64,000 nt of DNA from Branchiostoma floridae (taxonomy: Eukaryota; Chordata; Leptocardii; Amphioxiformes; Branchiostomatidae): assembly GCF_000003815.2 (NCBI RefSeq), contig NC_049984.1, positions 1,287,439 through 1,351,438 of the forward strand. The letters are read 5' to 3'. Both the position numbers and the translations under genes were made by a program. Within the stretch, counting starts at the first letter, position 1; each line of letters begins with the position of its first letter. Shown in pieces: positions 1 through 64,000 of this stretch. The notes beneath the pieces are model-generated. The model saw only the letters and a program-made list of their open reading frames with translations. It was not told the DNA's origin and searched no databases.

Positions 1-760
1 TAACACTAGAAACTGCTGATTAACAAGGGATCATCAGTGCAGTTCAATGTTCTTTCCAAGTAAAAGAATCCAACTGAATGTTTATTGTGTGTGCCAGATT
101 AAAAGGTAACTTAATTCTATGTCAGCTCGTGAACATGTTCCTCTGTAGTATATATCAGAAGTGATGATTTACAAATTAACAAAGAACAAAAAGACAAAAC
201 AAGGACAGTCTGCCCTGGTGAAAAGCTCAATTATAAACTTCTAACAAGTAACATGCTACCTTCACTTAAACACTCTTGTAGGAATTTTAGATTTCAGAAT
301 ATTTACACTTAACCACAGTTCAAAGACTGCTTTGAAACACAAACAATTTTAATTTGAAGTTTTGAGATCCTCCCCACTGTAACCTGATAAGAGAAAATTA
401 CATTAAAGTAAATTTCCAGGTGGGAAACTGCCAAAAAATTTCATTTGTCCTAGTAAGAGATTACCTGCATGCACAACAGAAACTAAGTGTTTGTGTGTTA
501 AACACAGGCTACTAGTACTAGTATTTCTTTAGGGACAAATACTACTGGTAGTACACACGTGTACAGGTATGACAAAACTGGTTATTACATGCAAAATTGA
601 ACATGCAGTGAGTAAGGTGTGCTTTCTCTCCTTCTACTGAGCAGTGAGATAACCAGCCTGTTCTGTGGGCATTGGGGGGACGGGCATTCGTCATTTTAAA
701 CTCATCATAACACACAAGTTGTGGTTTTGCACTGGGAAGTTTCTTATACCGGGAAAGAAA

Positions 761-972
761 TACTGTAAATGCAGAAATGTTTGCGGTGGATTAATGTTCG
801 AGGTTTTCGCGTTGGCCATTTCACTGCGAATTTAAAAACACCTTTTTTTTTTTTCCAGGGCATTAAGATACTACAGTGCATGGTGCTACCGCGAAATTAA
901 AACCACCGCGAAAAGTCCTTTATCCCGCTACCGTGAAATTAAATCCACTCGAACTTAAATGCATTTACAGTA
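761..972. mobile_element. Short TIR element (MITE-like)
   Basis: The ends are a perfect 13-bp inverted repeat, tactgtaaatgca at 761 and its complement ending at 972. The inside repeats related GCGAAATTAAA/GGTGG motifs on both arms. At about 212 bp with no coding capacity it looks like a non-autonomous DNA transposon. TA-type ends are consistent with a Tc1/mariner-like or similar origin, but the superfamily is a guess. Confidence 0.7.
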
Positions 973-2441
973 GCTAGGAAGGTTGTAGTCTCACCAACAG
1001 ATTAACGACCTAGAGAAGGCCGGCAGAGGAGACTAATAAATAACAGTCTTTCCCTATGTATGAAGGTGTGAAAGGTATCATTTTCCTTGTCATAAATTAA
1101 AATGAAATGAAATGTCTGAACAGGTAACTAATTAATGCATCATACAAACATGTGCTCAGGTCAATTAGTCTGCTTCTCTCCGTTGTTGTTTACCAGATCT
1201 CCGCTCAACATACGTCAGAAGACGTTTTAGGGATAAACCACTTGTTGCGGGAGGGATGTCTGTAAATTTTTGTGCTCATGCAACCTTCACAAGTTCTAAA
1301 TGCCTTTCAGGGGCTCACTTGTAGGCTTACTGTCGTTTTTCTGACAGACCATATTTGATTTTGAGCAGATTTTAGTAACATTTCACCTTGATGTATTATT
1401 AGTATTACACCCAATAGTAGTAGGCAGCCATTTTGAGTGGTGAGGCTGTTCAGGTGCTCAAGGCACCTCCTCCAACATGGGACCACCATTTTACGTCCCT
1501 TCCGAATGCAATCCCTAAATAAGCACTATTTTGCACACCAAATATCCTACATGATAATGTGGAGTTGTGGAGCCAGAAGACACCTTCTGGTCACAGTTGG
1601 AACTGCATAGTAGGTTTGAATCCTATATACTGCCGCCCCTACCATATTTTCATGTGTGGTGGAAGAGACACCTGGCTCCTAGAAGCAGAAATGCACTCTA
1701 TCATCCATGTAGACATTTACTATATAGTTATAGTTATACTGCAAACCGCCTGCAGATTGTTGCCTCCATGTACTATGTTTTGGGTGGGTGTGTTTGTTGG
1801 TGTTGGTGTCTGTCGCAAGTTATTTGAATACTGGACATCTCTAGTAGAGTGGCAGGAAGTGAGTTGGAAGATCAGGAGTGGTGGAACTAGTGGCATCACA
1901 GTTGAACAAAAAATAATTAAATAGGTTTGAAACTTTGACTAGACTAGTAGACCATTAAAAAAATTTCACCAGTGCAGGGAAACAGTTTAACTTTGAGGTC
2001 TGTCTGTTGCAATATTAACAACAAATGTGACATCTTTGCAATCAATTGATGAACTACCACCATGAAACAAAACATACGAGAAATGGAACCTTGTGTTCTT
2101 CAAACTATTGTTTTGGTTTGTTTCATGTATATCATTACAGTATATACAACCATATCCTGCAACAGCTACATGCATGTTGTTTAGCATCAACACAATAGGT
2201 CGGGTCTGGATCTGTATCGACATGGCAGGTATAACCACCCTTCAGCGTAACACATCAGCTAGGCAATGCCGGCCTTTGTGGTGGTAAAACTCCCAGGATA
2301 ATACTAAATGCTATAATACAATTATTAGTAATATTACTTGTTTATCACATGTTGGGAAACCTGGTATTGTGGTGGGTTTGTCCTTAGACGTCATGCCCCA
2401 TGCGGGGTTTTGTCTAATAATATGTAGATAGATGTTGCGTT

Positions 2442-2521
2442 GTCGGTCATGTTCGGTGATGTTTCGGTAGCGATTCCGAGCGTTCTTTTTTATGGCCGAA
2501 CCGCTACCGAACATGACCGAC
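2442..2521. repeat. Inverted repeat / hairpin
   Basis: Two near-perfect 16-bp arms (gtcggtcatgttcggt and its complement) flank a 48-bp loop that itself contains related sequence. It could be the core of a small foldback element. I see no target duplication. Confidence 0.5.
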
Positions 2522-2904
2522 AGGCGACAGCGCTTCGGAAGATTTCGGGGAGCGCTGGCGAACAGCCAAGATGGCGGCCCAGTAGTAAAAACAGTGAGGA
2601 AATTTGTAACAGGTCGTGTTGTGGAGTACTTAGGGGTTTTTGAAGACGGCTAACCCCCCAATACAGTAGGCAAGACTCCAGGGAACGTGCATCTACTACC
2701 GGAGGAAAAGGTATCTCCATGGAGAAGATACGCAAATACCGTTATGCTCAATGTGGCTCGCCCCAAGGTCGCAGAGAAAAACAACTTTGAAAGCTTAAAT
2801 TACGTTTTTGAATTACGTTTTTCTCCTTGCAATCGTTGCCCCAGCTATTCACATACTAGCCCTTTTCCCCCGAGTCAGATTTGGTTCATAATTTTCTCCA
2901 AATA

Positions 2905-3826
2905 CAGTCAAACCTGCCCAAGACGACCACCCGGGGGACCGGAAAAAACGGTCGATTTGGACAGGTGGTCGCTGAGAAGAGTATCGACTCAAAACATGCC
3001 CGATGCAAAGTAAAATTGTTTCCGTTGTGTTTAATGGCAAATAGCAAGCACACTACTCGCACGCAAAGAAGCAAGCTCTTTATTGTCAAATACAACACGC
3101 ACAATGTAAAATGTAAATTTGACCCCAAGCTTTTTGTACACTAACGTTTTAGACAGTAAGGGAACTTTGATGCTGTCAGTTAACATACAAGCCTTTAAAA
3201 GGCTTTATACGTCGCTGTGTTCTTGATCGCCGTATCTGAAATAACTACGGTGCACCTTTCGAATTCGATGCCCGGTACGTCCCGATAGCGTACTTACATT
3301 GTACCCACGGGCGAATGTACAGTACAGTTGGGCAAAAGCACTCACACAGATCTTTCTTAAAAAAAGTATGAGGCTATATACGTAACGACGTTTCAGCATT
3401 CGTTCACTTTATAATAATATAGACTTTAAAAAAAACTTGTTACAACTAGATTCGGATTTTCTTACAACGAAATTTCCTCCCATATTACAGTAGACTGCCC
3501 CATTGACCCACCCATTGACTGCCGCCATCCTTATTCTAAACAATACATCGTAATGGCAGTCAAAATCCGACGCAAACTGACCGATTTCGGCACAAAATCG
3601 CGCTAGTTATCATAAAAAATCGATGAAAACCTCAATTTTGAAAATGATGCGGTCGTTATGGGTCCCAATTTGGGCCGGTCGCGGTCGCGTTGGCCAGGTG
3701 GTCGTTGAGAAAAGGTCGCTTTAATAATGCTTACGTCAATGTGAAAAAAAATCGGGATCGAGAAAAAGCGGTCGAAATGGGCAGGCCGTCGCTGAGAAGA
3801 GGTGGTCGCTCGGGCAGGTTTGACTG
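2905..3826. mobile_element. DNA transposon-like element with TIRs and TA target duplication
   Basis: The left end cagtcaaacctgccc and right end gggcaggtttgactg are exact inverted copies, each flanked by TA. Further inside, the gaccacc and gtcgctgagaaga motifs recur in inverted orientation, so the terminal repeats are long and degenerate. The roughly 0.9-kb interior encodes no transposase that I can see, so the element is probably non-autonomous. Confidence 0.75.
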
Positions 3827-4449
3827 TATGAAATAGCCAACTACCTTCATATTGCAGAGCAACAGATGGCACAAAGTAGAAAAAAGCGCAAAAACATTAA
3901 ACGAGAATGATACAACAGGCAGTCTGTCTTATTCACCAAATCATCTATTCCTGAAGGTATCCTGAAGGTTTTATAAATGTTATAGGTTATATATGACATT
4001 TAGTTTTGCGCCCCCCTCCCACCGACAGAGGAAAAAAAAACAAATTTCTCACCTGTTACGTAACCATGCTTCCTGACTGACCATTTACCGGTGTCTCGGA
4101 CAGCTGTTCGTTATAACAGACATAAAATCACAACGTCGTTCTGTCAGCTTCTCTCTGTCTGGGCAGAATTCTGGCGACGCGACGACAAAAATTTCTGTCG
4201 TGTGACCACTGGGTGATTCCGGGTTTAGGTCAAAGGTAACACATAGGCTGGTAAACACAACCCTTTTGTTTTAGGGAAACATTCAATAAACAATATCATT
4301 TTTTGACAGTAGCTTATTTCATTGACTTTTAATTTTATCCCTCTGCCCTTACAACTACAGTGGTTGTATATTTTTATTTGTACAGGCGGATTTAAATGCT
4401 GACCCCGTCTGACCCCAGCAGGAGAGCCCCGCCATCTTTGTATTCCGCC

Positions 4450-4704
4450 ATGGCGCCGGTGACCAGGAACAAGCGGCGGAGGCTTCCCCTGCCCAAAACA
4501 ACCAGAAAACGCCGCAAACCCGCCAAGAAACAGGCGGCAGTTCCCTCAGAAACGGCGGGGCTGAGTCTCATGGGCCTGAGCGATGAAGTTATCGACCACA
4601 TCCTGAGTTACCTGCAGGGAAAGGCGCTGTTCAACGCCGCCCAGGTCTGCCGGAAGCTCCGGGCGCTGGTGGACGCGGAAGGATTCTGGAGAAGAAAACT
4701 GCAG
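4450..4704 (+). CDS. F-box protein, first coding exon
   Basis: This exon encodes a basic N-terminus followed by an F-box. F-box proteins are substrate receptors of SCF (SKP1-CUL1-F-box) ubiquitin ligases. I start it at 4450, where the ATG has a strong Kozak context (ccgccatggc), rather than at the in-frame ATG at 4396, which has a poor one. KRRR and RKRRKPAKK clusters resemble a bipartite nuclear signal. The F-box runs from about residue 41 (GLSDEVIDHILSYL, then VCRKLR, then FWRRKL) and has the usual hydrophobic spacing. The exon ends in CAG|GTGGGG, phase 0. The next exon I can recognise (12339) needs a phase-2 partner, so at least one exon between 4705 and 12338 is missing, possibly in a gap. 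Its link to the 3' exons is inferred from strand, order and spacing. Confidence 0.75.
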
Positions 4705-6927
4705 GTGGGGACAAATATCATAGTCTCTTTTGTTCTTTTCATATCATTCTAATAATCATAACTTACTCTACTTTCTTATCAGGAATTCGTGACACAAGAA
4801 CTCAACATTCATCGCGAGTTTCTAACGGGACTGCCATGATTATAGCGGCCATGGCAGTTCGTACCGGAACTGTTCTTCCTTTGTTTTGAATATTCATATC
4901 TTCCGTCTGTCCTTGTTTCGGTACCACCGGGCAAATTTAGACTCTATAAAGTCTTCTTTATGTCTCAACCGGTTTCCTACATAGTTTGTTACAGATAATT
5001 TCACAGTAAAGAAGGGTAAAACTGTACCAACCTCCTTGACTGTACCAAAGACAGTCCGTTATGTCTGTCCCTGAACCGGACATGAATAACAATGATTTTA
5101 CACGCATTGTGTCCCTTTGGGCAGCTTTGTCTTTATTCTACCCTCCCTTGGGGATTAAAAACGGGATCTTTTTACAGAGATTTTTATGAAGTCCTCATCG
5201 AAACTTCCATCCTGACATACACGGAGTTGTAACGGTAGTTTCAAGTTTGTAGCGCTGACGTGCGGGTGTTTTGTTATGACGGGTGGGGATGTTTTGTTGA
5301 CATTTCGGCCGGTAAAACCGGACGGAGGTGACAGGTAATCCGCACACCTGGCCACACCTGACGCGGCAGCCGAGGACACACCGTTGTCAGACCGGAAGGT
5401 AAAAATTAGAAAGCCTTCAAAAAATTAAGAAATCTTCTCAATAATTTCTTTTAGACAATTGTTGAATAGTCTCCTTATGTGACCAGAAATTTATTATTTT
5501 GTAGGCAACAAGACAAAGCAGGTACATGTAGAGGAGTCTCTCTTTAATTTGAATAGACCAACTGAAGGTTACCCGAAAAGTCAAGGCCTGGGCAAGGTTA
5601 ATGTAAAAGTTAATGTAAACATATAGTCATTGCTGCTTTTGCAACAAGATGTTATGTAACAATATACAACATACATAAGACAGGTACTTGTTAATGTATT
5701 ATTTTTTTATTGCTGAAATCAGCAATAAATTGTTGAGTAAACAAATATTTTGTGGTCACAGATTGAGTGCAGGTGGCCTTGTGGACAGACAAAGGCTGTC
5801 TTACACTGGAGGTCAAACTTTACAATCTCCAACACATTAAAAATCATGTATCCAACAAAGCATTACAAGCAACACGTTTAACAAGTTAGCATAAACATTA
5901 GACATCGCTGTTATTGCAACAAGATAGCATAAAACAAGACAGTGATACTTTACACAAGACAGGTAGTTGTATCCTATCTTGTGTAGATAATATATAATTA
6001 TATTTGAGAGGAAGAATGTGCACGTGTGTATACCTGCATACCAAGTCATTGCATTTCAACAATGGGCTAAACCATAGGTAATGTACTAACTTGCAAGTCA
6101 CATGCCCCTGACATACAAGATACAGGACACCCATTAGATCGTATCAGCCCCACGGGTCTGGGAACACATGTACATGTACACGCAATATAATTATTGCAAC
6201 AGTCAGTGACTCAGTCTCACTAATTTCTGCAAATTCAATTCAGAAAGAGCAATTATAACATTGCTGACATGATGATGTTTGTTCTAGTTGGGGGCTCAAA
6301 TGTTTTTTTTTTAAATTTGCATTAAACTGATGTTTTACTGTCACTGTCATGTCTGTCACTGTTTATCAATTATCTTTCCCACATTGCAATTTGCATCTTG
6401 AAAAAATTGGCAAGAGCTATCCACCATATTGAGACCACACCAAGTCATTTCATTGGTTGTTGGGATAACAAAGCAAAAAGTATATCTAAAACTTGTAAGA
6501 CACAAGAAAAGGGATGTCTGTAGTACACAGTCATGTAGTTTCACTTTCAGGATACAACTTCTCTTCTGTTTGCCTCTTGTGTTGCTTCTTGCTATTAATT
6601 TTTACTTTATAGTTAAGTGTCTGACAACCAGGAAAATGGATTGAAGCATAATCTTATCACTGGTCACCAATCAAGACATGGAACTGCATTATGTATGTAC
6701 TACCCAGAAGATGCGCCTGCCTCATGTAGACAATCCCATCGTTATGACAGGTGTGCCATTGTCACGGTGTAATGTGGCAGGAGACATCTGATGTGAGTCT
6801 GAACAATGTGCTCACATTTAAACATTGATGGCTGCACTAACAAAAATCACTACTGGTGTTCCAGTGTCAGCTATGAAAATACTTTATTCATGATGCACCA
6901 TTTCTCCTACTAGTGAAGTATGCATCA

Positions 6928-7319
6928 GGCCTAGGAAAAAAAAATGTTGTGTTTCCTGTTTCAGTCCTGAAAAAATTAGGGACGGTAGGTAGGGATTATC
7001 TTCTTTTTTCTTGTATTTTTTTTTAGGCTGGCCAAAATTCTAGTGATACATATTTACAATACAGTTGAACAAAGTAAACTGAGATGTAGGATGACACTTG
7101 TCTTTCAATGTCAAACTTTAATTTTGTCCATGATAGATACATTTATCCTTCATTAGATGGGACAAGCAGTGTTTTACTTCAATAGGAAGCAGGCTGAATA
7201 AAAATTGTAACTGCAATCTATGTGACTCCACTGCCCACCCCCAAAAAAAGTCTAGGGTCGGCAGGTTTTTTTAGGGTAGGTAGGGAAACAGGAAACACAA
7301 CATTTTTTTTCCTAGGCCT
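6928..7319. mobile_element. Foldback MITE with about 33-bp perfect terminal inverted repeats
   Basis: The first and last 33 bases or so are perfect inverted copies: ggcctagg, an A-run, then tgttgtgtttcctgttt, and the complement at the right. Inner ggtaggtaggg motifs continue the symmetry. It has no coding capacity. Such high arm identity suggests it is young. Confidence 0.75.
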
Positions 7320-8655
7320 CAGTGTTGTGCAGTTGAGAACTACATTAGGCCAAAGTGTACGTAAATCAAGGCTAAAAAATAAAAAAGGAACATTATTCCA
7401 AATGTTAAAGCTGTTCAAGCACAGATAGATATGTGTGTGTGTCATAATATTATTACTGTTTTGTGTTGCCTGATGTTTCAAAACTGCTACATGAAAGAGA
7501 GTGGACATATAATATTTTACTTATGACTAATACAGTATTTTATGAATCCTGAAAAGACTAGATTAGTACTAGTGATTGATTGCTTGTAAACCAAACAGCC
7601 AGTACATGTACTCGTACTTAATTGCAGATTAATCAGTGATATTTTCAGTTGGGAGGCTAAATTGTAACAGCAAGTTATGGTGAATGGTTGAAAGCAAGAA
7701 TGACATTGAACTTGCAATCGGATATCTCCATAGATAGAATTACGGGAATATCTATGTCTATCTACTATTTATATTGTGATTTCTATTTATATCTTCAATC
7801 CATCCGTCTATGAATATATCCATCAGTCTATCTGTATGCCTTAATGCCCTTATGTATATACATACGTACATGTATACTATATCAATTACATGTGTATATG
7901 AGATATGTATTTAGATCTGTATTTAGCATGTATGGCCCATGTGTGGAGGCAGTAGGTACATGTATGGTATTATGTAATAGTCACTATGAGACCACACCAA
8001 CTGTTACAATAGCACGTATTTGTTATTTCCTCAGAGCACTATACCAACTTGCTCAAGGAGCAGCCCAAAATACTTTGAAAGTTTAATTTGTCGTTTAAGA
8101 AATCCTGAAGCCTTGAGATTTGAATCCTCTTGACTTGTATCCACACATTGAGTTGATTCCGCCTCTGTCTGTGGTGCAGCAGCTGGAGTCAGTATGCAGA
8201 GTGTTTTTGTAAACTTACCGCCACCTTTTAACCTACTTATCTCAGATCTAGCCTCATCTCACCTCATCTCTGTGCAATCAAACACATTGTAACACAAGTA
8301 CACACTAAAGTGGTCTGTTATCTGAGATTATCACCCTGGAGCGTACCATTTGAGCAGATTAGGGAGGGGTAGATTGATTTTGATTAGATAGCGGAAAAAC
8401 AGAAGGTAAAATTACACGTTATAGACTTAGAGTTACAGTCATAATGTGATGGTTGGGAGTCCTTTATAAGCTGTGTATAGAACATCAGCTCTCAAATTGC
8501 TACTAGTAAGCTGTTTTAACACTCTCTACCTACTTACTTACAACTTGGAAATGAAAGCGAAAGAATTGAGCATATTTACACAATACACAAGTCATCTGAT
8601 TGTTTGGGGAACTTGTAAACAATGAGGAAGGGACAGCAAAACTGCAATACCTGTT

Positions 8656-9058
8656 NNNNNNNNNNNNNNNNNNNNNNNNNNNNNNNNNNNNNNNNNNNNN
8701 NNNNNNNNNNNNNNNNNNNNNNNNNNNNNNNNNNNNNNNNNNNNNNNNNNNNNNNNNNNNNNNNNNNNNNNNNNNNNNNNNNNNNNNNNNNNNNNNNNNN
8801 NNNNNNNNNNNNNNNNNNNNNNNNNNNNNNNNNNNNNNNNNNNNNNNNNNNNNNNNNNNNNNNNNNNNNNNNNNNNNNNNNNNNNNNNNNNNNNNNNNNN
8901 NNNNNNNNNNNNNNNNNNNNNNNNNNNNNNNNNNNNNNNNNNNNNNNNNNNNNNNNNNNNNNNNNNNNNNNNNNNNNNNNNNNNNNNNNNNNNNNNNNNN
9001 NNNNNNNNNNNNNNNNNNNNNNNNNNNNNNNNNNNNNNNNNNNNNNNNNNNNNNNNNN
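8656..9058. other. Assembly gap
   Basis: A run of N of about 403 bases. Frames reported across it have no meaning. Confidence 0.99.
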
Positions 9059-9384
9059 TCGCGCATGGCGATTTTTGACTGATCGCCTTGCAAAATTGAG
9101 AAAAGCCTAGGACTTCAGACGTACCAGAATTGTAGTATGTAGTATGGTGGTCATGGAAATGTAAACATTTGAAACAGGGGATAAAAGATTGTTGAAATAT
9201 GTTCCTCGGAAAATGACCCGTGAGTCGTGGAAATCACTTCCGGGTTCGTGTTTTGTGTCCAGGAATTTGGAAAGTTTGGTGGCCGATGCAAACTGATGTG
9301 TGAAACAAGCATTGTTTGAGCTTAAATGATGTATCATGTGTAACATGTGGGGGTTGTGAGATAGCGATGTGATACTAGTAGTTA

Positions 9385-9800
9385 CCTTCGCCAAGAAGGT
9401 TATATTTTGGGTAGCGTTTGTATGTGTGTGTGGTTGTAGAAGACCACCATAACTCAAGAACGCCTAGATGGATTGTATTGATATTCGGTATGTGGGTAGG
9501 TCTTGTTGAGACCTGGACACGATAAGATTTTTGGCCCTCTAGTGGCCTGTTACGGTACTGCAGCGGAACTTCCTGGTTTGATATCTCGAGTTCTGGACAT
9601 GCTGCGGCTATGAATCTTGAGTGGTAGACAGCTCTTGATGCTGTTAGTAAGTGGCATAGGTTTGGGCCCCCTAGCGGCTTATTTTGGAACTGCAGGCCAG
9701 GTTTAGACTTAGGTGTCAGACTTTTAAAGGGAATAACTCAAGAAGGGGTTGACGGATTGTTATGGTTTTTGGTATGTGGATAGGTTACGTGATGCTTAAT
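9385..9800. repeat. Dispersed repeat containing the ttcgccaagaaggttat motif
   Basis: The stretch opens with ccttcgccaagaaggttat. It later carries two related half-units, each with an 'aactcaagaa', 'gatggattgt' or 'gacggattgt', 'ggtatgtgg' and 'gggcccccta' or 'ggccctct' pattern, so it looks like two diverged copies of one module. From memory this module is widespread in lancelet and other marine genomes. That recollection was not checked. Confidence 0.45.
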
Positions 9801-10229
9801 ATAATTACATATTAATTATGAAGAATTATGCAGAGTGGAAGCTAATTTGCATAATAGATTGGGAAATTGTCTAAACATGCTCAGTTCAATTATAGGACCA
9901 TTACAACATGTGACCTTTGTAACTGAGAAAGAGAAGAATATTGATAGATATACATTATGCAAAATAAATACCTAATTTGCATAATTAATGAGAAAATGCT
10001 ATAATGTCATTTTGGTAAATGACGGGAACTTCTTACTTGTAGCATTTGGAAGTTATGTACAGGTAGACACCGATGAGCACATACTATACACATTAGGTCC
10101 TAATTTGCATAAATTGGCAGAAAAGGTGACAAAAATCTCCTTTCTCAACATATATTGCGCATGTCTATTTAGGTAACCCGCTCGATTCTATCCATCTTCC
10201 TTCCCTCCCCCCCCCCCCCCCCCCCCCCC

Positions 10230-10735
10230 NNNNNNNNNNNNNNNNNNNNNNNNNNNNNNNNNNNNNNNNNNNNNNNNNNNNNNNNNNNNNNNNNNNNNNN
10301 NNNNNNNNNNNNNNNNNNNNNNNNNNNNNNNNNNNNNNNNNNNNNNNNNNNNNNNNNNNNNNNNNNNNNNNNNNNNNNNNNNNNNNNNNNNNNNNNNNNN
10401 NNNNNNNNNNNNNNNNNNNNNNNNNNNNNNNNNNNNNNNNNNNNNNNNNNNNNNNNNNNNNNNNNNNNNNNNNNNNNNNNNNNNNNNNNNNNNNNNNNNN
10501 NNNNNNNNNNNNNNNNNNNNNNNNNNNNNNNNNNNNNNNNNNNNNNNNNNNNNNNNNNNNNNNNNNNNNNNNNNNNNNNNNNNNNNNNNNNNNNNNNNNN
10601 NNNNNNNNNNNNNNNNNNNNNNNNNNNNNNNNNNNNNNNNNNNNNNNNNNNNNNNNNNNNNNNNNNNNNNNNNNNNNNNNNNNNNNNNNNNNNNNNNNNN
10701 NNNNNNNNNNNNNNNNNNNNNNNNNNNNNNNNNNN
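10230..10735. other. Assembly gap preceded by poly-C
   Basis: N-run of about 506 bases. The homopolymer C tract before it probably caused the break. Confidence 0.99.
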
Positions 10736-11232
10736 CATGTGTGACTTGCTCTAAGTGGTGCGCCGCATCCGGACCATGAAAAACGGCCGTATCTAGATGC
10801 GTACGTGCGCGTATGACTCTACATAAGTTATTAATTCATACCCGCGTAATACTAGTAGTCAAACATATAGCATATGCAATTTTAGAATAGAGAAATATCG
10901 ATAGACATAAAATAATACAAATTGTTATCTAATTTGCATAATCACTGAGAAATTGTTATAATATCAAAGTGTTTAATGTAGCCTGATTGAATCTCGCTTA
11001 TAGCAGCCCGCCCAACATTGGCGGGCCCTCTAGAAGGGGCCAGTTACAGCCCTGGACAGCAGAGTTTGCGTTATACAGACTATGTTTAATGATGATAATT
11101 TTATTCTTGCAACATTTGGCAACTACGACATTTGAACGTTATCAGACACAGATCAAGTAAATTAGGGTCTCATTTACATAAATTAATTGAAAATACTACA
11201 TTAGCTTTCGTTGCTAAGACTTACATATTTTT

Positions 11233-11335
11233 GTCTATCTATCTATCTATCTATCTATCTATCATCTATCTATCTATCTATCTATCTATCCATCTATCTA
11301 CATATCTATATATCTATCTATATATCTATATCAAT
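11233..11335 (+). repeat. (ATCT)n microsatellite
   Basis: A tetranucleotide tract of about 100 bp with a few interruptions, in the F-box gene intron. Confidence 0.95.
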
Positions 11336-12147
11336 ACTGGCTTAAACCCTTTTTAAGCATATTGTTATTTAGCTAGAGAGGATGCTCAACTGATATCATT
11401 CATGTAAAATGAGGCCCTGATTTGTAAAATCGAAGCATTTACATTAGTTCATCCTTCACTCACAAGGGACCCCCTTTGACAGCAATGCTCTATGAACATC
11501 CATCGCCAGACGAATGGAATACGACTATTAAAACCCATTAACAACGACAATCTGTAAAACTTATAAACATTAAAACCGTCGCTATGGCAATAATTTTAAT
11601 TGCCACACTTTTTGATTATGTCAATATTTATCTTTTATTCATTCATTAAGCTTTACAGATTTAAAAGGGAAAAACTTGTTTCACTTCATTTGATAACATA
11701 AATGTTCACAAGTCTCATGCTGCTTCAGCTCTATCATCATGCCATTCTTGGTTGTGTTAGAGTCTATGGTTGGGTAACAACATGCATATGTACCCTCGGT
11801 AGGCAGCCTGGGGCTAGCGCTGATTTATGAAGAGCTTTTCCTTATGCTGTGTGGACAATATTCTCATGAATGACACATTAGCATCCAAAATCGTGTCAAC
11901 ATAGACCAGCTTCTCTCATCCCCCTGAGTAGTCATCCTGTGCAGTTTTGACTGTATCACTAACTAAAATGCCACAGTTTCCCACATATTGTTTTAATACA
12001 GCTATTAGGGCACAACCCAACATATGTGCAATTTGTCCTTACGTTTTTTTGGGAGGCCACATCCGCCACGTTTTTCTGGAAACATGGGGACGACTGGGAG
12101 AGCAGGGAGGGAGTACATCAACGCACGGCACACAAAGTTTTGGCTGC

Positions 12148-12310
12148 GCGTTAAGGTCTACGGCGTGTCTCTAAACTCCAAAATCCGTCGGATTCCCTAC
12201 GAATTTGTACGGAGGAGGTACTTACCACTTATGGATCCCAAAAGATTGCCAGCGGTTTGGCACGTAGACAGCACATATTTGCACGTACGGCGGGCTGTGC
12301 CCTTAGCTTA
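12148..12310 (+). repeat. Dispersed repeat, second copy near 47 kb in inverse orientation
   Basis: The segment around 'tctacggcgtgtct' and 'cgtcggattccct' is matched on the opposite strand at about 46955-47050, and the gcccttagctt end is shared as well. This argues that the open frame here is repeat sequence and not a missing F-box exon. Confidence 0.55.
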
Positions 12311-12338
12311 ACTGGTTGTGTGTGTGTGTCTGTTCCAG

Positions 12339-15300
12339 ATGGCTGTACAACCACGGCACGTCCACCTTCGAGCTGGGCTGGTACGCACTCCTCCGCGCGC
12401 CGCCCGGACACACCTACATCATGACCACCAAGGCCAAACAGGTCTTCAACGTGGAGCAGAGAGATCTGGAGAAAATTTACAGAGGTTCGTCTTGAATGAA
12501 AAGTGTTCAGTTTCAATACATGATTGGGAACCGCATTTCATCTCCAAGCAGATTCTACGGTGGCATGGTCAAAACTATCCACATAGCTGACTGGATATTG
12601 TGTAACGTTGTTCGACANNNNNNNNNNNNNNNNNNNNNNNNNNNNNNNNNNNNNNNNNNNNNNNNNNNNNNNNNNNNNNNNNNNNNNNNNNNNNNNNNNN
12701 NNNNNNNNNNNNNNNNNNNNNNNNNNNNNNNNNNNNNNNNNNNNNNNNNNNNNNNNNNNNNNNNNNNNNNNNNNNNNNNNNNNNNNNNNNNNNNNNNNNN
12801 NNNNNNNNNNNNNNNNNNNNNNNNNNNNNNNNNNNNNNNNNNNNNNNNNNNNNNNNNNNNNNNNNNNNNNNNNNNNNNNNNNNNNNNNNNNNNNNNNNNN
12901 NNNNNNNNNNNNNNNNNNNNNNNNNNNNNNNNNNNNNNNNNNNNNNNNNNNNNNNNNNNNNNNNNNNNNNNNNNNNNNNNNNNNNNNNNNNNNNNNNNNN
13001 NNNNNNNNNNNNNNNNNNNNNNNNNNNNNNNNNNNNNNNNNNNNNNNNNNNNNNNNNNNNNNNNNNNNNNNNNNNNNNNNNNNNNNNNNNNNNNNNNNNN
13101 NNNNNNNNNNNNNNNNNNNNNNNNNNNNNNNNNNNNNNNNNNNNNNNNNNNNNNNNNNNNNNNNNNNNNNNNNNNNNNNNNNNNNNNNNNNNNNNNNNNN
13201 NNNNNNNNNNNNNNNNNNNNNNNNNNNNNNNNNNNNNNNNNNNNNNNNNNNNNNNNNNNNNNNNNNNNNNNNNNNNNNNNNNNNNNNNNNNNNNNNNNNN
13301 NNNNNNNNNNNNNNNNNNNNNNNNNNNNNNNNNNNNNNNNNNNNNNNNNNNNNNNNNNNNNNNNNNNNNNNNNNNNNNNNNNNNNNNNNNNNNNNNNNNN
13401 NNNNNNNNNNNNNNNNNNNNNNNNNNNNNNNNNNNNNNNNNNNNNNNNNNNNNNNNNNNNNNNNNNNNNNNNNNNNNNNNNNNNNNNNNNNNNNNNNNNN
13501 NNNNNNNNNNNNNNNNNNNNNNNNNNNNNNNNNNNNNNNNNNNNNNNNNNNNNNNNNNNNNNNNNNNNNNNNAAGCCAATCTGTAGAACAGAAGTAGAAA
13601 TGTACTAGTAACTGACATGACAGGAGTGAGGGATTGGTGTTGGACAGTTTGTGCCGTTAAGTACACAATGTACAGTTCTATTTTGCCTTAGAAGCACAGA
13701 TTTTGCTGATTTGTTTGTTTGTTGTACTCTGCAGGCCTGGTTGGTTCCCAGGTGGACCTGCGTCCAGCCAACAACAAGGTGTACAAGTGGAGCGACATCT
13801 ACGACTACCTTCTGGACCGTGAGGAGGGGCGGGAGGGCCTGCAGCTGTACGTCCTGAAGCGCTGCGGAGCCGTCAACACGATACAACAGCAGTACAAGCT
13901 GGCGCGCGAGAGGTGCCGCGCCGGAGAGTTCAAGTCCTTCTACGACTCTCTCCCGTCTCACGAGCGCGGAATGTTCACCATGACGGGGCAGAGGGACTAC
14001 TACTTCAGGGTGGGGCCGGCGGGGTCCGGGCCTCACCTTCACCACCGCCTCACCATAGACTTTGTGGACGGGCAGCTTCACCGTGGCATGGAGACGGTCA
14101 AAGGTTACATGCACGCGCTGTTCCGACTGGTGAACTACCTGAAGGACGATATGCGGATCCCGGAGTGGGACGCGGAGCACGAGGCCATGCGGCTGTGCAA
14201 CCTGCACCTGTACCACGCGCTGGTGCCCGCGGCGCAGGACCGCGTGGTGACGGACTCGGAGTTTTACGAGCGCGGCGTGGCGTTCCTGGAGAGGTGGATG
14301 AGACTGTACCACTGGAGGGTCCACGACGACATCCTCAGGTGCCTGGACATCCTGCATAGGAAGGACATGATCAAGGAACACCCCAAGTTCAAGTACGTCA
14401 TCTTAACAAACATCTAGCATACTGGTATAACACATGATCAAGAAACACCCCAAGTTCAAGTATGTATCATACATTCATCTAACATACTAGTATAACACAT
14501 GATCAAGGAACACCCAAGTTCAAGTATGTATCATACATTCATCTAACATACTAGTATAACACATGATCAAGCACCCAAGTTCAAGTAGGTCCAACAACAT
14601 TCATCTAACATACTAGTATAACACATAATCAAGGAACACCCCAAGTTCAAGTATGTATCATACATTCATCTAACATACTAGTCTAACACACGATCAAGGA
14701 ACACCCCAAGTTCAAGTAGGTCATCTTAACATACATCTTACATATAACAGACATGATCAAGGAACACCCCAAGTTCAAGTATGTATCATACATTCATCTA
14801 ACATACTAGTATAACACATGATCAAGGAACACCCCAAGTTCAAGTATGTATCATACATTCATCTAACATACTAGTATAACACATGATCAAGGAACACCCC
14901 AAGTTCAAGTATGTATCATACATTCATCTAACATACTAGTATAACACATAATCAAGGAACACCCCAAGTTCAAGTAGGTCCGACAACATTCATCTAACAT
15001 ACTAGTATAATATATGATCAAGGAACACCCCAAGTTCAAGTACATGTAGGTCCAACAACATTATCTAACATATTACTTTTTATTAGTATAACAGACAGGG
15101 TCAAGGAACACCCCAAGTTCAATTAGGTCAACTTTACATACCTCTAACATATAACAGACATGATCAAAGAGCACACCAAGTTCTACCTACCTACCTAGTA
15201 CTTAGTCCCTTGACCTCCAGGTCGTTGGGGGGACAAGGTAGCCATGAAGATAGAGAGTTGCCTCCAGGTTCGTCTCTCCCTAGCCAGGGTTATCCTCTCC

Positions 15301-16850
15301 TGTAGGCTGAGGGACGTCCAGTTCAAGTACATGTTTGTACCTCCAAGTTGAAGTATGTACATAACCCTTAGTCATATTTATATGTATCAGTTTATATTTT
15401 ACCAGCCTAGGGTGGCTTCTTCAGTGACCAAGCCGTGTCACAGGAATGTCCCTAAACCTGCTGACTGAGGTGCGAACATCCTGAGCTTCAAATCCCCTTC
15501 TGTAGCCAGCAGGTCACTGAAGAATGTCTGAAAGAAAAGTATCCCTATCCAACGATAATCATTCTCTGTCTCACAGAGCCTTTATGAAGGAGGGGAGGGA
15601 ACAGGACTTTAAGAACTGGTGTTTATGATGTTAACACTTGTCTGTCCTACAGAGCCTTTATGAAGGAGGGGAGGGAACAGGACTTTCAGGACCTGGTGTT
15701 TATGATGTTAACACTTGTCTCTCACAGAGCCTTTATGAAGGAGGGGAGGGAACAGGACTTTAAGGACCTGGTGCTTATGATGTAATAACACTTGTCTCTC
15801 ACAGAGCCTTTATGAAGGAGGGGAGGGAACAGGACTTCAAGGACCTGGTGTCGTACTTCCGGAACATGACCAAGTTGTACAAGTGCCTGCAGCCCTACTC
15901 CTGTCTGAAGAAGATCTTCAAGCAGGACTCGGCCGAGAGTTTCAGCTCCTTCATGGAGAGTCCCGGCAGGTTCGCCAGCGAGATCAAGGGTTACTATAGC
16001 GCAGGTAAATAACAACAAAGGGTTACTATGGCGCAGGTAAATTTCAACAAAGGGTTACTATAGCGCAGGTAAATAACAACAAAGGGTTACTATAGCGCAG
16101 GTAAATAACAACAAAGGGTTACTATAGTGCAGGTAAATAACAACAAACTACATTCCACCAAAGATAACTGCTCTGTCGAGTAATTACATCAGCAAGGAAA
16201 CATTGTGAATGTTAGCAGCATCATTTCTAAGAGTCCAACTGTGAACATCTAAACTTGTTACTATAAATAGATCAATAAATACAATAAAGTTTCAATGACC
16301 TCTTTACTGCTGCCTATTGCCACAACTAATATATAGATAATTTTTAGCCAAAGACATACGAAAGTGTGCTTAAGTTAAGGTTTAACAGTATACTTCCATT
16401 GATTATGTAACTTCTTGACTTATTTTGCCAGGAGTGTTGTTTGGCCCAGTCCCGTGGTTCAGTAACAGTTATGACATGTTTTGCCAGGAGTGTTGTTTGG
16501 CCCAGTCCCGTGGTTCAGTAACAGTTATGACATGTTTTGCCAGGAGTGTTGTTTGGCCCGGTCCCGTGGTTCAGTAACAGTTATGACATGTTTTACCAGG
16601 AGTGTCGTTTGGCCCGGTCCCGTGGTTCAGCGAGCCGAAGCAGGACTCGGACTTTGCGCCGGTTCGGCGTACGATGGACGAGTTCCTTCAAACGGGTCGG
16701 GCGGCCACGCTGACGAAGCTTCTGACGCTGCTGTGTGACAAGTCGGACCGGATCCTGGACCGGCAGAAGGCGGACACGGACCAGCTCAGGAGGAGCGCCC
16801 GCCAGGTGGTGAGCGACGAGTGCAGGGACAGGCCAAAGAAACACTATTGA
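12339..16850 (+). CDS. Probable F-box protein, 3' coding exons (four exons to the stop)
   Basis: Exons at 12339-12484, 13735-14392, 15805-16004 and 16600-16850 join in perfect phase (1+2, 2+1, 1+2 bases) and end at TGA 16848-16850. They give about 418 residues. The first exon starts WLYNHGTSTFELGWYALL. The large exon encodes an alpha-helical, charged region (SDIYDYLLDREEGREGLQLY, then FLERWMRLYHWRVHDD). The last exon ends in a basic tail. I recognise no named domain after the F-box, so the substrate-binding part is unassigned. GC content at third positions is high and unlike the introns, supporting real coding sequence. The gap 12618-13572 lies inside the first intron here, so a symmetric extra exon cannot be excluded. 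All boundaries from 14.3 kb on are flanked by tandem copies of themselves, listed separately. Confidence 0.8.
12618..13572. other. Assembly gap
   Basis: N-run of about 955 bases within the F-box gene intron. Confidence 0.99.
14369..15190 (+). repeat. Minisatellite built from an exon end plus donor site (about 13 units)
   Basis: The last about 25 bases of the exon ending at 14392 and the following intron bases are repeated with a 63-67 bp period. Unit starts lie near 14369 (the genuine one), 14433, 14502, 14565, 14629, 14693, 14755, 14818, 14884, 14949, 15016, 15099 and 15163. Most units keep the accccaagttcaa|gta donor, so many decoy 5' splice sites follow the true one. Confidence 0.9.
15570..15845 (+). 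repeat. Tandem copies of an acceptor plus exon start (four units)
   Basis: Four units of roughly 75 bp each carry a pyrimidine tract, CAG and the exon start (gcctttatgaaggaggg and on to the aacaggact region). Only the last, with the acceptor at 15803-15804, opens into the long reading frame. The earlier ones stop after a ctggtg segment that could act as a weak donor, so decoy micro-exons are possible. Confidence 0.9.
15986..16145 (+). repeat. Tandem copies of an exon end plus donor (five units)
   Basis: About 32-bp units, gggttactatagcgcag|gtaaat followed by aacaacaaa. The first contains the genuine donor at 16005; four further copies follow in the intron with nearly unchanged donor sequence. 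Confidence 0.9.
16425..16640 (+). repeat. Tandem copies of the last acceptor plus exon start (four units)
   Basis: Period 56 bp; acceptor AGs fall at 16430-31, 16486-87, 16542-43 and 16598-99. Each is followed by ggagtg(t)tgtttggcccg-type exon sequence. The last is used for the terminal exon because only it opens the long frame. The first three read SN or NS where the true exon reads SEPKQD. Confidence 0.9.
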
Positions 16851-19550
16851 ACTCTTACTGACCGCTTTATAATTATCATCTGTGTTGTAGACAACCAAGC
16901 TCTTATTCTTAATCTATAAACATTGGTCATTCCTTCTGTCTTTCTTCCTGAGGGCTGTTATGACTGCTTGTCCTAGGGAGGTTAGCAGAAGAGTTGCCTT
17001 TGCCTTGGTAGGTAGGAACAGGAACTTGTTTCAGGTACAAGAAAACTGAAATGTCATATGATCTGTGTATGATCTACCAACCTGATGAAACTGTCCATGG
17101 TTGTTTGTAGTATGGTTTGACTGTAGATCTACACTTAATGTAAATGTACTTTTCTAAACATTCTGCTATGCGACTCAGGCCATCTGGTGGGTACAGGTAT
17201 TTTGGCCGTTCTCCAAAAGTTGCACAACTGAAAATTTCAGGCAGCCCTTTCCTCTCAAGTTGTGGTCAAACCATACTACAAACGTTACCACATCGTATGT
17301 ATAGACTATTTATTTGCTGTTGATTTTCTACAACTGAGAATCAGGACCATATTTTTCCAACGTTTCAGTCATAGTCTGCTATTCTCCTTCGGTTGGTGAC
17401 TCGTGAAAATGTCACTGGTCTAATTTATTATGACATAGTTTCTATGGTAGGACCACAGAAGCTATGGCTTACAGTCTATCTCTAGGAAGTGGCAGACCAT
17501 GGCCTGTTATATAGGAGAGTATGCTCCTGATATTTGTCCTGTAGCAGTTATATGTTACTACTGAAGACTGGTATTGATACAGCCAGCCACTAACTGCATC
17601 ATGTTTCCATAAGTCTGTTGTTGTGTTCAACAACGTATCAAACTGTGTGGCAAAGGCCAATCTCATCGTATCTTTGTAGGAGTCTATCGAAAAACTACCC
17701 TTTTTTCACTTCAGATTTTTTGACTGGAAAGGCAATTTACATTATTGCAATAAAACCAAGCAAGAGAGGCCACATTTTGTAGCAGACCAAGCACGACGTG
17801 TCACTGGATAACACGATCCTTTGTACAAAACCAGGTAGTCTATTCAAGACCAGCATTTCGGTGACCATCTATCACCTTCCTCTGTTAACAACGACACCTT
17901 CTTGAAAATCCTAACAGGACTGGTCAGAATCGCTCTGAGGAATACAAAGCAGCAGATGGAGTGCTGCACATTGCATAGGATAGCTAGCCGACCACTATGT
18001 GCAACCATGTCATGATCGTGACTTCTTACTTCTCGTATAAATTGTGCAACCAACCAAACGTGCTGTCAAAGTTGCCTTCATGAAAGTTGTAATAAGATAT
18101 TGTTAAGTTGTACAAGAGTTCTGAGGCAGGCAAGACTGCACATTCAATCATAATCTTATTTGCTTAGTAACACAAAATAAGCCCATATTTGACATGATAT
18201 CTCAGGACTATATGTACAGTAGCAGTAAGTTTTCAGTTTTGTTAAAAAAAAATGTCATGATTTCGAATCATGAGAAAGAAAACCGAAAAAGGAAAGAGCA
18301 AAAGTGTAGAATCTGGAAAAGCTGTTTCCGATGAGAGGGGCTCATCTCAGGACTTCTGTAACGTTTCCTCACCAAAAATAGTTTGTTTATGTGCAGAAAA
18401 CTGACAAGGTGCAGTTATAGTGTAAGTGTTGAGTTATGTGAAAGCAGTCTTACATTAACCACCCCCCCATGGTGCTAACCACAGTTGATTTCTCACAGCT
18501 TGTTGGAAAACTTGTTGTATTTTTTTGTTGCTATCTTACGTTATATTTGTTGTTTTGACAGATTACCATAGAGGTATATTATATATTATGAATATTATAT
18601 ATCCGGTTCTGAGACAATAACTTGTTGAAGCAGATATGGAGCTGAGGCCGGGCACAACCAATTCTTTCACTGGTTCTCGGAATGTAGATAACAAAATTGA
18701 AACGCGAGACAAGTCCAATGACAGAATTATCACTGGAATTTCTACTAACGTACACTGCCACTTGCCACTATGATATAACGTTGTGCTAGACGTAGAGCCA
18801 CATTGGTCCATTCCTTTATTGAGAACCAGACATTAGAATTGGTGAAGCCTGCTAACAATAGGAGCTTTGTTAGATATAAGTCAGTATTACAACAGAAACC
18901 TTCTCTGTGCTTTCCAAGCGAAGTGTATTTCTGCAATAAGTTGTCGCATATCAGAGAAATATTGGTGATAATGTATGCAATGTGCCCAACAGAAAGCTGT
19001 TGATATGTTTGATTTTGTTCTAAGATTAACCATGTTATTGTCGTTCATGATTTTCATGTTAAACTTTCCTTATGTTGAGTGTCGGACATTTGAATGAGAA
19101 AGGTTCGTTATCGCTTTCTTGTTAACCATATATAACTATAAGAGCATTGCACGGTAACAATCACACGTCGTCCGATTATGCAGCCGTGTCAGTGGACTGG
19201 TTCAGATTCATACAGTCTGGTCTGACTCTGACTACCCATGTCAACATTTTGTAATTAAAACATCATTGCAATAATGCAAAGTCAGTTCTCAGGCCTGTTC
19301 TTGTTGAACATCATAAGTCTATGTGCACATGGACACAATGCGTAGCAATATTGTAGATGTATCGCTACAATGTTGCAATCTGCTGTTACCGCAGGTCAAA
19401 GTTGCAGGTTGTACTACATGGTGGCATAAATTTAGTATCGTGACGTAAGGCTGGCCAAGGGGTTTAGCAGAGCGTCATTCCAGCCACTGGCAAGTGACAC
19501 TTCTCTGCCGTCATAACAATACCTGGATATTGACAATATTCGGCACAGGA
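16851..19550. other. Intergenic / 3' untranslated region
   Basis: I see no gene here. An AATAAA at 17749-17754 could serve the F-box gene but is far from its stop. A foldback pair (tttgtagtatggtttgac and its complement) lies at 17101-17285. Confidence 0.5.
17101..17285. repeat. Inverted repeat, MITE-like
   Basis: Arms of about 20 bp at 17102-17121 and 17264-17284 are near-perfect inverted copies around a roughly 140-bp non-coding core. Confidence 0.5.
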
Positions 19551-19555
19551 CGGCC

Positions 19556-20005
19556 GTCACAAAACTACGAATCAGTTGCCATAAATTTCACATTGAAACC
19601 GGAAGACATAACCGCACTCCTCTAGAACAACGAATATGTAGATACTGCAATCTAGATAAGTTAGAAGACGAACATCATTTTGTAGTAGAATGTAGTTTGT
19701 ACAAGAAAGAGAGGGCTGAACTCTACAGACTAATAGAACCCATGTTCCCCCACTTCATACATCTAAGTAACTTAGACAAATTTATATTCCTTATGAATCT
19801 AGACAAACCTTTACTTATAAAGCATATCTGTTCTTACATTTTCAATATCACAAAGAAACGAGAAGAAGCCGATGTACGCAGTAGAATACGATTCTTGAGT
19901 AGTGTAGATTCATTGTATCATGTTGTATCGTTTGTTGTGACCTGTACTGAACCCAGTGGGTATGTATGTACAATAAAGGTCTTCATTCATTCATTCATAA
20001 CTCCT
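19556..20005 (+). mobile_element. 5'-truncated LINE, ORF2 C-terminus and 3' end
   Basis: An open frame reads HRIETGRHN-type residues (here HIETGRHN), then a Cys/His cluster, RICRYC then EDEHHF then C. This is the zinc-knuckle-like end common to many LINE reverse transcriptases. It continues to about 19.9 kb and is followed by an AATAAA-like signal and an (ATTC)n tail, the usual LINE 3' terminus. No reverse-transcriptase core is present, so it is a dead 3' fragment. Confidence 0.75.
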
Positions 20006-20228
20006 TGGACAGCTTTATGATGCTATTTTATGCCACCGAAGAATTTTCTTGGAGATAGCCACATGCTGTTTCTGGAATTAGGTTATTGCAAGGAGTAAAA
20101 GGGATCTTGATTCTTGTACATGAAATGTTGCTCCATATACAACAGGATTCACTCCAGGAATTGCAAGAAAATTTATTGTGCCACATTCGGGGCCATTCGG
20201 GTGGGAATTCCAAACGGACCTTATATCA

Positions 20229-20574
20229 CCTTCACATGAGAAGGATTGAGCCAAAAGCAGTCAGAATGAAAATTCTTTTCTATTCCTAGGAATTCGTAGT
20301 GTATTCTAGAAATTCTCACTGCATTCCAGATATTCTTTTGTCCACATTCGGGCAGGATTCGAAGTGGCTTGCTGTTTCCGTTCTCCATCGAATGAGATAA
20401 GAACGTTTCGAATAATGTTGGAATTTTGTCAAAAACTTTCGAGCCAGCCAAATGAACGGGCACAAATATCTGGAATAACGTGAGAATTTTAAGAATACAC
20501 TACGAATTACCAGGAATAGAAAAGAATTTTCATTCTGGCGGTATTCCGGCTCATTCTTGCTCTCGTGTGAAGGG
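20229..20574. mobile_element. Large foldback element with about 130-bp arms
   Basis: The left arm (caccttcacatgagaaggat and onward through gaatgaaaattcttttc to ccagatatt) is matched by the complement on the right, ending in tctcgtgtgaaggggg. The arms are similar but not identical. No coding capacity. Confidence 0.7.
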
Positions 20575-21537
20575 GGTTGTATCAGTTATTGGGACTAGTA
20601 GCATGCAGACGGTTTATGGGGTGACAATATGCAGTTCCGTGGTGGACAGACCTGTGCCTGAGATGGTTTCCAAACATTGTGGTGCATAAATTTGATATTC
20701 CCTCGATCATCCCTGACGAGCTGGCTTAGGCCAGTTTAATTTGTGGATTACGCACGCGCTCATTAGTGTCGTCTGATTTCGGAAAAAAAAAAAAAATTTT
20801 TTTTGCAGATGGTGAACACGACGAGGAAGTACCAAATGAGAAAATATATATTGTGGTACACTTAGAAGTGACAGAAGTGTCCACACTAGTGTCACTTTGT
20901 GCACCTCTTTAATACAGAAATAGAAGACTTTTTGGCATGTTTTGTCGGCTCTGGTCTTGTTACACCATTTATGATATCTATTTTGAAAATCTAGATAGCC
21001 TTTTTGTGTATCTTGTTGTTTTTTTCTTCCTAATGAAATTTTGAGGACACAGTGGATGTCATCCATAAGATTTACTTTCTTGCTCTTCGGAATAGCTTTA
21101 GACAAATTAGATGTGGGTATTGATCAGAGGCGTCTGCAGGCTGATCCGCATGTGTAAGGGGGTCTGCATGCTCTACGTACTAGTATCAAAGGCGTAGGCA
21201 GCCTGTTTTTATTTCCCGTAATTCGTAGGGAAAACCATTTTGTCTACGTAATTCGTAGCGAGGCGACCAAATTTAGCGTAATTGCCTTCCTTAATTTAGC
21301 GTAATACGTACTAGGGAGTTCTTCCGAATTCAGCGTAAATCGTTGTCGGGACCCCCCATGCAGACCCTCGTGTAACCACATGTGCAGGGGGGGGGGGGCA
21401 TTTAGACCTGCGCTTTCTCCACTTATCCTCACATAGGCACAGATCAGCCAATCACGTCGCAGCTCACACCTGTCCGATTTCAGCGGATCAAAGCACACAA
21501 GGCTCTGCAGCTGATCAGACGGTGCCGTGACCTCGCC

Positions 21538-22614
21538 ATGGCCACCACGCCGGCAGACCGGCTGGACGGCCTCACACCGGCGGGCCGGGGCGCGACCACC
21601 GCCTATCGTCATCGGCGTGTATCTCATACTCATAGGTAAGCTGAGACACGGGGGTACGACTCCCGCTCTATCAGATGGATAACGACTAGTCGTTTTTCTT
21701 CTATTTGAGCCGTTGATGCAACAGTTGAAATAGAAAGAATCTAGTATGGCCTACGGTTTTTAAGGTTATTCATCCAGGTTAACAACATTTGATGAGGACA
21801 ATTCTATCTTTACAACTGGATACGACACGAAGGTTACTTCAGGACGTTTTGAGTGGCATCCATCAAAGTCTCTTCACTCTAGTGACGATGAAGAAGAGTG
21901 ATGGATGTCGCAAACGTTCGAAAGTAATCTCTGAATCGTATCCAGATGTAGAGATTGAACTTTTCTTAAAGACTCACCCCCAGTGCATGCAATAATCAAC
22001 CACAATGTTGTTGTTTTTTTCGTTCAGCAGTTCAATAGCTATATATTGTACGAATTTCAAAGCTCTTTGGAAAAGCAATTAACTTGCAAATTACCAGTAG
22101 CTGATTCCTGAAAATATCTAGTACAATTGTAAGGTTTTGTATTCTTACCTTAGATGCCTTTTTTACCCAAGCTCCTGCTATCAAACTATGCTTGACTGTG
22201 TTTGTGTTTATTTTTTAACGTGTGTTTGTCTCTAGGATAACTCGTAGAGGTTGTCTGCATCACTGTTCTCTGGCTGACGCCCACTTCAACCGGAACTCCA
22301 CCGGGACTTTTTGTTTGAACCTTTGTTTATCAATGAGAAGCTGAAATCGGCCTGCAGGTCACTTTTCATTCAGGTTATGAGGAAAGAGGGACGGGTCAGA
22401 CAAAGTATAAAGTACACTTTACATAGTTTAAAGACCTAAGTTTGTACACACAATTTTACATACGTGGTACAAAATACATAATAGTGAAAGCTGCTACATG
22501 ATTCGAGTCCGTTCATTTTGGTCTTTTCCGTTACTTAAGAGTATCTTAAAGGAAGCCAGATTTGGGCCTGTGCGTATGTCCGGTGGTAGACTGTTGCAGA
22601 CAAATTTGTGGCTC

Positions 22615-22645
<31 letters not shown>

Positions 22646-25600
22646 CAATCCCCCGACGGACAGGGGTGCAACTTAGTCTCTACCAGACCCCATAGGTCGC
22701 TGGGAAAACCATAGAAAAAATAGAGGTAAGCTAGCCAAAGAAGTACAGCCGGCTAGGGAACAGCTTGTGGATCGGATAATGTTTTTACTGGCCGGCCGAC
22801 TCCTCTCGCGTACTCTTGACTCTATATTTGTCCAATTTCTACTATCAGTCCACCGAGCCTGGTAGAGGCTAGGTGCAACTGCGATCGAGGCACCAGCAGG
22901 CGCAGGCATGCGAAACAGGGCCATCACAACGATGGCCTCACGTTTGCATATTCTACCAATACCATGTTTGCGGCGCGTTGGTATCTGTATTCAAGCTACA
23001 ATGTATAGATTTACACGGTGTATGCACACCTGGCAATTATTTACTTTATGATATTTCAAAGACCTTTTCTGTAACAAGACCATAATATATAATCTTTTTC
23101 TTCTTCTGTTTAAATCTACACGTAAACCTTTTCAAGACGAAGTCTTTTAACATTTAAAGTCACTTCATTTCTATTCATTGTTTTAATTCCCCAAATCTGA
23201 ACATTTACGCCGTCGGCGAGAAATTCAATGACTACTAGTACATGTAGTACTTCAAGTGTAGTCCAGAAGTCTTGGGGAAATGTGAATACAATAAGTACTT
23301 AAATCAATATCGGAAAACCTCTGAGTTGATTGCCCAAATTAGAATAGATGTGGCGAAGATGAAGACAGGGTTATGTGTGAACCGCGGATTTTACGGCTCA
23401 GGTGCTTCTGGTCGGATTAAAACGCGGCATGTGCATGTGATAATCTCCCATCAGATTTATTTGTGGCATAAGCCGTCCAAAAGTGTTCATCAGCTACTGT
23501 TGGACACTGCTTGACCGACATTTGATACCGCCTTATGCCGCAGGTAAATCTAATGGGAGATTCGGCGTGTGCGCCGTGAGTGAGCATGCAATTATGAACC
23601 CTCTTACCATTGTTATGTATAAGCAACCACGTAGATATTAGTTTTGATTTCCTGTACATGTATTACACCCGAACTTGCCATACATTGTACCCGTACAATT
23701 GTTGCGCAATAAAGATTGATTTGATTTGATTTTGATTATCTCCCGTCAGATTTACCGGTGGCATAAGACGGTATCAAAATGCCGCCCTAAAAGTTTTCAT
23801 CAGCCACTGTTGGGCACTGTTGGGCACTGTATGGCTGGTCTTATGCCATCGGTAAATCTGATTTAATCTCCAAGCTGATCCTACGGTAGAATAAGACAGT
23901 ATCAAAAGCTGGCAGAGGAGTAAAGCCAGCCTAGGAGTGTGTTTCGCTACAAGGCAAATGGACACATTTTGGCTGACTACACTACTTGGCCAGTTTGGTA
24001 CACACCCATGCCATTGTAGGATCCTCTTGGAGATTAAATCTGACGGGAGATTCGGCGTGTGCGCCGTGAGTGCGCATTGCTTGTCTCCAGTGCAATCTCC
24101 CAGAGAACACGCTCACACCGTGCGCTGAATTCCCGGGCCTGGCGTCCGATCTTCTGCGGGGTACAGGTCATACGGCCGGGGGATTAACAGCGAAGTCAGA
24201 AATCTCTCATTTGCATAAACTGTCCTTGATATTCAACTGGTCCTTTGTGGTAGTTATTTACACAGGGAAGTGAAAATGGAAAATAGAAATAGAGGAAAAA
24301 GTGAATAACAACTTTGATGATCCGTGTCGATAGATAACTCATGATAACGTTAATGAGATTCCTACCGGCAGAGACCGACATGAAAGTGTTGCTCCAAGAA
24401 CAGGCGGGACCCGCGGCTGTATCCAGCTGAAGAGTTGATAACTCAAAGGATGCGTCGTTTTGGAACTTCTGGCAAAGCCTAATGAGAATCCACAGGGAAG
24501 CTTTTAAATCAATGGATGGCGGAAGATATCACAGATGATGAACAAACAAGGTAGGAAATAGAACAGTGGCTAGTGGGAAACCTCCTGCAACCGTTACAGA
24601 TAGCGTGTTGTGTCCATATGCACCCAGGGGTCTGGATCAACAGGTTTAAGGGTTCGAATTCAAGCCAACTGTCAATTTTTTTTTTAGTTTTAGAAACTGG
24701 TTAACCTGCAACTGGTATCAGTGCATCTCTGTATGAACTGGTGCACCTTGCAAGTCACTCCACAGTCTGTGGAGAAAAGCCAAACGGTCCGTAGTGATTA
24801 TCGGTACTTTAACCCGCTGTCAGCACACTACTACTGACCTTCATCAGCCAGAGTGCTTTTCTTTGAGTTCTTTTTAACTTCTTGCTAATCACAGAAGGCC
24901 ATTATTTAAAGCCGCAGGGTTGCAAACTAAGGCAGATGTCTGGACTGAAGGTGGGGATTAAATCAAAAGTATTTCGGCTAAAGGCCCGGGGCACTTGTGC
25001 GATCACAAAATGGCCTGCTGTGATTGGTAATGAGGAGTAGCCGATGATTCTGATCATTACTTTTCTCTCAGCTTTACATCCCGCAATTGTCGCCGGGTCC
25101 TTTTGTTGTACGACTTTTGATTCATTTTCCTTCGAGGCCAGACCACCCTACCAAATTCATTTTTTTTGTTTCTCTATTCTTTCTTCTGTTACGTTAAAAC
25201 ATGTGGGCAAATTTTCTTATATTGAGAATTTCAAGAATGGTTAAGAAAATAAATAGAAAGATTCCTTCCTTGAAATGTCTCATTCTCACCACAAGGACCA
25301 CTTTCTTAAGTTCTTTTTCTTAAAAAACGGAAGGTCTGTATCCGTGTATGTAAATGTTGTAGTATGTATTACTCATGACAACGCATCCAAGTAGCCCCCC
25401 CCCCCCATCCCAGTGTTTCTAGAGGTTTGTTACATCGCAGCGCGTGGATGTCGCGACATGTCCTTGGTACTGAAGTGTGACGATTTAGCGGAGGTACCTT
25501 TCTAGTTCTGATACGTGGCGTTTGCCAAAACACAACGCATACAAAAATGGTAGACATACAAACGAAGAAAAAACGTGGTGTATATCCTATCTGGTCAATC

Positions 25601-28600
25601 TCCAAACAGATGTCGTTGTAGATAGTCTAGTCGTACCGGTTTTTGACAGTCATACTCCATAGGTCGCTGGAAAAACTGTAGAAATGGAACAAATAGAGGA
25701 GTAAGCCGGCTAGAGAACAGCGCGCGACCACGGGATCCCTGGGTCTCGCGCTGTTCCCTAGCCGGCTGTACTTCTCTCACCGGCTTACTCCTCTATTTGC
25801 TCCACTTCTACGGTCTTTCCAGCGACCTATGGAGTCTGGTAGAGACAAGTACACCGGCCCCAAGACAACAACCCTGACCACAAGCCCGCCTTGCTGCAGG
25901 TACCGGCGCCATCCTGGGGAACGGGCGGGTGCTGTGGCTCTCCTACCGGTGCAGGGCCAGGCTGCGGCCGGTGGAGATGTTCGTGGTGAGCCTGGCGGTG
26001 GCGGACGTGGGACTCTCCCTGGTCGGCCACCCGTTCGCCGCCGCCTCCAGCCTGATGGGCCGCTGGTCCTTCGGCTCAGCCGGATGCACCTGGTGAGCAA
26101 CAACAATACAGATCTCCTTCACGACATTCTTTTTTATAACACTTTTAAGTGTACATTATACTAGTTTTGTTGGGTTTGGCTTACTTAAAAGTAGCACAAC
26201 ATAGTCATAGAATGTAGTTTTTAGCACCTTTTTACTTTCCTTATTATACGTGTTGTTTGTACCCCTGCAATTAGCCCTCGGGCACGAACTTATTATAAAC
26301 ATTATAAACATATTTGATATTTGTTTTACTCAAGTAAAAACATACAAGCAGCTAGACAAGGTTATTGCAAAGGACTTATAACTAACTTCTGTTGTATATT
26401 TCTGTTGTTATATTTTGTATTGTTTTAAAATGGACTCCAGGACGACTAGTGATTTATCATTAATGCAGATCTCAATAAACCAAACGGTGACAGGGAAAAC
26501 GGAACACAACAAGGTCAAAACTGGTCTCTATTCTACTCTGCTCTGCTCTGCTCTGCTCTGCTCTGCTCTGCTCTGCTCTACTCTACTCTGCTCTACTCTA
26601 CTCTACTCTACTCTACTCTGTGCTATAGTGTACTGTACTGTACTGTACTCTGCTCTGCTACTACTCTGCTACTACTCTGCTCTGCTCTGCTCTGCTCTGC
26701 TCTGCTCTGCTCTACTCTGCTCTACTCTGCTCTGCTCTGCTCTGCTCTGCCCTGCTCTGCTCTGCTCTACTCTACTCTACTCTGCTCTGCTCTGCTCTGC
26801 TCTGCTCTGCTCTACTCTGCTCTGCTCTGCTCTGCTCTACGCTACTCTACTCTGCTCTACTCTACTCTACTCTGTGCTGTAGTGTACTGTACTGTACTCT
26901 GCTCTACTACTACTCTGCTCTGCTCTATTCTGCTCTACTCTGCTCTACTCTGCTCTGCTCTGCTCTACTCTACTCTACTCTACTCTACTCTACTCTGTGC
27001 TGTAGTGTACTGTACTCTGCTCTGCTCTGCTCTGCTCTGCTCTGCTCTCCTCTGCTCTCCTCTGCTCTGCTCTGCTCTACTCTACTCTGCTCTGTGCTGT
27101 AGTGTACAGTACTCTACTCTACTCTGCTCTGCTACTACTCTGCTCTGCTCTATTCTGCTCTACTCTAATCTATCCTACACTACTCTATTCCACTCTACAC
27201 TACTCTACTCTACCAGTAATTGAACGGTGTTATATCTGTTTTAGGTATGGCTTCGTTGTGTTTTTCTTGGGCATCGCCAGTATCGCCAGCATGACGCTCA
27301 TGAGCATTATGCGCTTCATGATTGTCTACAAGAGATACCCGGGTAAGGCGGTCCCCGTCATGTCATAGTAATGTCTAGAGCTTCTGAAATACTTTACGCC
27401 AACATTGACAAGGGGACGCGATAGTGAATCATAGGAGCCGATGCAACTTGATTGGAAGAGGCGTTTATTCCATGATGCTCACACAATCACAGCCATGATA
27501 GAAGAGAGCGAAGAGGATCATGGGATCCCTGACAGTGGAGGCAGTGACGTCACTAACTCATCAACATAACCCAATGGCGTGATTTCTCTTTATCTTCTTA
27601 TTTCTCTCTTTCTCCTTTTTACAAAACTATCGTGTGCTAAAAATTGGGAAGAACAATAAATGCAATGTCTAAAAAAAATCAAAGCCTGTTGTCTACTTTT
27701 CGTAATGAATGGTATAAATACTAAAAATCTGCAAGGTGTGCATTAACAATAGTGAGGTCCATGAAATAATCCCCTTAACAATACTTGGGAAATCTAGATC
27801 TAATGAAAAGACAGATATAACATTACAAGATACGTGAAGAAAAGTGTTGACTAATGAGGTAAGGTTTGTTAAACACAATATGAAAGATAACTTGTAACAT
27901 CAGATTGTGAATACATTACGGACAAATGAAGAAAACAGTTGAACTGAAATAGATTGTCAATGTTTTTCTGTGAGATAATGTCTAGCTACCATAAAGGGAA
28001 AATACAATATCGATTATCTGCAGAAGAAAGAGAAAAAAAATACTGGTAAAGCAGAGTTCTGTTTGGGCAAAGTTCGTGACTGTCAAAGTTCTGTGACTCT
28101 CTTGGCCGGAGGTGTTAACGGTTACAGTTCGGCGTGAGCGATGTTCTTCTCGGCTGAAGCATAAAGTGCCTCTTGGCTGGTATACAGTTCAGCGTAGATG
28201 ATATTCTTCTGAGCTGACACAGTTCAGCGGTGATCAGACGAAGTTTGTAGAGCGGAGTTCGTGGGGGAAAGTCCGTGGGCGGTCCGCGTCAAATCAGGTA
28301 GGACGTTATGTTGAAGGTTGAACGAAAGAAACATGGCGGTTGGTGAATTTTGACGTTGTACTCACACGGCCGGGGGACACTGGGAAGATGCGGGGTTTTG
28401 CCGGATAGGTAAGCCGAGTACTACTCCCTGCGACTTCTATGAGTCCTCTGGGGGTTGTTCAGCGAAGCTGGCACAGGGATGAGGTGTAGACACGCATAAC
28501 TTCCGACCAAGGGCTCCGCCGAGGAGCTAAGACCAGATCCCCTCCTGCACATGTGATGGCGCCATTTGTTAACCTACATCCTCATTTGCTAGTGGCTTCC

Positions 28601-31600
28601 CGTCCACTCAGAGTGCGATCTCCCCTGCTCAAAGTTCGGGTTTGGGCCTGGGTATCGTTTCCCAGCCGCTGCACACCACGCCAACATTGACAAGGGGACG
28701 CGATAGTGAATCATAGGAGCCGATGCAACTTGATTGGAAGAGGCGTTTATTCCATGATGCTCACACAATCACAGCCATGATAGAAGAGAGCGAAGAGGAT
28801 CATGGGATCCCTGACAGTGGAGGCAGTGACGTCACTAACTCATCAACATAACCCAATGGCGTTACTTCAGCAATTGTTTGTCTCGTTTATTGGAACCCGT
28901 CTGAGAAGCTCAAATTGGCCTACAGGCCGCTTTTCATTGTTGGCGTGTGTGTGTGTTTGTTTATATGTTTGTTCGTCTGTTTACTAAATAACGTTATACA
29001 GTAACTGTATTGGTAAAGGTATCAGTGAGCACTATAATCGTAGCACTAGATCAAAGGAAGGGATCCTTTGCCTACAATGTACATTTTAAAAAAGCTGACA
29101 ACCTCGATTTTTTTTAGATTTATCTCTCCAATATTTCTTCTACTAATTCTGAGAAGACACGATAATATTGGTGACCTCACGTGTGTGAAGGAAAGTTTAT
29201 TTTCCCCGTGATTTTTGGTGACCTCACGTGTGTGAAAGAAAGGTTATTCTCCCCGTGATGTTTGGTGACCTCACGTGTGTGAAAGAAAGGTTATTCTCCC
29301 CGTGATGTTTGATGACCTCACGTGTGTGAAAGAAAGGTTATTCTCCCCGTGATGTTTGGTGACCTCACGTGTGTGAAAGAAAGGTTATTCTCCCCGTGAT
29401 GTTTGGTGACCTCACGTGTGTGAAAGAAAGGTTATTCTCCCCGTGATGTTTGGTGACCTCACGTGTGTGAAAGAAAGGTTATTCTCCCCGTGATGTTTGG
29501 TGACCTCACGTGTGTGAAAGAAAGGTTATTCTCCCCGTGATGTTTGGTGACCTCACGTGTGTGAAAGAAAGGTTATTCTCCCCGTGATGTTTGGTGACCT
29601 CACGTGTGTGAAAGAAAGGTTATTCTCCCCGTGATGTTTGGTGACCTCACGTGTGTGAAAGAAAGGTTATTCTCCCCGTGATGTTTGGTGACCTCACGTG
29701 TGTGAAAGAAAGGTTATTCTCCCCGTGATGTTTGGTGACCTCACGTGTGTGAAAGAAAGGTTATTCTCCCCGTGATGTTTGGTGACCTCACGTGTGTGAA
29801 AGAAAGGTTATTCTCCCCGTGATGTTTGGTGACCTCACGTGTGTGAAAGAAAGGTTATTCCCCCCGTGATGTTTGGTGACCTCACGTGTGTGAAAGAAAG
29901 TTTATTCTTCCCGTGATGTTTGGTGACCTCACGTGTGTGAAAGAAAGGTTATTCTCCCCGTGATGTTTGGTGACCTAACGTGTGTGAAAGAAAGGTTATT
30001 CTACCCGTGATGTTTGGTGACCTCACGTGTGTGAAAGAAAGGTTATTCTCCCCGTGATGTTTGGTGACCTCACGTGTGTGAAAGAAAGGTTATTCTCCCC
30101 GTGATGTTTGGTGACCTCACGTGTGTGAAAGAAAGGTTATTCTCCCCGTGATGTTTGGTGACCTCACGTGTGTGAAAGAAAGGTTATTCTCCCCGTGATG
30201 TTTGGTGACCTAACGTGTGTGAAAGAAAGGTTATTCTACCCGTGATGTTTGGTGACCTCACGTGTGTGAAAGAAAGGTTATTCTCCCCGTGATGTTTGGT
30301 GACCTCACGTGTGTGAAAGAAAGGTTATTCTCCCCGTGATGTTTGGTGACCTCACGTGTGTGAAAGAAAGGTTATTCTCCCCGTGATGTTTGGTGACCTC
30401 ACGTGTGTGAAAGAAAGTTTATTCTCCCCGTGCAGGCCAGTACCCCACCCGCCGGGCCAGCTGCGTCCTGGTCACCGCCGCATGGCTATACGGGCTCTTC
30501 TGGGCATGCGCACCACTGGCAGGTCAGTATCAACGTTTGATGCGGTTATACAATGTCAAGAACAACGCCGCATCTTACCCATAGACTTTCTTCGTTTTTA
30601 TATTTCTATAGACAGGTAGGAAACTGTTGTTTAAGACGCACATCATGGTGTCAATTCGGACTTGCATCAGTCAGGTTCAAATCAGTTCTATCAGGCGAAA
30701 CTGGGGAAACATGTCGCAGTTATAATATGGACAGCATCAGCATTCCCAACCTCTCGGGTGTTCTATGGAACCAGGTTCTGAAATTCAACACCATGTTAGC
30801 AGTGCTGCGTTTAGTTCCCGTGCTGTTCTATAGAACCAGGTTCTGAAATTCAACACCCTGTTAGCAGTGCTGCGTTTAGTTCCCGTGGTGTTCTATGGAA
30901 CCGGGTTCTGAAATTCAACACCCTGTTAGCAGTGCTGCGTTTAGTTCCCGTGCTGTTCTATAGAACCAGGTTCTGAAATTCAACACCATGTTAGCAGTGC
31001 TGCGTTTAGTTCCCGTGCTGTTCTATAGAACCAGGTTCTGAAATTCAACACCATGTTAGCAGTGCTGCGTTTAGTTCCCGTGCTGTTCTATAGAACCAGG
31101 TTCTGAAATTCAACACCCTGCTCGCAGTGCTGCGTTTAGTTCCCGTGGTGTTCTATAGAACCAGGTTCTGAAAACCGATACCTTCAACACAGAGTATATG
31201 TCGCACTTCATTTCAGCGTTCAACGCAGAGATCCTAATTTTTGGAACAGATAGATAGAGAACATATTCTGTCATTTTGGGCATTTTTGTCGTTCCTTTTT
31301 TTCTTTTCTTCATTAATTTCTTTCTGCGCACTCCTGTTCTCCAGGCTGGAGTCAGTACCAACCGGAGCCGTATGGCCTGTCGTGCAGCGTGGACTGGGGC
31401 GGCTTCAGCAGTGACGCCGGCGGCAGCTCCTTCATCATCTGCATGCTCCTCTTCTGTACCGCCGTCCCTGTCGTCATCATGGTGACGTCATATGCCGCCA
31501 TCTTTGTCATCTACAGACAGGCGCAGAAGGGCGTGGTCCTGAACCTGCAGGTTAACGCTACGTTCGGCGGGAAGAGGCAGAGGACGGAGAGGAAGCTCAC

Positions 31601-32650
31601 GCTGGTATGGTTGGTGGTACTTTTGGTTGCTGGGCAAGACAAGATCAATAATGCGGTAATATGCGCACCTAACGAAGGAAGATCTGTTCAAATATCTTAT
31701 GTCATCATCTAACTACGATATACTGGAATAACTATGTGAGTTTGTCTATACATGCTTCAAGAAGAGAGAAGAAGCACATACTTTGTAGTATATGTATAGT
31801 TTTCTGTTTACTTCCTTTATACCAATCTGACTGCATTTAGCCCCAATGGGGCATGAGTATGCAATAAACTTCATTGGCATTGTCATTGTCATTGGTAATG
31901 CCGATTAAGGCATGCGCAATACAATAACCCAACTAGTGCCGATCGCGTACTATGCCTGAATACAATTAAGAGCAAAAGACAACCTAGCACGATTGGGCCG
32001 AACACCACACAATCCCACCAGATTCAGATTCAGCTAATATTGCATTTGTCTTGGCATATGACATTTTCAAATATCACACAAAGTGCTCCACAGATTACAG
32101 TATGTCAAATCCACGATCAATCGACATTGATTGTAATTTACTCCACACTCATGTTCATGTTAAAGAACCCCCGCACGTGCGATGGTGCAAATCCTTCTGT
32201 AATTGGTGATTCTCTACAGATCACCCGGAACCAAGGAAGAATAGTGACATATCAGTCACTAGTGGAGATCTGTATCAAACCGAACCAGTCGCGTGTGTCC
32301 ACAGATAGCGCTGGCCGTGTGTGGCGGGTTCCTACTGGCCTGGCTGCCCTACGCAGTAGTGGGGCTGTGGGCCAGTGTCGCCGGGGTAGATGCAGTACCG
32401 CTCGCCCTCGCTAGTGCGGCGCCCCTGTTCGCCAAGAGCAACAGTCTGTGGAACCCCATCATCTACCTGGGAATGAACGAGCGCTTCAGGTCCGAATAAT
32501 TTATACCTATTCGAAATCTTTAGCTGCTGGCGCTTTTCCCCAAACCTATCCACTCTTATGTCTCATAATGTCGTTTCTTCACTTTCAGTTGGACTTTCTA
32601 AAATCTCTCTCTCTCTGTTTGTATGTGTGTGTGTGTGTGTGAGTGTGTGT

Positions 32651-32713
<63 letters not shown>

Positions 32714-33124
32714 TGTGACAATCTCTGCCAGATTGGCCACATCTATAGAATGAATAAGAAACTACAATCTGTATCGGTCAGTAGACTATGTTAACTCCTA
32801 TTTGATATCAGCGTCGGCTATGCCTACGGCGAAAAAGTCCTATGCGAAAATGACAGTAGCACATGAATGAACCATGAAAACTACCCAGCTTATGGAAGTG
32901 CACGTCACTGTTTCAGGTCCAACATGTGCGCCTGCCTCGCCAACACGCCTGTGGCCCAGACGGCGGTGCGCATGCGTGCTCAGCAGCCCGAGGTTGCCCT
33001 CCGCCTGAGCCCTCGGGACCCGCTGGTTTCCGGACAGCCCTCGGGCTCTGCGGTGGTTTCTGTCCCGGGATCCTCTGCGGTGGTTTCTGTCCCGGGATCC
33101 TCTGCGGTGGTTTCTGTCCCGTGA
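21538..33124 (+). CDS. Opsin, neuropsin/OPN5-like (seven exons; apparent frameshift in exon 1)
   Basis: Exons: 21538-21635, 25900-26092, 27245-27342, 30436-30522, 31345-31604, 32305-32489, 32917-33124. All junctions keep phase, giving about 375 aa. This is a seven-helix retinal-binding GPCR. Helix I ends IVIGVYLILIG; helix II has SLAVADVGLSLVG; helix III follows GCTWYGFVVFF; loop 2 reads GWSQYQPEPYGLSCSVDW, with the conserved Glu and disulphide Cys; helix VI is AWLPYAVV; helix VII has FAKSNSLWNPIIY, with the Schiff-base lysine and NPxxY. Tyr occupies the rhodopsin Glu113 position, as in many non-vertebrate-visual opsins. The DRY region reads IMRF, lacking the acidic residue. The overall look is closest to neuropsins, but the group is a judgement by eye. 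In exon 1 the Kozak-strong ATG (gccatgg, 21538) is one base out of frame with helix I at 21602. The C-terminal tail is made of GSSAVVSVP repeats. Confidence 0.85.
22676..22872. mobile_element. Degenerate foldback element in opsin intron 1
   Basis: It shares the ccataggtcgctgg end, the tagccggct core and the cctggtagag end with the better-preserved element at 25651-25842. The two are diverged copies of one family. Confidence 0.55.
23442..24052. mobile_element. Cluster of related MITEs (atctccc-tcagattta family)
   Basis: A complete small copy lies at about 23442-23562, with arms atctcccatcagattta and its complement, and both contain ggcataag. A second, larger copy lies at about 23736-24052, with an internal related inverted pair and a gcaaatg-rich insertion. 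Both are followed by the same ttcggcgtgtgcgccgtgag sequence. A LINE-like tail (caataaagattgatttgatt) ending near 23740 lies between them. Confidence 0.6.
23640..23740 (+). mobile_element. LINE 3' tail fragment
   Basis: The sequence cattgtacccgtacaattgtt, then aataaagattgatttgattt, resembles the insertion found in gene B at 43506-43621 and ends in a short repeated tail. Confidence 0.5.
25651..25842. mobile_element. Foldback MITE just upstream of opsin exon 2
   Basis: Arms actccataggtcgctgg and its complement, with inner taagccggctag arms, form a long imperfect hairpin around a cgcgcgaccac centre. It lies 57 bp before the exon 2 acceptor. Confidence 0.75.
26530..27210 (+). repeat. CTCTG/CTCTA pentanucleotide satellite
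   Basis: About 680 bp of 5-bp units with interspersed gtgctgtagtgtactgtact blocks that recur at a higher order. It fills most of opsin intron 2 and ends just before the exon 3 acceptor. Its open frames are artefacts of the 5-bp period. Confidence 0.95.
27396..28862. mobile_element. TRIM-like element with identical 185-bp direct terminal repeats
   Basis: The segments 27396-27580 and 28678-28862 appear identical on reading, starting acgccaacattg and ending ccaatggcgt (acgcca/tggcgt inverted ends). They bound a roughly 1.1-kb interior with no recognisable gag, protease or reverse transcriptase. A tactt pentamer flanks both ends, allowing one base of offset. This fits a recent non-autonomous LTR-type insertion in opsin intron 3. 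The ends are not TG..CA, so a simple segmental duplication remains possible. Confidence 0.55.
29157..30431 (+). repeat. 47-bp minisatellite abutting the opsin exon 4 acceptor (about 27 units)
   Basis: Each unit contains tggtgacctcacgtgtgtg, then aaagaaaggttattctcccc. The tract runs straight into the exon 4 splice acceptor: the final unit mutates into ccccgtgcag at 30435. Nearly all units carry the palindrome CACGTG. A few have taacgtg instead. Confidence 0.95.
30740..31175 (+). repeat. About 65-bp minisatellite in opsin intron 4
   Basis: Seven or so units with gttctatagaaccaggttct, then aattcaacacc, then gcgtttagttcccgt. The unit contains the short palindrome ttctatagaa. Confidence 0.9.
31700..31895 (+). 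mobile_element. LINE 3' end fragment in opsin intron 5
   Basis: The sequence gccccaatggggcatgagt, then aataaacttcattggcattg with repeated cattgt units, is a typical LINE 3' terminus. No coding part is recognisable. Confidence 0.5.
32625..32712 (+). repeat. (TG)n microsatellite
   Basis: A dinucleotide tract of about 90 bp in opsin intron 6. Confidence 0.95.
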
Positions 33125-33258
33125 TCCTCTGCGGTGATAGCTCTCCCGGGATCCTCTGCGGTGGTTTCTGTCCCGGGATCCTCTGCGTTGGTCTCTCTCC
33201 CAGGATCCTCTGCGGTGGTGTCTCTCCCGGGATCCTCTGCGGTGATATCTCTCCCGGA
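33035..33258 (+). repeat. 27-bp minisatellite coding the opsin C-terminus and running past its stop
   Basis: About eight units of gggatcctctgcggtggt plus ttctgtccc. The first units code GSSAVVSVP. The stop TGA at 33122-33124 is one unit's GGA changed to TGA. Beyond it the repeat stays in frame until a TAG near 33270. Confidence 0.9.
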
Positions 33259-33624
33259 AGCCACACTCTAGACACACGTAACGTTAAAATAGCTTTATAC
33301 ATGTGTAAATGGATATATTTACTCATGTGTAAATGGATGTATTTACTCATTTGTAAATGGGTGTATTTATTATTCAATTGAGTTTTGAATTCAGAATGAC
33401 CACTGCTTCTCGGAAAGCCACACGTGGACATTAGCTGGTCCACTTCAGATGGACGCCGGCTGATCTCAGCAGGGAACATCACCAATCTGTCCTGACTCAG
33501 TAGGTTGTAAAGATGAGTCAACGGGAAGGAATCAGCTCCTTCTGTCTTACAAATAGATAACGTCCGTCGTTAGTGACACTCAAGCACGCAGCAACGCTTC
33601 GCAATTCTAACTGCACCCTAATCC

Positions 33625-33716
33625 CTAGCCTGGAATCCAGTCTTGTTAGCTTTGTTTCGCTCCCGAAGGTCGCTACTCGCCGAGCGGAACAAGCTAACAA
33701 GACTGGATTCCAGGCG
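33625..33716. mobile_element. Short foldback MITE (cctagcctgga family)
   Basis: Arms tggaatccagtcttgttagc and complement surround a cgctcc/gagcgg core. A second member lies at 63724-63846. Confidence 0.7.
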
Positions 33717-34059
33717 ACCTAATCCCACCCGACCCTAATTCTGTTAGTCATATCAATTGTGTTGGCTTCCTTCTTTGTCATATCTGTATGTCTTAATGAA
33801 TTAACTGTGTGTATATGGAACGTCCGTTATACGTACTAACGTAATTTGTAAATGGAGCATTAGGATTTTATTGCACTGACAAAATCCTTGTATAGCTAGA
33901 AACCTTTCTTTCCGGGAGAACTCCCAGTGTTTGATGACCCCAAAACTGCCTTTGCTTGGTCGCGGACTTCGTCACACTATACCGATTAAATCCACGTCGC
34001 TTCGGCCGCTAATACTAGCATAATGTGTAAGAATACGTATGTGCACGATGCTCCTATAA

Positions 34060-34420
34060 AAATATGCCCTGCTACTTGTTACCCTGTGATTTTATAAATT
34101 TGTCAACTGTATTAAATATGCTAGTATTGTATAGCTACACTGACTAACTACAGCATGTTTTCTTCATAAATTTGTCAGCTGCATTACTGTGTAACTACAC
34201 CGGCTAGAACTTACCTTATTTATTATCAAATCTGCCGACTGTATTAGTAGTACTGTGTCTAAAGCCCACACTGACAAGCTAAAGCATGTTTTCCTTATAA
34301 ATTTGTCAGCTTATTACTGTGTAATTACACTGAATGGCCAGAAGTAGTAGAACTTACAGTATGTTATTCTCAAATCTGCCAGCTGCATTACTGTGTAACT
34401 ACACAAGCTAGAATTTTGAA
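34060..34420 (+). repeat. Degenerate tandem repeat downstream of the opsin
   Basis: The phrases aaatttgtcagctg, attactgtgtaactacac and gctagaactta recur four or more times with strong divergence. Function unknown. Confidence 0.6.
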
Positions 34421-34543
34421 AACATAGACATTATGATACCGACATTGATTTTGTATTGCTTGTCATTCTGCTAGTGTGATGTATGTTCCTGACAACTTCA
34501 GCTTCACCAGTACACTATGCTTTTAGTGTCCTAATTACCATTG

Positions 34544-34549
34544 AATAAA
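34544..34549 (+). terminator. Possible poly(A) signal for the opsin gene
   Basis: AATAAA about 1.4 kb after the stop, followed by a T-rich stretch. It is the clearest candidate downstream, but the distance makes assignment uncertain. Confidence 0.3.
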
Positions 34550-35095
34550 CTGATTTCTTGCCTTCACACAAACATTGACTTAGTCTTGCAACAACTGTAC
34601 TGAGTAAATCTTTTATTCATTACGGGTTCATATACATGCCATAGCACACACAGCAGCCAAATCATTACTTCATCTTATCGATACTAGTAACATGAGTAAA
34701 GGGCATTTCCAGAAAACTTCCAGGTATGCTACAAAAATGTACCAGCAAGTGCAGATAACAGAATGGTAATGTTTGTTACTTGACTTGTGTTGCTAATAGC
34801 AATATCAATGACGTCAAAATGACGTCATGCATATCTAAGATACTAATTGGGCTCCACCATCTTGTACGTAAATTTTCCATACTTTGTACAATTGTTGCCA
34901 AAACAAAATTGTTAGGAAAACTCGCCAAATTTGGTGGCTCTAGCGTAAGCCGTTCTGGCGTTATGCGACACGAAAGTTGGCGGGGAATCAAAGCCCCTGA
35001 CCGCCCCCCCCCCTGTCTGATGGGGTGAAGAGCACAAAGATACCCACAATCGAGGGTTTGGCTGGAATCAGTTGAATTCTCTTCAACCTTGTATA

Positions 35096-35420
35096 ACGCG
35101 AACAAATTACATCGACAATCTAAATCACAATCTGTTGTCTGAAACATTACAATTAATCCCAGGACCTTTCCTTGGGAAAGGATTTGTTACAAACATTGCC
35201 CAGACGAATGTGGATCGAATCTGCGCAGGAAGATTGTCTACTGTGACATGCGTGCAGTCAGTCTCCTCTGATATGTAGAAAGAGCCATAGCTATAGTCTT
35301 AAAATTGCCACAGCTATAGTCTTTTTATTGTCTACGGACAAAACTGAATGTTTTTACTATAGTCTCTTGTAATATGTCATAGCCATATCAGCAAGTGACA
35401 TATTCACAAAACAGTACGAC
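35096..35420 (+). repeat. Orphan copy of the A/B 5' flanking module
   Basis: The phrases caatctgttgtctgaaaca, aggacctttccttg, gattgtctactgt and cacaaaacagtacgactgg match the 5' flanks of genes A (35900-36180) and B (41085-41310). No coding exon follows it, so it is a relic or a tandemly duplicated promoter. Confidence 0.7.
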
Positions 35421-35429
35421 TGGCTCCCG

Positions 35430-35612
35430 TTTCATCAGGTTGGTACATCAATTGAACAACGTCTTATTCGCTTCACAATCTTTTTTTCAGTTCGTCCGCA
35501 ACCATTTCAGCGACTATCTGTCGCCTGCATCAATACAAAATGAAACAATAGCACCGATAGTATTTGTTGCTGAAACGTTTACGGAACAATTAAAACAAAG
35601 ATTGTGAAATGA
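35430..35612. mobile_element. Hairpin element related to that at 53343-53501
   Basis: It has degenerate inverted arms (cttcacaatctttttttca and aaaacaaagattgtgaaatg) and shares gttggtacatcaattgaaca-type ends with the later copy. Confidence 0.5.
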
Positions 35613-36033
35613 CTGGCTTTTGTGTATACCTACATTGTAGCGCAGATTTTCATGATATTCAAGACTACGGGTCGTACAGAAAAGCAGAAGTTTGAATGTT
35701 TCCGTCACTGCTCAGACTCAGAACTACGATGAATTGGGCACGGATTAACAAGACAGTTGACAAAACTATCAGCGGCAACGGCCATGAAAGATAAGATAAA
35801 AAATAAGATTGAAAAAAAGTATCTAAAGTTTCAACCTGTTGTCTGAAACGTTATGAGTAATCACAGCACGACCTTCCCTGTAAATGAATATAAAAATGAA
35901 AAGTTGCAATCTGTTGTCTCCAAGATTACAATTAATCACAGGACCTTTCCTTGAGAATTGATGGGTTACAAAGATTGGCCAGACTAATATGGATCAAATC
36001 TGCGCGAGGTCCTGACTTTAGATTGCGTGGGAT

Positions 36034-36045
36034 GATTGTCTGCTG
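36034..36045 (+). promoter_or_regulatory. Conserved 5' motif of gene A (GATTGTCTGCTG), with TATA-like box downstream
   Basis: The same 12-mer, with at most one change, lies 5' of all four genes: A 36034, B 41213, C 47252, D 55179, each about 205-250 bp before the ATG. In A a tatatag sequence follows at 36090-36096. Confidence 0.45.
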
Positions 36046-36283
36046 TCAACATTGGATGCTGTCTTTCTCCTGTAATATGTATGAAGGGATATATAGTCAT
36101 TGCCATATCAGCAAATCACACATTCACCAAACAGTACGACATGTTGTTGTGTAGACCTCAGATTTGTACGACATTTAAGACTGCGGTGATGCAGAAAATC
36201 AGACGTTTGAACAGAAAATCAGAAGTTTGAACAGAAAATCAGAAGTTTGAACGCATCCGTCACTGCTCTGACTCAGAAGTGCG

Positions 36284-39200
36284 ATGGAGAAGATGAACAA
36301 CACAGCTGACGACTCCGGCAGCGGCACCGGTCATGACATACCCGACAACATGGACGCCACACAGACAGACCTGCCTCACATCCGTGACTCTCCTGACTCG
36401 ACAGCAGAACCGGTGGATCAACAGGATATCCATGGAGATGGTAGTCTGCACAGCCCAGATGTCCCGGTCCAAGAAGGCGGCGTCGACCAGAATGAAAATC
36501 AACCAGAAGTTATCGAACAGTCGCCAAACAAGGGCGATGGAAGCTCTGATCAGTACAAAGCACAGCCTGCCGATAACGTCCAAACCCAGCCCCCAGGTAT
36601 CCCGGTCAGCCCAGAGAAGCAGGAGGACATCCTACCCCGGCCCCACGGGATCCCGGCCAGTCCAGAAGAGCAGGAGGACATCCATCCCCGGTCCCACGGG
36701 ATCCCGGCCAGCCCAGAAAAGCAGGAGGACATCCTACCCCGGCCCCACGGGATCCCGGCCAGCCCAGAAAAGCAGGAGGACATCCTACCCCGGCCCCACG
36801 GGATCCCGGCCAGCCCGGAAGAGCAGGAGGACATCCATCCCCGGCCCCACGGGATCCCGGCCAGCCCAGATCAGGGGGACAGGCCAAACGACCCGTTACC
36901 GGGCGACAATAGTGGCGCCTCGACTGGATACTACCGGTCTCAAAACGACGACGAACGTTCGTCGCTACCGGATGTCTGCGCTTGTTATGTTAACCTTGGC
37001 AAAGTGGTACAAAATCAAAGCCTTTACGTTGAAGGGCCTGCAAAAGTTAACGGAGATGAACAGAATCAAGCACTCTATGCTGATAATTCATGTATGAAAT
37101 CTGAAGAATCCCCGTCAAAGGACATCTACGATATTGAAGGGTACAACACAGGTAACGTAGAGCAATATCAGCTAAAGACTGGTCGTTGTAAAGAAACATT
37201 ATCCCCTGCTTACCAAAGCGCTGTAGATGTCGATGATACCGGTACGGACATGCCAGTTGTCCACCAGGTCCATTATGTAAACAACCAAACAGAAGAACTC
37301 GACAAGAATGAAACCCGACCAAAGACACTCATCAAAGAATCGAAGAACGCTGAAATCTATCATATCAATAAATTCAAATCAGAGGTTAAATCAGCGGAAC
37401 AGAATCAAGCACTTTATGCTGATAATTCATGTATTAAACCTAAGGAATCCCCGCCAAGAGGCATCTACGATGTCGAAGGTTATAACGCAAATAACGAAGA
37501 CCAATACCAGCTGGAGGATGCCTGCCATAGGAAAGCATTAGCCGCTGCTTACCAAAGCGCTGGAGATGTCGATGATACCGGTACGGACAACCAAACAGAA
37601 GACCTCGACAAGGACGGAAATACACCAAAGACCATCGTCAAAGAATCGAAGGACGCTGAAATCTCTTATATCAATACATTTAAGTCAGGGAATGAAGGCA
37701 CTGCGGAAAGCCCAGACGTTCCGATCCATAACACAAACAACGGAGCAGAAGACACTGATCAGAGCCGACCAGAGACTGGCATCAAACAGTCGAATGGCGC
37801 TGAAAGCTGCGATCAGAACAAAGCAGAAAACACGGCCATGCCAGACGATGAGTGCATCCTTCCGTACGCAGCTGCTTAGCAACAGGATGGGAAAACAAAC
37901 GGCGAACAAGGCGTCCAACCGTACGCCGTCGCTTATGAAGAGCTGGAAGGACGTTATAAGAACCAAACACCGACCGGCTGCTCTGCCTACCATTCTGAGA
38001 GTGTCCCTGGACACCCAAACGCTATTTCTGGTGAGTCTGGTGGTCTTTTCACATTAACAACATAGCAGTTAGAATCAACTATAAATGAATTTGAAAAAAT
38101 CCATATAACGCCATGTTGGGTTGATTTGACAAATGAAAACCACACCAGTATGGCTAAAGTAAGGCTTATACAAAAATATTATACCCAGTTTCGTGGGTCC
38201 AGTTTGTCGTGAATAGAAGCGACAAAAGAAGAGAAACTGTACCAAGACAGATAAATCTTGTATACCTACCTTTTGCAGAGTCTGTTGATGGCAAGAAGAA
38301 CAGACTGCTTCCCAACCCCATGTACAGCGGGAACGCGCTACGCCCAAACCCCATGTACCGTGGCAACGCGCTACACCAAAACCCCATGTACGCCCCAAAT
38401 GCTGCACAACAAAGGGCGGGTGGAGGTAAGATGCAGTTCGGTTGGTATGGTTCTTCCACTTTTATATTTCACCCACATCACTTTTGGATCAGTCCATTTT
38501 GCATCGGGAGCTTTTGTGAAATGAGCTTTAGTTGCTTGCAAATGTTGCTTGTCTGATGTTACACTTACCTTGATGGTGTATTTTCCCCCTCTTTTACTCC
38601 TGCCTTGATTTCCAGGACACTGGTATGTCCTGATTCGATCCTGTCTGGCCCGTGTCATCCTTATAAGTGTGGTCGTGGTGACACTGACGGTTCTGACAGC
38701 TCTTATCATGGCAACCTTCATGTCAGGGCAGCGAGATGACCGCACACAAACGGCAAGTTGCACATTTTCACACCCCTGATACATATCGTGTATTCATTGT
38801 CTGAGATATTGAAAAACTGTCATTCATTGTGAACCTCTGAAGAATAGGAAATAATAATGTTTTCATTAGAGTATGGGAGGATTTGAGCACAAATTCGTTA
38901 GAACGTCACTGCTTCATTTGTGTTAGTAGGGGTTATTCTTTGTCCTTGTCTTTCTCAGACTTGGGCAGGCCCTACAGATGACGTCACCTGTAAAATGGGA
39001 GGTGCGGCAGGCACAACCCGACACGTGGACTACACGTCATCTCCACCAACAAGCACTGAAGGTATAATGAATACTTCTTAAAATACCATTAAAGAGAGGA
39101 GAGAACGCTAAGATTCTGTTGGGTGTGTTTAATAATAACCTCATACCATGTATCTGATGTCAGTGGATAAAAGAATATTTCTATTATCGAAAAAGAATAA

Positions 39201-40105
39201 ATGAAGTAAAACACAAGGGAAGCTGCTACCAACATGTATTCCTTTCCCCCCCAGGAATACAGAACAAAATCCTTGAACAAACAAAGATTGTCTTCGGTGA
39301 CGAAGAACCGGGCAAGCTTTCAGGACCAAATGCTGTAGACGTGTCGCCTAGCAACGAGGTATTTGTAGTTAATACCTTGAACAGGCGGGTCCAAGACTTC
39401 AGCATCACGGGCGCTTACCTCGGGCGGTTACCCAGCAGGGAAGGCTCAAAATGGGTAGAAATAATAGACATCGCCATCGACGGGGGGGGTCATCTGTGGC
39501 TGGTGGGGAACAGCAACTCCTCCAGGCCGTCAGGGTTTGTTACTCGGTCCACGAAGACAGGGCAGCCTACGAAGACAAAAGAGGTACTTCGTCCTTCCTT
39601 CCTCAACAACTCTTTCTACGGCATTGCCGTGAACACACTTCGCGATCACGTCATCGTAACAGAGCTTTGGTCTGGCTACTCAGAAGTCAAAGTTCTACAT
39701 TTTAACGGCAGCGTCGTTCGCAGGTTCAGGACTGAGCCGGGCCTGCAGTACCCCGGTCGGGTCGCTGTGGGGCGGGACGGAAACGTTTTTGTGTCCGACC
39801 ATTCATCAAAACAGCGCGTGTTTGCCTATAACGAAACCGGCCACTACCTGTTCGATTTCGGTGGTGATGATATCGGTGGTGGGCAGGAGATAGAAATCAC
39901 GGACATTTGTACGGACAGCTCAGGACACGTTCTGGTGAGTACCGGGCCAGGCGGGACGGTGGAGATGTTTACCCAGGACGGGCGGTACGTTCGCCGCGCC
40001 GCTACCGGCATGTTCCGGGCTGACGGTGTGGCAGTAGCACCGGGCGGACAGCTGGTGGTGACGAGTTATGAGAACAATACCGTCACCATATTCTCACACT
40101 ATTGA
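36284..40105 (+). pseudogene. TM-NHL receptor paralogue A (in-frame TAG in exon 1)
   Basis: Exons: 36284-38030, 38279-38425, 38616-38752, 38959-39061, 39255-40105. All phases close (2985 nt, 994 codons if the TAG is read through). The N-terminal half is acidic, with six roughly 17-residue PRPHGIPASPEKQEDIL-like repeats (about residues 104-200), LYADNS and QYQL motifs; then three NPMY motifs; one transmembrane helix (VILISVVVVTLTVLTALIM); a stalk; and an NHL beta-propeller with sequons NNS, NGS, NET and NNT. I infer a type II membrane protein with an extracellular propeller. The TAG at 37877-37879 stands where B has TAT (AAAYQQ). The frame continues open after it to a good donor at 38031. So the copy is either a pseudogene, a null allele, a sequence error, or makes only a 531-aa soluble tail. 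The donor of exon 3 is GC (38753). Confidence 0.75.
36590..36890 (+). repeat. 51-bp coding minisatellite in gene A exon 1
   Basis: Six units coding a 17-residue Pro/Glu-rich motif (PRPHGIPASP then EKQEDIL or EEQEDIH). The same unit, as PPRPHGIPASPEEQEDI, is present six times in gene C at 47730-48000. Copy number differs by position in the array. Confidence 0.9.
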
Positions 40106-40132
40106 TCCTGTAAAATTGTTCAGTGCTAAGAC

Positions 40133-40138
40133 AATAAA
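40133..40138 (+). terminator. Poly(A) signal of gene A
   Basis: AATAAA 28 bp after the stop codon of the propeller exon. Confidence 0.55.
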
Positions 40139-40429
40139 TGGTCATAAATAAAAAAATAAAAACGTGGGATTTACCAAAAGAGATGCCATTAAACTACGCT
40201 AAGATTACCAACAAAATCTACCCCTCAAATACAGGTAAAAGCGTTTCAGAGGGTAACAGAAGGGGCGATCATACCCCCCCCCCCCCCAAGTTTATGTTTA
40301 CTCGCCCCACAAAAAAGTTTCTTACCAAAAGAGATGTTTTTAAACTACGCTAAAATTACCAACGAAATTTACCCCTCAAAATACAGGTAAATGCGTTTCA
40401 GAGGGTCTAGATTTCAAAATTTTCCCGGG

Positions 40430-40800
40430 GTGAATTCTAGCTTTGCCGATTTGGCCTTTGAACTTACAAGGCCTTGAGTGGTAAGATATGTATGATATAT
40501 TCTAAAAACATTAAAAAACGCAGCACCTTTGGGTTGACTCATACAAAGTAATACCACCGTTAATCTATAAGCCAGGAAAAGACGTAGTTTAATTTCGTGA
40601 CAGGCAAAAGTAAAGTGAAAACAGACACAGAAAGTCCTCGCTCCTTGGTTCGGGATTTCTTATGTTACTGTCAATTTCAGGTTGTGTGTCCTCTTTTATC
40701 GATTATCGAAGAGAATAAAGAAAGATTGAAAGAGGGAGTATTTTATGTGAAATGCAAGGTAGTCCGAGTTCTTTACGACTACGACTGAGTGAGTGTTCAG
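40430..40800 (+). repeat. 3' flanking module, copy 1
   Basis: Shares gccgatttggcctttgaac, taaaaaacgcagcacct, taagccagg and cgtgacaggcaaaagt with modules at 45460-45800, 46310-46810, 51550-52560 and, diverged, 60730-61030. It is part of the tandem duplication unit of genes A-D. Confidence 0.7.
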
Positions 40801-41212
40801 CTTTGTGGCTATTTTCTATAGAAGTAAATGATGAAGATACAGCAACATGAATTTACTTTCTTTATTTCCATTACAAAGGTGTTGACTATCTGAAAGATTT
40901 ACCACAAAAATCAAAGAATAAAAGCTCACTACAATTTTCTCACCATATTCAAAGAATATACAACTTCCATAGGTCAACTGAAATCGTCTACAATCTCGGT
41001 TTAACGTGAACCAATATAATCGCTGAATCTAGACAATGAATAGATAAAAATTGTTAAGATTGAAAAAGTAAAAAATGGAAGGTTACAATCGTTTGTCTCA
41101 AACATTGCAATCAAATCACAGGGTTTTTCCTTGAGAATGGATTGGTTACAAATATTGGCCTGACTGATATGAATCAATTCTGCACAAGATCCTGACTTTA
41201 AACGCGTGGGAT

Positions 41213-41224
41213 GATTGTCTGCTG
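41213..41224 (+). promoter_or_regulatory. Conserved 5' motif of gene B
   Basis: GATTGTCTGCTG, about 207 bp before the ATG, embedded in a flank largely shared with gene A. Confidence 0.45.
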
Positions 41225-41419
41225 TCAACATTGGATTCTGGCGATCTTCTGTAATATGTATGAGGAACTATGGTCATAGCCAACGCAGTAAATCTCATTC
41301 ACAAAAGAGTACGACTGCCAGTTGTGTAGACCTCAGATTTGTATAATATTCTAGCCTGCGGGTGATACAGAAAATCAGAAGTTTGAACGTATCCGCCACT
41401 GCTCTGACTCAGAAGTGCG

Positions 41420-44400
41420 ATGGAGGCGATGAACAAGACAGCTGACGACTCCACCAGCGGCAGCGGTCATGGAAAACCCGACAACATGGACGCCAGAGAG
41501 ACAGACCTGCCTCACATCCGCGACTCTCCTGACTCTACAGCAGAGCCTATAGGTCATCAGGACATCCATGGAGATGTCGATGATGCCATTTTGAACAGCC
41601 CAGATGTCCAGGTCATTGATCATAACAACCAAAGCTCCGATCAAAGCCGACCAGAGACTATCATCAAACAGTCGAATGGCGCTGAAAGCTGCGATCAGAA
41701 CAAAGCAGAAAACACGGCCGTGCCAGATGATGGGTGCATCCGTCCGTACGCAGCTGCTTATCAACAGGATGGGGAAACAAACGGGGAGCAAGACGTCCAA
41801 CCGTACGCCGTCGCTTATAACGAACAGGAAGGACATTATGAGAACCAAACACCGACCGGCCGTTCTGCCAACAATCCCCAGAGCGAAAACAGAGCCGTAA
41901 TAAACGATGACTGTATCCGTCCGTATGCTGTCGGGTATCAGCGGGATGCCGAAACAAACGGTGACCAAGAAGATGTGTATGCCGCCCAACCGTACGCCGT
42001 CGCTTATGACGAACAGGAAGGACATTATGAGAACCAAACACCGACCGGCCGTTCTGCCAACAATCCCCAGAGCGAAAACAGAGCCGTAACAAACGATGAC
42101 TGTATCCGTCCGTATGCTGTCGGGTATCAGCGGGATGCCGAAACAAACGGTGAACAAGAAGATGTGGATGGCGTCCAACCGTACGCCGTCACTTATGAAG
42201 AGGAGGGTGGACATGATGAGAACCAAACACCGACCGACCGTTCTGCCATGGCCAACAATCCCCAAAGCGTCTGTGGAGAACCAAACAACGCCAGTTCTGG
42301 TGAGTTTAGTTTGTCACAGCAACAACATATGCCGTTTAGAAAATTCATATCAGCTTTTCATGGATTTAAAGGAAATTATTTGTTATAGAACAACGGTATC
42401 TTCACATGTTGAGGATTTGATCATAAGAGACTGTTTACCGGAGAAATGTTTGAACAACATTCTATTTGCCCATTTCATCAATACTGCACACAATAATGTT
42501 GGTCAAGGCTCATATCCAGGGTCGTCGGTGTAGTGTTTTTAGGAAATAGAAGCGACAAGAAAAGAGAGGCCATTAAATCTTGTATTCCTGTCCATATGTA
42601 GAGTCTGTCGATGGCAAGACGGACAGTCTACTTCCCAACCCCATCTACAGCGGAAACGTGCCACGGCCAAACCCCATGCACGCCCCAAATGTTGCACAAC
42701 CAGGGGCGGGTGAAGGTAGGACGTAGTTTCGTAGATTACATCTGCATCAAACTGAGTTTGATAAACTATATTCTTCTCTACGCTGTTAAACTTGCCTTTG
42801 ATGTTTACTTGTAATTTAGACTTTTTTTTACTTCTTCCTTTTTTTATTATTCATAGATGTAAAGCAGATCCTGCTTATAGAGGTCTTCTCCTCATGTACT
42901 TCTTTCTTGTTTTCCAGGGCACTGGTATGTCCTGACTCGAACTTGCCTGGCCCGTGTCATCCTTATAAGTGTGGTCGTGGTGACACTGACGGTTCTGACA
43001 GCTCTTATCATGGCAACCTTCATGTCAGGGCAGCGAGATGACCGCACACAAACGGCAAGTTGCGCATCTTCACACACCCCTGATACATACATGTACCGTG
43101 TACGCATTGTCTGAGATATCAAAATACTGTCATTGCTTGAGACCCTCTGATGAATAAGAAATGATATTTTTTCCTTAGAATATGAGGGAAGTTTTGCACA
43201 AGTCTATACATATATGATAGAACATCGTTACGTAAAAGTTAACCTGTGTTAGTGTGGAAGTCTTTCTGAACAAAATAAGTTGAACTTACCATATTTTTCA
43301 AATGATCGACTCCAAGCTTTGTTAAGGAATGTCACAGAAGCAGTGGACTGTGCAATTCTTTGACAAAGACTGGATTCGATTAGTTGAATAATAGTTTAAT
43401 TTTATTCAGATTACCGTGTATTCAGATTACTTGGATGCATGTTGTTTTTCTAATGACTTCTTCTTTGTGTTCCTCAGACATGGACAGGTCCTACTGTAAC
43501 AGGTACTAAGGATGTTGTGTTTTATATCATGCCTACATTTTGTACTGTTTAATAGTTGCTGCCAGACATTGTACCATGTACAATTGTTGGACAAAGATTG
43601 AAGTTCTTTTTCTTTGAGGTAAAACTACAGATGACGTAACCAGTGAAACAGAAAGTGCAGCAGGCACAACCCGACAAGTGGACTACACAACTTCTCCTCC
43701 AGCCAGCACTGAAGGTAATACTTCATGAGTACTAGTGACCTTAAATACAGGAGACATTGTCCAAATTCTGTAAGATGTGTAACATAAGAAACAAGGTTAT
43801 ATTTTAGCTGATGCCAGTATATAAAAGTACAGATTACCTAAAAGAACAAAACTCAATGGCAAATGTTATCAACATATATTGCCTGTTTTCGCCCAGGAAA
43901 ACAAAACAAAGACCTTGAACAAACGAAGATTGTCTTCGGTGAGGAAGAACCGGGCAAGCTTTCAGTACCAAAGGCTGTAGTCGTGTCGCCTAGCGACGAG
44001 ATCTTTGTACTTGATACCTTGAACAGGCGAGTCCAAGTCTTCAGCATGACGGGGGTTTACCTCTACAGTTTGCTGAACGATAAAGTACCAAAATCGGCAA
44101 TACTAATGGACATCGCCATCGACGGGAAGGGTCACCTGTGGCTGATGGGAAACCGCTTCCCCTCCAGGCCGTCAGGGTTTGTCATTCGGTTCACGAAGAA
44201 AGAAAAGAAAGAACAGGTTTTGTTAGCACTTAATCCTTCCTCCCTCAACAACTCTTTCTACGGCATTGCCGTGGACACACTTCGCGATCACGTCATCGTG
44301 ACAGAGCTTTGGTCTGGCTACTCGGAAGTCAAAGTTCTGCATTTTAACGGCAGCGTCGTTCGCAGGTTCAGGACTGAGCCGGGCCTGCAGTACCCCGGTC

Positions 44401-44747
44401 GGGTCGCTGTGGGGCGGGACGGAAACGTTTTTGTGTCCGACCATTCATCAAAACAGCGCGTGTTTGCCTATAACGAAACCGGCCACTACCTGTTCGATTT
44501 CGGTGGTGATGATATCGGTGGTGGGCAGGAGATAGAAATCACGGACATCTGTACGGACAGTTCGGGACACGTTCTGGTGGGGACCGGGCCAGGCGGGACG
44601 GTGGAGATGTTTACCCAGGACGGGCGGTACGTTCGCCGCGCCGCTACCGGCATGTTCCGGGCTGACGGTGTGGCAGTAGCACCGGGCGGACAGCTGGTGG
44701 TGACGAGTTATGAGAACAATACCGTCACCGTGTTCTCACACTATTGA
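41420..44747 (+). CDS. TM-NHL receptor paralogue B (intact, 700 aa)
   Basis: Exons: 41420-42299, 42602-42715, 42918-43054, 43478-43502, 43619-43714, 43897-44747 (2103 nt, open throughout). Domains in order: an acidic tyrosine-rich tail (about residues 1-293) with three 63-residue repeats, each having PYAVGYQ, PYAVAYDEQ and HYENQ (the last copy HDENQ); an NPIY/NPMH exon; one transmembrane helix about residue 345 with Arg on its N side; a Thr/Ser/Pro stalk; and the NHL propeller to the C-terminus (repeats of the VFGEEEPGKLSVP..VFVLDTLNRRVQVF type). There is no signal peptide, and sequons (NNS, NGS, NET, NNT) lie only C-terminal to the helix, so type II topology is inferred. HYENQ fits the pYxN Grb2-SH2 consensus and NPxY fits PTB or endocytic signals. 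Ligand unknown. It is the only intact copy. The stalk exon is split by a LINE-derived intron, and exon 3 uses a GC donor (43055). B and A are nearly identical over the second half of the propeller exon. Confidence 0.85.
41740..42290 (+). repeat. 189-bp coding tandem repeat in gene B exon 1
   Basis: Nearly identical units each code RPYAVGYQRDAETNGDQED, then QPYAVAYDEQEGHYENQTPT, then GRSANNPQSENRAV. A first, diverged unit and two to three close units are present. Related single or double units occur in A (after the TAG), C and D. Confidence 0.9.
43503..43618 (+). mobile_element. 116-bp LINE-tail insertion acting as an intron in gene B
   Basis: The stalk exon, continuous in C (aca|ggt|aaa), is interrupted in B by 116 bp. 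The pentamer aggta is present on both sides (43501-43505 and 43617-43621). Removing GT..AG from 43503 to 43618 restores G-K-T-T-D-D exactly. The interior resembles the LINE tail at 23640-23740 (cattgtaccatgtacaattg, then acaaagattga). Confidence 0.8.
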
Positions 44748-45139
44748 TCATGGAAACATGAGTCATTCAGAGCCCTGTCCTCCAGATCAAAACGTGTGTA
44801 GACATACATATTTCATGCGATGTCCAGTGCGATGTAAGTCGGCCTGTTCAGTGCATACAGCGCTGCAGTACTGCCAATGGACAGTTTGACAATGAGCATG
44901 ATTTATTTGTAAAACATCAAAGCCTATACTGAGGCTGAATTGTGGGATACAGTAATACAAGGTATAGTGCTCATATAAATACGTTGGCAGTGGTTACTTT
45001 AGAGGAATGTACAGACTGTAGAGGATGGTAAAGTCTTTGTATTCCTACACTATTGAACCTGCAAACGTTTATACAGTGGTCTGTGTTGTCGACAGCATAG
45101 CCTTAGATGTAGCTGTAGATCTTAGAAGTGACTAAAAAG

Positions 45140-45145
45140 AATAAA
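45140..45145 (+). terminator. Possible poly(A) signal of gene B
   Basis: AATAAA about 390 bp after the stop, followed by GT-rich sequence. Confidence 0.4.
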
Positions 45146-45459
45146 CTGTTGTGACTTATTTCATTACGTCCAGTCAGGAAAGGTGATACCTTTTGCCCTG
45201 AAGTGGCAGGTTATTTAGGCTCTCACAAAAAAAATCAACTTGTATGAAGGTGGACAGGATCATTAATAATTAATCAAGTATGTTGATTTATTTTCGGGTC
45301 ATGATGTACAGACAGCTATTGTGTGCATAGCTTCCAGGGTAGCCCAGTCCACTGATTTTTATTGGGTCCTGCTAGAAAGAAGAACTATGTGTATGTAGTG
45401 GTAAATCCTGCCGTGCCTCGACACTTACAACCGTTTTAGTCGTTCCTGCAAAGCAATTC

Positions 45460-45800
45460 AGTCTCTTCGAAATAGTTTCGCCGATTTGGCCTTTGACTTA
45501 CAAGGTTTCTAGTGTTAAAATATGTATGATGTATTTTCAAAACATTAAAAACGCAGCACCTTACGAAGAAGACAAATTAATACCACCAATAAGCCAGGGA
45601 GAGGTCGAGGATGATAACTATTCATTTTGCTCATATATGTGATTAATTTATTGCCTAGACTAATACTTCAATTGACGTGTACGTATTGTCTACTGACGCG
45701 GTTTGATTGTTTTCGTGACAGGCAACGTAAAGTGAAAACCCAGACAGTCTTCTCTGTTTGGTTCTAAACTTTTTTGATATTACAGCTCACTTTCATGAGG
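45460..45800 (+). repeat. 3' flanking module, copy 2
   Basis: Matches copy 1 (gccgatttggcctttgac, aaaaacgcagcacctta, attgtctactgacg, cgtgacaggcaa). A second module lies only about 0.8 kb downstream with no gene between, suggesting a lost gene copy. Confidence 0.65.
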
Positions 45801-45867
45801 TGTGAGAATGCAAAACACTTTTTAAAAATCTTTTTCTGCTACAATGGCCATCCAAAGCAAACATACA

Positions 45868-45953
45868 CACGCACGCGCACACACACACACTCACACACAC
45901 ACACACACACACACAGCGCACACATAGCACACACAGAGGCAGCACACACACAA

Positions 45954-45990
<37 letters not shown>

Positions 45991-46058
45991 AAATTACACA
46001 CACACACACACACACAAACACACACATTCACACATACACACACACACACACACACAAC
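45868..46058 (+). repeat. (CA)n microsatellite inside a flanking module
   Basis: About 190 bp of imperfect CA repeats. It interrupts the module where its paralogue at 46650 has unique sequence. The open frames here are not genes. Confidence 0.95.
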
Positions 46059-46309
46059 TTAAGACATTGGAATATTACTTCTATCATGAAATGTGACTTG
46101 GCTTGAATGCTCTGTATCTGTATCTGTATCTATTTAGCCGGTATAACCAGCTAACTCACATAGTGAAATAAAGCAACAATCGCTGCTTCTGAAGATTGTC
46201 TACAAGTGATTTGTTCTTTCCTGTAGATCTGGACTTTACTTTAATAAACAGATAATTAATCTGTATCGTTAAAACCACAGCTTTCAGCACCATAACAGAA
46301 CACTTACAT

Positions 46310-46810
46310 CCTCAGTTAGAAATGATAACCATTTTTTAAGTATTAGCTAGACTTATGCTGGTCTACTTTGTACGTTAACTAGGCTTTAGGAGTTAAGCTT
46401 GCTTCTCCGAAATGTTAAAAACGCAAAACCTTTCACTCGAACCAGACAAATCAAATAAATACGACCATTAATCTAAGTATTTGCCACACTAATGCAGAGC
46501 TACTTTGTACGAGAAATGTGCACATATTGTCTACTGACGTAGATTTATTGATTTCGTGACAGGCAAAAGTGAAGGAAAATCAGACCCAGACTCTTTGCTT
46601 GGCTCTGGATGGTTTCTATGTTACAGCCCGCAGTCAGCAGGTGTGAGAATGCAGAACAGTTGTTGTGCCACAATAACCATTTAAGGTAGAACCAAATACC
46701 ATTGGAAAATACTTCTAGACTATCATAAGAGAGGATGACTTAAGTTTAATACTGGCTCACACAGTAAAGTAAAGTAATAATCGCTGCCTAATTGCCTACA
46801 CAGTATAAAT
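46310..46810 (+). repeat. 3' flanking module, copy 3
   Basis: Matches the 51550-52560 module closely (attgtctactgacgtagatt, gaaggaaaatcagacccaga, gaatgcagaacagtt, taataatcgctgc) but lacks that copy's LINE insertion, so it is the empty-site reference. Confidence 0.7.
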
Positions 46811-46848
46811 CATTTGTGCTTACTGTACTTGTAGATCAGGATTTTTTC

Positions 46849-46955
46849 ACTCTCTCACTCACTCACTCACTCACTCACTCACTCACTCACTCACTCACTC
46901 ACTCACTCACTCACTCACTCACCCAATCACTCACTCACTCACTCAATCACTCAAT
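46849..46955 (+). repeat. (CACT)n microsatellite
   Basis: About 100 bp of tcac units upstream of gene C. Confidence 0.95.
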
Positions 46956-47251
46956 CCGTGCGAACTCATAGGGAATCCGACGGGTTTTGGAGCACGCAGA
47001 CACGCCGTAGAACTTTACGTGCAGGTAAAACCGTGTGTGCCCTTAGCTTCTTAAGATATTTTGCATCATGTGCAATGTTAACATATACGATTGCTCAAGT
47101 TTTGATCCATTCTCCAAAATATAAGTCTAAATCACACGCCCTTTTATATGCGAATAATCAATTTTAGGTGTTAATTTGAGAAGTTTCCTGCGTTGGACAG
47201 ACCGACTGTAATCTGTTCTATGAAACATAAGGGGATTAGATTGTGTGCGGT

Positions 47252-47263
47252 GATTGTCTGCTG
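47252..47263 (+). promoter_or_regulatory. Conserved 5' motif of gene C
   Basis: GATTGTCTGCTG, about 203 bp before the ATG at 47466. The surrounding flank is otherwise much diverged from A and B, which makes the retained motif notable. Confidence 0.45.
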
Positions 47264-47465
47264 ACCCATATTTTGACCAAGCTGATCCCGACTAATATTT
47301 ATACAGACCAATAAGAAAGGCTTTAGCTGCATGCCACACAATCACATAGCAACTTACGACTTGCTTTCCTGTAGACCTGTAGACCTGTACAGCTCCCTTA
47401 TTTACGAGATCCGAGAGTGTGAATGATACACGAAAGCAAAGGTGAACATTTTTACTAATTTGACG

Positions 47466-50400
47466 ATGGATGCAACCTTCCAGACAGCTGACGATTCCAC
47501 CAGCAGCACCGGCAACAAAATACCGGACAACATGGAGGCCACACAGACAGACCTGCCTCATATCCGTGATTCTCCTGAATCTACAGCAGAGCCTGTGGGT
47601 CAACAGGACAAAGATGGTGCAAGTGTAGACAGCCCAGATGTCCAGGTTCGTGATGTAAACAACCAAGGAGACGTCAACCAGAATGGATCTCGACCAGAAA
47701 CTGCCATTAAACGGCCTGGGGAGCCTGTAGATCAACAAAACATCCCACCCCGGCCCAACGGGATCCTGGCCAGTCCAGAAGAGCAGGAGTACATCCCGCC
47801 CCGACTCCACGGGGTCCTGGCCAGTCCAGAAGAGCAGAAGGACATCCCACCCCGGCCCCACGGGATCCCGGCCAGCCCAGAAGAGCAAGAGGGCATCCCA
47901 CCCCGGCCCCACGGGATCCCGGCAAGCCCAGAAGAGCAGGAGGACATCCCACCCCGGCCCCACGGGATCCCGGCCAGCCCAGAAGAGCGAGAGGACATCC
48001 CACCGACCATGCGGAACACCCTCTGCAGGACGGCCACAGCAACGCTTCGGCTGAACACTCTGACCAGAATAATGGAGATTTTTGCAGGTCTGACAACGGC
48101 GCAGGACGTTCCTCGCTACCGTCTATCTGCACTTCCTACACACAAATCGGCAAAGGTGAAGAGAATCAAGCTCTTTAAACTGAAAGGCGATCTCGACCCA
48201 CAATGTGCACTTCATATACACACGTTAGCCACGCTGAACAGAGTCAAACACTCTACGTTGACAGCCCTGTTATAGAAACAGAAGAATCCCCGTCCAAAGA
48301 CATTTACAAAACTGACATTTGTAATGCAGATAACGAAGTGCAATACCAGCTGAAGGATAACCGCCGTGAAACATCAGCTGCTTACCAATGCGGCGGAGAT
48401 GTCGATGATGCCAGTGTGGACAGGACAGATATCGAAGTCCAAAATGCAAATAACGAAGCAGAAGTCCAGGCTGGAGCTGGACCAGAGTCTCCCATTGAAC
48501 AGTCAAAGGACGCTAAAAGCTCTGATCAGAAGAAAACAGAAACCACAGCCGCACCAGACGATGAGTGGATCCGTCCGTACGCAGCTGCTTACCGCCGAGA
48601 TGGCAACACTGACGGCGAGCAAGAGGATGTCTCTGACATCCAACCATACGCCGTTGCTTATGATGAACAGGAAAGACATTATGAGAATCAAAATCCGACT
48701 CACGGTTCTGTCAGCAATCCTCAGAGCATTCAGGATCAAGCAAACGCCACTTCTGGTAAGTTTAACGTAGCAAGTGAGTAGTTACTATTCGCTACGAACT
48801 ATTGTTTAGAAATTTCATAGAATCGTTCTAGAAAAAGATTAAAAAGTCTTCCATGAATAACTGGGACCCAGTAAAAGCGAGTTAGTACATCTTTGTAGGT
48901 TTTGCAGTTTTACTGTTTGGATATTTGCTTCTGGGAATGTACCTCACAATCATTTCCTGATGCTCGTTTGTATTGTCTGCTATTTCTAACAAGCTTAAGA
49001 CACTAAGAAATGTTGACTAAGAGAAGAATATATCTGGTTATGTCTGATGTGGTCATCCTAGACCTTTAGTTAATACCAAGGTTCATAAGTACAGTTTGTT
49101 CGGTAATGGGAGCGACAAGATAAAGGAATCGAATATCAAGACAGTAAACATGCATCTTGTACCTTCTGCAGATACTCTTGACCCCAAAGCGGACGGACTA
49201 CTTCCTAACCCCATGTACAGCAGCAACGCCTTACAACCCAACCCCATGTACAGCGGGAACGCGTTACGCCCAAACCCCATGTACAGCGGGAACGCGTTAC
49301 GCCCAAACCCCATGTACGCCCCCAATGGTGCACAGCCGATGGCAGATGGAGGTAAGGTGTAGTGCGATAAGTTAAGGTTGTTCTAATTTGCTACGTTTGC
49401 CTTTGTTACCTTCAAACGTTATGCTATTAAAAATGTTTTTGCTTTACTATTTTACAGGCCCTGTGTGTGTCTTTACTCAGTCCTGCCTGGCCTATGTCAT
49501 CACTACGGGCGTGATTGTGGCGACACTGACGGTTTTAACAGCTCTTATCATTGCGACCTTCATGTCAGGGGGGAAAGGCAGCTATATGGAAACGGTGAGT
49601 TTTGTTCTGAATTGTCCCGCTACATCAGTGGCAATTCAACAGCGACATTTTTACTTAAGACATTTTTGAAAGTTAATTATTCAAGAAAGGCATCTTCTAG
49701 TAGTGAATTCTAACATGATTCCCTTTTATTAAGGTTTTTTAACCGACGCTCTCATTTTCCCTCAAAATCAGACGTGGACTGTCCCCACCTTCACAGGTAA
49801 AACTACAGATGACGTCACCCGCGGGGACTACACGTCATCACCACAGCCGGACTACACGTCATCACAGCCCAGTACTGAAGGTGAGGCTCCGTTACCACCC
49901 GTTTATATAGGCTGGGCGGACACAGCCGTTTCACTCTGAAATGATTATGGACAGGGAATAAACATAGATACATGCACACTGTCTATTGAAATGTTATTTA
50001 CGAAGAGCTACCATGGAGTAATAGTCACCTGTCTGGTCGTTCAAACAACAACGTTGCCTAGCATCCACGATGTTACAGATTTTATCAAGAATAGCACAAT
50101 CATTTCACTCTGAAATGGTTATGGACAGGGAATAAACACATTGATACATGCACATAGTCTATTGAAACGTTATTTACGAAGAGCTATCAGGGACTAATCC
50201 ATTGTGTTTTGATACTGTTACCTGCCTGGGCATTCACACAACAACATTCCTTAGCATAATGTTACAGTTTTTATCAAGAATAGCACCGCTTAAAACAAAT
50301 TGATTAGAGCCTTTCAAGAGAAAGCTCAATCATTGCTTTTTGAACTCAAACAAAAATGCTGCAATGACAATGACTATTCTCCTCCATCTTCCTCAGTGGA

Positions 50401-51271
50401 CGAAAAGAAACCAACGACGATTATCTTCGGTGGAGAAGGCGAAGAGCCAGGCCAGTTTTCTGAACCAAGCGCCGTTGTCGTGTCGCCTAGCAACGAGATA
50501 TTTGTAACAGACACCTACAACAGGCGAGTTCAGGTCTTCAGCATGACGGGCGTTTATATCCGCCACTTTCCAACCGTCACTTCCGGAGAAGACTCCGAGA
50601 CCATGGAACCCGAATACATATCCATGGACGGGGAGGGTCACCTGTGGGTGATGGGGGATAATCACCATGAGACAGGGTTGATCGTTCGGTATACGAAAGT
50701 GGGGCATCACCTAGCAACGGTTCGTGCAACTCAAACCTTCAACAATTATGTCAGTGGCATCACGGTGGACGCACCCCGTAATCTTGTGGTAGTAACGGAG
50801 GTTTGGAATGGTTATGGGCAAACTATAAATATTACGCTTCTGCATTTCAACGGGACTGTCGTGCGCAAGTTCAGGGCGCAGCCGGGCCCGCAGTTCCCCG
50901 GACCGGTCGCTGTGGGGCGGGAGGGAAACTTTTTTGTGTCCGGGAACTGGGGAGATCCACGTGTGTATGTCTATAACAACACTGGTCACTACCTTTTCAC
51001 TTTTGGTAGTGACAAAATTGGTGAGGGTCAGGCAGAAAACGGTGAGATTCAGAGCGCTGTGGTCACTGACATCTGTACGGACAGTTCTGGACACGTTCTG
51101 GTGGGGACCGAGCCAGGCGGGGCGGTGGAGATGTTTACCCAGGACGGGCGGTACGTTCGCCGCGCCGCTACCGGCATGTTCGGAGCTGACGGTGTGGCAG
51201 TAGCACCGGGCGGACAGCTGGTGGTGACGAGTTATGATAACAATACCGTCACCGTGTTCTCACACTGTTGA
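47466..51271 (+). pseudogene. TM-NHL receptor paralogue C (exon 1 frameshift and TAA)
   Basis: Exon 1 is 47466-48755, followed by 49172-49351, 49458-49594, 49772-49880 and 50397-51271. The tail begins like A and B (TADDSTSSTGN, TDLPHIRDSP) and has six 17-residue PPRPHGIPASPEEQED repeats. After about 48000 homology to A (RSSLP, then SLYV in A) jumps to another frame, and in that frame TAA occurs at 48176-48178 where A has TAC. Downstream the frame is open again from an internal ATG at 48203. From there all exons close in phase (617 aa), so a shorter receptor could still be made. It has four NPMY motifs, the most of the four copies; a transmembrane helix (YVITTGVIVATLTVLTALIIATF); and a complete NHL propeller with sequons NIT, NGT, NNT. 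Exon 3 has an ordinary GT donor. The ATG at 47466 is chosen because the upstream in-frame codon at 47442 is GTG. Confidence 0.75.
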
Positions 51272-51518
51272 TCATGGAAACATGTGTCAGTCCTGTCCTC
51301 CAGATCAAAAGTTTGCCGATCCCTCCCACTAATTCCCTACCTTCAAGAGATGACGGATGACTTATACAACTTTCTATGTATATGATAAGTAATTTGATTG
51401 TAGTCTTTAAATATTAGTTACTTCGCGTTTATGTAGTTTGTCTTATGTCTGTATGCTTTATATCCAGGGAGATTTAACTACTTACGAATTTATGTACATG
51501 TAGGTTAGCTGATGGCCT

Positions 51519-51524
51519 TAATAA
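51519..51524 (+). terminator. Poly(A) signal of gene C
   Basis: AATAAA about 250 bp after the stop. Confidence 0.45.
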
Positions 51525-51549
51525 ATGTATCAATTGACAAGTATCCAAG

Positions 51550-52560
51550 TCGCATGTCTTCGAACTAGTCTCGCCGATTTGACCTTTGAACTGACAGACC
51601 TGGGGTGTTAAAATATGCATGATATATTTCCGAAATATTAAAAAACGCCGCACCATTCGCTTGGAGCAGACTAATCAATACGACCATTAATTTCTAAGCC
51701 AGAAAGAGGTTGAAAATGATAACCATTTATTTTGCTCATATGTGTTTTAAGTATTGGCTAGACTAATGCAGGTCTACTGTACACGATAACTGGGGTTCAA
51801 TCAACGTGCACTTATTGTCTACTGACGTAGATTTATTGATTTCGTGACAGGCAAAAGTGAAGGAAAATCGGACCCAGACTCTCTGCTTGGCTCTGAATGG
51901 TTTCTATGTTACAGCCCGCTGTCAGCAGATGTGAGAATGCAGAACAGTTTTTTGTGCCACAACGACCAATGGTGGAACCAAATACCATGTACAATACCCA
52001 ACGCTCAACCCTCCTCGGCAAACTCTCCAGGCTCTTAGGACACACCCTTAACCTCTCATCACTATCGGACAACGCTAAAGTTTCCCTTTTACTCCGTGGT
52101 AGTCCTTTACATTCATCTGTTGTCAACTCCAATATTCTATTAACAACCCAAAACTTCATCACTACAACTAAGCGTTTTTAAAACACAGTTGTCCTGGCAT
52201 TTTTTGTAATGTGTCCAATTATTTCATCAGTGGGTTTGGAAACTGGACTTGCGCTTATCCTTTCTTGTTATATTAAGTACAATGTATTATTTTCTGTCTG
52301 ATATGATTTTCCTTTGCTTTTCATCTGTACTTGATTTCTCTCTGTAAAATATGTATGTTTTTTATGTAAGGGGTAGCGTCAAAATAAGTCTTGCACTTGA
52401 GTGCGCCCCCTTTTGTCACTCTGTATTTCTGTTTAAATATTTGATTAAAAAAAATACAACTGGAGACATTGGAAATAAGAAAGTAAGATGACTTAAGTTT
52501 GATATTGGCTCACAGATTGAAATAAAAGTAATAATCGCTGCTTTTAAAGTTTGCATACAA
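51550..52560 (+). repeat. 3' flanking module, copy 4, interrupted by a LINE end
   Basis: The left and right parts match the uninterrupted module at 46310-46810. The break falls after accaaataccat. Confidence 0.7.
51988..52460 (+). mobile_element. 5'-truncated LINE inserted in flanking module 4
   Basis: It codes LSRLLGHTLNLSSL, then NFITTTKRF and a stop, like the last residues of a LINE ORF2. A 3' untranslated part and an A-rich tail follow. The paralogous module at 46.7 kb lacks it, which defines both edges. Confidence 0.65.
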
Positions 52561-53342
52561 GTTATTTGTGCTTTCCTGTAGATGTCTTTACTAACAGAGG
52601 AATAATCTGTATCTTTACCAGAATAACAACAGCTTCAAGCACCACTCCCATGTGATGGTAAAATTACAGGAGACTAAAACCCCTCAGTTCATTAGCGACA
52701 AGGTACCGGGGGTCTTGTGTTAGGGTTGTTTACTTAATCTAAAGGTTTTGGGATCGAGTCCCCAACAGGCCCAGAAATCTTCCCTTCGGAAAGGCTTTTT
52801 AAATCTTTACATCTATTTCACCACTCTACTTGGTCGTACAAGCACGGATGGGACTTACCGTCGGAGGTTTCATCTTTGAGGGGATCCACGCCTAACAAAG
52901 CTAAGATAGTTTGTAACATGTGCAACAAAACAACGTTAACACATACAATTGCTAATTTTTTTATCCATTCCCCAAAATATAAGTCCCTTCCACAACAAAC
53001 TCCCTTCCTCAACAAACTCCCTTTCCCGGCACAATAGAACAAAGCCACTTCCCGAAGACTGCAAGGGAGTTTATGACACCGCCCCCCCCCCCCACGTCCA
53101 TGGATATGTCCTGTGGTAATAACTGGTGGTTACAAGTTATAACCGAAGAACCCTCAACATATGTTCACGATACTGAATGTTGATCCAACAAACGGTGATG
53201 TTCTAAGTGTTATGTCAGTTCCGAAAGCAGCCTTCCACGCGTCCTCTTTCCGCATCGTGTGAATAAGCTTATTATTACTCGGCATATGTAGTTCAGGCTG
53301 GGCAGTCGAGACCCCATCTTTGTAAAACATAACCGGTAAAAC

Positions 53343-53501
53343 CGTAATTAGTTTCATCAGGTTGGTAGATCAATCGAACAAAGTCTTCTTCATTTCACAA
53401 CCTTCTTTTGATTTCCGTTGTACTGATGAAGGTGACAGATCAGTCACCGAAACGTCTACGGAAATTCAAAGAAGGTTGTGAAACGAAGAAGACTTTGTCC
53501 G
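53343..53501. mobile_element. Hairpin element with 14-bp target duplication
   Basis: The arms, about 46 bp (caaagtcttcttcatttcac and complement), are flanked by ataaccggtaaaac on both sides (53329-53342 and 53502-53515). A 14-bp duplication is long for a cut-and-paste MITE and fits LINE-type or unusual integration. Confidence 0.7.
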
Positions 53502-53799
53502 ATAACCGGTAAAACTTTAGGTGTAAGACACCAAGCTGCGTATGACCAGACTGTAAGGTTTAATTCACTCACACTGCGAGGGATCTTTTGGTGGTGGGCT
53601 CTTTCACGCCCGCGCCCTTTCATGCTGGGGACCAGACGACAATGCCATCTTGCGACTATTATGATGATGGCAGGCAGCAGTATTGACCATACTTATCATA
53701 TGGCTTCGATCACGTGTTCAATGGTTTAAATCGGTGACATGTATTTGTGTGATTCTTGGCGAAAACCTGGGATTTTGAAGTGCTTTAAGTGTTCCCTTA

Positions 53800-54302
53800 A
53801 CCATTCATGCTTATTAACATCTTATTGACATCTTAACATCAGGTCATCAGCCATTCAATCTGGATGCCCTCTTAGAAACGGAAACAACTTGTCAATACCA
53901 ATTCCCAAATGTGCACGAACCCAGAAAACCTTCTTCCACAGAGCCACTCAGTTATGGAACAATCTTCCACTTGAAACACAAACAGCTCCCACATTATCAT
54001 CCTTCAAAGCCAAAGCCTGGATCTCCCTCGGAGATCCATTCTCTGTGAACTAATGTGATTTTCCATATGTATAGATTGTATATATATATATGTATATGAT
54101 GTATATTCGTAACCGTTTTGCTTATACAATGTAACTTAATGCTAGTGATTTTATATTAACAATGTTTATTGCAGCAAATTGTATTTGTAACATGTAACAT
54201 GTATGTATTCTTCTCTCCCAGGGTTAGCCCTTGGCAATAGCCCATGGCTAGTTGGGCAGCCCTGGCTGTATGTATACAGCTGACCAAATAAATAAATAAA
54301 TG
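53800..54302 (+). mobile_element. 5'-truncated CR1/L2-like LINE 3' end
   Basis: The frame around 53840-54050 reads KTFFHRATQLWNNLPLETQ, then LSSFKAKAW, the familiar C-terminal end of CR1/L2-type reverse-transcriptase proteins. It ends in (AAAT)n at 54285-54300. Confidence 0.7.
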
Positions 54303-54524
54303 TCTTCGTCGCAACCTCCCCGGTTTATATTATCAGAACACCTATTTTTCTACATACCAGTATCGGATACCTATAAGCAGAACACCTAGTGTTTCAGTTT
54401 GAACAATGAGCAACCACAATTAGGTCGGTATTCGTGCTTTTGAGGCAATGTTTTCGTACAACACTAGTGTAGGAAGTACTTTACCCACAGGTAATATCCA
54501 TAGTGATATCTTTAACAAAAATCT

Positions 54525-54527
<3 letters not shown>

Positions 54528-54602
<75 letters not shown>
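54528..54602 (+). repeat. (CT)n(TA)n microsatellite
   Basis: A compound dinucleotide tract upstream of gene D. Confidence 0.95.
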
Positions 54603-54605
<3 letters not shown>

Positions 54606-55178
54606 GTTTTTTATTGCCATAGCATTAGCCAATAGTAAGAAAAGCATCAAAATCTAAATCGAACACCTGCTCTCTTAGAGGACACAGGAGACAATTCCAC
54701 CACATTGAAAATAGCAATTGGATATAATATTTATATATTGTATGATTTTTTGCGTTCTTCTGTGAAGCAAAACAATCACTACATCTAAACCTGTGATCCC
54801 GGTTGTGCAAAAAAAGCAGGAAATCACGGAACCTCCGTGCATACATTGGATTTCAGGTAAGGCATCATTAACCTGTGTTGTAAGGTTCCAAACTTTTGCT
54901 CAGACTTATAAGGATTTTGTCGGGACGACAAACCGATTGCTTGTTGTATACAATGATCCCCTTCTGACCTACTTAGACCACTGCACCAATACGGACATTG
55001 ACCCCTACCCACCTAGCAAATATCTTTAGGCTCCATCCAAGGCTTCTCGAGTTATGCTGTTGACAGACAGACGTACAGGTTGTTATGAGTTACACATGGA
55101 AGAATCTCAGATATCTTCTGTATCCAGACTAATCGGGATTATTTCCGCGCGACAAGACGATTGCCAGTTTGACACAAT

Positions 55179-55228
55179 GATTGTCTGCGGACCTATTTTG
55201 TTACTTTGATCCACCCTCCAATATAAAA
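55179..55228 (+). promoter_or_regulatory. Gene D promoter: conserved motif and TATA box
   Basis: GATTGTCTGCGG at 55179-55190 (one change from A-C), then TATAAAAA at 55222-55229. The TATA is about 155 bp before the ATG, so a start near 55255 is expected. This is the clearest core promoter in the cluster. Confidence 0.5.
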
Positions 55229-58204
55229 AGAGAGGTTACGTCTCAGCTACGGCGCCTGTTCACACAGATGTTGGACTGACTTTCGGTCAGCTTGTCACTA
55301 GCTCGATTGCTCTCAGAAGAAAAAGATTCAAAAGACTGTGCGTGGCTCGTATCGAAAGTGTACTTGCGCTGAGGTGTAGATGTAATGGACTCTATGGACA
55401 AGGCAACTGACGATTCAACCATTGTCAACAGTCGTGAAATTCCCAACAACATGGAGGCCACACAAGCAGACCTGCCTCACATCCGTGACTCCCCTGACTC
55501 TACAGCAGAGGACATCTACCATGCTGAAGATTGTAACGCAGATAACGAAGCGCAATATCAGCTGAAGGATACCTGCCGTGAAACATCAGCCGCTGCTTAC
55601 CAATGCGGCGTAGATGTCGATGATACCAGTGTGAACAGGTCTTATGTCCAGGTCACTGATGTGGAAAACAAAGCAGAAGACTTCGGCCAGGATGGAACTC
55701 GACCAGAGATTGTCATGAAACAATCAAATGAAGCTGAAAGCTCTAAAAAGGACAAGGCAGAAGACACAGAAGATGACTGTATCTCTCCGTATGCAGTCGC
55801 TGGTAACAATGGCAGCAATGACGACGAACAAGAAAATTTGTATGCCGCCCAACCGTACGCCGTCGCTTACGACGAACAGGATGGACACCATGAGAACCAA
55901 AAACCGACTGGCCGTTCTGCCAACAGTCCCCAGAGCAAAAACAGAGCCGTAACAAACGATGAGTGTATCCGTCCGTATGCTGTCGGGTATCAGCGGGATG
56001 CCGAAACAAACGGTGACCAAGAAGACGTGCATGACGTCCAACCGTACGCCGTCGCTTATGACGAACAAGGTGGACATGATGAGAAACAAACACCGCCTGG
56101 CCGTTCTGCTGACAGCAGTGTATGTGGACACTCTGGAGCCAGTGCCTGTAAGTCAACATTGTCACATTAACAAGTATGTAGTTAGTGATCACTATTTGTG
56201 TGCATTGTTTTAAAAATCAGGACATGTCTCGATAAATGAAAGGGACGCCGTCAAAGTGCAGTTTTGAAACTTGTGATCCTTATTGTTTGGGTATTTGCAA
56301 AATGCAAAATCACTTTCAATTATTTTCTGATTCTCAGTTAGTCCATGGCATCTGCTTTTATTGACAGGCCAAATATCGACAATTAATGTTATCTGAAGCC
56401 TTGCTCATAGTTGATACGTAGAGTCATAGATACGGCTTGTTCTGTAAGCCATTCTTAGAGCTAAAGGCGCAGCTGTGTCAGACGAGTGTATCCATCCCCA
56501 TGCAGTCACGTATCGTCAAGACGACGAACCAAGCGATAACTCTGACATCCAACCGTACGCCGTTGCTTATGAAGAGCAGGGCGGACATTATGAGAACCCG
56601 GTTGGCTGTCCTGCCGGCAGACCCCATAGTGTCTGTGGACAGCGTAGCACCAGTGCTGGTAAGTTGACTTCGTCACTTTATTAGGTTAGTAGTCACTTTA
56701 TGCTACTAATATGCCTTAAAAACCCCATCTAAATGAACTAGGAATTGTACCAATCAATAACATGGACGCCGTCAAAGCGAATTCGTTCATCCTCACATGT
56801 TTGGGATTGTTTGGATACTTGCTGGCGGAAAATTTCTAAAAACAATTTTGACATAGTTTGTTAGTCTATGTCATCTGTTCTTTGTGTCATCTGCTCTTTG
56901 CGACATACAACGGAAAAATGTTTGACCAAACGTAAGACCATGTTTAACCAGTTGTTTTCCACATTCTCCCACGCAGGGCTATACTAACACTAACACGATG
57001 TCGGCCATGCCAATCTGAGGCTTGGTTAGGCCTGCGTCACATTACCTAACTATGGCCCGGCCGAGCTGTTTGCGGAAATGAAAGCTCAAAGTTTATGCCA
57101 TTTAATATGCTAAAGGAATGCTAGTAAACTATATTCGGTACGTTTTGTGTTCTTGTTGTCTTTTACCTGCCCTAAACTACCCGACCGGGCCCTTTGTGGA
57201 AATGTGACGTTAGCCTGAGCAGGATTGGCACAGGCGGGATAGCCTTGTCTAATGTACCTATATCCTAATGTCATATGCAGATGATATCAACGAGACGAAT
57301 GACGGTCTACGCCCCAACCCCATGTACAGCGGGAACGCGTTACGCTCAAACCCCATGTACGCCCCTAATGCTGGGCAGCCAATGGCGAATGGAGGTAAGG
57401 TACATAGCGTATGGTTCTGTTGCACGTGATAATAAAACTACTTTTTATGCCGCTGCGATTTGAAATGGGTTTTCTTTTTCTACAGGTCAGGCCATGTTGA
57501 TTTGATTGCATGGATGATATCCTGTGAAAACCCCAAACTGATGCGAGCATGCAAATACTAGGAATTAAACAAAAATTAATAATGGCCGAAAAATACTTTA
57601 AGATGGAATCTTAGTGGCCAGAAATGGCTAAACACTGAGTTTGGTATACCGAGCAATACATTTTTCATTTTTGTCTATTAAGTTCTTTGACTTTGGAATT
57701 TATTTTGGCATTCTGTGACAATAGTACCAGTTTTTCTATATTTGTTCTTCAATCTATGGTACATATATATGTGCTCCTATTAAAGTTGCTTTAATTTGTT
57801 TCATTAACAGTATGTCGTTTTTTTTAACCGAAGAAAATTGATACGCGCGCGGATGTCATGGATGTGAAATCAACATTGCCTCATGGGTGTGACAGATCAT
57901 TTCGCTTGCATTTATCATCCTTGGCCGTAGTGTACTAGTATATTACATGTATTTCCCCTTTTTTATCCTTTCTATCGCTTTACAGGGAATAGATGTGTCG
58001 TTACGCGAACATGCCTGGCCGGTGTCATCACCATGGGCGTGGTTGTGGCGACTATGGCGGTTCTTTCAGCTCTTATAGTTGCAACATTAATGTCAGGCGA
58101 GCAAGATGATAACATACAAACGGCAAGTTATATTGTCTTGACAGTCCTGAATCATATTGCACACTTTCTGTTGTATGAAGCACTAGAAGTACTGCTATTG
58201 TTGA

Positions 58205-58460
58205 AGGCCATTAGGGGAATCCTGTGGCGCAATCGGTAAGGTGTTTGACCCGGACCCCAGAAGAAACGGGGTGCATGAAACCGCTGATTTGTCCCGATGT
58301 TGTGCCCCTGAGAAAGGCACTTTACACAACTTTCCTCACCTCACTCAGGTGAAAATGAGTACCTAGCTTCGGTTAGGGCCGTCCCTCGGATAGGACGTTA
58401 AATGGAGATCCTGTGTTTGGGGAGAGACACACCTAGATCTCACCACACTAATCGAAAATA
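58205..58460 (+). mobile_element. tRNA-derived SINE in a gene D intron
   Basis: The start cctgtggcgcaatcggtaag resembles a tRNA A box. It is followed by a conserved body (cctgagaaaggcacttta, then gttagggccgtccctcgga and gacgttaaatggag). I take it as a lancelet-type SINE; the family name was not checked. Confidence 0.6.
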
Positions 58461-58954
58461 TTAGGGGTCCTATATTTACTTCTCTTGCCTGGAACATAAT
58501 GTATCTTATGTAATTTATTTCATAACATATATTTGGTATAGCCCATTTATGGTAGAATATTTTTAGACTATTTGGTATAGTCCATTATATCTATGCAAAG
58601 GCTATGTGGATCAAATCGTGTCTGCCTTTCTAGTTCTAAACGCCTTCGTTTTTTTGTCCCACCTCAGACATGGACAGATCCCACCTTCATAGGTAAAGCT
58701 GAATTTGTAACGGACTCAACCCGACATGTGGACTACACACCATCGACGTCACAAACCAATCCAGGAGGTAATACTTGTAGATAAGCCTAATCCTAAGCCT
58801 GACCCTTAACCCCTAACCTATAACCCTTACTCATGACTTTAACCCTAGCCCCTAGCCCGAATAACTGACCTCTAACTGTTGGAGGACGTGTGAAAAGTTA
58901 CGTATTCAGAGAGATTGGGTCAGAGAGTTGGTGATACGGTGGTACACTGCGAGA

Positions 58955-59370
58955 GGTCGAATCTAAAATTCCAGCAAGTCCAATTGTCTAGGAGACTGTC
59001 AGTGACAGTGATTCAATCAAAAAAATTCCAGCAAGTCCAATTGTCTAGAGACTGACTCAATTAGAAATTCCAGCAAGTCCAATTCTCCAGTAGACTGTCA
59101 GTGATTCAATCAGAAAATTCCAACAAGTCCAATGTGCAGAAGACTGTGAGAGATTCAATAAAAAATTCCAGCAAGTCAAATTGGCCAGAAGACAGAAATT
59201 AAATCAGAAATTCCAGCAAGTCCAATTGTCTGGAGACTGTGAAAGATTGAATAAAAATTCCAACAAGTCCAATTGTCTAGAAGACTGCGAGAGATTCAAT
59301 AAAAGAATTCCAGCAAGTCTAATTGTCTAGAAGACTGTGAAAGATTAAATCAAAAATTGTAGCAAGTCCA
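58955..59370 (+). repeat. About 48-bp minisatellite upstream of gene D's propeller exon
   Basis: Eight or nine diverged units with aattccagcaagtccaattg, then tctagaagactgtgagaga. Confidence 0.85.
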
Positions 59371-60729
59371 AATTTCTTTGAGTTGGAGACCTTCAAGCTC
59401 ACTCACACGAGTAGCTGGTTCGAGCATATTACAGGTGGGAAAATAAATATTTTCTCTTAACTAGGAAACATAACAAAAACACATGGGCAGGTGAGCATGA
59501 GCATTATTCTTATCCGTTGTCGACATTTAATCCTTGTTCTTCCACAGGAACAGAAAACGACAAATTTCAACAGACGAAGATCGTTGAACAGACGACGACT
59601 GTCTTCGGTGGATACGGTGAAGAGCCGGGCCAGCTTGACGGACCAACCGGTGTAGTCGTGTCGCCTAGCAACGAGATATTTGTAGCTGATACCATCAACG
59701 GGAGAGTCCAAGTCTTCAGCATGACGGGTGTGTACCTCCGCCATTTTCCCACCGTCGGTACGCTGGAACCTGAAGAGATTGCCATCGACGCGGAGGGTCA
59801 CCTGTGGGTGATGGGGGATAACCTCGATTCGCAAGGGTCGCTTATTGGTCGGTATACAAAAATGGGAGTTCACATCACAACTGTTTATCCTTCGCTCCTG
59901 AATAATACATTTCAAGGCATCGCCGTGGACACTCTTCGTAATTTGGTAGTAGTATCAGAGCTCTGGGATCATTATGGGGAAGTAAAGTTTCTCTCCCTTA
60001 ACGGCACTGTCGTGCAGACATTTAGAATGCAGCAGGGCTCGGTGTTCCCCGGACGGGTCGCTGTGGGGCGGGAGGGAAGCATTTTTGTGTCCGACCACAA
60101 AACAGAAAAATGCGCTTATGCCCTCAATGAAACACCGCTTCAGTTTCGGTGGCCATACGGATATAAACGGCGGCGACCAGATGATAAGGGTAACAGGACT
60201 GTGTACAGACGGGGCAGGAAACGTTCTCGTGGCCGACTGGTATGGCGGCATGGTTCATCTGTTTACAGAGGGCGGGCGGTACGTACGGCGCGTAGCTACC
60301 GGAGTGTTAGGCATAGAGAGTGTGGCTGTGGGACCGGGTGGGCAGCTGGTGGTGGCTAACCAGGAAAACAGTACCGTCACCATCTTCTCATATTATTGAT
60401 ATAGTATGCCGTTTTGGCTTTGTATATATATTTTTTTTCATATGGTGTTAGCCTCAGATCCAAAAGTAGTGACTGTATTTTCATGGTTCTGTCTCGACAC
60501 CATGGATTTAAGAGATGGTAGATGAATAGAGGTGGGGGAGGGGGGCGTAAAATTGTCGTGAACGTCGTCTGTGAAAAGTACAGTGTTTTGTGTAAAGTAC
60601 ACACTACTTCATTTAATGTTAGCTTCGGTTTTGGAAGTAGCCTCAAGTCTCTTGATTTGCGCCGCGCTACAACTTTTTTAGTCTTTCCAACAAAAGGTTG
60701 TTTAATGTCTAGAATCGCTATTCAGTCTG

Positions 60730-61030
60730 TCTCTTCGCACAAGTTGTGCTGATTTCTAGTGGCTAGGCTTCACGCTTCAACTGTAGATGTATAGTAGAAA
60801 TTCGAAATATCAAAAAGGAAGCACCTTTCGACTTAAGCAGATGCATCATCCTCTGTACTATTTATCTTTGAAATGAATAAAGGACGGTGACAAGTAATTT
60901 TGCTTAATTTTTTTCGTATGTAGAACATGTAGGAACAGATCTACTTCGTATGATGACTGGGGTTTCATTAACATGATGTTATTGTTCACTGAGGTCAATC
61001 AAGTTCATGACAGGCAAAGTAAACTAACTT
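60730..61030 (+). repeat. Diverged 3' flanking module after gene D
   Basis: Retains gaagcacctttcgactt, aggtcaatcaagttcatgac and aggcaaagtaaac in the same order as the other modules, so the duplicated unit includes sequence 3' of each gene. Confidence 0.5.
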
Positions 61031-61534
61031 AGCTTTTGTTTTATTGCCGTAACATATGTACACAGTGTAGGTCAGTCGACTCATGATCAGTGGTATCCAT
61101 CCGCTCCAGGACAGGAACTCCGCGATGATACCTACAAAATCAGTGGCATGTAAACGTCGCTAACAGCTGATAGAAAAAAACTACTTCCATTTGCGTCTGT
61201 ACAGAAAGGATATACGTTATTTCGCAACCCAAAAAATTAATAGAAATATTCATGGCATTTCATGTAGTATTTTACCTTCCCATTTATGTGTACTGTATAA
61301 CGTTATGTGCCTATGCTATGACCCCAAAGTATTACTGAATAGTTACGTATTCGCCTTTAGTCCTAAACCAATCATTAGACTTATTGTAGATTCAATATTT
61401 GCCGTAAAATAGTTTGCTGGTGTTTGAAGGAATAACATGTATGTAAAGCAGTCAAAATATCCATTCTGGCACCTCCATATCCAACACAACAAGCGAACAC
61501 GTTCCAGGCCACAGCATAGAGAGAGAGAACTGGT

Positions 61535-61622
61535 TATATTTCAGCCATACCATAGGTATGGTGAAATATATTGTATTTATATTTCAGCCATACCATATAT
61601 GGTATGGTGAAATATATTGTAT
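61535..61622. repeat. Two adjacent hairpins
   Basis: tatttcagccatacca/tggtatggtgaaatata occurs twice in a row as perfect or near-perfect inverted repeats. Confidence 0.7.
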
Positions 61623-62007
61623 ACGAGCAATCGCTGTTATTGTTTACATCCGGGGTATTCGGCGCACGAGCGCTGACTGGTAGGCAAAAAGCGTTAGGAG
61701 ATCAGATTACTAATTAGCATACCGGCGCGGAAGCAGATCGTACTGTTTACGCGAATTTGCGCATTTTCAGCCACGTTTTTATCGCATCCATGGGATTTTT
61801 TCAGATTTTGTATTTTTTTCACTACTTCTTAGTCTTTTTTTTTTTTTTTCTTGTGTAATATTTTGGGAGAAAATGACCCTTGCCCTCTTGACTTCCGTCA
61901 TGTGTTTCCGGTTGTTTTGATTTTCCCGCCGTACGGGCTTTCTGTCATCCGTTCCGGGCTGTTATATTTCTGTTCCTAATGTGGTTTAATTAATACGTTT
62001 AATCAAT

Positions 62008-64000
62008 ATGAGTTCTTCAAACAGCTACATTAGCTCTTTGGAGCCTAATGACCGAACCAGGTATTTTGAGAAATTAATGGTAAGTGTCGAAGACGCCGGC
62101 GATAGTTCAAACCCGGAAGTGACTGGTTCGGCGGTGACTGGTGACGGTGTACGCCTACCTGACCCATACAGTCTGACAGGTGAGGATCATGTGTACATGT
62201 GTTTCTAGATTTTGATAAGGTAGATTTTTGTGCCAGATAAAGGTTACAAAAACATGAGTACGTGTAAATGTGTTTGTTGCTAATCTCTAGAAATTCTGGC
62301 TACGTAACGTTATGTTTATTATCATTTGTATGTTATACAGGTTGGAAGGATGATTTGAGCCTCTGGCCAGATACGGACTATGGGTGCATCTACACCTACC
62401 TAATCGAGGCTCCAGGTCCGTTTAACGGAGAAGCCATGAAAGCCTATAAATCCCTGGAGGCGTACAATCTCTTTATAAGTGGCCATGTGAGGGAGTGCAG
62501 GTACCACCCTATTGGAAAAAATGTGAAGGTCTGCTTCCTTAAGGCCAAGGTTGTGCCAGGTGGGTGTTTGAGTGCATTGGAACAATATTTCTACTTACAT
62601 GTACCTGTAGTGAGAACTCTTGAAGATGAAGAATGAGATGCGTGATTAGTATTTAACTGTCAGATACGTTTTTATATTTACTGTATTATCTTTTTTTTCT
62701 GTTACATTTGTGTTTCAGGACAGAGAGTAACAGAGACTCCTCACAACCCATGGGTGTGTTTGACCAAAAAAGAGGGTTATGTCATGGCAGCTCACTGCAC
62801 TTGTATGGCAGGGTAGGTAATATAACTGCATTGACCATCATATCCAAAAAGTCACATTTTTATCTAACAGTGTTCTCGTCAGATGAGGTCCATGGCAAGA
62901 AACAGTTTTAGAAATAATGAAAGTCAAACTAGTACTCACCTGTAAATGTTCCTCCGTATATTTCCAGGGAGGAGCGACCATGCAGTTTGTATGTGGCAAG
63001 ATAACTGTCTTAATTTTTTTCCTTGGTTCATGTTCTTGTGCTTGATGGTTTCCAGTTGTATTTGTACCTGTTGCAAATGCATTTCTTCTTGTTGATGTTC
63101 TTGTTGCAGGTTTTACTTGTTGATGTGTTTCGTTTTCTAGGTAATTTGGAGTTATCAACAGTTCCTGAGAGTGAGTATACTAACACATATCATCATGTAG
63201 ATGTAGATAATGCTAAAAGAAATGTGTATATAGTAGAAATATTCAAATATCACAGAGACTTCCATAATGAGAAGATAAGGCAAATCTTTCATTGTACTGT
63301 GAAGCTGGCCAACTTATCCGTTCCTTGTACCATTAACTCTAAAATTGCTCCTGACTATAGTACCTATAATGTATACTCATTTTTTGTTATATTTCAATGT
63401 AGATTGGGAGAGGTCTGCAGCCATGTGGCTGCACTGCTGTTCGCAGTGGAGGCCTCCAGGTCTCTTCAGGAAAAACGGACGTCATGCACCAGCAGAAAGG
63501 CCGTGTGGAACAAATATTACAAAGATAAGGTCTGTTCATATTTGGGCATTATAATTGAGTAGAATTTTTTTCAATGTCTACAATTTTTTTGCCTAAGTAG
63601 ACTGTTATAACTTACATTAATGAATGGATTTCTTTGCTTCTACAAAATCATGTGGCATTTACATGTATCCAATTCACAATATATAGCACTACACTATAGA
63701 TTTACAGCAATATAGTAGATGTTCCTAGCCTGGAGTCCAGCCTTGTTGTGCTTTAGTCCACTCCCAACGGTGGCTACCCCGTCAATGCCATGGGGTAGCG
63801 ACCTTTGGGAGCGAACTAAAGCACAACAAGGTTGGACTGCAGGCTAAGATGTTCCTCTTTGTAAAGTGTAATATCTGACATGGCCACTGTATAATGCTTT
63901 TTCTCACATATATTATTGATAATTCATTTTGTGGATTATTTCTTTCAGGTTGATCCACAAAGGGCTGAGGACATGGACTTTTCGCACCCTAAACATGGAG
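62008..64000 (+). CDS. SWIM zinc-finger protein, probably of the SWIM/YqaJ-nuclease type (5' part, truncated by the window)
   Basis: Exons: 62008-62179, 62341-62559, 62719-62812, 63403-63529, 63949-64000+. All phases fit. The N-terminus is short and acidic. Exon 2 codes GWKDDLSLWPDTDYGCIYTYL. Exons 3 and 4 together give a SWIM zinc finger: HCTCMAG (Cys-x-Cys), then CSHVAALLFAVE (Cys-x-His), the ligand spacing of that family. In invertebrate and fish proteins with this look, the SWIM finger precedes a YqaJ-like exonuclease domain, which here would lie beyond the window. That link is from memory. Exon 5 begins VDPQRAEDMDFSHPKHG. SWIM fingers bind DNA or protein. The role is unknown, and a transposon origin is possible. 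Confidence 0.8.
63724..63846. mobile_element. Foldback MITE (cctagcctgga family), second copy
   Basis: Arms tggagtccagccttgttgtg and a near complement, with inner ggggtagcgacc sequence. It is related to the element at 33625-33716 and lies in the intron before the last exon of the SWIM gene. Confidence 0.7.

Follow-up and report, generated by a model that had tools for sequence, protein, structure and literature searches.

Doc is a retrotransposon of the LINE kind. Intron 3 of the Drosophila sechellia gene GM26034 is derived from the Doc1053 retrotransposon (PMC3296678), and insertion of a transposon into AGGT, with the duplication giving both splice sites, is a published model of intron gain (Yenerall and Zhou 2012, PMC3443670). 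The same 2012 review counts 35 transposon-derived intron events in four genera (PMC3443670). Introners, mobile elements that become introns, are described from many eukaryotes (Gozashti et al. 2022, PMC9860276). In some introner families the target duplication or the neighbouring exon furnishes all or part of both splice sites, and 59.2% of 130 families have TSDs, TIRs or both, the authors favouring a mostly DNA-based spread (PMC9860276). A review remarks in passing that intron gains in mammals, too, are believed to stem from transposon-made introns (PMC3899998). Among the open-licence papers listed for intron gain or insertion in amphioxus or Branchiostoma, none reports a LINE-derived lancelet intron by its title or start of abstract; papers on introns of lancelet GFP-like, globin and amylase genes exist.

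The locus described here lies in a window of 64,000 nucleotides of Branchiostoma floridae (C6:1287439-1351438). The 116 extra bases in the stalk exon of its gene B (43503-43618) very probably form a spliceosomal intron that derives from the 3' end of a 5'-truncated APE-type LINE, inserted either in the common ancestor of A, B and E or in that of B and E. As in the AGGT model (PMC3443670), AGGT is duplicated on both sides, the donor AG|GT and the acceptor AG|G can be drawn from it, and the coding sequence is unchanged; unlike the model as set out there, the vehicle appears to be a 5'-truncated LINE tail, whose own pyrimidine-rich end would serve as the polypyrimidine tract, and the donor is possibly part LINE. 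Like intron 3 of GM26034 in its published account (PMC3296678), this is a retrotransposon turned intron with target duplications still visible. However, the second duplication of GM26034 is separated from the intron by 15 nt and the protein gained five residues, whereas in gene B the duplication falls on both splice sites and none is added (PMC3296678). The GM26034 intron is 98.4% identical to its source (PMC3296678) as against 75-87% here between the gene B insert and other scored copies, the present intron being more diverged, and unlike GM26034 intron 3 (PMC3296678) it is common to duplicated genes. Introners form multi-copy intron families (PMC9860276), whereas a single insertion event in one gene lineage is seen here. 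Short target duplications (∼5 bp) are also a feature of zebrafish ZfL2-1, the inserts of which are mostly 5'-truncated (PMC4245944); those inserts, however, were experimental, made in cultured cells and studied for their 5' junctions rather than for intron birth (PMC4245944).

Gene B lies on the forward strand, and its protein has a C-terminal NHL-repeat domain (Pfam PF01436). An exon at 42918..43054, delimited from the sequence and by tblastn against the paralogues, is predicted to be membrane-spanning from a hydrophobic stretch judged by eye; it ends in a complete codon, ACG, followed by a GC donor in phase 0. The whole stalk exon, insert included, reads from 43478 to 43714, is entered in phase 0 and left in phase 1, and its skipping as a whole would break the frame too. 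Its first piece (43478..43502, 25 nt, phase 0 to 1) ends in ...GTAACAG, as read by comparison with genes E, C, D, F, G and H, and its second piece (43619..43714) has 96 nt, phase 1 to 1. Between them lies the putative LINE-derived intron (43503..43618), 116 nt, GT...AG and phase 1, recognised from the genome search, the profile and the frame. The left copy of the target duplication, AGG(TA), occupies 43501..43505 and gives the donor G (43503), its TA possibly being LINE on comparison with gene E and the LINE copies. The right copy, AGGTA (43617..43621), gives the acceptor AG (43617-43618). The polypyrimidine tract TTCTTTTTCTTT (43604..43615) would come, by alignment with the LINE copies, from the pyrimidine-rich (GTTCTTCTTC-type) tail. 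The NHL-repeat exon (43897..44747) is open to its stop in the frame that requires removal of the intron.

When 43503-43618 is taken out, gene B reads ...T V T G K T T D D..., which aligns residue for residue with ...T F T G K T T D D... of gene C, and the insert-free codons ACA GGT AAA ACT are as in gene C. When the 116 nt are retained (116 = 2 mod 3), the frame shifts and then meets an in-frame TAA. The original prediction had described 116 extra bases with AGGTA on both sides, a GT donor and an AG acceptor at these positions, a reading frame restored by removal with unchanged junction residues, an uninterrupted stalk exon in gene C, and a likeness of the insert to a LINE 3' tail. The coordinates, bases and splice dinucleotides are as claimed, the alignment with gene C bears out the frame and the residues, gene C is indeed uninterrupted (gene D likewise), and the LINE likeness is confirmed by the genome search and profile given below. 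An Rfam scan of the whole 64,000-nt window gave no match.

The genome searched comprised 513,431,437 bases in 431 contigs. The gene B insert matches 39 other places in it with E values of 3.1e-12 or better (40 scored of 431 candidates, the insert itself included), and its identity to the other copies among these 40 ranges from 75 to 87%. A LINE profile was built from 12 copies, a thirteenth (L031) being excluded as its anchor did not match. With nhmmer, the gene B intron scores 63.9 bits on this profile over intron positions 2-111 of 116 (43504..43613, profile positions 75-182, LINE 3' UTR and tail), and the gene E intron scores 38.1 bits over positions 2-140 of 159. Among 1000 first-order Markov shuffles, drawn equally from B and E (500 each), the highest score is 7.2 bits, so the LINE likeness of the gene B insert is not due to chance.

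The element behind this tail can be followed upstream. Copy L006 contains a frame with a cysteine-rich ending upstream of its tail, presumably of the kind found in LINE proteins. A genome search with the upstream piece of L006 gave 150 scored matches of 3460 candidates. In L034, one of the sequences found with it, a 1244-aa frame contains Exo_endo_phos and RVT_1 domains, and the 3' UTR after its stop is 68% identical to the gene B intron. The insert therefore corresponds to the 3' end of an element that encodes an endonuclease and a reverse transcriptase, as expected of a 5'-truncated LINE, and is evidently the 3' tail of an APE-type LINE common in the B. floridae genome. The LINE tail TTCTTTTTCTTTG abuts AGGT, so that the insert ends at the element's own 3' tail beside the target. 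The commonest form of the pyrimidine-rich tail among the copies is GTTCTTCTTC, and it varies from copy to copy. In 7 other LINE copies, the ends of which are poorly resolved, the search for target duplications gave only short or misplaced shared words, among them one of 9 bases in L005 that does not adjoin both ends.

Other LINE-like sequences were observed separately. Within the window, the sequence most similar to the insert, apart from the insert itself, is a LINE-like tail at 23668-23734 with a AATAAAGATTGATTTGATTTG ending. A C-terminal fragment at 19517-20017 resembles, by eye, a related LINE frame and has its own tail ending in CATT repeats; Pfam gave no match on this fragment. The tail of copy L008 (∼1590-1620) runs into CTAACTCAG|GTGAGT, like an acceptor followed by a donor.

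When the gene B exon was used as a genome query, 3 matches of 3 candidates were obtained, namely B, E and A. Gene E lies on the reverse strand at C6:1216913-1217226, about 70 kb before the window and outside it. It reads ...CCTACCGTAACAG|GTATCAAAG ... TTTTCTTTGAG|GTGAAACTACGG..., with a 159-nt intron at the same codon as in gene B; the site is thus shared by B and E. Removal of this intron restores the reading frame, and its retention brings in an in-frame TAG. The two introns end alike, in GAAGTTC(T/G)TTTTCTTTGAG, and this common tail suggests a single insertion before the split of the two genes. The LINE match starts at profile position 39 in the gene E intron as against 75 in that of gene B, which indicates that gene E keeps about 36 nt of LINE lost from gene B. 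The left junction of gene B, GTA|CTAAGG, is most readily explained by a deletion through TA that came later, and the 5' LINE boundary now seen in gene B looks to have been shortened by that deletion. B and E have each retained the two splice boundaries, though the intron interiors have lost or gained stretches of different length. In the intron that precedes the stalk, about 200 nt (43205-43450) are common to B and E and missing from A, representing either an insertion in B/E or a deletion in A.

The transmembrane exon as a genome query gave 8 matches of 11 candidates, which are the paralogues A-H; A, B, C, D and E are on C6, F on C4, and G and H on C9. The stalk exon is uninterrupted in all five paralogues outside A/B/E (C, D, F, G and H). 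On the forward strand, the empty site reads ...TTCACAGGTAAAACT... in gene C (49772..49880) and ...TTCATAGGTAAAGCT... in gene D (58668..58767). AGGT is kept at the site in C and D, and the corresponding bases are AGTA in F, TGGT in G and AGCT in H. Relative to the empty sites in C and D, a stretch of AGG to AGGTA is duplicated in gene B, a short duplication some bases of which could equally be LINE. The stalk exon of gene A (38959..39061, forward strand) lacks 18 coding nt spanning the site, between CTAC repeats (in-frame deletion), and gene A therefore informs on neither presence nor absence of the intron.

Genes A, B and E are split from the other paralogues with a UFBoot of 100 and a FastTree support of 0.998 (1.000 on the full alignment), D being the nearest. 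The A+B grouping is weak (UFBoot 69; FastTree 0.817 and 0.846), and the three-way site counts (109 BE-only, 86 AB-only and 80 AE-only) lean slightly to B+E. The intron was evidently gained once, in the ancestor of A/B/E or of B/E. As the branching within A, B and E is not settled, either ancestor is possible, and gene A may or may not have had the intron. A gain specific to gene B was ruled out, gene E carrying the same intron. The earlier view of a recent gain in gene B thus had to be given up in favour of a gain that predates the B/E split, the LINE remnant in gene E being the longer one. An ancestral intron in A, C and D had been named as one finding that would overturn the proposal: C and D are without it, and in A the site itself is missing.

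The present sequences suggest the following course of events. The ancestral exon, taken to be like that of gene C, ACAGGTAAAAC, would have offered a proto-splice site. Target-primed reverse transcription would have put a LINE tail of ∼150 nt into ACAGG|TAAAAC of the stalk exon; the 5'-truncated tail would have entered sense-wise after AGG, with duplication of 3-5 bp (AGG to AGGTA). The left copy and the first LINE base(s) would together make the donor CAG|GTA, in which the G is exonic and the T (and A) is either LINE or duplicated target. The right copy, AG|GTA, would provide the acceptor, and the pyrimidine-rich tail of the LINE the polypyrimidine tract TTCTTTTTCTTT. The splice signals coming from the duplication and the LINE tail, the insert would have been spliceable at birth without addition of a residue. 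The proposal that the duplication supplies both splice sites holds for the acceptor AG and the donor G, and for the donor T only possibly, the left TA perhaps being LINE by comparison with gene E. After the gene duplication, gene B would have lost ∼36 nt of the 5' part of the LINE, apparently via TA microhomology that kept the donor, and gene E would have gained and lost other stretches. Gene A may have lost the site by in-frame deletion, or may have lost 18 coding nt without ever having had the intron. That the tail came in by retrotransposition, how long exactly the duplication was and in which order gene A changed are all inferences.

We infer that 43503-43618 is removed from the transcript as a GT-AG intron. 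The new donor pairs with U1 at -7.1 kcal/mol in B and -7.2 kcal/mol in E; the 17 other family donors listed range from -4.1 to -10.1 kcal/mol, and of up to 1500 GT sites taken from the window about 3% reach this strength. Pyrimidines make up 12 of the 15 bases before the acceptor triplet of gene B. Counting against splicing, a second GT, at the right-hand copy (43619), has a strength like that of the gene B donor (-6.9 kcal/mol), donor positions +4 to +6 (CTA in B and TCA in E) depart from the consensus, and the acceptor triplet is GAG. The deviation of the donor at +4 to +6 lends something to an explanation that we consider unlikely, in which the LINE fragment disrupts the exon and is un- or rarely spliced, B and E making truncated membrane-anchored stubs or being pseudogenes-to-be.

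The sequence downstream of the intron bears on this explanation from both sides. The open frames, 948 nt in B and 939 nt in E, differ at 98 nucleotides and by 2 whole-codon indels and contain no stop, as against 13 indels within 423 nt of the intron before, of which 8 have a length not divisible by 3. Such frames, and the splice boundaries that both genes keep despite interior length change, argue against a disrupted exon. On the other hand, the absence of a stop taken alone is non-significant (P = 0.067 under random substitution), and the dN/dS of the NHL exon is near 0.9 for B-E (0.889; 0.836 for A-B and 0.537 for A-E), as would suit genes on their way to decay. With values as high as these, dN/dS was found unconvincing as proof of coding constraint. 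The NHL exons of A (39284-40105), B (43926-44747) and E have a nearly identical 3' half and a diverged 5' half, and the NHL exon of gene C (50420-51271) joins this near-identity near the 3' end. The near-identity of the 3' half is read as gene conversion, a reading that weakens the open-frame argument for splicing.

As to the origin of the extra bases, a tandem duplication of an AGGT-containing exon segment, or break repair with filler DNA, is very unlikely. The AGGTA flanks fit either route, the duplication is short, and a filler might conceivably have been copied from a LINE; however, the interior is a LINE 3' end rather than copied exon, and the sense orientation, the 5' truncation and the end at the LINE's own 3' tail are the outcome of LINE insertion. 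Duplications of ∼5 bp in zebrafish ZfL2-1, and microhomology at the 5' end of 5'-truncated LINEs, as reported for that system (PMC4245944), also speak for insertion. An intron older than the family, which C, D, F, G and H would have lost and which the LINE would have entered later in A/B/E, is scarcely credible and was rejected on the five empty sites and the LINE covering nearly the whole intron: precise intron loss is possible and the comparison is limited to paralogues of one species, but several exact losses would be needed (5/5 paralogues outside A/B/E lack the intron), and by profile the LINE takes up positions 2-111 of the 116 in B and 2-140 of the 159 in E, so that at most a little other sequence remains at the ends.

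The LINE tail turned intron thus appears to be a well-supported single case of a known mechanism, older than first thought. Intron births in which the source, the empty site and the origin of the splice sites can all be read are few. In genes B and E, a LINE tail would have become an intron without protein change and would have been inherited through gene duplication while its interior shrank or grew; gene A may show how an intron site can later be deleted. The case offers a testable rule for finding more introns of this origin, namely a sense LINE tail, an AGGT target and a pyrimidine-rich tail. It is rather doubtful that this LINE family is a habitual intron maker, any short sense copy in an exonic AGGT being spliced at once through its pyrimidine tail and the 3-5 bp duplications. 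If that were true, lancelet genomes would hold many such introns, a LINE-based, RNA-copied kind of introner.

Some further features of the family were noted. In A (38753), B (43055), D (58123) and E, the intron that follows the transmembrane exon begins with GC (ACG|GCAAGT), and in C, F, G and H with GT; the GC start is evidently a shared switch to a GC-AG intron. The NHL exon of gene D changes frame from 60134-60139 (two tblastn pieces), which is either a real frameshift or an assembly error, and an intron of the same gene contains an imperfect tandem array of ∼50 bp units (58965-59377). The first exons of A, B and C carry tandem repeats of codon-multiple length at 36584-36870, 41797-42248 and 47740-48004, respectively, with units of 51 bp in A and C and 189 bp in B.
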